Positions 1-33,161 of a stretch of 33,161 nucleotides of DNA are shown piece after piece. The DNA is taken from assembly GCA_013213825.1 (NCBI GenBank), contig JABSQA010000010.1:11122-44282 (forward strand). Direction: 5' to 3'. The stretch's first letter is position 1. Every line of letters starts with the position of its first letter. The stretch comes from Henriciella sp. (lineage in GTDB: Bacteria; Pseudomonadota; Alphaproteobacteria; Caulobacterales; Hyphomonadaceae). Under the pieces are notes generated by a model, which did not search any database, was not told the origin of the DNA, and saw only the letters and a list, made by a program, of their open reading frames with translations. The position numbers and the translations under genes are program-made.

Positions 1-1824
1 CAGGGTGTCATCGGTTGGGCCGAACGCACCGGCTTGGTAGTCGAAGCCAAAGCGACCGGTGATTTCCTCAAACTCCGCTTCTTGGGCTGGACCGCCTTGC
101 GCGAAGCCATTCTGTTCGCCTGGGAACGCTGTGGCTGGCGCCAGAAGCAAGCTCGGCGTATTCTCTTGGCGCTTTTGGTCATTCGTATACCGAAGACCCA
201 AGGTCCAAGTCAGATTGTCTGTGGCGTCCCAATAGGTTTCACCAAAAATACCGAGGGCATCGAGTTTATACGGGCTGCGGCTCAAGAAATATGTACGATC
301 GCCTGGCAAGCTCGTCGCTGCCCCCAAGGCTTCCGCCGTGTTGAAGAAGACGAAATAATTCGTTTCCCCGATGGAATCCAATTTCAAAGCGCCGAGCGTG
401 AAATTGAATGCGCCATCAAAGTCTGACTGAAGACGGGCCTCGAACGAGGTGGTCTCAAAATCGGAACTCGAATTGTCGGTCGCCAGCAAAGTATCCGCAG
501 GTGCCCGTAGTCTTGTATCGACAGGGATTTGCAAGCCGAGCGCTGGCCCACCTGGGAAGTCGCCGTCACCGTCGCCATCAAGGTCTGGAGTCAGCGGTGT
601 GATGTTAAACGGAACCGTACCGATGCCTTTATTATAGTCATCGGTGAAAAGACGGAAATTGTCATTATAGCTGCCCAACAGGGTCAGCGTCAGATCATTT
701 TCGAACTCATACTGAACTTGTGCCTGAACCGTGTTAGATTCCGCCTCAAATGTTGGCACCAGGTTGGTTTCAAACTCGCGAAGATTGCTCGATGTTGTCG
801 CGCCTGCATTACTGTCCGTACCGAAGGCCGAATAAAGGCCAAGGTTCGCGGCCAAGACACCACCCAAGGTACCAGCGGTGTTTACGGTCCCTAGGCCAGG
901 ACGCACTTGGATTGGATTGCCATTAGCGTCACGGGCATAGCCGAGACCTTCAATCTGATACGGCACACAGCCTTGATTGAATGGGAATGGACGGGTGTCC
1001 TTGGTACACAGCTGCTTGGTCGCCCGAGTCCGGGTCGAGTCTTCTTCATAATGCTCGCCCATCACCCAGAACGATAGCTGATCGGTCAGTTCACCGGCCA
1101 GCGTGCCGCGAATGGCCCAGAGATCCCGGCCATCAACATCTTGGGTGCTGCCATCTGGCAGAATGGCATCTGAATAGCCATCCCGCTTCAAATAGGTGCC
1201 CGCGACGCGCGCTGCGAAACGCTCACCGAGTGGCACATTTATGTGTCCAGACAGTTTTTGATTGTTGAATTCGCCATAGGTCAGTTCTGCACTGGCATTG
1301 AATTCTTCAAACACAGGTTTTGCGGTAATCGCGTTGACCACGCCGCCCGTCGCGTTGCGACCATAAAGTGTACCTTGCGGGCCACGGAGGATCTCGATGC
1401 GCTCTACGTCGTAGAACTCAGTCTCGAGCAAGGTTGAACCGGAAGAAGACACGCCATTGGTGTGGGTACCCACGGCCGCATCTGAAGATGCGCCAACCGC
1501 AGCGTTAATGATGCCGCGGATACTGATACCACCCGCGGAGAAGTTGCCCTGAGTTGAGCCGAAATTTGGAATATTGAACTGGAGATCCGAACCGGTCTCA
1601 ATGTTCAAACGTTCCAATGCGTCAGGGTCGAAGGCCGAAACCGCGATCGGTACGTCTTGAATCGATTCGTCCCGTTTTTGCGTGGTCACGACGACTGTGC
1701 TGAGCGTCCGCGCTTCGGCGTCTTCCGTCGCATCTTGCGCAATAGCATGGGGGGCTGCTGCCGTAAGTGCGAGCGCCGAGGCGCCTGCCCAATAGATATA
1801 ATTCGGGCGTCTTCTAACTTTCAT
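1..1824 (-). CDS. TonB-dependent receptor, N-terminal 608 codons (3' end outside window)
   Basis: Outer-membrane active-transport receptor energised by TonB-ExbBD; the substrate is unknown. The frame is open from the ATG at 1824 to the window edge at every stretch I translated, so the gene is cut by the window and not broken. Residues 1-30 form a Sec signal (MKVRRRPNY, then a hydrophobic stretch ending AIAQ). A TonB-box-like segment (TLSTVVVTTQK) and a plug domain follow. The plug contains the family hallmarks IQDVPIAVSAF, ISIRGI and LRGPQGTLYGRNATGGVVN. The barrel then continues to the end of the visible part. A putative outer loop carries two cysteines (KQLC and QGC) that may form a disulphide. 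It is a diverged paralogue of the complete receptor at 2109-5072, closest in the first 170 residues, which points to tandem duplication. It has its own leader and ribosome binding site downstream of the first receptor's terminator. Confidence 0.93.
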   Translation of the reverse strand, partial: MKVRRRPNYIYWAGASALALTAAAPHAIAQDATEDAEARTLSTVVVTTQKRDESIQDVPIAVSAFDPDALERLNIETGSDLQFNIPNFGSTQGNFSAGGISIRGIINAAVGASSDAAVGTHTNGVSSSGSTLLETEFYDVERIEILRGPQGTLYGRNATGGVVNAITAKPVFEEFNASAELTYGEFNNQKLSGHINVPLGERFAARVAGTYLKRDGYSDAILPDGSTQDVDGRDLWAIRGTLAGELTDQLSFWVMGEHYEEDSTRTRATKQLCTKDTRPFPFNQGCVPYQIEGLGYARDANGNPIQVRPGLGTVNTAGTLGGVLAANLGLYSAFGTDSNAGATTSSNLREFETNLVPTFEAESNTVQAQVQYEFENDLTLTLLGSYNDNFRLFTDDYNKGIGTVPFNITPLTPDLDGDGDGDFPGGPALGLQIPVDTRLRAPADTLLATDNSSSDFETTSFEARLQSDFDGAFNFTLGALKLDSIGETNYFVFFNTAEALGAATSLPGDRTYFLSRSPYKLDALGIFGETYWDATDNLTWTLGLRYTNDQKRQENTPSLLLAPATAFPGEQNGFAQGGPAQEAEFEEITGRFGFDYQAGAFGPTDDTL

Positions 1825-1951
1825 GTGTATACTCCTCCCTCGATGCCTTTTTGTTAGGGTGGCATCTAAGTTTCACGTTTCCTCATGGGCTTCCCGTGTT
1901 GTCCGGGAATGCCTCGTGACTATGACAGGGTGAACCGCGACATTTTGTCAA
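1825..1951 (-). promoter_or_regulatory. Promoter-like element, two-hairpin leader and strong RBS of the truncated receptor
   Basis: Read on the minus strand, TTGACA lies at 1951-1946, although no good -10 box stands out after it. Next comes hairpin 1 (1913-1888): arms GGC-A-TTCCCG and CGGGAAGCC, one bulged A, loop GACAACA. Hairpin 2 (1866-1842) has arms GATGCC and GGCATC. A very strong Shine-Dalgarno GGGAGGAG (1839-1832) sits seven bases before the ATG. The same order and almost the same spacing occur before the second receptor. Promoter function is inferred; the inverted repeats and their conservation are visible directly. Confidence 0.55.
1876..1913 (-). repeat. 38-base leader repeat, copy A
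   Basis: This block matches 5122-5159 at 35 of 38 positions and has no gap. It contains hairpin 1 of the receptor leader. One of the three differences falls in the stem, where a C-G pair here corresponds to a U-G wobble in the other copy, so pairing survives at the RNA level. Confidence 0.85.
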
Positions 1952-2043
1952 TGATTTACGTTGGGTGAGGCGCTGTGTTCTTTCAACCACTGCGATCAAC
2001 TTCCCACATTCAATTTCGGCTTTTATTCCAGGTCACTAACGTC

Positions 2044-2070
2044 AAAAGGGCGCCTCATGCTGAGGCGCCC
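2044..2070 (-). terminator. Intrinsic terminator of the complete TonB-dependent receptor
   Basis: A perfect 10-bp stem (GGGCGCCTCA / TGAGGCGCCC, 2048-2070) with a 3-base loop is followed on the minus strand by TTTT (2047-2044). It lies about 40 bases after the stop codon of the receptor at 2109-5072. It should separate that transcript from the downstream receptor, which has its own promoter-like leader. Confidence 0.85.
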
Positions 2071-2108
2071 ATTCGGTTTACAACCATATGGTGTTGTGCC
2101 GAGTTCGA

Positions 2109-5072
2109 TTACCAGCGTTTCGAGATGGTCACGCCATAGGTCGATGGCTCATTCAGGAAGACATTGGTGAACAGGCCAGAGCTATCATCGGTCAGGTATG
2201 CACCCGTGATGACTTCTTCGTCGGTAATGTTCTTGCCGAAGATTTCGACGGACCAATCATTCTCTGTATTCATCAGCTGCAGAGACAAGTTGATATTGTC
2301 CCAGCTCTCCAGAACGTCACGCTGCGTGTTCCAGATGCGGCTGAAAGCCGACGCTTGGTAATAGTAGTCGCCGCGAAGACGGACATCCCAAGCATCGTTA
2401 AACACACCTTCCCATGTATATTCAGCACCGAAGTTGAACGTGGTGTCAGGCGTGCCAGGGAGGGCGTTGCCGTCCAAGTCCTTGGCGTCGCCATCGAAAG
2501 GCTCGAACGCTGTCGCCGTCTGAGCATTGCCATTGCCGTCTGTGTAGCTGACGGTCACGCCGCCCAATCCGAATGCGGCTTCCAGACCTTGCAATGCGCC
2601 TGAGCAAAGCCCCAGCGTATCGCCTGGATTGGCCAACCCGCCAGCGATTGCGCCCAATAGGGTCGCATAGCCTTGAGCGGAGACAACACAATTAGAGGCG
2701 TTCGCAAAATTCTTCAGCACCACCAAGTCGCTGCGACCATTGGTGCGGTCCAGTACAGCAACGCCAAACGTGTCGACCACTTGCGCGTCGAGCAAACCGA
2801 GGTTCGCATTGACGACGAAAGTCGATGCGGGATTCCAGATCGTCTCCAGTTCGAGACCTTTAATTTCGGCGTCGACATTGAAGTTCGCCGACGTCCGATT
2901 GACGATGGCGGAGATCTGGTAGCCTTCATAATTGTAGAAGAACCCGGTTGCGTTTAGCTGCATCGCGCCGCCTGCGAGCGTGTTCTTCGTCCCGACCTCG
3001 TAGGAGTCAATAAACTCCGGGTCGAAGGTTTGGGGCACACCTGACGTATTGTCTGCAGGCTGGGGTGGGTTAATCCCGCCACCTTTATAGCCGCGTGAGT
3101 AGAAGGCATAAATCAATGTGTCTTCCGACCAAGCAAAGTCCGGCGCCCAGTCAAATCCGAAACGGCCTGTGACCTCTTCGAACTGAGCGTTAAGTGTCCC
3201 GTCGCCGCCATTGTTTGCCGTTGCCCCCGGATTAGGGACAAAGACCAATGGATCAGGACGGCCAGCGTCCGCCGTTGCCAAGAAGGTTGGGATGTTCCCA
3301 ACTTCCTTTTTATCGTCCGTGTAACGCAAGCCGAGGGTCAGTTGCAGATCATCGGTGACGTCAAAATAACCTTCACCGAACACCGCAAAACTATCGAGCT
3401 TATATGGCGTGATCGAACGGAAATAGTTGCGATCCGTTCCATTGCCGAGATTATCAAGCGCTGTCGCGCCTGCATTCGCTGGAGCGGCGATTGAGAAAAT
3501 GTCGCCGCCAAGAAGGGCCTGACCGACCGCATTATTGGCTTGGACGAAGGCGGACCCGGTATTGAAGAAAACATAATAGCTTTCTTGCACCGCTGGTCCC
3601 TGATTGACTTCAAAATCGAGCTTAATCGCACCGACATTGAAATTGAACGGGCCATCAAAGTCTGATTGCAAACGGATTTCATGAGAGGTCTGTTCTGACT
3701 CCGAGCCCGAAATATCAGCCTGCTCTAAGAAGTTCGCTTGCCCAAGTTGTGGGTCGCTGACGACTCCGCCTGGAAAGAGCGCAGGAAAAGCCGCGGCGAT
3801 GACAGGAGCTGAGTCACCATTCAACGCAATAAATGGGCCTGGCGTTGTATTGAACGTGAAGGCCGGCGCCGTCTCATTATAGTCTTCTTGCGAGATGTTC
3901 ATCCGCTCATTGAATGACCCGAGATAGGTTGCCGTCAGATTGTCCGTGACGTCATACTCGGCCCGCAACATGTAGAATGTCTGCTCGGTTTCGAAGGTTG
4001 GATCGAAGGAACTCTCAATCGTCCGATAGTCTGGATTGTACGCGCCCGGCTCATTGATGTTGAACAGATTGCCATTCGCGTCCACGGCGCCAGTGACGCC
4101 TGCCAAGGCACCAAAGACACCGCCGCCCAAGGTCGATGCTTGGTTGATACCGCCAAGTGATGCGTTGCTTCGAACAGGCGCATCCACACACCCTTGTGAG
4201 GTGATGATCTGGTCGATGAAGGAAATCGGCGCCCCCCCGAACGAGGTCTTCGTTGGATCGGTGGCACAGAATTGCTTGCCCGACCGCAGACGAGAATCAT
4301 CCTCGTTGAAATGCTCAACCATGACCAGGCCTCTCAGCCGGTCTGTCGGTTCGAATGCCAACGACGCCCGCAAGCTGTAAAGCTCGCGATCATCGATATC
4401 ATTGCCAGTCGTCAAATTGTCGACATAGCCATCGCGGCTGAGATATGAGCCGGCCATGCGCAAAGCTGCGGTCTCTCCGATTGGCAGGTTCACCATGCCT
4501 TTGCCTTTGACCGTATTGTAATTGCCATAGGTCAAACGGGCATCCGCTTGGAACTCTTCAAGCACCGGTTTTGCGGTGATTAGATTGACCACACCGCCGG
4601 TGGCGTTTCGTCCGTAGAGCGTGCCTTGCGGACCCCGCAAAGTTTCAACACGCTCGACATCATAGAACTCAGCTTCGAACAAGCTGTTGGAAGTGAGTGG
4701 GACGTCGTTCAAGTGGACACCCACGCCAGCGTCAGCCGCGGTCGAAACCGCGTCCACGCCAATGCCGCGAATACGGAAGTTGAAGCCGCCAAAGTTGCCT
4801 TTGGTGAAATTCACGTTGGGGATGGCTTTCACAAGGTCAGGGCCACCCGCCAGCTGCATATCGTCCAAGGCGCCTTCATCAAACGCGGACACCGCGATCG
4901 GGACGTCTTGAATCGACTCTTCCGTTTTCTGTGTGGTGACGAGAACTGTACTGAGTGTGCGCGTATTATCCTCGTCTTGGTCTTGCGCAACCGCGACCGG
5001 GGTCGCGGCAGTGATGGCCAGTGCGGATGCGCCGGCTAATAAGACATAATTCGAACGTCGTGAGACTTTCAT
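2109..5072 (-). CDS. TonB-dependent receptor, complete (987 aa)
   Basis: Outer-membrane TonB-gated transporter of unknown ligand. Residues 1-29 form a Sec signal ending AVA before QDQDED. A TonB-box-like segment TLSTVLVTTQK is near residues 39-49. The plug spans about 52-170 and contains IQDVPIAVSAF, FRIRGIGVDAV and LRGPQGTLYGRNATGG. The remainder is beta-barrel with typical strands such as GRFGFDWAPDFAW and AFYSRGYKGGGINPP. The protein ends YGVTISKRW, with the terminal aromatic residue expected of barrel proteins. The length is high but normal for this class of alphaproteobacterial receptors. Cysteine pairs occur in putative outer loops (KQFC with SQGC, and SNC with GLC), the first shared with its tandem paralogue. 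The start is fixed by GGGAGGAG at 5087-5080. It is a single-gene unit closed by the terminator at 2044-2070. Nothing nearby identifies the cargo. Confidence 0.95.
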   Translation of the reverse strand: MKVSRRSNYVLLAGASALAITAATPVAVAQDQDEDNTRTLSTVLVTTQKTEESIQDVPIAVSAFDEGALDDMQLAGGPDLVKAIPNVNFTKGNFGGFNFRIRGIGVDAVSTAADAGVGVHLNDVPLTSNSLFEAEFYDVERVETLRGPQGTLYGRNATGGVVNLITAKPVLEEFQADARLTYGNYNTVKGKGMVNLPIGETAALRMAGSYLSRDGYVDNLTTGNDIDDRELYSLRASLAFEPTDRLRGLVMVEHFNEDDSRLRSGKQFCATDPTKTSFGGAPISFIDQIITSQGCVDAPVRSNASLGGINQASTLGGGVFGALAGVTGAVDANGNLFNINEPGAYNPDYRTIESSFDPTFETEQTFYMLRAEYDVTDNLTATYLGSFNERMNISQEDYNETAPAFTFNTTPGPFIALNGDSAPVIAAAFPALFPGGVVSDPQLGQANFLEQADISGSESEQTSHEIRLQSDFDGPFNFNVGAIKLDFEVNQGPAVQESYYVFFNTGSAFVQANNAVGQALLGGDIFSIAAPANAGATALDNLGNGTDRNYFRSITPYKLDSFAVFGEGYFDVTDDLQLTLGLRYTDDKKEVGNIPTFLATADAGRPDPLVFVPNPGATANNGGDGTLNAQFEEVTGRFGFDWAPDFAWSEDTLIYAFYSRGYKGGGINPPQPADNTSGVPQTFDPEFIDSYEVGTKNTLAGGAMQLNATGFFYNYEGYQISAIVNRTSANFNVDAEIKGLELETIWNPASTFVVNANLGLLDAQVVDTFGVAVLDRTNGRSDLVVLKNFANASNCVVSAQGYATLLGAIAGGLANPGDTLGLCSGALQGLEAAFGLGGVTVSYTDGNGNAQTATAFEPFDGDAKDLDGNALPGTPDTTFNFGAEYTWEGVFNDAWDVRLRGDYYYQASAFSRIWNTQRDVLESWDNINLSLQLMNTENDWSVEIFGKNITDEEVITGAYLTDDSSGLFTNVFLNEPSTYGVTISKRW

Positions 5073-5197
5073 GTGCTTACTCCTCCCTCGTTGCCTTAAA
5101 AAATGGCACGAGTTTTCATTGCGTTTCCTCGAGGGCTTCCCATGTTGTCCGGGAATGCCGCATCACGCATGACGAGGATGTAGGGCGAGTTTGTCAA
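5073..5197 (-). promoter_or_regulatory. Promoter-like element, two-hairpin leader and strong RBS of the complete receptor
   Basis: The layout mirrors the region before the other receptor. On the minus strand TTGACA lies at 5197-5192. Hairpin 1 (5159-5134) has the same GACAACA loop, closed by a G-U pair. A second, smaller hairpin TGCC / GGCA (5108-5092) follows, and then the Shine-Dalgarno GGGAGGAG (5087-5080). TTGACA is 38 bases from the near edge of the 38-base block, within one base of the other copy. The -10 box is not clear. Confidence 0.55.
5122..5159 (-). repeat. 38-base leader repeat, copy B
   Basis: Second copy of the block at 1876-1913, with 35 of 38 bases identical. It lies 49 bases before the start codon, against 51 for copy A. 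Conservation of this non-coding block, while the flanking leader sequence has drifted, argues for function and not merely a recent duplication. Confidence 0.85.
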
Positions 5198-5247
5198 TGA
5201 GTATCCGCGCGGAACGTTATATTGAGCAGTACACTGTGACAATTGGT

Positions 5248-5261
5248 ACACGATATTGTGT
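5248..5261. promoter_or_regulatory. Imperfect palindrome between the receptor and queC
   Basis: ACACGATATTGTGT pairs at 12 of 14 positions about its centre. It lies 47 bases before the queC start in the divergent intergenic region. GTACAC occurs twice here (5229-5234 and 5246-5251). It could be an operator or a chance AT-rich palindrome; there is no second copy in the window to support it. Confidence 0.25.
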
Positions 5262-5308
5262 CGTTTTGAGATACAGAGATAAGAACACTATTAGGAGTGG
5301 AAAATAAT

Positions 5309-6016
5309 ATGTCTGAGCGCTCCGCTCTCGTCCTCTTCTCTGGCGGACAAGATTCGACCATCTGCCTTGCCCACGCACTGGCGCATTATGACCGCGTGGA
5401 GACCGTTGGCTTTGATTATGGCCAACGGCATTCTGTTGAACTGGAATGCCGTCCTAAGATCATAAGCGCGATCAAAGCTGCGTTTCCGCAATGGGCGGAT
5501 AAGTTAGGACAAGACCGGTTGTGCGATGTGTCTGTGCTCAGTGGGATTAGCGACACGGCGATGATCGCGGAGACTGAAATCGTCATCGCGGAAAACGGAT
5601 TGCCGAATACATTTGTCCCCGGACGCAATCTTTTGTTCCTCACCTTGGCAGGGGCGATTGCGTGGCGGCGCGGCATTTCCAACTTGATCGGCGGCATGTG
5701 CGAAACTGACTATTCGGGCTACCCTGATTGTCGGCGTGGGACCCTGGATGCTCAAGCTTTGGCATTGTCGCGTGGCATGGATCGTCCATTCAATATCGAA
5801 ACACCTCTGATGTGGCTTGATAAAGCAGAGACATGGGAATTGGCTCAGGAGCTGGGCGGGCAGAAGCTTGTCAATCTCGTCATCGAGGAGACCCATACCT
5901 GTTATCTCGGGGACCGGGAGCATCGCCATGAATGGGGCTATGGTTGCGGCACTTGCCCGGCCTGTGATCTGCGCGCCAAGGGCTATGAAACTTGGCGTGC
6001 TAAGGTCCCGGCATGA
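5309..6016 (+). CDS. queC: 7-cyano-7-deazaguanine synthase QueC
   Basis: Cytoplasmic ATP-dependent ligase that converts 7-carboxy-7-deazaguanine and ammonia into preQ0, the last preQ0 step in queuosine synthesis. The PP-loop SGGQDS is at residues 11-16. FDYGQRH follows at 35-41. [11 protein letters not shown] is at 132-142. The C-terminal zinc site uses C198, C213, C216 and C219 ([10 protein letters not shown]). At 235 residues it matches the family. I chose ATG 5309, which has AGGAG at 5293-5297 eleven bases upstream. An in-frame GTG at 5297 would add only four residues and overlaps that Shine-Dalgarno. Its stop overlaps the queE start as ATGA, so the two genes are probably translationally coupled. 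It is the first gene of a queC-queE-queD operon. Confidence 0.96.
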
Positions 6017-6663
6017 AGACCTATTCGGTCAAAGAAGCCTATGTGACCTTGCAAGGCGAGGGCGCGCAAACTGGGCGCGCCGCCGTCTTCTTGCGCTTTG
6101 CTGGCTGCAATCTCTGGTCAGGCTTGGAGCGAGATCGCGCAAGCGCGGTGTGCAATTTCTGCGATACGGATTTTGTCGGGACCGATGGGGACAATGGCGG
6201 TAAATTTATCGGCGCTGAAGCTCTGGCAGAGCACGTCCAAAATGTTTGGAACGCAGCTGCCCCGAACGGTGGCACGCCTTATGTTATCTGCACGGGCGGA
6301 GAGCCACTTTTACAACTCGATCCTGAGGCCATTGCGGCGCTCAAAGCCGCGGGTTTCGAAATTGGCATTGAAACCAATGGCACATTAAATGCCCCAACTG
6401 GTATCGATTGGATCTGCGTTAGCCCCAAGGCCAATGCTAAACTCCAACAGGTGACCGGCCAAGAATTGAAACTGGTCTTCCCTCAAGATCAGCCCGAGGC
6501 CCAACCGTCTCAATTTGAAAGCTTGCAGTTTGAACACTTTTTTCTGCAGCCTAAAGATGATACGGCGCACGCCCAGAACATCGCGGCAGCGGCCGCATAT
6601 TGTATGAAGCATCCAAAATGGCGACTAAGCTTACAGACACACAAATTGATCGGTCTGCCGTGA
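6013..6663 (+). CDS. queE: 7-carboxy-7-deazaguanine synthase QueE (radical SAM)
   Basis: Radical SAM enzyme that contracts 6-carboxy-5,6,7,8-tetrahydropterin to 7-carboxy-7-deazaguanine, feeding QueC. At 216 residues it is compact, as expected. The iron-sulphur ligands are C32, C47 and C50, giving CX14CX2C (GCN ... [10 protein letters not shown]) in place of the usual CX3CX2C. This expanded loop is an established variant of proteobacterial QueE. The SAM-binding GGEP is at 95-98 ([10 protein letters not shown]). IETNGT and CVSPKAN further on are also typical. The start overlaps the queC stop by four bases, and queD begins around the queE stop. The product therefore comes from a three-gene operon with an unusual order: QueD makes the QueE substrate but is encoded last. 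Confidence 0.95.
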
Positions 6664-6677
6664 CCGTCCAAGGCCAA

Positions 6678-7040
6678 ATGTTCGAGATCACCAAAGCGGT
6701 CTCGTTTGAAGCTGCGCATTTTATGGGCGGCAAGCCAGAAGGGCATCCCTATCGTAATGTCCATGGCCACTCGTTCACGCTGGAAGCCACTGTTGCCGGG
6801 ACGGTGCAGCCCGGCGCGGAGTGGGTACAGGATTTTTCCGACCTGTCTGCCATTTTGTTGGAGACTGCCGACAAGCTCGATCACCGTTTGCTGAACGAGA
6901 TTGACGGTCTCGATGTGCCGACGCTGGAACGCATCGCGGTTTGGGCCGCCAATGATCTCAAGCCAAAACTTCCGGGTCTGAAGCGCGTCGCCCTCGGGCG
7001 GCCAAGCTTGAACGAACGTTGTGTATTGGTGTTGAGTTAA
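6678..7040 (+). CDS. queD: 6-carboxy-5,6,7,8-tetrahydropterin synthase family protein QueD, catalytic Cys replaced
   Basis: QueD turns dihydroneopterin triphosphate into the QueE substrate. Zinc-binding histidines H14 (FEAAH), H29 and H31 (VHGHSF) are present, as are H69 of LDHRLLN and E113 near the C terminus (LNERC). The residue matching the catalytic cysteine of E. coli QueD (EGHKCGRLHGH) is tyrosine here (EGHPYRNVHGH). The only cysteine is C115, near the end. The start is uncertain. ATG 6678 gives 120 residues, equal to known QueD, with AAGG only four bases upstream. GTG 6660 (overlapping the queE stop), ATG 6618 and TTG 6600 are in frame and would extend the N terminus. Family and operon context are clear; full activity without the cysteine is not. 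Confidence 0.88.
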   Translation: MFEITKAVSFEAAHFMGGKPEGHPYRNVHGHSFTLEATVAGTVQPGAEWVQDFSDLSAILLETADKLDHRLLNEIDGLDVPTLERIAVWAANDLKPKLPGLKRVALGRPSLNERCVLVLS

Positions 7041-7124
7041 TCTCTCATTGAACGTGCTGGTCTCAGCGGTTTGTGATTTTGAACAAGCTGCCTATACGGA
7101 GAGATCTAGCTTGGGAGGCTCGTC

Positions 7125-8234
7125 ATGACATCGCGATCTGGCTTAACTGGAATATGGGTGATCGCCACAGGCGTGATCATTGGTCTGCTTTATCTTGGCC
7201 GTGATATTCTCGCCCCGTTTGCGCTCGCCATCTTTCTATTTCTGATCATCGAGGGCTTCGCGCGGGCCATTCATGGTCGGTCCGCGATGTTGAAATTGGC
7301 CTGGTCGCGGGCGCTAGCAATACTCGTGGTGATAGGCGGGTTTGTAGGATTCTTGGCGATGATGGCGCGCGGGATCGCTGAGTTTGGTATTCAGGGAGAC
7401 GCGTATTTGCAGCGCATCAATGCCTTGATCGAAGACGCTTACAGTTGGGTCCACCTCTCCGATGCGCCAACGCTGACCGAAATGGTGTTCAATGAATCTG
7501 GCCAAGCCTTTTTGGGGACGATTGCCTCAGCAACCAGCGGCTTAACCGGCGATTTGGTCTTGATCCTGATTTATGTCGCGTTTCTTTTTCTTGCCCAATC
7601 CGCATGGCCAAACAAACTGGACCGGATTTTTGTCGACGGCGATCAGCGCAAGCAAGTGAAAGAGGTTGGGGATGCGGCCCGCCGTGGCATTGAAACCTAT
7701 CTTTGGACTCAGACCGTGATTAGCGCGCTGATTACTGGGCTCACCTATGTGACTTTGCTTTTGCTGGGCGTGGATAATGCGCTGTTTCTCTCGACGCTTA
7801 TTTTCGTCCTCAATTATATCCCGACCATAGGGTCGATTGTGGCCGCTTTGGTGCCACCGCTCTTCGCCCTCGTACAACCGGAAATTGCGGCATGGATTCC
7901 CGGAGATGCGCCGAATGATAGCTATTTCTTTGCCCTAATGGTGTTTGCGGGGGTGAGTTTTTGGCAATTCTCGATCGGCAACTTCGTTCAACCGCGGATC
8001 ATGGGCGATACGCTCAATCTATCCGCCCTGGTCGTTTTGCTCTCCCTGGCGATTTGGGGGGCGATTTGGGGTATTCCCGGCATGTTCTTGTCGGCGCCGT
8101 TAACTGTATTGATGATGATTTTATTTGCACAATCTGATTCTACGCGCTGGATGGCGGTCCTCTTGTCTGCGAATGGCGAGCCTTTGTCGCGCGATACCAG
8201 TACAAACGCGACGGAAGCTGTAGAATCAGTGTAA
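7125..8234 (+). CDS. AI-2E family transporter (PerM/TqsA-like permease)
   Basis: Inner-membrane protein of 369 residues with the AI-2E/UPF0118 layout. Two hydrophobic helices lie near the N terminus (about 8-45) and another at about 62-85. A soluble, amphipathic stretch covers about 90-135. A helix at about 140-160 follows, and a C-terminal group of helices covers about 200-345. The NYIPTIGSIVAALVPPLFAL segment and the later VQPRIMGDTLNLSALVVLLSLAIWGAIWGIPGMFLSAPL region are strong family hallmarks. Members move small molecules or ions; autoinducer-2 export is known for only a few, so the substrate here is open. GGGAGG at 7113-7118 supports ATG 7125. It lies 84 bases after queD on the same strand and may be read through from the que operon, although no functional link is evident. 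Confidence 0.88.
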   Translation: MTSRSGLTGIWVIATGVIIGLLYLGRDILAPFALAIFLFLIIEGFARAIHGRSAMLKLAWSRALAILVVIGGFVGFLAMMARGIAEFGIQGDAYLQRINALIEDAYSWVHLSDAPTLTEMVFNESGQAFLGTIASATSGLTGDLVLILIYVAFLFLAQSAWPNKLDRIFVDGDQRKQVKEVGDAARRGIETYLWTQTVISALITGLTYVTLLLLGVDNALFLSTLIFVLNYIPTIGSIVAALVPPLFALVQPEIAAWIPGDAPNDSYFFALMVFAGVSFWQFSIGNFVQPRIMGDTLNLSALVVLLSLAIWGAIWGIPGMFLSAPLTVLMMILFAQSDSTRWMAVLLSANGEPLSRDTSTNATEAVESV

Positions 8235-8374
8235 TTGTTACAAAATCGGATGATTTTTTCACTTGGCTTTGAGGTGGGATCGCTCCATATACCTCCCGTT
8301 GGGACAAAATTGTCACAAATCGATATCTGGCCTCCGCGTGCGTCCCCCCACCCAGCCTGCGGATGAGGCCAGTA

Positions 8375-8417
8375 GGACCCACCGGACAGTCCCCGTTCGG
8401 TGGGTCCACTCGTTTTT
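8375..8417. terminator. Hairpin between convergent genes, probable terminator
   Basis: A perfect 10-bp inverted repeat (GGACCCACCG at 8375-8384, CGGTGGGTCC at 8398-8407) has a 13-base loop. On the plus strand TTTTT (8413-8417) follows after five bases, so it best fits termination of the permease transcript, although it is 140 bases after that gene. It also sits 20 bases past the stop of the minus-strand dehydrogenase gene but lacks a T tract in that direction. A weak AT-rich hairpin (AAAATC / GATTTT, 8242-8257) lies right after the permease stop. Confidence 0.6.
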
Positions 8418-8427
8418 GGTGTGTAGC

Positions 8428-11400
8428 TTACACGTCAGTGGCGTTTTGCATGAATTTGCGCACCGCGTCCGTGGCCAAAGCGAATTGAGCAAAGCTTGGC
8501 TTTGAACCTGTAAACGTTTTGATTTCACTCACGAGGTTTCGAATGTCTCCGCGATGCTGAGTCAGCCACGCTTTCGGAGACTCCATTGCCAACGCCATTT
8601 GCGCTGCGTCGGATTGCAATTGTTCAAGTTCGCGAATGAGCCCACGGGTCGCGAGGCGGTCCCAATAAGGCATGTCATTCAACGCCAAGTCGGCCGCCGC
8701 GCGCAAACGATCGAGCGATAGAGCGTCACCGACATTGCGATAGGTTTCAGCGGTTTGCGATGGCGGCGTTTGCGCGCGAGCCACCAGATGGCTCAGCACA
8801 GGCGCTCCGGCGATGAGCATGGTTTGAGCCACTGAGGTGACCAAGTCTGTCGGGACGCCATCCTTGGCATTCTGGCGGATGCGACGCTGCTGAAGCCCCC
8901 GCAAATAGGTCGGCAATTGATCCAAATCGGTGGCGCTTAGGGTGTCGGCGCAATCGCTCAAGGCCGCGATACGATCCGCTACTGGCAACCCAGTCCCAAC
9001 TCCTAAGACCCCGTGTGTGAGCGACGCCAAAGCCCGCGCCATCATCGCCTGCATCGCAAGTTGTCTTTGTGCGGGAGCTTGGTTGTCCAGGGTGTTGATT
9101 TGTTGCTGTAAGTCACGCATGCCCATCAACGCGCTCGCGATCTCAAACGCGGCCACAATCTCTGCATTTGGCGCACCTGTTTGCTCACGTAGGCGCAGCA
9201 TGAAGATCGGGCCCGCAGCATCAATAATACGATTGGCGAGCACGGTGGAGATCACTTCGCGCTTAAGGCGATGGGCTTGCATCGTCGACTCATAGGACCG
9301 CAATGCCTCCGGGAAATAGTGTTCCAGCGTCTGGTGAAAATAAGGGTCATCCGGAATATCCGACGCGACCAAGTCATCAAACAAGACAATTTTGGTCCAG
9401 GCCATCAATACCGCAATTTCGGGCCGGGTGAGGGTGCGTCCGTCTTGTTTAAACTGGGCCATCTGAGCTGAGTTCGGCAGCCCTTCAACGGCACGATCCA
9501 GCACGCCTCGCTGCTCCAATCGCAGCATTAAGCGCTCAAACGCGTCATGATCACGCTGCGCCGACATTTCCGCCAAGCTGAGGGCATTGGTCTGGGCGTA
9601 ATTGTGCGCCAAGACGTGGGTTGCAACATCATCCGTCATCGAGGCGAGCAACACATTGCGCTCGCCGCTGGGCAAGTCGCCTCGACGGATCGCTTCGGTG
9701 CATAAGATTTTAATATTGACCTCATGGTCAGAACTGTCGACGCCTGCCGAATTATCAATCGCATCCGTGTTCAAGCGCACACCGTTCAATGCGGCTTCAA
9801 TTCGTCCAGCTTGGGTCAGGCCAAGATTCGCGCCTTCGCCAATCACTTTGGCTTTGAGTTGGCTGCCATCAACGCGCACGGAGTCATTCGCCCTGTCGCC
9901 GGCATCCGTATCGGTTTCATCTGAGGCTTTGACATATGTGCCGATGCCACCAAACCAAAGAAGTTCGCACTCTGATTTCAACAGCGCGTGAATCAGCTCA
10001 TCCGGTGTGACCGAGTCGGCGCTTAAACCCGTCAGGGCCTTGATTTCGGGGCTGAGTTCGATGGCTTTGGCTGTGCGGGCGAAGATGCCGCCGCCTTCAC
10101 TGATCAGTGACGCGTCATAATCCATCCAGCTTGACCTTGGCAGGTCGAACATACGCTGACGTTCCTTCCAGAGAGTCTCTGGGTCCTGGGGGTTCGGGTC
10201 GATGAAGATATGCATGTGATTGAATGCGGCTTGCAGTCGAATTTGCTTGGACAGCAACATGCCATTTCCGAACACATCGCCGCTCATGTCACCGCAGCCA
10301 ATGACGGTGAAGGGTTCCGACTGGATGTCTTTGCCAATCTCCCGGAAATGCCGTTTGACGGCTTCCCACGCACCGCGTGCGGTGATGCCCATTTTCTTAT
10401 GGTCATAGCCAGCTGATCCGCCTGAGGCGAACGCATCGCCCAGCCAGAAGCCCTGCGCCATGCTGATCTCATTCGCGATGTCCGAGAAAGTCGCTGTGCC
10501 TTTATCAGCGGCCACAACTAAATAGGGGTCATCGCCGTCATGAATGACCGTCCGCTCAGGATGGTGGACGCTGCCGTCGATCAAATTATCGGTGAGGTCC
10601 AACAGACTGGTAATGAAGGTTTTATAGGCCTCGACGCCGGCGTCACGCACGGCCTCGCGTGAACCGCCCTGCGGCAATTGTTTCGGAAAGAAACCGCCTT
10701 TAGAGCCGACGGGCACAATCACCGCATTTTTCACCTGTTGAGCTTTCACCAAGCCCAAAATCTCGGTGCGAAAATCATCACGGCGATCTGACCAGCGGAG
10801 GCCGCCGCGCGCGACCGGTCCAAACCGACAATGCACGCCTTCGACCATTGGTGAGTCGATAAAAATCTCGCGATACGGCTTTGGAGCAGGAAGGTCTTCC
10901 AATTCGCGGCTGGCAATTTTGAAGCTGATAAACGGTCGTGGAGCACCCGAAACGGTCGATTGATAAAAATTGGTGCGTTGGATCGCCATGATCAAATCGG
11001 CCAATCGCCGAATGACTCGGTCATGGTCCAGTGACGGCACCGCTTTCAGGGCCTCATCAATCGCCTCGCGTCGGGACTGACACGCCTCGTCGCGGGCTTC
11101 CTCTAGGTCTGGGGAGAAGCGCGCATCAAACAAAGCGACCAGCTGTTTCGTGAGTTTAGGGTGCGCATTCAGAGCCGCAATTTGTGTGCTTCGGGCAGGA
11201 TCGAGTCCTGTTTGATGGCGATACGCGCACAGGGCTCGACAAAGCGCCGCATGACGCCAGTTTAGCCCGGCATTGAACACAAGCGCATTAAAGCCGTCAT
11301 TCTCAGCCTGCCCGCTCCATACGGCGACAAAGGCCGATTCAAAGGCCTCGCTAATTTGCAGCAGGTCGATATCGGCGCGATCCGACCGTTTCATGGACAG

Positions 11401-13161
11401 CGAGTGTACCCAATATTCATCGGGCGCATCAGCGACCGGCTTTTGAGACGGCGTCACTGGATAGCCTGTCTCGAATGAGACGAACAAACCCATACGCTCA
11501 AAGATGGGCACACAATCGGACAAAGCGATTGCGCCTTCGCGGGAGTAGATCTTGGCGCGGATACGCCCAGGTCCATCACTGTCGCGTCGATAGGCGCGCA
11601 AACAGATTGGATGATCTGGATTGAGGCTGGCCAACATCGCGACATCGGTCATCGCTTCTTCTGGTGAGAAGGCTTCGCGATACCCGGCATTAAAAGCGCC
11701 GACAAAGTATCCAGCGACCGCGCGCGCTTCGGCATCCATTTGGCTCTCGGCCAGCGCGTCGGCAAAGCGATCATTCCAGCGCCGGGCCAGTTTGGCGATT
11801 TTGGCTTCTAACGCGGCAGGATCCGGGCGTGGACCGGCTGTGGGCAGCGCGGTCTGGAACAGAACGCGGACCATGGTCGCCCCATCAAAGCTTGGCTGGA
11901 AGGCGGTCATACGCCCGCCCCAGGCATCTTCAATGGCGATCGAAATATGCCGCCGCAAGTCAGTGTCATAAGCTTCGCGTGGAACGAAAACGACGGTGCT
12001 GACAAAGCGATTGAATCGGTCCGGTCGACTAAACACCCGCACCCGCGGTCTCGCGACAAGGTCGAGGACGCCTTGCATGATCGGCGCGAGATGTTCAGAT
12101 TTTGTCTGAATCAGCTCGTCTCGCGGCCAGCCTTCAATAATGTTTGAGATCGCTTTTTCATTATGGCTGCCTGGCAGGACTTCGAGCAATTCCAGCACCC
12201 GCTCCATGCGCCTTCTCAAAAGCGGAATATTGCGCACCGATTCATTGTAAGCTTCAGCGGTATAGAGCCCAAGGAACCGCGTTTCGCCAATCACTTGGCC
12301 ATTCTCACCATAGTGTTTCACGCCGACATAATCGCAATTCACCCGCCGGTGGACACGGCTGAAAAGTGTCGCCTTCGCGAGAATGAGTGATTCCGGTTCG
12401 GCCAAAAAGGCGCCAATCTCTTCGGTGAGGAGCAAGGGTTCGGCGCCGCGATTGAGAACATTGCGCGCGTCATCCCGCAACAGGCCAAGGTTTGAGCCTT
12501 CGACCGTGTCCGGTTCCTCAGGCAGCACAGCACCGTCCTCGCCGGTTTGAAACGTGTATGATCGGGCACCGAGAAAGACGAACCGTTCTTGGCCGAGCCA
12601 TTTCAAGAATTCGACCGCCTCATCCTTGTATCGCGATGTGACATGCGTATTGGCTTCCAAGCGGGCAATCTCTTCGGCCATGCGTTGACGCATTGCGCCA
12701 TAGTCGCCGGTGGCGTCGATGACGTCCGACAAAGTTGCTTTCGCTTCTTGCAGCAAGTCTTTTTGTTGTTGCGCTGTCAGGTCCGGCAGATGAATTTGGA
12801 TTAGCGAGTGGGGCCCATCATCCAGCTCAACAATTGGATGGAACAAAGTCAGCACTTCAATCCCAAGGTCACTACACGCTCCGAGAAGCGAATCCACCAG
12901 GAAGGGCCGGTCGGGTCCAACGGCTTCCAAAATGAAATGTCCCAATATGTCCGCACCGACGCTTTCAGCGGTCCGCAACCGAACGGAAACATCGTCTGTG
13001 GACTGAAACCACTCCCACATGGATTGGGCCAAAGCCTCAATTTTTCCTGTTGGAATAATTTTGCGCGTATCAGACGGAGCTTCAGCAAGCATTTGCGCAA
13101 TGCAAGACTGAAGCGGGTCAGTTTTGCTGGATTCGGGGTTTGAGCGAATTGTATCGGTCAT
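8428..13161 (-). CDS. gdhZ: NAD-dependent glutamate dehydrogenase, large (180-kDa type)
   Basis: Cytoplasmic enzyme of 1577 residues that oxidatively deaminates glutamate to 2-oxoglutarate with NAD. The family is usually about 1600 residues and hexameric. The long N-terminal region (about 1-690) carries ACT-like regulatory segments, including PDRPFLVDSLLGAC. The catalytic part (roughly 740-1200) contains GPVARGGLRWSDRRDDFRTE, QQVKNAVIVPVGSKGGFF (near 810-820, with the active-site lysine) and VIGCGDMSGDVFGNGML for NAD binding. KVIGEGANLGLTQAGR and SDHEVNIKI come later. The C-terminal helical domain is complete. The Caulobacter crescentus member is GdhZ, known also to affect FtsZ assembly; whether that holds here is unknown. 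It starts at ATG 13161 with AAAGGCGA upstream. It follows the M1 aminopeptidase by 115 bases on the same strand, so both may serve amino-acid use. Confidence 0.96.
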   Translation of the reverse strand: MTDTIRSNPESSKTDPLQSCIAQMLAEAPSDTRKIIPTGKIEALAQSMWEWFQSTDDVSVRLRTAESVGADILGHFILEAVGPDRPFLVDSLLGACSDLGIEVLTLFHPIVELDDGPHSLIQIHLPDLTAQQQKDLLQEAKATLSDVIDATGDYGAMRQRMAEEIARLEANTHVTSRYKDEAVEFLKWLGQERFVFLGARSYTFQTGEDGAVLPEEPDTVEGSNLGLLRDDARNVLNRGAEPLLLTEEIGAFLAEPESLILAKATLFSRVHRRVNCDYVGVKHYGENGQVIGETRFLGLYTAEAYNESVRNIPLLRRRMERVLELLEVLPGSHNEKAISNIIEGWPRDELIQTKSEHLAPIMQGVLDLVARPRVRVFSRPDRFNRFVSTVVFVPREAYDTDLRRHISIAIEDAWGGRMTAFQPSFDGATMVRVLFQTALPTAGPRPDPAALEAKIAKLARRWNDRFADALAESQMDAEARAVAGYFVGAFNAGYREAFSPEEAMTDVAMLASLNPDHPICLRAYRRDSDGPGRIRAKIYSREGAIALSDCVPIFERMGLFVSFETGYPVTPSQKPVADAPDEYWVHSLSMKRSDRADIDLLQISEAFESAFVAVWSGQAENDGFNALVFNAGLNWRHAALCRALCAYRHQTGLDPARSTQIAALNAHPKLTKQLVALFDARFSPDLEEARDEACQSRREAIDEALKAVPSLDHDRVIRRLADLIMAIQRTNFYQSTVSGAPRPFISFKIASRELEDLPAPKPYREIFIDSPMVEGVHCRFGPVARGGLRWSDRRDDFRTEILGLVKAQQVKNAVIVPVGSKGGFFPKQLPQGGSREAVRDAGVEAYKTFITSLLDLTDNLIDGSVHHPERTVIHDGDDPYLVVAADKGTATFSDIANEISMAQGFWLGDAFASGGSAGYDHKKMGITARGAWEAVKRHFREIGKDIQSEPFTVIGCGDMSGDVFGNGMLLSKQIRLQAAFNHMHIFIDPNPQDPETLWKERQRMFDLPRSSWMDYDASLISEGGGIFARTAKAIELSPEIKALTGLSADSVTPDELIHALLKSECELLWFGGIGTYVKASDETDTDAGDRANDSVRVDGSQLKAKVIGEGANLGLTQAGRIEAALNGVRLNTDAIDNSAGVDSSDHEVNIKILCTEAIRRGDLPSGERNVLLASMTDDVATHVLAHNYAQTNALSLAEMSAQRDHDAFERLMLRLEQRGVLDRAVEGLPNSAQMAQFKQDGRTLTRPEIAVLMAWTKIVLFDDLVASDIPDDPYFHQTLEHYFPEALRSYESTMQAHRLKREVISTVLANRIIDAAGPIFMLRLREQTGAPNAEIVAAFEIASALMGMRDLQQQINTLDNQAPAQRQLAMQAMMARALASLTHGVLGVGTGLPVADRIAALSDCADTLSATDLDQLPTYLRGLQQRRIRQNAKDGVPTDLVTSVAQTMLIAGAPVLSHLVARAQTPPSQTAETYRNVGDALSLDRLRAAADLALNDMPYWDRLATRGLIRELEQLQSDAAQMALAMESPKAWLTQHRGDIRNLVSEIKTFTGSKPSFAQFALATDAVRKFMQNATDV

Positions 13162-13276
13162 CGTGCATCGCCTTTAAACGGATCACGTTCCTTAAGGGAA
13201 ATCGCTAGCGGTCTCAATCGAAAGCGTATTTAATTTTTGGCCGCAACTGTTGACTGCGGTGTCAACGCCCTGGGAG

Positions 13277-16000
13277 CTACCGCGCCAGCAGCGCGCTTGC
13301 CAATTCTTCCGCTTTGGCTTCGCGGAATGCGGCGCAGAGCCTGGCCGATTCAGAGGCTTGAGCCAATCGGCGCTCATAGCCAAGGATCAAGTCTGCTTTG
13401 CGTTCGATAAAGGCAATGGCTTCATCAATCGTGGCGGTGTCGCAAAACCGTCCAACCAGTCTTGCGGTTTGCGGCTTGCGGATTTCAGGCGTGCGCGCGA
13501 TGACGCTGTCAAAATCAGCTTGAAACTTCGCCCATGCCGCTTCGGCGCCGTTCGGATTGTCGAGCGCGGCAAGATGTACCGACCAAGCTTCTTGACCCTG
13601 GAACGCGTCTGTCTGGACCAAATCCATGAGCGCCAACATATCCGCCTCAGATGCTTTTGAGGCGAGCACGTTTAAGATCAGCCGCCGTTCGCGCTGATTG
13701 GTTGTCGCTTGAGCGAAAGCCAATGCAGCTTGGTAAAAAGCTTGATCACCAGCTTCAGCGGCAATTGAGATGGCAGAGGCGACCAGGTCTGGCGTTAGCG
13801 TATTTTGGTCTGGGTCATTGATCACACCGACATAAGCTGCAGCCGCATCGGCCAATTGCGTACGTTCTTCGTCCAAGCGTCCGATGTTTAGCAGCGATCT
13901 GTTCAGCGCCGTTTTGAGCAATTGCTCGCCTTGACTGAGCTCCGAGGCATCTGCGCCAGACAAAGCCTCCCAGCGCGCACCATAAGCTTCCATGACGAAG
14001 TCTTTTAAGGCCTCTTTGGCCTCTTCCGACGGCAAGGCTTGCATATAGGCGTTTAGATTTGAGAGCGGGTCGCGCGCAGCCCCCCAATCGCCATTGGCGT
14101 TGACGATGAGCGCCTGTAGCAAAGTCTCCGCCGATATCTGACCCGCTGCGAATGCGGCGGTCGCGCTATCGGCAAAGCTCAACTGTTCGCCCGCTGACAA
14201 ATTATCATAATTGTCGATCAGGCCCTGCCAGGCGGGTTCATTTAGCGTGAACCGCCAATATCCCGATCCACCCGCATTTGGCATCACATAATCAGGGCAG
14301 CCCCCATCTAGCGGAATGCTGAGCGATGTCTCGCCAAACATTTGACGGATCACGCGTTCGCCATTGGCGCCATTGGTTTTGATCGCGAATGGGATCGTCC
14401 AGGACTGTGAGTCCGGCGCAATCTCGGACCCCAGGGGCGCATATCGCGACTGATTAATTTCTATCAAACCGGCATCCGGTGCCGCGCAGGTAAAATTCAC
14501 GTCGAGATATGGAATACCGGGCTGTAGAATGAATGAATTAAAACTGTCGACGACGTCCGGATTGTTGCTGCCATCGGCCAGTGAGGTCATGAAGTCATTG
14601 ACGTCTGCGACCCCATCCTCGAACCGACGCATATGCAGGCGCATGCCCTCTCTGAAGGCGTCTTCACCGAGGAAATTCTCAAACATGGACAACACGCCAC
14701 CGCCTTTGCGATAGGTGATGCCATCAAACGCATCGAGAATATCGGCATTGCGGGTGATCGGATTCCGAATCTGCCGCGCGCTGATCAGGCTATCGCTTCC
14801 CATAACGCCAATCGCGGCCCGCTGCGGGGCGAGGTCAAACCCCGTATCAGGATAGACCGCATCCATCGTTTTATAGCTGATCCAAGTCGCAAAGGCCTCG
14901 TTCAGCCAGATATCGTTCCACCAGCGCGGTGTGACCAGATTGCCGAACCATTGGTGGCCCAGTTCATGCGCATGCGTGGTCATGATCCCGCGTTTGCGCC
15001 CGAGGCTGGTGCGGTCATTAATCAGCAGCGCACTCTCTCGATAGATAATCGCGCCGGCATTCTCCATCGCTCCATAGGCGAAGTCTGGCACCGCAATTAG
15101 GTCGAGTTTTCCATATGGGTATGGATAGTTGAAATAGGCCTCTTGCCAGGTCACCATTTCATCCGTGATCGCCATGGCCTCTACCAATTGATCGCCTTTT
15201 CCAGCAGGCGCAAAGCCGCGGAATGGAATCGCGCGGGGGCGGATTTCATTGGGTGGCAATACCCCGCCATCGCGCAGGTCATAAGGGCCAACGGCCAGGG
15301 CTAGCAGGTATGATTGAATGGTTCGCGTCGTGGCAAATTCGAAACGAATATTGCCGTCATCCAGTGAGGATTGCGCTCTCAACGCGCCATTGGCAATGAC
15401 TTGATTGCCTGGCGTGGTGGTGACGGTGAGCGTCCAGGGTGTTTTGAAGCGCGGCTCGTCAAAACTTGGCACCATACGGCGCGCGTCAATCGGCTCCATC
15501 TGTGTCGCAAGATACGGTCGCCCGGCTTGCTCGGCTTTGTACAAACCCGCTAAGCCAAAATTATAGGGCGCCTCATACTCGATCACGAGTGTGCTGTTTC
15601 CGGCGGGCATTGGTGTTTCGAAATCAAGTCGAGATACCCCACCTTCTGCCGTGCTACGCGTGAATGTGGCGGGCAATTCGCTGCCATCACTGAGTTGCGC
15701 CACCACTGAGGAAATCCGCTGATCTAAGCTGTGCAGCCAAATACGGGCATGCGGTTCGACCAGATTGACGTCGATCTCAACCCGGCCTGAAAATTCATCT
15801 TGTGCCGGGTCTGTAAACAGACTGAGGCGATAAGCAGTCGGGGTCACACCCTCCGGCAATTGCCCAGCAGGTGGGGCTTCCTGAAGTACCGGTGGAACCG
15901 GGGCGAAAGAGACTTCTTCTTCGCCACCTGAACAGGCACTCAATACAATTACACTCGCCGCACCAGCAATAATCTGTGCGCGAAAGGATTTCGTCAGCAT
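13277..16000 (-). CDS. M1 family metallopeptidase (aminopeptidase N-like), lipoprotein
   Basis: Zinc aminopeptidase of 907 residues, anchored to the envelope by a lipidated cysteine (hydrophobic stretch ending VLSAC, then SGGEEE). The exopeptidase motif GAMENAG is at about 310-316. The zinc motif HELGHQWFGN begins near residue 345, and the third ligand lies in WLNEAFATW. The ERAP1-like C-terminal helical domain is present, so the protein is full length. It removes N-terminal residues from peptides, presumably in the periplasm, supplying amino acids. I chose ATG 16000, which has GGAG six bases upstream. An in-frame TTG four codons earlier would cover that ribosome binding site. The 115 bases to the divergent GST gene must hold both promoters, but no clear boxes stand out. 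Confidence 0.95.
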   Translation of the reverse strand: MLTKSFRAQIIAGAASVIVLSACSGGEEEVSFAPVPPVLQEAPPAGQLPEGVTPTAYRLSLFTDPAQDEFSGRVEIDVNLVEPHARIWLHSLDQRISSVVAQLSDGSELPATFTRSTAEGGVSRLDFETPMPAGNSTLVIEYEAPYNFGLAGLYKAEQAGRPYLATQMEPIDARRMVPSFDEPRFKTPWTLTVTTTPGNQVIANGALRAQSSLDDGNIRFEFATTRTIQSYLLALAVGPYDLRDGGVLPPNEIRPRAIPFRGFAPAGKGDQLVEAMAITDEMVTWQEAYFNYPYPYGKLDLIAVPDFAYGAMENAGAIIYRESALLINDRTSLGRKRGIMTTHAHELGHQWFGNLVTPRWWNDIWLNEAFATWISYKTMDAVYPDTGFDLAPQRAAIGVMGSDSLISARQIRNPITRNADILDAFDGITYRKGGGVLSMFENFLGEDAFREGMRLHMRRFEDGVADVNDFMTSLADGSNNPDVVDSFNSFILQPGIPYLDVNFTCAAPDAGLIEINQSRYAPLGSEIAPDSQSWTIPFAIKTNGANGERVIRQMFGETSLSIPLDGGCPDYVMPNAGGSGYWRFTLNEPAWQGLIDNYDNLSAGEQLSFADSATAAFAAGQISAETLLQALIVNANGDWGAARDPLSNLNAYMQALPSEEAKEALKDFVMEAYGARWEALSGADASELSQGEQLLKTALNRSLLNIGRLDEERTQLADAAAAYVGVINDPDQNTLTPDLVASAISIAAEAGDQAFYQAALAFAQATTNQRERRLILNVLASKASEADMLALMDLVQTDAFQGQEAWSVHLAALDNPNGAEAAWAKFQADFDSVIARTPEIRKPQTARLVGRFCDTATIDEAIAFIERKADLILGYERRLAQASESARLCAAFREAKAEELASALLAR

Positions 16001-16115
16001 TTTGCGCTCCAATGGATCCTATGTCGGACGGCTTGAAGCATAGGTTGAAGGTGCAGGCAAAGGTCTCGCTGCGATCATCTTTGCGTGATCGGCGAATAGC
16101 GATAGGGCGAGCATC

Positions 16116-16790
16116 ATGAAACGGCTTTGGCACTGGCCCATTGACCCGCTAGCGCGGACCGTTCGCCTGCTTCTAGGCGAAAAGGGCTGGTCGTTCGAGT
16201 CGATTGAAATTCGGCCCTGGGTGTCGGATTTAGAGCTCGCTGCGCTGGCGCCTGGTGCCTGTGCTCCGGCGCTGCTGGACACCGATGCCGAGGTGAAAAC
16301 GTCGGCGGTCGGGTCTCTTGCGGTCTGCGAATATATTGAAGAGGCGCAGCCCAATCCCCGGCTATTGCCCTTCACACCGGGCGAAAAGGCTGAAGCGCGC
16401 CGACTTTGGCAATGGGCAGAAGAAAGTTTTGCCGGGATCAATAATACGCTCTTGGCCGAGCGCGTCACACAATGGGTGAAACGCGACCGTTCCCCCGACA
16501 GCTTGGCTCTGCGCCAAGGGGCGCATGCTTTAAAGAACCGGATGACCTTCCTGGATGCCCTAGCGGGTGAACGCGCCTATATCGCGGGCCGAAACCTCAG
16601 CATGGCTGACCTCAGCGTCGCCGCACACCTATCGTCATATGACTATTTCGGCGATGTGCCTTGGGACCTGACCCCGGATCTGAAAGCCTGGTATGGGCGG
16701 ATGAAATCTCGGCCGAGTTTTCGCGCTCTACTGGAAGATCGGGTTGGCAATGCCAAGCCCGTGAAACACTATGGTGATCTCGATTTCTAA
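16116..16790 (+). CDS. Glutathione S-transferase family protein
   Basis: A 224-residue soluble protein with the two-domain GST fold. The thioredoxin-like N-terminal half begins KRLWHWPIDPLARTVRLLLGEKG and includes APALLDTD, the cis-proline region, followed by VGSLAVCEYIEEAQP (the conserved Glu-Ser-type glutathione-binding segment, here GS). The helical C-terminal domain includes YIAGRNLSMADLSVAAHLS, matching the usual N-capping box with its conserved Asp. The usual catalytic Ser/Cys after the first strand is not obvious (HWPIDPLAR), so glutathione chemistry cannot be assumed. It lies 22 bases before queG on the same strand. The same GST-queG neighbourhood occurs in other alphaproteobacteria, as I recall, which suggests co-transcription and perhaps a link to QueG. 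Confidence 0.9.
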   Translation: MKRLWHWPIDPLARTVRLLLGEKGWSFESIEIRPWVSDLELAALAPGACAPALLDTDAEVKTSAVGSLAVCEYIEEAQPNPRLLPFTPGEKAEARRLWQWAEESFAGINNTLLAERVTQWVKRDRSPDSLALRQGAHALKNRMTFLDALAGERAYIAGRNLSMADLSVAAHLSSYDYFGDVPWDLTPDLKAWYGRMKSRPSFRALLEDRVGNAKPVKHYGDLDF

Positions 16791-16812
16791 TTGTATCAGG
16801 GGATGACACGTG

Positions 16813-17922
16813 ATGTCCCTGGAAACCATGCTCAAGACCGAAGCTGCTGCGTTAGGCTTCGATGCCTGCCAGATTTGTCGGGTCGATGAAGCGTGGGCCG
16901 CAGGCGAGAAGTTAGAAGCCTTTGTTGACGCTGGATTTCATGGCTCCATGGCGTGGATGGAGACCACGCTCACCCGCCGCAAAGCCCCAACAGCTATGTG
17001 GCCGGACGCGCGCTCTGGCATTGTGGTTGGCCTCAATTATGGTCCCGATCATGACCCAATGCGGAATTTGGAGCGGCAGTGTGAGGGCAATATTTCGGTC
17101 TATGCCCGCGGCAAAGATTATCATGATGTGCTGAAAAAGCGGCTCAAACAATTGGCACGAAAATTCGCCGAAACGGCCAAAGTCGATGTCAAAGTCTTTG
17201 TCGATACAGCGCCCTTAATGGAAAAACCCTTGGCGCAAAAATCCGGGCTTGGCTGGCAAGGCAAGCATACCAATTTAGTCTCGCGTGAGCACGGGTCCTG
17301 GTTATTCCTTGGCGTCATGCTAACCGCGGCAGAGCTAGCGCCCGACGCCCCCGAAATCGATCATTGCGGCTCCTGCCAGGCTTGCCTGGATATCTGCCCG
17401 ACCAATGCCTTTCCCGCACCTTACTCGCTGGATGCGCGGCGTTGTATCTCTTACCTAACGATCGAACATAAGGGTCCGATACCCGAGCCGTTTCGGGCGC
17501 CAATGGGCAATCGCATTTATGGCTGTGATGATTGCCTGGCCGTTTGCCCCTGGAACAAGTTCGCCGCAACCGCGAGCGAATCCGCTTTCTGGGCGCGCGC
17601 CGAGTTAAAAGGTCCGGATTTGGATGCGCTGGCCGCCTTGGATGACGCATCATTTAGGCAAGTCTTTTCGGGCTCTCCGATTAAGCGGATTGGTCGCGAC
17701 CGATTCTTGCGCAATGTCCTGATTGCCATTGGTAATAGCAACGAGGCGCGCTTTGTTGAGGACAGCGTGATCCCCCATCTCGATGATCCAAATCCGGTGA
17801 TTAGAGGGGCTGCCGTTTGGGCTCTGTCTCGCCTTGATTTGGCCCGGTTTGAAGCAGAGAAGGCGGCCAGATTCGCGCGCGAAGCCGAGCAGGACGTCAA
17901 AACGGAATGGAACCGTCTATAA
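16813..17922 (+). CDS. queG: tRNA epoxyqueuosine(34) reductase QueG
   Basis: Cobalamin-dependent iron-sulphur enzyme that reduces epoxyqueuosine to queuosine in the tRNA anticodon, the final step of the pathway begun by queC-queE-queD 10 kb upstream. The cobalamin-binding N-terminal domain includes [15 protein letters not shown] and VDTAPLMEK, whose Asp (residue 131) matches the catalytic acid. Eight cysteines supply two 4Fe-4S clusters: [12 protein letters not shown] and C211 ([11 protein letters not shown]), then [16 protein letters not shown]-terminal HEAT-like region ([18 protein letters not shown]) follows, which binds tRNA in characterised QueG. The length of 369 residues is normal. AGGGGA at 16798-16803 precedes both ATG 16813 and an adjacent GTG at 16810. 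The 3' end overlaps mtgA by 16 bases. Confidence 0.97.
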
Positions 17923-18617
17923 GTCGAAAAACTTGGCCCATCTGGCGTTGGATGCGGCGAGCGATGAAATTCGCCGCCGGTATGTTTGTCGCGCTTCACG
18001 CCTATGCGTTGATTTTAATCGTCCTCCCGGTGCCTGGAACCGCAAATATGGCGGGGCGGGTGATGCAAGGGACCACGGTTTATCATACATGGGTGCCGAT
18101 CGAAGAGATCTCTCCTCATCTGGTTCGCGCGGTGATTGCGGCCGAGGACACGAAGTTCTGCCAACATCCCGGTATTGATATAGAGGCCATCCAAGAGGCC
18201 ATCGACGAACGCGAGCGGCGTGGACAATTGCGCGGCGCCTCAACTCTGACCCAGCAGACCGCGAAAAACGTGTTCTTTTGGAATGGCGGTGGCTTGGCCC
18301 GTAAGGGTGGGGAAGCTTGGATGGCCATGTTTATCGATGGCTTCTGGGGTAAGCGCCGCGTTTTAGAAGTTTACTTAAATGTCGCAGAGTGGGGCGATGG
18401 TTTGTACGGTGCGGAAGCCGCAGCTCGGGGCCGGTTCGGCAAATCGGCTAAAGATCTTACGGCTTTTGAAGCTGCGCGCCTCGCCGCAGTACTTCCGAGT
18501 CCGAATAAATGGCGCGTCAATCCAGCTGGACCTTATGTTCGCCAGCGGACGGCGACCCTGCAAGCCCGGATGAAGACGGTGCAGCGCGATGGTCTGGACG
18601 CCTGTATCTGGAACTAA
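17907..18617 (+). CDS. mtgA: Monofunctional biosynthetic peptidoglycan transglycosylase MtgA
   Basis: Family GT51 enzyme of 236 residues that polymerises lipid II into glycan strands at the outer face of the inner membrane. A single N-terminal membrane anchor spans about 20-42, after basic residues WRWMRRAMK. The catalytic glutamate E80 lies in [30 protein letters not shown] (110-125) and [20 protein letters not shown] (149-168) are the other GT51 motifs. There is no transpeptidase domain, so it is the monofunctional type. The ATG lies inside the end of queG (16-base overlap), implying coupled expression, although the functions are unrelated. The stop codon overlaps that of the convergent TPR gene by four bases. 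Confidence 0.96.
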
Positions 18618-19267
18618 TTGAGCTCTGCTAATCTAATCGCTTCTCGGATTTCACCGCGCAGTACAAGCAGATCAATGTTTTCGGGCTCATAGGACAGCGC
18701 GGCTTCCATATCGGCTTTTGCCGAACGCAAATCTTCCGTCGCGAGGTGCGCGCGGGCTCGTAATGACAGCGCTTCAGAGTCGCTTGGCGCAAGCTCTAGC
18801 GCGCGGTTTAAATCATCGACGCCCTCGACCCAGCGTTCGACCGCCAGATATGCAGCTGCACGATCCTTGTAGACTTGCGGGCTGTCGCTGTTCAGTTTTA
18901 ACGCATCAGAGAGCGCGACAATTGCGGCCTCGGGATAGTTTGCTGCAAGCCACGCATTGCCTGCCTGCGCGAGATATTTGTGGCGATCTTCCAGCTCGAT
19001 CGGATCCGGGGCCGTCGCTAAGGCCTCCAGCCGTGCTGCGCCTTCTTCTAAGCGATCGAGCGCCAAAAGTGCTACAGCATTGCAATAGCGCGCGCGGGGG
19101 CGATTGCCGCTGCTCAACCATGCGAGGGAGTCTTCATATGCCTCACTAGGGGCCGTGTCGGCTTTGATGAGGCAGGTTTCGAGGCGTTCTTGTTCAGCTC
19201 GTGCAATGTCCGCCAGGGCCGATTGGGAGATGGGAAATAAACCGGCTGCAAGGATGGATTCGAACAT
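18614..19267 (-). CDS. Tetratricopeptide repeat protein
   Basis: A 217-residue protein of unknown role. At least three TPR units are visible in the second half: YPEAAIVALSDALKLNSDSP, YKDRAAAYLAVERWVEGVDD with LNRALELAPSD, and LSLRARAHLATEDLRSAKAD with MEAALSYEPEN. An earlier, weaker helix pair precedes them (ARYCNAVALLALDRLEEGAARL). TPRs bind protein partners. The N terminus (MFESILAAGLFPISQSALA) is mildly hydrophobic but lacks basic residues, so export is doubtful. I chose ATG 19267, with AGGGAG seven bases upstream, over an upstream TTG at 19327 that abuts the divergent gene. The stop overlaps that of mtgA on the other strand. A 60-base gap holds the divergent start with the epimerase-like gene. 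Confidence 0.85.
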   Translation of the reverse strand: MFESILAAGLFPISQSALADIARAEQERLETCLIKADTAPSEAYEDSLAWLSSGNRPRARYCNAVALLALDRLEEGAARLEALATAPDPIELEDRHKYLAQAGNAWLAANYPEAAIVALSDALKLNSDSPQVYKDRAAAYLAVERWVEGVDDLNRALELAPSDSEALSLRARAHLATEDLRSAKADMEAALSYEPENIDLLVLRGEIREAIRLAELN

Positions 19268-19327
19268 GGACAAGCTCCCTTCTAAAGCAATATTTAGTGC
19301 GGTAACGAGCCGAAAGGGCGAGCACAA

Positions 19328-20158
19328 ATGACAGATTGGTCAGAACCGCTTTTTCTCATTGGACCAGGGTTTTCAGGTCACGCTTTGGCGCAAATTTGGG
19401 CGGGTCCGGTGTATGGTACGGTCCGGTCTGAGACAGCTCGACAAAAATTGCTCGGCAGCAAGATTGAACCGGTCGATGTCGGGGAATCAGAAGCGTTGGC
19501 CGCGAGCACCATTGGCGCTCATCTGGTGATTAGCGCACCACCGACCTCAGACGGTTGCCCGGCCTTTGCCTTGCTCGGGGCTCACGCGGCTAGAGCGGCG
19601 AGTGTGACCTATCTCTCGACCACAGGAGTCTATGGCGATTTGCAAGGTGGCTGGGCGATGGAATGGACCACGCCCAACCCGCAATCAGAGCGCGGGCGCC
19701 GACGCGTTGCCGCAGAATTGCAATGGCAAGCGTCGACCCCAAATCACCGCATTGTCCGTTTGCCCGGGATCTATGGTCCTGGACGGTCCGCTTTGGACCG
19801 CGTGGGCAAGGGCACGGCACGACGGATCATTCGCGAAGGACAGGTCTTTTCGCGCATTCATGTCGACGATATTGCGCGCGGACTATTGGCTATGATTGAC
19901 GCTAGCGCTGTTGGCATTTTTCATCTCTGTGATGATGAGGCGGCGCCGCCTCAAGATGTGATCGCTTATGCTGCAAACTTGCTCGGTCGGCCACTGCCGC
20001 CCGATATCCCTTTTGAGTCAGCTGAGCTCTCTGAGATGGCGCGGAGTTTCTATTCCGAATGCAAACGAGTCTCGAACGCAAAAATAAAGGCCGCCACGGG
20101 GTGGCGACCTTTGTATCCAACCTATCGCGAAGGCTTGTTGGCTTTGCTTGGCAGTTAA
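19328..20158 (+). CDS. Atypical SDR / NAD(P)-dependent epimerase-like protein (YeeZ type)
   Basis: A 276-residue cytoplasmic protein with a Rossmann fold. The nucleotide-binding loop FLIGPGFSG is at residues 9-17. YLSTTGVYGDLQGGW, the VRLPGIYGPGRS strand, RIHVDDIARGLL and the closing ATGWRPLYPTYREGL are all typical of extended or atypical SDRs. The classic YxxxK pair after STTGVYG is not evident, which places it with the atypical SDRs whose chemistry is often undefined. The cofactor and substrate are therefore unknown. It is divergent from the TPR gene and convergent with the DUF1501 gene. The two convergent stop codons overlap by four bases with no terminator between them. Confidence 0.85.
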   Translation: MTDWSEPLFLIGPGFSGHALAQIWAGPVYGTVRSETARQKLLGSKIEPVDVGESEALAASTIGAHLVISAPPTSDGCPAFALLGAHAARAASVTYLSTTGVYGDLQGGWAMEWTTPNPQSERGRRRVAAELQWQASTPNHRIVRLPGIYGPGRSALDRVGKGTARRIIREGQVFSRIHVDDIARGLLAMIDASAVGIFHLCDDEAAPPQDVIAYAANLLGRPLPPDIPFESAELSEMARSFYSECKRVSNAKIKAATGWRPLYPTYREGLLALLGS

Positions 20159-21591
20159 GTTGAGGCGCCGCTCATAAAGCCAAGGTCGGCCGTGTCGAAA
20201 TTGTTCAAATTCGGCAAAGCGGCGCGCAGTTCTGACGTATTCAAGCCAAACCATCCGCCCATGGTCGCGGCATATTGCTCGACCGATGTGGTCGGCAGAA
20301 GACGTCCGCGAGAGCGCGTATACGAATTGCTGTCTACGTCGGCATAAGGTACTTCGCCATACAAACGTCGACCTTGCACTTGCCCGCCAGCAACAAAATG
20401 GTGACCGCCCCAACCATGGTCGGTGCCATTGCCGTTATCGATCACCGTGCGCCCAAAATCAGACGCGGTGAAGACGACGACATTGTCCCATTCCCCGATC
20501 TCGATCATGGCTTCGCGGAAAGCCGCAATCGCGCCAGCAAGTTCAGAGTGACGGCCTGCTATCGCATTGGCCTGATTGCTGTGCGTGTCATAGCCACCTG
20601 TTGACGCATAAAACATCTGGCGCGAGACGTTGAGGAATTGTCTGATCTTGATGGTCTCAGCGATCGATTGCATTTGGCCAGCCAAGCGCGTGGCTGGGAA
20701 TTGCGTGGCGAATGGCGTCGCGTTTTCCTGCGCCGCCGCGAATTGCTCCGTATTTTCAACAGCTTTGGCAGTCGAGTTGGTGATGTCTTGTTCGAACAGG
20801 CTGCGGCTTTGGAAATCTCTCTTGGCTAAGAAGGCGCGGATCTTATCGCGGGCTGCGTCGTCCCCATCATTGGAACCCAAGACGCCACGATTGGCATAAA
20901 GGTCGGGTTCTTTGATACCGCCCGAACCGACTTTAAACTGTGTAACATCCTCCCCTGCGAGAAAGACGTCATTGCTTGTCGCGGAAATCGCTGAGAAAAT
21001 CCGATTCTGGTTCGGCGCCGAGGCGACGACCTGGTCCATGAAACGACCGCCCCAGCCGCGACTCACGCCTTCAACCCCAAACGACATCCAAGTCGATTGC
21101 TGGTCATTGTGTGAGAAGAGCCGCTTGGGCAAAATCGCGGTGCCATTGTCCATGGCAGGGCGCGTGGTCGGTTCAATCAATGGTCCAACATTGCCGACGA
21201 CGGCTAAGTCGCCATTCTCGAACATAGAATGCAAAGGCGCGAGTTCTTGCGGCAACGCAAACTGGCGCCCCTCAAAGTCGCCCGCATTGTCCATATTCAT
21301 TTGCAGCATATTCGCGCGGTTTCGCGTCGAGGCCGCCGAATTCGCATTATAGGAATTGAACAGTCCCGTCCGGACCGACCGGAGTTGATCGTAAGACGCT
21401 TGGTCATACGGCAAGATCGTATCTGCCCCGTCCATTCCGCCTTTCAGGAAGATACAGATCATCGCCTTATAGCCGCCCGTATCTGCCGCCCAGGCATTGC
21501 TGAATCCCAAGCCAGAAATTGTGCTCATGCTGCTGGCGAAGCCAGCGGTGCCAAGGCCCGCAAGGACGTGACGACGTGAAATATTAGCCAT
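20155..21591 (-). CDS. DUF1501 domain protein, Tat-exported
   Basis: A 478-residue protein with a twin-arginine signal (ISRRHVLAGLGTAGFASSM, cleavage after NAWA). It is exported folded, which fits a metal-bound protein. FLKGGMDGADTILPYD is the usual N-terminal DUF1501 motif. FTASDFGRTVIDNGNGTDHG followed by WGGHHFVAGG carries Asp and His residues like those that bind metals in the alkaline phosphatase/sulphatase superfamily, to which DUF1501 is assigned. No substrate is known. It follows the DUF1800 lipoprotein gene by only 19 bases on the same strand, and this pair recurs in many bacteria, so the two probably act together in the periplasm. The start codon ATG 21591 is supported by GAGGGAGAG just upstream. 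Confidence 0.93.
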   Translation of the reverse strand: MANISRRHVLAGLGTAGFASSMSTISGLGFSNAWAADTGGYKAMICIFLKGGMDGADTILPYDQASYDQLRSVRTGLFNSYNANSAASTRNRANMLQMNMDNAGDFEGRQFALPQELAPLHSMFENGDLAVVGNVGPLIEPTTRPAMDNGTAILPKRLFSHNDQQSTWMSFGVEGVSRGWGGRFMDQVVASAPNQNRIFSAISATSNDVFLAGEDVTQFKVGSGGIKEPDLYANRGVLGSNDGDDAARDKIRAFLAKRDFQSRSLFEQDITNSTAKAVENTEQFAAAQENATPFATQFPATRLAGQMQSIAETIKIRQFLNVSRQMFYASTGGYDTHSNQANAIAGRHSELAGAIAAFREAMIEIGEWDNVVVFTASDFGRTVIDNGNGTDHGWGGHHFVAGGQVQGRRLYGEVPYADVDSNSYTRSRGRLLPTTSVEQYAATMGGWFGLNTSELRAALPNLNNFDTADLGFMSGAST

Positions 21592-21610
21592 TATTACTCT
21601 CCCTCAAGCC

Positions 21611-23374
21611 TTACCAAGTGACCGCATAGGACGGTGAATTCACAACCAGGGTGATTGCTGCTTGCACCACATCTTCTTGGTCAGCCGCAGTGTTCTCAGC
21701 ACTATTTGTACGAATCTCGATGGTCTGTAGAATGTCGACAATATCGACTTTCTCTGCATCCGGCATGCGACCTCCGGTGAGCAAATCATCAAGATGATCG
21801 ACCAACGCCGTTGGGTCATCAACCAAGGCCAGTTCATCCGAATAGTCTGGCGCGTAAGTCTCGATATCGCGATCGCGTTGACTGGCGCGTTCGAAAACAA
21901 AGTCGGTCATGAAGTTCAAGTAGCCGACAGAGCTGCTCTCATTGACGATTTGAAATTCTGGAACGGTGATGTTCTGCGCGCCAGACCCGGTGCCAGGGGC
22001 GACGTAGCCAGGACGATAGAAGTTAAACACGGATGGCGAACTGAACGGTTGCTGTCCCAGAGAATTATCTGAGCTCCGCGTATCGTTCAGTCGCCTTTCA
22101 TTTCCAGCATCAACGCCGCTAATGTCGAACGCGCGAGCCCAATGGGTGAAACGCAAAATAGGTTCACGTACCTTACCCGTTGTTATGGTCGCGCCAGCAT
22201 TTGGCTCCTCAAAGATTGTGGGCTCCAGCAGAACTGCGGCGAGCGTGGCCTCCAAGTCACCGCGTTGGCCAGTGCCGAAGCTGCGACCGCCTTGGGCAGT
22301 GAAACGTCCGGTCTCGAATGCCATTGCGACGCTTTCAATATAGGCCGGCGCTGGATCCGACTGGGTGAACCTTTGGATCAAGAGGCGCGAAATGAAAGGA
22401 GCCACGTTCGGATGCTCGAAAATCGTGTCCAACGCGATCCGAATGCTTTCATCACCTCCGGTTCCCGCGGCGATTGTGGTTCCGAGGAACACTTTTTCCA
22501 GTTCAGAATGCTGCTCTGGATACATAACCATCTGGCGAATATCGCCGTCTTGCGGTTGGTCATTAAAATCGCCGCCCGCCCAGGATAGACCTGTGAACAC
22601 TCGTGCTAGGCCCTCAATGTCGTCATTCGTATAGGTTTCGATCTGTTGGCCTTGTGCGTCTAATTTAGGCGTGCCGTCCATATTCAGTTCGATCAGACCG
22701 ATCGAGAACAATTGCAGGATCTCGCGCGCATAATTCTCATCAGGCATGCGCCCCGAGCGTTCATCGCCTTTACGATTTCGGAGATAGGTCAGCCATTCGC
22801 CCATCGCCGGCGAGTATGTGACTTCTTCGAGCAAGTCGCGATAGTTGCCAAAGGCATTGCGGATCAGAATGTCTTGGTAATAAGCCCGCATCAACTGATC
22901 ATTGTCAGCCGCGTCGGAGTAAACGACGATTTGCGACAGGGCAAAGGCCATACGTTGCCGAAGCTGATCATTCGCGGTGATGATATGGTCCCAATACAGG
23001 TGGTCGACACGATTTGATTGCAAGCGTCCTTCGGTGTCCCGTGGTTGCGAGAGGAGGGCCGGCATTGTCAAAGTGCGCGAGCGTGAAAACTCCGTCGCTA
23101 GCCAATCTGCCGCATCACGCCCTGTCAAAGAGGCGATCTCTGATTTTGAACCTCCGAACGTGGCCCGCGCTAGAAAGCGAGACGCTTCTTCAGCGGTGTC
23201 GATTTTCGATGCTGGATCACTCGGTGTGCCGCCACCGCCACTGCCGGAACCGCCGCCACCGCTAACTGGCGTTCCAGGCGGGACTGACGAGTCTCCACCA
23301 CCGCCGCCACAAGCGACAAGCACCAAACTTGCGGCGAACAAAGCGGCCGCGCTACGCGTTCGAAATACTGACAT
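21611..23374 (-). CDS. DUF1800 domain lipoprotein
   Basis: A 587-residue envelope protein. The signal MSVFRTRSAAALFAASLVLVAC ends in a lipobox. A glycine-, serine- and proline-rich linker follows (residues about 23-55), and then the DUF1800 domain. Its usual motifs are visible: RFLARATFG near the start, LRQRMAFALSQI, MGEWLTYLRN, DENYAREILQLFSIGL, ARVFTGLSW and FNFYRPGY. The function is unknown. I chose ATG 23374, preceded by GAGGGA at the right distance and giving a clean lipoprotein signal. Upstream GTG 23395 and ATG 23389 are in frame but would put hydrophilic residues in front. It is the first gene of a two-gene unit with DUF1501. The flexible linker suggests a domain held away from the membrane. 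Confidence 0.92.
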   Translation of the reverse strand: MSVFRTRSAAALFAASLVLVACGGGGGDSSVPPGTPVSGGGGSGSGGGGTPSDPASKIDTAEEASRFLARATFGGSKSEIASLTGRDAADWLATEFSRSRTLTMPALLSQPRDTEGRLQSNRVDHLYWDHIITANDQLRQRMAFALSQIVVYSDAADNDQLMRAYYQDILIRNAFGNYRDLLEEVTYSPAMGEWLTYLRNRKGDERSGRMPDENYAREILQLFSIGLIELNMDGTPKLDAQGQQIETYTNDDIEGLARVFTGLSWAGGDFNDQPQDGDIRQMVMYPEQHSELEKVFLGTTIAAGTGGDESIRIALDTIFEHPNVAPFISRLLIQRFTQSDPAPAYIESVAMAFETGRFTAQGGRSFGTGQRGDLEATLAAVLLEPTIFEEPNAGATITTGKVREPILRFTHWARAFDISGVDAGNERRLNDTRSSDNSLGQQPFSSPSVFNFYRPGYVAPGTGSGAQNITVPEFQIVNESSSVGYLNFMTDFVFERASQRDRDIETYAPDYSDELALVDDPTALVDHLDDLLTGGRMPDAEKVDIVDILQTIEIRTNSAENTAADQEDVVQAAITLVVNSPSYAVTW

Positions 23375-23581
23375 TACGAAGTCCCTCATACTCACACTAC
23401 TGTTCGTATGACCGCGTTTTTGAGCTCGAAATAGCTAAGTATTTGTAAGGCGGCAGCGTGAATCTAAGCCGGTTTTTCAACCGCTTGTTAAGTATGAAAA
23501 ATTTAACTCAATATTGAACGATTTTTAATCCTGAATCGCCCTAATTCATTACGATTCGCGCCATCCAGTGGATTGCCTGCG
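23375..23581 (-). promoter_or_regulatory. AT-rich upstream region of the DUF1800-DUF1501 unit
   Basis: About 200 bases without a gene, richer in A and T than the neighbours, especially 23470-23530. It must hold the promoter for the DUF1800 gene and the end of the transcript from the quinone oxidoreductase-like gene. Short inverted repeats occur (CGGTT / AACCG at 23471-23484, GAATCG / CGATTC at 23533-23557), but neither has a T tract. No promoter boxes can be assigned with confidence. Confidence 0.3.
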
Positions 23582-24556
23582 TTACGGGTTAACGATTAGT
23601 TTACCCGTAACCTTACGGTTTTTTATCATATCAAATCCTTCGAGCGTGCGCTCGAGCGGCAGATTTGCATGAATATAAGGCCGTGTTTTGCCCTCCCGCG
23701 CCCACGCCCAGATCTGTTCAACATTCTCCCGGCCGCGGTCTGGGAATTGCCGACCATATTCACCCGCCCGTACGCCCACGACTGAAAATCCTTTGATCAG
23801 CGGCATATTGGTCGGGACAGAAGCAATCCGTCCGGAGGTGAAACCGATGACCAGAAGACGACCATTAAAAGCGATACAACGGACGCTTTCATCGAACACA
23901 TCTCCGCCGACAGGATCATAAATCACGTCAGCCCCGCGGCCGTCTGTCAGGGCTTTGACTTGTTCCCGAAAGCCGTCACGCGTGTTGATGACATGGTCTG
24001 CGCCATAGGCTTTGACTTTGGCCAGCTTTTCATCGCTGCCGCCGGTGGCGATGACCGTCGCGCCCAGCAGCTTTCCAACATCGACGGCTGCCATGCCGAC
24101 CCCGCCGCTAGCGCCGTGCACCAATAAGGTTTCACCTGCGTGTAAATGCCCGCGACGAACCAGAGCCACATAGGCGGTCAGATATGCGGCTGAGTAGGAC
24201 GCCGCTTCGTCAAATGACATATTCGCGGGTTTGATTTGCAGTCCTGCAGCGGGCACGATCGCATATTCTGCAAACCCACCAAAGCGAGCGCCGCCGCAAA
24301 CTTCATCGCCAATTTGAAACCCTTCAACCCCTTCACCCAGTGCAGAGATAGTGCCGGACATGTCCATTCCTGGTGCGAACGGTGGATCCAATTTGAGCTG
24401 ATATTTGCCTTGGCAAAGCAAGAGATCTGGGAAGTTGATGCTGGTGGCGCGCACCTCAATCAAAACTTCGCCAGGACCGGGGGAAGGCTTGGCGACATCG
24501 CGCACCTCAACCCCGGAGAAATCATCACTCAGCTGATGGCAGACGAGCGCGCGCAT
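23582..24556 (-). CDS. NADPH:quinone oxidoreductase family protein (zinc-free MDR)
   Basis: A 324-residue member of the medium-chain dehydrogenase/reductase superfamily. The N-terminal GroES-like domain includes VRATSINFPDLLLCQGKY and PGMDMSGTISALGEGV. The nucleotide-binding domain has LLVHGASGGVGMAAVDVGKLLGA, with the glycine-rich loop at 148-154, and ends KVTGKLIVNP. Zinc ligands of alcohol dehydrogenases are absent, as in quinone oxidoreductases. Such enzymes reduce quinones or alpha,beta-unsaturated carbonyls with NADPH. Its ATG shares one base with the stop of the upstream hydrolase gene (TAATG), implying translational coupling. It is the last gene of the TetR-hydrolase-oxidoreductase unit. 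The likely substrate is the same small compound series, but nothing in the sequence names it. Confidence 0.93.
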   Translation of the reverse strand: MRALVCHQLSDDFSGVEVRDVAKPSPGPGEVLIEVRATSINFPDLLLCQGKYQLKLDPPFAPGMDMSGTISALGEGVEGFQIGDEVCGGARFGGFAEYAIVPAAGLQIKPANMSFDEAASYSAAYLTAYVALVRRGHLHAGETLLVHGASGGVGMAAVDVGKLLGATVIATGGSDEKLAKVKAYGADHVINTRDGFREQVKALTDGRGADVIYDPVGGDVFDESVRCIAFNGRLLVIGFTSGRIASVPTNMPLIKGFSVVGVRAGEYGRQFPDRGRENVEQIWAWAREGKTRPYIHANLPLERTLEGFDMIKNRKVTGKLIVNP

Positions 24557-25590
24557 TATAGTCTCGCATAGGCGTCGCGCACCATCCCTGCAATTTCCAA
24601 ACAGGCCTCTCTCGCAGAAGGCGCGACGGCGGTGAAGGCGGTGAATCCGTGTGCTAGATGATCATAGCATTTGAAGGTCACGTTGACGCCAGCCGCTTCG
24701 AGCTTTTTAGCATAGGCCGCGCCATCATCGACCAATGGATCAAAGCCGGCGGTCGCGATAATCGCTGGCGGGAGGCCCTCCAAACGCGTTTCCAAAGCGG
24801 GCGATAGCAAGACATTGGTGCGGTCAAACGCGTCCGGCAAGTATTGTTGCATGAACCATTGCATTGTGTCGCTCGAGAGTGGGGATGTCTCGCCATAAGT
24901 GGTCGCCGACGGAAACTCTGTGACCAGATCTGTGGCTGGATAGATCAGCAATTGAAGGTCGGGTTTTGGCAATCCGCGGCGGGTCGATTCTTGTGCGATG
25001 ATGGCCCTGAAATTGCCGCCCATACTGTCGCCGCCAATCGCAGCCCGCCCGGCAGGAGCGCCATAATTCTCGGCGTTTTTTAGCGTCCATTCATAAGCTG
25101 AGATACAGTCCTCTAACCCGGCTGGAAACTTGTGTTGTGGGGCCAATCGGTAGTCCACGGAAACAATCGGGCATTTCGCCACCTTAGAGACCATGGAACA
25201 AAAAGCGTGGCAGGCCTCTACGTTCAACACAACGCCGCCGCCCATATGCCAATAGGCCATCATCGGTGCACTGGGGTCTTGGTCGGCAGGGCGATAGATG
25301 CGAACCGGAATCTCATGCCCGTCTTTGCCGGGGATGGTCAGATCTTCAAACGCGACGCCAGGTTCCGGTTTGGCCGCGAACATGGCCATGCCTTCGATCG
25401 CGCCCGCTTGCGCAATTTCTGGCTCCAGCGAGGACATTGGTGGTTGGTTGGCCGCGCCATGGGCAATGAATTGGAAATTTGGGTCAAGGGTACGGCCGCC
25501 CAGAACGACCGGTTCGCCGCCGGCCATTTTGACTTTCCAGCTGGCGGGTAGCTTTAAAAGCAGTTTTGCGATTGTTGCCTGCAGACTCAT
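24556..25590 (-). CDS. Alpha/beta hydrolase, hormone-sensitive-lipase type esterase
   Basis: A 344-residue soluble esterase-like protein. The nucleophile is S189 in GGDSMGGN, with D284 (GFDPLVDDG) and H314 (DHLAHGF) completing the triad. VDYRLAPQHKFPAGLEDC is a strong family hallmark. The oxyanion-hole segment reads YWHMGGGVVL (113-122). The His of the usual HGGG is Met here, and a His sits one place earlier. It probably cleaves carboxylic esters of short or medium size. It lies 44 bases after the TetR gene and overlaps the oxidoreductase gene by one base, so the three are probably co-transcribed and controlled by the TetR protein. Confidence 0.93.
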   Translation of the reverse strand: MSLQATIAKLLLKLPASWKVKMAGGEPVVLGGRTLDPNFQFIAHGAANQPPMSSLEPEIAQAGAIEGMAMFAAKPEPGVAFEDLTIPGKDGHEIPVRIYRPADQDPSAPMMAYWHMGGGVVLNVEACHAFCSMVSKVAKCPIVSVDYRLAPQHKFPAGLEDCISAYEWTLKNAENYGAPAGRAAIGGDSMGGNFRAIIAQESTRRGLPKPDLQLLIYPATDLVTEFPSATTYGETSPLSSDTMQWFMQQYLPDAFDRTNVLLSPALETRLEGLPPAIIATAGFDPLVDDGAAYAKKLEAAGVNVTFKCYDHLAHGFTAFTAVAPSAREACLEIAGMVRDAYARL

Positions 25591-25634
25591 TCCTGAGGCC
25601 CTCCCAGATATGTTTTCTCTGGGCTTAATCTGAC

Positions 25635-26264
25635 CTACGCGTCTGATTTGGCAAGCGCTTCAATCCCAGCCAACATAAGATTTGAGGCAAATTTGGTGGC
25701 TCCCTCCGCGTCAACGGGGCGGCGCTTGAGCATATGATCGCCCAATTCTCGCGCCATGCCGATGGCCGCAGCAGTGATATAATCGCAATCCAAGTGACCA
25801 AGGCCGATTTTGTCCATGACAAGTTCAAGGTCAGCGCAAATCTCTTCAGAGACGGTTTCCATCTCTGGCGTATCGATCCGCACCCCGATCAAGCTCATAT
25901 GCGGTGTGCCGGCTTCAATCGCAGAGCCGTTTTCTTCGGCAAGGAAATTAAAGTATGCGCCATAAGCGGCGTGGAGATAGGATTCTAAATCGGTCGCCTC
26001 TTCGCGCACTTTTTGCAGAAGGGGACGGAAGCGCGCGACGCTGTCATTCGCAATCGCTTCAAACACTTCTTCTTTGGATTTGAAATAATTATAGAATGTA
26101 CCGCTAGCGAGATTGGTCTCGCGAATAATGTCGCGAATATTCGTCGCCTCATAACCAATCCGCGCAAAGACGATCCGCGCCGCTTCCAAAATGGCGCGAC
26201 GGTTAGCTTCTTTTGCGCGTGCACGTTTGCCCATGCGGATTTCAGGGTCGACAGTAATGGTCAT
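25635..26264 (-). CDS. TetR family transcriptional regulator
   Basis: A 209-residue repressor-type protein. The N-terminal helix-turn-helix is clear: NRRAILEAARIVFARIGYEATNIRDIIRETNLASGTFYNYFKSKEEVF, roughly residues 20-70. The C-terminal ligand domain is diverged and does not reveal the inducer. I chose ATG 26264. The longer reading from TTG 26321 begins inside the palindrome described separately and adds residues before the expected N terminus. The Shine-Dalgarno is weak. It is the first gene of a unit with the hydrolase and the MDR oxidoreductase, the classic arrangement of an autoregulated catabolic operon. Basic residues before the HTH (GKRARAKEANRR) are usual for the family. Confidence 0.93.
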   Translation of the reverse strand: MTITVDPEIRMGKRARAKEANRRAILEAARIVFARIGYEATNIRDIIRETNLASGTFYNYFKSKEEVFEAIANDSVARFRPLLQKVREEATDLESYLHAAYGAYFNFLAEENGSAIEAGTPHMSLIGVRIDTPEMETVSEEICADLELVMDKIGLGHLDCDYITAAAIGMARELGDHMLKRRPVDAEGATKFASNLMLAGIEALAKSDA

Positions 26265-26299
26265 AGAATCTCTTATCTCTCTCAAGGACTTAGATTGCC

Positions 26300-26328
26300 T
26301 TAAAAAGTGACGGACCGTCAACTTTTAA
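26300..26328 (-). promoter_or_regulatory. 29-bp near-palindrome, probable TetR-family operator
   Basis: The two 14-base arms, TTAAAAAGTGACGG and CCGTCAACTTTTAA, flank a single central A at 26314 and pair at 12 of 14 positions. The inner core TGACGG-A-CCGTCA is perfect. It lies 36-64 bases before the TetR start, overlaps the stop codon of the upstream DUF6498 gene, and on the minus strand contains TTGACG, which could be a -35 box. Placement, size and symmetry fit an autoregulatory operator; binding is inferred. Confidence 0.65.
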
Positions 26329-26995
26329 GTTGCAGTGCATCGTCAATATGCACCCGGCGCCGCACTGTGAGCAGCACGCCCCAAAGGACACGCAGGCCAA
26401 TCAAGGCCAGCATGCCCCACATCGGTTCGCCAATCGACGCCATGGCGAACGCGCCGGCAAAGATGGCGATATGTAAGACAATAATCCGCGCATAGGGCGC
26501 CATCATTTCCTTGTCGACCGTGGTGCGCTTATACCCGCCGCCGAGCATGAAGTCCTGGACGAAAAGGAAGATCTGAACGGCGATGATGGCCACCACGAAA
26601 AGCGTCATGTTCGGGGCGGATTGTAAGGCTGCTTCAATCAAGCCCCAAGGCGAAAGAAAGCCCGGATCAGAGCCACTATTGAGATTGGCAAAGACGTTGA
26701 CGAATATCCCATGGACAAAACAAAACATGCCATAATGGACGATGAAAAATGGTCCCAAAAACAGCATGCCGACCGCACCGATTGGATGCTCTTTCATACT
26801 GGTCGCGAGCATTTTCATGAGCGCCACGGCGCCGAGAATGACATTCTCTAGCCAATACAAAAACACCAAAGGGGCGGCGCCCCAGCCCATGGTCAGCACA
26901 GCCCAAATCGGAAACAGGTCCACCGCCAGGATGACCCAAGCCATCGGATCTCGATAGGTGCGCGAAAGGGTGTTGGGGTCGAGAAAGTTTAGCAC
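26318..26995 (-). CDS. DUF6498 family membrane protein
   Basis: A 225-residue inner-membrane protein with about five or six hydrophobic helices (near 18-55, 72-100, 130-155, 170-192 and 195-212). PLVFLYWLENVILGAVALMKML and the motif FFIVHYGMFCFVHGIFVNV match the DUF6498 family as I know it; no function is known. Conserved His residues in the membrane (HYG, VHG) hint at metal or haem contact, which is speculative. The start is GTG 26995, sharing one base with the stop of the preceding lipoprotein gene (TAGTG), so translation is probably coupled. The 3' end runs into the operator-like palindrome of the TetR gene. Confidence 0.85.
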   Translation of the reverse strand: MLNFLDPNTLSRTYRDPMAWVILAVDLFPIWAVLTMGWGAAPLVFLYWLENVILGAVALMKMLATSMKEHPIGAVGMLFLGPFFIVHYGMFCFVHGIFVNVFANLNSGSDPGFLSPWGLIEAALQSAPNMTLFVVAIIAVQIFLFVQDFMLGGGYKRTTVDKEMMAPYARIIVLHIAIFAGAFAMASIGEPMWGMLALIGLRVLWGVLLTVRRRVHIDDALQLKS

Positions 26996-27723
26996 TATTC
27001 GTCCGATGTCGAGGGGGATGCGGGAATGGGCATGCGTAAGCGCGGAAAGGGCTCTGTTGTCACCTCATGCGTGAAAGCCGGGCCAGGTTGCCACTCGTCT
27101 TGGTCGAGAAATTCCGATGTCATTGAGGTCAATCCGGTCTCATCAAAACGACTAATGCTGCGCACTTCGGTAATCGTCGGATGTCCGTTCACCGTCTCTG
27201 ACGCAGTGAAGGATTGGTCGTCATTGACGATAATCGTCCCCTGCGTGTGAAACCCTGCATTGGTAATGTAAACATGGGTGAACGCATCCGGCTCAGCGCT
27301 CGGATAGATGTAAGATATGCCGCCATAGGAGCCATCTTCGAGCGCGTGCTCAATCGTGATGGCCGCCCCGCCTAAGGCCAGGGACCAGAATTGAATATCG
27401 GCTGTTTGTTCGGCGGAATCTCCTGTGGGCGTGGCCCGGTAGCAATTGCCGACAAAATCTAAAAGAACGCCAAATCGTTCGGCGGGTGCATCTATGACAC
27501 TTTGCCAAGTCCCGTTGGGGATTTCGCCGTTCCATTTATGCACGCTCTCAATGATTTCCGCCCCGGTCATCGTCTCGCAAACGTTCGATTTGAAGACCTC
27601 GTAAGTGCTGCGATCTGCTGGATCTTCTATGGCCTCTGAGCTTTCCTGACTATTCTCAATGGGCGCTGTATCGGCTCCGCAAGCCGCCAACATGGCAGCC
27701 GCTCCCACAATTATAGCTCGCAT
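26995..27723 (-). CDS. Hypothetical lipoprotein
   Basis: A 242-residue protein that I do not recognise. The N terminus MRAIIVGAAAMLAAC ends in a lipobox with Cys 15, followed by an acidic, flexible stretch (ENSQESSEAIEDPADRS). The mature domain has two cysteines (NVCETMTG and GNCYRA) that could form a disulphide. Many beta-strand-like segments follow (ITIEHALEDGSYGGISYIYP, TIIVNDDQSFTASETVNGHP). The C terminus is Pro/Ser-rich. Its coupling to the DUF6498 gene (TAGTG) suggests the two products work together at the inner or outer membrane. It follows the M23 peptidase gene by 14 bases. Confidence 0.85.
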   Translation of the reverse strand: MRAIIVGAAAMLAACGADTAPIENSQESSEAIEDPADRSTYEVFKSNVCETMTGAEIIESVHKWNGEIPNGTWQSVIDAPAERFGVLLDFVGNCYRATPTGDSAEQTADIQFWSLALGGAAITIEHALEDGSYGGISYIYPSAEPDAFTHVYITNAGFHTQGTIIVNDDQSFTASETVNGHPTITEVRSISRFDETGLTSMTSEFLDQDEWQPGPAFTHEVTTEPFPRLRMPIPASPSTSDE

Positions 27724-27737
27724 GTTCCGACCCCCGT

Positions 27738-28412
27738 CTAAGAGAGCCCATCCAAGCCACTCCAGCGCGGAAAGTCTAGCGGGTTATGTGCCTTAAGCCC
27801 GAAGGATTTTTGCGGTGTATTATAATCGCCCGTCAGCACTTCATAGTGAACATGGATCGCCGTGGCATTGCCGGTCCGCCCCATCAAGCCGAGCGGTTGG
27901 CCAAAGCCAATCTCTTGGCCGGGCGCTAAACCAGAGGCAAAATTCGCCAAATGTGCGTAGCGCGTGTAGACGCCATTGCCGTGACTGATCAGGACTTGAT
28001 TGCCAAAGCCGGTCTGTTGACTGACTTCCAATACGCGACCCGGAGCTGAGGAATAGACGGTCGACGCCGGCTTCGACTGCAAATCAATGCCCTCATGCAT
28101 GCGTCCAGAACGCCAGCCAAATCCTGACGTCATACAGGCGCCATTGACCGGCGCCGTCGCGATCAACACGCCATTAACGACCACCAGCGCGTCATAGCCT
28201 AAAACCCGTCCAGTACTGTCCGTCTCCGGTCGGTTTGAGAAGGCTGGGGTGCAGGCATAAAGATAGTAATCCGGCTGAAACGGCCTTTGCGACGCCCGCG
28301 TGGTTTGCGGTTGAGCCGACACAGAGCCTTGAGGGTAGGATACGGTCGGCATCGGCCGTGAAGAACACGCGCACAGGCCTGCGATTGCCAGCCCCGCAAT
28401 CCATGTTCTCAT
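27738..28412 (-). CDS. M23 (LytM-type) metallopeptidase lipoprotein
   Basis: A 224-residue envelope endopeptidase that would cut peptidoglycan cross-bridges. The signal MRTWIAGLAIAGLCAC ends at a probable lipid-modified Cys 16. The zinc site is complete: H106 and D110 in MHEGIDL, H154 in TRYAHL, and H187/H189 in HVHYE. The preceding region (about 45-100) has two further cysteines (YAC and GAC). This is the active form of the fold, unlike the degenerate EnvC/NlpD regulators. GGAG at about 28420 supports the ATG. It lies 17 bases after the flavin monooxygenase gene and 14 bases before the lipoprotein gene, with no clear functional link to the former. Confidence 0.93.
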   Translation of the reverse strand: MRTWIAGLAIAGLCACSSRPMPTVSYPQGSVSAQPQTTRASQRPFQPDYYLYACTPAFSNRPETDSTGRVLGYDALVVVNGVLIATAPVNGACMTSGFGWRSGRMHEGIDLQSKPASTVYSSAPGRVLEVSQQTGFGNQVLISHGNGVYTRYAHLANFASGLAPGQEIGFGQPLGLMGRTGNATAIHVHYEVLTGDYNTPQKSFGLKAHNPLDFPRWSGLDGLS

Positions 28413-28429
28413 ATTACGACTCCATCGCG

Positions 28430-29770
28430 TTACGCAGATACGCGCGCCCGTTTCCGGCCCTTTTCTATTTCTTGCATCAGGTCTCTTACATAAGTGTTGA
28501 AATCGAGCTGCATCGTATGACGGGCGGCTTGATAGAAATGACCCATATGCGTCTTTTCATCGGCGGCTGTGATGCGATCCATTTCGTCCGCACTTGGCAG
28601 GGCATACTCGCCTGCGATCAGCGCTGCGAGCAGCTTTGATTGCTGTTCGGTAAAATTGACCAAAGTCGGCAGCGGTTGAGCGAGGGCCAAGAAGAACAGA
28701 TTCTCATATCCCGGCTTCACCATACGCTTAAACAGCGGGAAGCGATTCTCCTTTGGGGTCAGCTCAGGGTCTTCAAAGAAGGGGAAAGTGACATTGTAGC
28801 CGGTCGCCCAGACAATGGCGTCAATCTCTTCGCGTGAGCCATCGGTAAAGATGACCGCATTCGGCTCAAACCGTTCGATCGCACCCCTTGGCACTATGTC
28901 ACCGCAGCCTACCCGCGTGAGAAACTCACCTGAGACCGATGGATGGGCATCTAGTGGCTCATGGTCGGGTTTGGGTAGGCCATAATCTTCTGGATTGCCG
29001 ATCTCTTTTTTGATCTTTGAGCGGGCCAAAGCGCGGCCAATTTTTGCCGGCATCCAGCTCGGCAAAACGGCTTTATCCGCCGGCTGGCCGCCCAAATACT
29101 TTGGCATCACCCAGACGCCGCGGCGCATAGAAATGATCAGTTTTCCCGCGATGGGTCGCTGCGACAGTTCCGACGAGATATCCATCGCTGAATTGCCGGC
29201 GCCGACCACGAGCACGCGTTTGCCGCGAAAGTCGTATGGATCAAATGGGTCTTCATAATTGTGGCTATGAATTTGATATCCCGCGAACGTATCCTGGCCT
29301 GGATAATCATTCGGTGTGCGCGGGTCCCAATGATGCCCATTGCCGACAAATAACCATTGATAAGTCTTGGTCTCACCCGTCGACAGCGTGATCTCCCAAT
29401 CGCCATTGTCGAGCCGTGCAGCTTTGTCGACGCTGGTATTGAATGTGATCGTCTCGCGCAGGCCGAAATGGTCCACATAATCGTGGAAATACTGCAAGAG
29501 CTGACTGTGATGCGGAAAGTCTGGCCATGCCTCTGGCACCGGATAGTCTTCAAAGGCAAGGCGCCATTTGGACGTATCAATGTGCAGGCTTTGATAGCAA
29601 GAAGACATCCCGTTGGGGTTCTTGTAATACCAATTGCCACCAATATCGTCTGAGGCCTCGAAACAATCATAGTCGATGCCATAATCCTTGAGCCGCTTGG
29701 CCATGGTGAAGCCGCTGCACCCCGCACCAATGATGCATGCTTTACCTACACTGCCTGCGTCGAACGCCAT
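28430..29770 (-). CDS. Flavin-containing monooxygenase (FMO/BVMO-like)
   Basis: A 446-residue NADPH- and FAD-dependent monooxygenase. The FAD loop GAGCSG is at 15-20. The class B signature FxGxxxHxxxY is exact (FAGYQIHSHNY, 162-172). The second, NADPH-binding Rossmann loop VVGAGNSAMDIS lies at 188-199, and DAIVWATGYNVTFPFF is the late family motif. Class B enzymes insert oxygen into ketones (Baeyer-Villiger) or oxygenate soft heteroatoms. The signature and length resemble FMO-type more than the larger BVMOs, so the reaction is unresolved. GGGAGGAT before ATG 29770 supports the start. It is divergent from the thioesterase pair across 104 bases, which may reflect joint control. Confidence 0.94.
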   Translation of the reverse strand: MAFDAGSVGKACIIGAGCSGFTMAKRLKDYGIDYDCFEASDDIGGNWYYKNPNGMSSCYQSLHIDTSKWRLAFEDYPVPEAWPDFPHHSQLLQYFHDYVDHFGLRETITFNTSVDKAARLDNGDWEITLSTGETKTYQWLFVGNGHHWDPRTPNDYPGQDTFAGYQIHSHNYEDPFDPYDFRGKRVLVVGAGNSAMDISSELSQRPIAGKLIISMRRGVWVMPKYLGGQPADKAVLPSWMPAKIGRALARSKIKKEIGNPEDYGLPKPDHEPLDAHPSVSGEFLTRVGCGDIVPRGAIERFEPNAVIFTDGSREEIDAIVWATGYNVTFPFFEDPELTPKENRFPLFKRMVKPGYENLFFLALAQPLPTLVNFTEQQSKLLAALIAGEYALPSADEMDRITAADEKTHMGHFYQAARHTMQLDFNTYVRDLMQEIEKGRKRARVSA

Positions 29771-29874
29771 CTCTTATCCTCCCGTGGGGTGATATGTTTG
29801 CTGTCCTCCTGAAGATGGTATAGCCGCTCTTAGGAAGGTCAATTTCCGACCCCGCGTCAATTTAAGAGGCTGTC
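29771..29874. promoter_or_regulatory. Divergent promoter region, monooxygenase and thioesterases
   Basis: This 104-base gap must carry promoters in both directions. It contains two direct copies of GTCAATTT (29839-29846 and 29857-29864). The second, in CGTCAATTTAAG, resembles one arm of the palindrome before the TetR gene (CGTCAACTTTTAAG), but no opposing arm is present. A joint operator is therefore only a weak suggestion. No convincing -35/-10 pair can be named. Confidence 0.3.
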
Positions 29875-30357
29875 ATGGGCAATCCAATGAATGATCTCGA
29901 CGCCCGCATCGAATTCATGCGGGAGAATATGGCTCAAATGATGAGTGTCACGCCCTGGGCCAATGAAATGGGGTTTGAAGTCACTCGGATCGAAAAGGGT
30001 CACATATGGGGAGTTCAACCTTTTAAAGACCACTTGATTGGCGATCCTGAAACGCAAGTCATCCACGGCGGTGTGATCACAACTCTGCTCGATAATTTGT
30101 GCGGCATGTCTTGCAGTACGAAACTGAAAGAGTTCCGCTTTGTGGCCACGCTCGACCTACGCATCGACTATATGCGACCAGCTGAGAGCGGACGGGACAT
30201 TCTCGGTGAGGCGGAATGCTATCACGTGACCAAGTCGGTCGCCTTCTGTCGGGCCTGGGCCTATCATGAGAGCCGCGAAAAAGTCATTGCGACGGCGCAA
30301 GGGGCGTTCGCCATCAACAAGCCGCGAAGCAATTTCAAAAAAGGGGATCAGCTATGA
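29875..30357 (+). CDS. PaaI family (hotdog) thioesterase
   Basis: A 160-residue hotdog-fold protein. HGG lies at 64-66 (VIHGGVITTLLDNLCGMSC), and the candidate catalytic acid D73 is nine residues after the His, as in PaaI-type acyl-CoA thioesterases. LRIDYMRPAESGRDILGEAECY is the matching central strand pair. It probably hydrolyses an acyl- or aryl-CoA in the cytoplasm; the substrate is unknown. AAGAGG seven bases before ATG 29875 supports the start, with a second in-frame ATG four codons on. The stop overlaps the next thioesterase start by four bases (ATGA), so the two are co-translated and may form a mixed oligomer. Confidence 0.92.
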   Translation: MGNPMNDLDARIEFMRENMAQMMSVTPWANEMGFEVTRIEKGHIWGVQPFKDHLIGDPETQVIHGGVITTLLDNLCGMSCSTKLKEFRFVATLDLRIDYMRPAESGRDILGEAECYHVTKSVAFCRAWAYHESREKVIATAQGAFAINKPRSNFKKGDQL

Positions 30358-30791
30358 GTGAAACGCTGACCCGCGCAGAACAGTTGACCGGCTTTCTGGA
30401 ACAAGTGCCGATTGTCAAAACCCTGGGAATGCATTGCGATATTAAAGGCGATGATATGGTCGGCGTTCTGCCGTTTCAAAATAAGCTTATCGGCAATTTC
30501 ACGATTAAAGCCCTGCATGGTGGCGCGATCGGTACATTTTTGGAAATGACCGCGATGGCGCAACTTTTTTTGGTTGCAGATGTCGAGCGTCCCCCCCGAA
30601 CCATCAACATCACCATTGATTATCTGCGCCAAGGTCATGCGAAGGATCTCTATGCGCGGGCCACGGTTGTCAAACTTGGCCGTCGCATGGCCAGCGTGCG
30701 GGCTGAGGCATGGCAAAGCGAACGAGACAAACCCGTTGCGGCCTTGCTCGGACATTTTTTGATCGGTGAGAAACGAGTCGAGGGGGCTTAG
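30354..30791 (+). CDS. PaaI family (hotdog) thioesterase, second of pair
   Basis: A 145-residue hotdog-fold protein, distantly similar to the preceding one. HGG lies at 55-57 (ALHGGAIGTFLEMTAMAQL), and the residue nine places after the His is Glu64, where the neighbour has Asp. ITIDYLRQGHAKDLYARATVVKLGRR is the matching strand region. Both Asp and Glu forms occur among hotdog thioesterases. The four-base overlap with the upstream gene and near-equal size suggest a heteromer or two enzymes with complementary acyl ranges. Its own Shine-Dalgarno is AAAAAGGGGA just before the ATG, inside the upstream gene. Confidence 0.92.
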   Translation: MSETLTRAEQLTGFLEQVPIVKTLGMHCDIKGDDMVGVLPFQNKLIGNFTIKALHGGAIGTFLEMTAMAQLFLVADVERPPRTINITIDYLRQGHAKDLYARATVVKLGRRMASVRAEAWQSERDKPVAALLGHFLIGEKRVEGA

Positions 30792-30838
30792 GCCACCGCG
30801 GCGCGATCATTCAGCCATCTGTTTGGAGGACGATTTCA

Positions 30839-31993
30839 GTGCGACTATCAGCAATTATCGCTGCCGCTGCGGTTTTAGGCGTTTCGGCCTGTGTGTCGGT
30901 CCCAGAATCGTCACCTACGGATCCACGCCTAACCGCCATGGCGTCGAGCATTGACCGCCAATTGCAAGACCAGGTTGTTGGCTATGGATACGCGCTCGGC
31001 CGCGACACGTTGGTGACAGGGGCTGGCGGGCTTGCGAGAACGGCTGCGGATGGTGAGGCGGTTGCCTATACGCCTGAGACACCAATGATCATTGCCAGTG
31101 TTTCCAAATGGGTGAGTGCTTTGGCAACGATGCGTCTGTTGCAGGACAAAGGTCTAAGCCTTGATGATCCGATCGGACCGTACTTCCCATCGGACTGGCA
31201 AGTTGATCCATATTTTAAGTCGCTCACCTTCGCTCAACTTTTAACCCACACATCAGGGATAAAGACGCATGGGAATGGCCCCATGCCAGTGGCGCGTTTG
31301 CAGACATTCTTCTCGCAATCGGTTGATTTAGACTCCACGGTAGAATGTCGTGGATTCCAGGGTGTCCAAGATGCCAGCCCGATATCCCCGGGAAATCTCG
31401 ATTATTGCTATTCCAATTTTAATGCGGCGATTTTGGGCGTGCTTTTGTCCAATTTAGACGCCGCAGAGCCATCAGACCTCAGCCTGCCGCGCCAATATGA
31501 ACGCTTGGTCCAAACCTTGGTGTTCGAACCTGTTGGGGTCACCACCGCCACTTGCGCACCGAGTGATAACGCATATGCGCTGTCTTACATTTATCCAGGC
31601 GACGCGCCGGGCAAAGATTGGGGAGAGCAGTATGGACGATGTGCCACCGGTGGCTGGTATCTGTCGCCGCTTGATCTCGCCAAAGTGCTGGCTAGCGTGG
31701 CGGCCAAGGATGGTCGAATTCTGATGGAAAGCGAGGAATACTCGTCATTGGACGATATTCGAACGCGGGGTCTTGGATTAGACCGTAAGACGCCGGAAAT
31801 GATCGAGAAAGCCGGTGTGCTTGGCGATGATCCAGGCGTGCTCGCGACCTCGGCGATGATCTTGTTTCCCGCTGACCAAGCCCCATTCGCGGCGGTCTTG
31901 TTCACCAATTCCACCACAACTGAGGGGCGTATTGCGCATCCGCGTCCCTATTTGGAGCGCGCTTATGAGGAGACGGGGGAAGAGACACCATGA
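30839..31993 (+). CDS. Serine hydrolase, class C beta-lactamase-like, lipoprotein
   Basis: A 384-residue envelope protein. The signal ends GVSAC, with lipidated Cys 18. The nucleophile motif SxxK is SVSK at 87-90 (IIASVSKWVSALATMRLL), and the second motif YxN is Y191-S-N193 (CYSNFNAAILG). The third KTG/HxG motif is not clear. DPGVLATSAMILFP occupies the expected region, so specificity probably differs from true beta-lactamases. Family members include D-aminopeptidases, esterases and penicillin-binding relatives. The start is GTG 30839 with GGAGG at 30825-30829. The ATGA overlap with the next gene indicates an operon with the histidine phosphatase. Confidence 0.9.
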   Translation: MRLSAIIAAAAVLGVSACVSVPESSPTDPRLTAMASSIDRQLQDQVVGYGYALGRDTLVTGAGGLARTAADGEAVAYTPETPMIIASVSKWVSALATMRLLQDKGLSLDDPIGPYFPSDWQVDPYFKSLTFAQLLTHTSGIKTHGNGPMPVARLQTFFSQSVDLDSTVECRGFQGVQDASPISPGNLDYCYSNFNAAILGVLLSNLDAAEPSDLSLPRQYERLVQTLVFEPVGVTTATCAPSDNAYALSYIYPGDAPGKDWGEQYGRCATGGWYLSPLDLAKVLASVAAKDGRILMESEEYSSLDDIRTRGLGLDRKTPEMIEKAGVLGDDPGVLATSAMILFPADQAPFAAVLFTNSTTTEGRIAHPRPYLERAYEETGEETP

Positions 31994-32538
31994 AGCTGAA
32001 ATTTATTGCCGCAGCGCTTTTACTGAGCGGCTGCAGCCCCGAGACTGATCGTGAGTCCCCGGACACCAGTCGTGCGATGGCGCAGCAAATTTATCTGGTG
32101 CGCCATGCTGAAAAGCAAGGCGGCAATGATCCATCCCTAACGCCAGACGGTGAGCGGCGGGCAGAAACGCTCGCGGACCTGCTTTCTGGTGTCGGGCTCA
32201 CCCATATCCACTCGACCAATTATAAGCGGACCCTCGCAACCGCAGCGCCGATTGCGGCCCGCACGGGCATTGAGGTGGTCTTATACGACCCAAGAGACTT
32301 AGACGCGTTTGCGGAAAAATTGGCGTCGACGCGTGGTATTCACTTGGTCGTCGGCCATTCGAACACCACGCCTCAGCTGGCCACGGCGCTTGGCGGCATG
32401 GCTGGGGACGAAATCGACGAGGCCTCTGAATATGATCGCTTATATGTGCTTTCGTTCAACGCCAGCGGTGTCTCAAGCGAAATACAACGCTTTGGCGCCA
32501 AGTATAAAGTTGAAGAAGAGGCGCTCATAAGCGAATAA
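31990..32538 (+). CDS. Histidine phosphatase family lipoprotein
   Basis: A 182-residue protein with the two-histidine phosphatase fold. The phospho-accepting motif is RHAEK (R38, H39), another arginine is R80 in YKRTLATA, and the second catalytic His is H123 in VVGHSN. The signal MKLKFIAAALLLSGC ends in a lipobox at Cys 15, so it is exported and lipid-anchored, unlike cytoplasmic SixA. It presumably removes phosphate from a periplasmic or surface substrate. It is coupled to the serine hydrolase gene by a four-base overlap and followed 27 bases later by a membrane-protein gene. Confidence 0.92.
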   Translation: MKLKFIAAALLLSGCSPETDRESPDTSRAMAQQIYLVRHAEKQGGNDPSLTPDGERRAETLADLLSGVGLTHIHSTNYKRTLATAAPIAARTGIEVVLYDPRDLDAFAEKLASTRGIHLVVGHSNTTPQLATALGGMAGDEIDEASEYDRLYVLSFNASGVSSEIQRFGAKYKVEEEALISE

Positions 32539-32565
32539 GCACGTTCGCGTTGGGGAGATAGTGTC

Positions 32566-33161
32566 ATGTCAGAGCCGAGCCTTGAGCTGGATAAACCGCA
32601 AGCGATCGCAACGCTCGATCGATTGACAACCAATGTCGCGCTATCGCTTGTTGCTGTGATCCCGACTTTCTTTGTCTGCATCCTCCAACCATGGCGTGTG
32701 GCGAATCTGGTTCGAGAAGATCACCCTGAAGGTCGTTCCGGGATGCTGCTTTCGCCTGGGGCCTATTTTCCACTGTCCTTGTTGGTTTCAATGATAGCGG
32801 GCGCCGTTCTGACGACGCCGGAAATCGCGGATTATAATGGTGCCTATTTGGGGCCAGACTTGGCGCTCTCCATTCAGGCGGCGATGAGTGAGGGCGATAT
32901 TTGGAAGACCATCGCGATCATCATGCCGATTTATGGCTTTGCGGTTTTGGCCGGCGCTTTGGGGCTGAGTTTGAAAGTCTTCGCGTCGGAGGATTGGTCG
33001 CTGCGAACGAGTTTGCGGACGGTCTTCTATGTGGTCGGCACATTCGTTTCGTGGGTCATTTTATCGACCGCAGCAATCGATTTGGTCCGAGTTCACAGCC
33101 AAAACCGCGATTTGGTGAATACGCTTAACGGGGTCGACCCAGTCTTCGCGTTCGGTGCCCT
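32566..33161 (+). CDS. Predicted inner-membrane protein, N-terminal 198 codons (3' end outside window)
   Basis: I do not recognise this protein. The frame is open from ATG 32566 to the window edge, preceded by GGGGAGA at 32552-32558. Four hydrophobic helices are visible, near residues 25-42 (VALSLVAVIPTFFVCIL), 65-85 (YFPLSLLVSMIAGAVLT), 122-140 (IAIIMPIYGFAVLAGALGL) and 155-175 (TVFYVVGTFVSWVILSTAAI), joined by acidic hydrophilic loops. The arrangement recalls Yip1-like membrane proteins, but I cannot confirm that. It is the third gene of a unit with the two lipoproteins upstream. Confidence 0.8.
   Translation, partial: MSEPSLELDKPQAIATLDRLTTNVALSLVAVIPTFFVCILQPWRVANLVREDHPEGRSGMLLSPGAYFPLSLLVSMIAGAVLTTPEIADYNGAYLGPDLALSIQAAMSEGDIWKTIAIIMPIYGFAVLAGALGLSLKVFASEDWSLRTSLRTVFYVVGTFVSWVILSTAAIDLVRVHSQNRDLVNTLNGVDPVFAFGA

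Follow-up and report, generated by a model that had tools for sequence, protein, structure and literature searches.

A conserved two-hairpin leader of a TonB-dependent receptor lineage in Henriciella and relatives, with a probable target site for alphaR8-type sRNAs

Two tandem TonB-dependent receptor genes of a Henriciella sp. genome carry a leader that is almost certainly a structured RNA element under selection, and that is likely to act as a 5' UTR presenting a dedicated target site for an sRNA of the alphaR8 type. Both copies lie in the window, meaning the whole 33,161-nucleotide stretch of DNA that was analysed. Sequence comparison across three genera finds the same order of parts throughout, namely a first hairpin (H1), the linker GAGGAAACGC, a second hairpin (H2) and the Shine-Dalgarno sequence (SD). 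This linker is the exact complement of GCGUUUCCUC, the core of the alphaR8/MmgR/SisA sRNA family (RF00519), whose consensus reads GGGCGUUUcCUCCCU. Judged from this complementarity, pairing of an alphaR8 sRNA with the leader is quite likely, and repression is the slightly favoured sign of its effect.

On the minus strand receptor b comes first and receptor a follows. Each leader, read 5' to 3' on that strand, consists of TTGACA, H1, the linker, H2, GGGAGGAG and ATG, and the features of the locus are as follows.

1..1824, minus strand: receptor a, TonB-dependent receptor with Plug and part of the barrel; gene truncated by the window edge, ATG at 1822-1824
1832..1839, minus strand: Shine-Dalgarno GGGAGGAG of receptor a, also complementary to alphaR8 through GGGAGGA (second site)
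1842..1866, minus strand: hairpin H2 of the receptor a leader, ending 2 nt before the SD
1875..1884, minus strand: single-stranded linker GAGGAAACGU of receptor a, complementing the alphaR8 core with 9 Watson-Crick pairs and a possible G-U pair
1888..1913, minus strand: hairpin H1 of the receptor a leader, GGC/GCC, bulged A, UUCCCG/CGGGAA, loop GACAACA
1946..1951, minus strand: presumed -35 TTGACA of receptor a, from consensus match and conservation
2048..2070, minus strand: inverted repeat and T run 3' of receptor b, probable terminator; minus-strand tail TTTTGACG read by eye, hairpin listed on the plus strand
2109..5072, minus strand: receptor b, TonB-dependent receptor of 987 aa with Plug and barrel family matches
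5080..5087, minus strand: Shine-Dalgarno GGGAGGAG of receptor b
5087..5112, minus strand: hairpin H2 of the receptor b leader (CUCGUGCC / GGCAACGAG), abutting the SD
5121..5130, minus strand: linker GAGGAAACGC of receptor b, exact complement of alphaR8 GCGUUUCCUC, 10 pairs
5134..5159, minus strand: hairpin H1 of the receptor b leader, closing pair G-U where receptor a has G-C
5192..5197, minus strand: presumed -35 TTGACA of receptor b, from consensus match and conservation

The partial receptor a protein matches the Plug family above cut-off and the barrel family at 23.1 bits, under the cut-off of 27; among the best 25 of the 27 and 26 NCBIfam rows for the two receptors, none stands above its curated cut-off. 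Since a probable terminator follows receptor b, receptor a is likely to have a promoter of its own.

An earlier note on this DNA, made from the letters alone, had described TTGACA, a 38-base block, a second hairpin and the SD in the same order in both leaders, and these coordinates are confirmed. The blocks at 1876-1913 and 5122-5159 differ at three positions and are thus identical at 35 of 38. H1 of both copies is composed of GGC, a bulged A, UUCCCG, the loop GACAACA, YGGGAA and GCC; as the note stated, the loop is identical and the sole stem change, from G-C to G-U, keeps the pairing. Its second hairpin stands at 1842-1866 in receptor a, whereas the foldable hairpin of receptor b spans 5087-5112 and is larger than the 5092-5108 given there. 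A 20-base H1 pattern built from both copies and allowed up to 3 mismatches is found twice in the window against 0.01 expected, a count reached in 0 of 100 shuffles, while the linker core GAGGAAACG alone is found twice against 0.44 expected, with 8 of 100 shuffles reaching two. Two paralogues by themselves could have all of these leader features in common through recent duplication; it is the relatives, compared at the level of sequence, that show selection.

Homologues of receptor b are present in all 29 genomes of the genus Henriciella, and in 21 of the 29 the receptor divergent from queC bears the H1-linker-H2-SD leader; in the source genome (G000) the tandem neighbour of that receptor has the leader as well. 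The earlier proposal to search receptor upstream regions of relatives with a covariance model was carried out with model R1, which covers H1 and the linker and was built from 20 sequences, and it yielded further leaders in the genus and in two other genera. Within the genus R1 finds 22 sites above 43 bits in 21 genomes, the next score being only 29 bits. With E up to 0.01, R1 matches 33 of 105 genomes of the family. Here the same leader, on a receptor beside queC, is found in G035, G113 and G114 of genus g8 and in G036 of genus g9 (25 bits); on reading, the weak matches in G023, G068, G091, G095, G100 and G127 lack the receptor layout. At the order level the threshold was E up to 1e-4, too strict for weak members such as G036; matches come from 24 of 398 sampled genomes, in 2 of 59 genera: 21 of the genus, including an orphan leader in G008, and 3 of g8.

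Altogether 27 model-aligned matches give 26 distinct leaders in 25 genomes, L001 and L032 both holding the receptor a site. Six of the 26 (G010, G013, G035, G113, G114 and G036) lie outside the R1 training set, and in G013 the locus L060 begins inside the gene, its leader having been recovered by R1 as L096. Receptor leaders at other loci that lack the linker are excluded from this set (G007, G008, G011, G015, G023, G024, G027 and two in G028, including L061). The expectation of copies upstream of other genes is thus borne out in number but not in kind: all are on this receptor lineage, and none precedes an unrelated gene. Within the collections searched, the element is the leader of one receptor lineage in one family. 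In the source genome R1 at E up to 0.01 returns two sites, both within the window. A general TonB-receptor leader was considered and rejected, as these are the only two R1 sites of the source genome and the leaders of paralogous receptors elsewhere are of other kinds. Some of these paralogues (L109-L117) show by eye a short hairpin just before the SD, such as GUCCGC..GACGGAC in L109.

The plain 20-base pattern was discarded as a probe, since it matches 26 of 61 genomes at up to 3 mismatches and reversed controls match about as often. Seven of its sites proved to be leaders, two in G000 and one each in G001, G003, G021, G025 and G026; a third match in the source genome (L003) was rejected as a leader because it sits in an open reading frame.

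Selection for RNA folding is indicated by the behaviour of H1, in which 92.7% of cells are paired across the 26 distinct leaders (shuffles give 73.6% and slid versions 26-58%) and both sides have changed in 8 of 9 pairs. These values come from an alignment fitted to the covariance model; an earlier MAFFT alignment (A5, 20 leaders) gives the same picture, with 90.6% paired and two-sided changes in 5 of 9 pairs. The prediction that relatives would keep the stem is upheld for H1 pairing as a whole, except that the two innermost pairs are often open, being unpaired in 6 of 26 and 11 of 25 cells. At most 5% of shuffles reach the H1 folding energy in 23 of 26 leaders and that of H2 in 24 of 26. A hairpin ends 0-4 nt upstream of the SD in all 26 leaders. 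The sequence of H2 varies among subgroups, its covariation being moderate in one of them (4 of 11 pairs, 6 distinct rows) and weak in another (1 of 8 pairs, reached by 84 of 500 shuffles). The two-sided changes in H1, the low folding energies of both hairpins and the matches outside the training set in two other genera bear out the suggestion of a selected RNA element in the 5' leader.

The most constant part of the leader, to judge from the aligned relatives, is the linker between the hairpins (1875-1884 and 5121-5130), which the earlier note had passed over. While the stems drift, GAGGAAACG is constant in 25 of 26 leaders, and the exception, G036, reads UAGGAAACGC and retains AGGAAACGC. This constancy bears on the strongest alternative, in which the leader is an mRNA stabiliser whose hairpins shield the 5' end and leave the SD accessible, the linker being an unstructured spacer or, with its GAGG, a landing site for the 30S subunit. 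The E. coli ompA 5' leader has two hairpins, a single-stranded linker and an exposed SD, which is by description the same layout, whereas here the constant linker is sequence-specific. Several observations suit a stabiliser: transcription starting 35 nt past the first base of TTGACA would put H1 3 nt later in both window leaders, both hairpins are retained despite sequence drift, and the SD has a mean unpaired probability of 0.29-0.93 over the 26 leaders. A mere spacer, however, would not keep GAGGAAACG amid stem changes in so many leaders, or AGGAAACGC in G036, and AAACGC is no part of an SD. Stabilisation as the whole function of the leader is unlikely.

A cis element that binds a protein or ligand, such as a riboswitch or a CsrA-type target, would be consistent with the constancy of the bulged A of H1 in the 20 aligned leaders and with the GGA found in both linker and SD. 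Rfam, however, gives no match at gathering threshold in the whole window and none within 1700-5400, leaders included, even at E up to 1, in keeping with the earlier view that the element is of no described form. Nor do the folds contain a conserved helix that hides the SD, apart from a small SD hairpin in G002, and a CsrA gene was not found in the source genome, the one genome searched (94% complete); a cis element of this kind is improbable. More so is a DNA operator, in which the block at 1876-1913 would be a palindromic site for a transcription regulator. H1 is indeed an inverted repeat just 3' of a promoter-like sequence, and a separate palindrome lies over the -35, but the half-sites become unrelated sequences (GGGCACAGCC / GGCUGGCCC in G002) with pairing kept, the loop ranges from 6 to 13 nt, and G-U pairs are present. 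Among the options the earlier note had offered, sRNA binding is thus now favoured and an operator in the H1 block disfavoured. An upstream open reading frame whose leader peptide would start at the linker with AUG or GUG AGG AAA CGC is scarcely credible: many leaders do read ATG or GTG there, but the same codon is GCG, ACG or TCG in others (G021, G001, G010; G026; G000b).

The reading of the linker as an sRNA target site is supported by the length, position and conservation of its match. The contiguous match to the sRNA core is 10 bases long in 23 of 26 leaders and 9 in the other three; for G013, G035, G036, G113 and G114 the match was made with a stand-in core, before their own sRNA candidates had been read. 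Duplex energies over the whole leader proved too permissive, with 0 to 129 of 200 shuffles as good, and were replaced by contiguous matches. Because the core is pyrimidine-rich and resembles an anti-SD, purine-rich leaders match it easily, and for each of the 26 leaders between 0 and 15 of 200 dinucleotide shuffles attain a match as long as the observed one, so that the case rests on position and conservation more than on any single leader. Linker and sRNA show no co-variation, since both are nearly invariant. The matched site has a mean unpaired probability of 0.41-0.84, its lowest value (G018) belonging to a tied match outside the linker and the next lowest being 0.46. Against the target reading, nine receptor leaders at other loci in eight genomes of the genus keep an SD but show no more than 7 matching bases upstream of it. 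For the linker the predicted duplex energies are -15.8 to -21.3 kcal/mol, for the SD -12.1 to -21.2 kcal/mol; as the two are about equal in many leaders, the linker is perhaps not the principal site. By eye, the GCG of the core is part of a weak stem of the sRNA, which must open for pairing.

Candidate partners are present in the same genomes. The complement of the linker 10-mer occurs at 15 sites in the source genome, one of them the receptor b leader, compared with 5 for a reversed control. At two of these sites (L064 and L076) units of GCGUUUCCUCCC are followed by rho-independent terminators, and both match RF00519 (suhB, MmgR) under the curated cut-off, at E 0.0026 and 0.021. Matches to this family at E up to 1 are uninformative, given that 13 of 14 control genomes also match, one of them above cut-off. 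RF00519 is found above cut-off in 21 of 29 genomes of the genus, and GGCGUUUCCUCCCU is present in the best RF00519 locus of 27 of the 29, as read from the loci. Canonical alphaR8 was not found in G000 or G013, which carry solely sibling units below the Rfam cut-off (two and one, respectively), and the four genomes of g8 and g9 have one match above the curated cut-off each. A predicted sRNA with the full linker complement is present in all 25 leader-bearing genomes.

Two further sets of loci resemble these sRNAs. A second alphaR8-like candidate, consisting of UCCUCCGAUUGGGCGUUUCCUCCCCC and a terminator, occurs in G000, G013, G035, G036, G113 and G114, and thus in three genera, without an Rfam match above cut-off (L201, L202, L205, L207, L211 and L212, around 1501-1513). 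In the source genome, two other TonB-receptor genes are followed by terminator-like hairpins whose loop is the alphaR8 core GCGUUUCCUCC (L067 and L074, around 1501-1510); the 3' regions look homologous by eye, and the hairpins are possibly 3'-derived sRNAs or mimics.

According to one report, alphaR8 sRNAs are found throughout the Alphaproteobacteria apart from Rickettsiales, and the direct targets found described there are from Caulobacter (PMC12559287). SisA to SisD have UUUCCUCCCU in common, and SisA represses the TonB receptor CCNA_03574 in Caulobacter crescentus through pairing of UUUCCUCCCU in the 5' UTR, as proven by compensatory changes (PMC12559287). The sRNA family and core, the class of target and pairing in the 5' UTR are alike in the present case, but the proven contact of SisA is at -6, near the start codon, whereas here a longer, separate upstream site is predicted between two conserved hairpins (PMC12559287). 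The second comparison is ChvR, which pairs with the TonB receptor mRNA chvT in Caulobacter at a 5'-end site (-70 to -59, in a weak stem-loop) and near the ribosome binding site (-20 to -10); it is a different sRNA that uses two different stretches, whereas here one core complements both sites (PMC6237742). With an upstream site beside H1 and a second one at the SD, as in the SisA and ChvR reports, repression by an sRNA is proposed, with the linker as its landing site. An alphaR8 sRNA, probably with Hfq, would land on the linker, which in receptor b lies 49-58 nt before the start codon, and the same core could also pair at the SD, whose GGGAGGA complements it. Pairing at these two sites would lower translation of the receptor or stability of its mRNA, as SisA does for the Caulobacter receptor. 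Protection of the mRNA would fall to H1, at the presumed 5' end, and H2 would keep the linker and the SD separate and unpaired. Alternatively, the linker could be a decoy that draws the sRNA off the SD, protecting the latter instead of aiding repression. With a ten-base sRNA site fixed between freely changing stems, comparison by itself suffices to define the target, and others can be found with a covariance model of the leader. In the open-access literature (subscription papers and preprints excluded), no title or abstract start among the matches listed dealt with such a leader.

In five genomes of the genus (G008, G011, G015, G024 and G028) there is no receptor beside queC, and a leader-like unit diverges from queC instead. 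This orphan unit consists of TTGACAAA, TGTCWTG, an H1-like hairpin, GUCAGGAA-GCAA, a variable middle, GGGGCCCCGCGA...GAGAGAGGGG and a terminator; it is 217-244 nt long and apparently non-coding (L122, L123, L124, L126 and L127), and Rfam gives no match at the five loci at E up to 0.5. In G000 and G003 the stop codon of the receptor is followed by a G-rich stretch and a terminator that closely resemble those of the orphans, in a comparison of receptor 3' ends that excludes the rows of G001, G013 and G026. Given this receptor-type G-rich stretch and terminator in the orphans, the most likely history is a loss of the coding region that lay between them and the leader. In a QueC tree of 30 rows, without G006, G007 and G113, the five orphan genomes form one group (support 98/91) that stands beside the receptor-bearing G000 and G003 (93/90, below the tool's star).

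Among the orphans, invariant columns are concentrated in the -35 (10 of 10), the -10 (6 of 7), the linker (12 of 14) and the terminator region (54 of 69), with intermediate values in H1 (14 of 27) and the anti-linker (6 of 11). The middle stretches have 2 of 36 and 5 of 52, the poorly kept H2 has 7 of 25, and the interval between -10 and H1 has 0 of 8; outside the unit, the stretch behind the terminator has 15 of 48 and the spacer towards queC 46 of 123. Predicted folds pair the linker with a downstream anti-linker, as GAAAC/GUUUC in G008 and GGAAUC/GAUUC in G028. By eye, the match to the sRNA core over AGGAAACGC is kept in G008 and G015; G011 and G028 each have a single mismatch there and G024 has two, and these mismatches count against a simple sponge role. 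Perhaps the orphan unit is a small RNA born from the leader of a lost receptor gene. That the leader is a self-contained sRNA-binding module that has outlived its gene, and that the orphan unit, with an anti-linker helix over the linker, could sponge alphaR8 in trans like CrfA, is a tentative and rather doubtful proposal. The Caulobacter sRNA CrfA sponges SisA to SisD by a G/A-rich stem loop complementary to the alphaR8 core, which is comparable in idea with the linker and the orphan leaders, the likeness being drawn from its description and not from sequence; CrfA is, however, an independent sRNA (PMC12559287). The same open-access literature, again apart from subscription papers and preprints, yielded no paper on a 5' UTR remnant of gene loss acting as an sRNA sponge. 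With the orphan leaders, the possible change of an mRNA leader into an independent small RNA can be placed on a phylogeny, and gene-bearing sister species remain available for comparison.

Some smaller observations concern the DNA between receptor and queC. The presumed -35 is overlapped by the palindrome TGACA-N3-TGTCA (window 1938-1951), which in receptor a reads TGACA-N3-TGTCG at 1938-1950. All five arm positions are matched in 14 of 26 leaders, four in receptor a and two in receptor b, and the palindrome is possibly the operator of some regulator. Divergent to the receptor lie queC and a radical SAM gene (window 5297-6663), the latter being, as we assume from its position beside queC, queE-like. 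The receptor adjoins queC in three genera, which may hint at the substrate of the receptor or be mere synteny. Between the two, about 38-55 nt upstream of the presumed -35, an inverted repeat GTGTAACATATGTCACAC that is presumably CRP/FNR-like can be seen by eye in L054 and L056.
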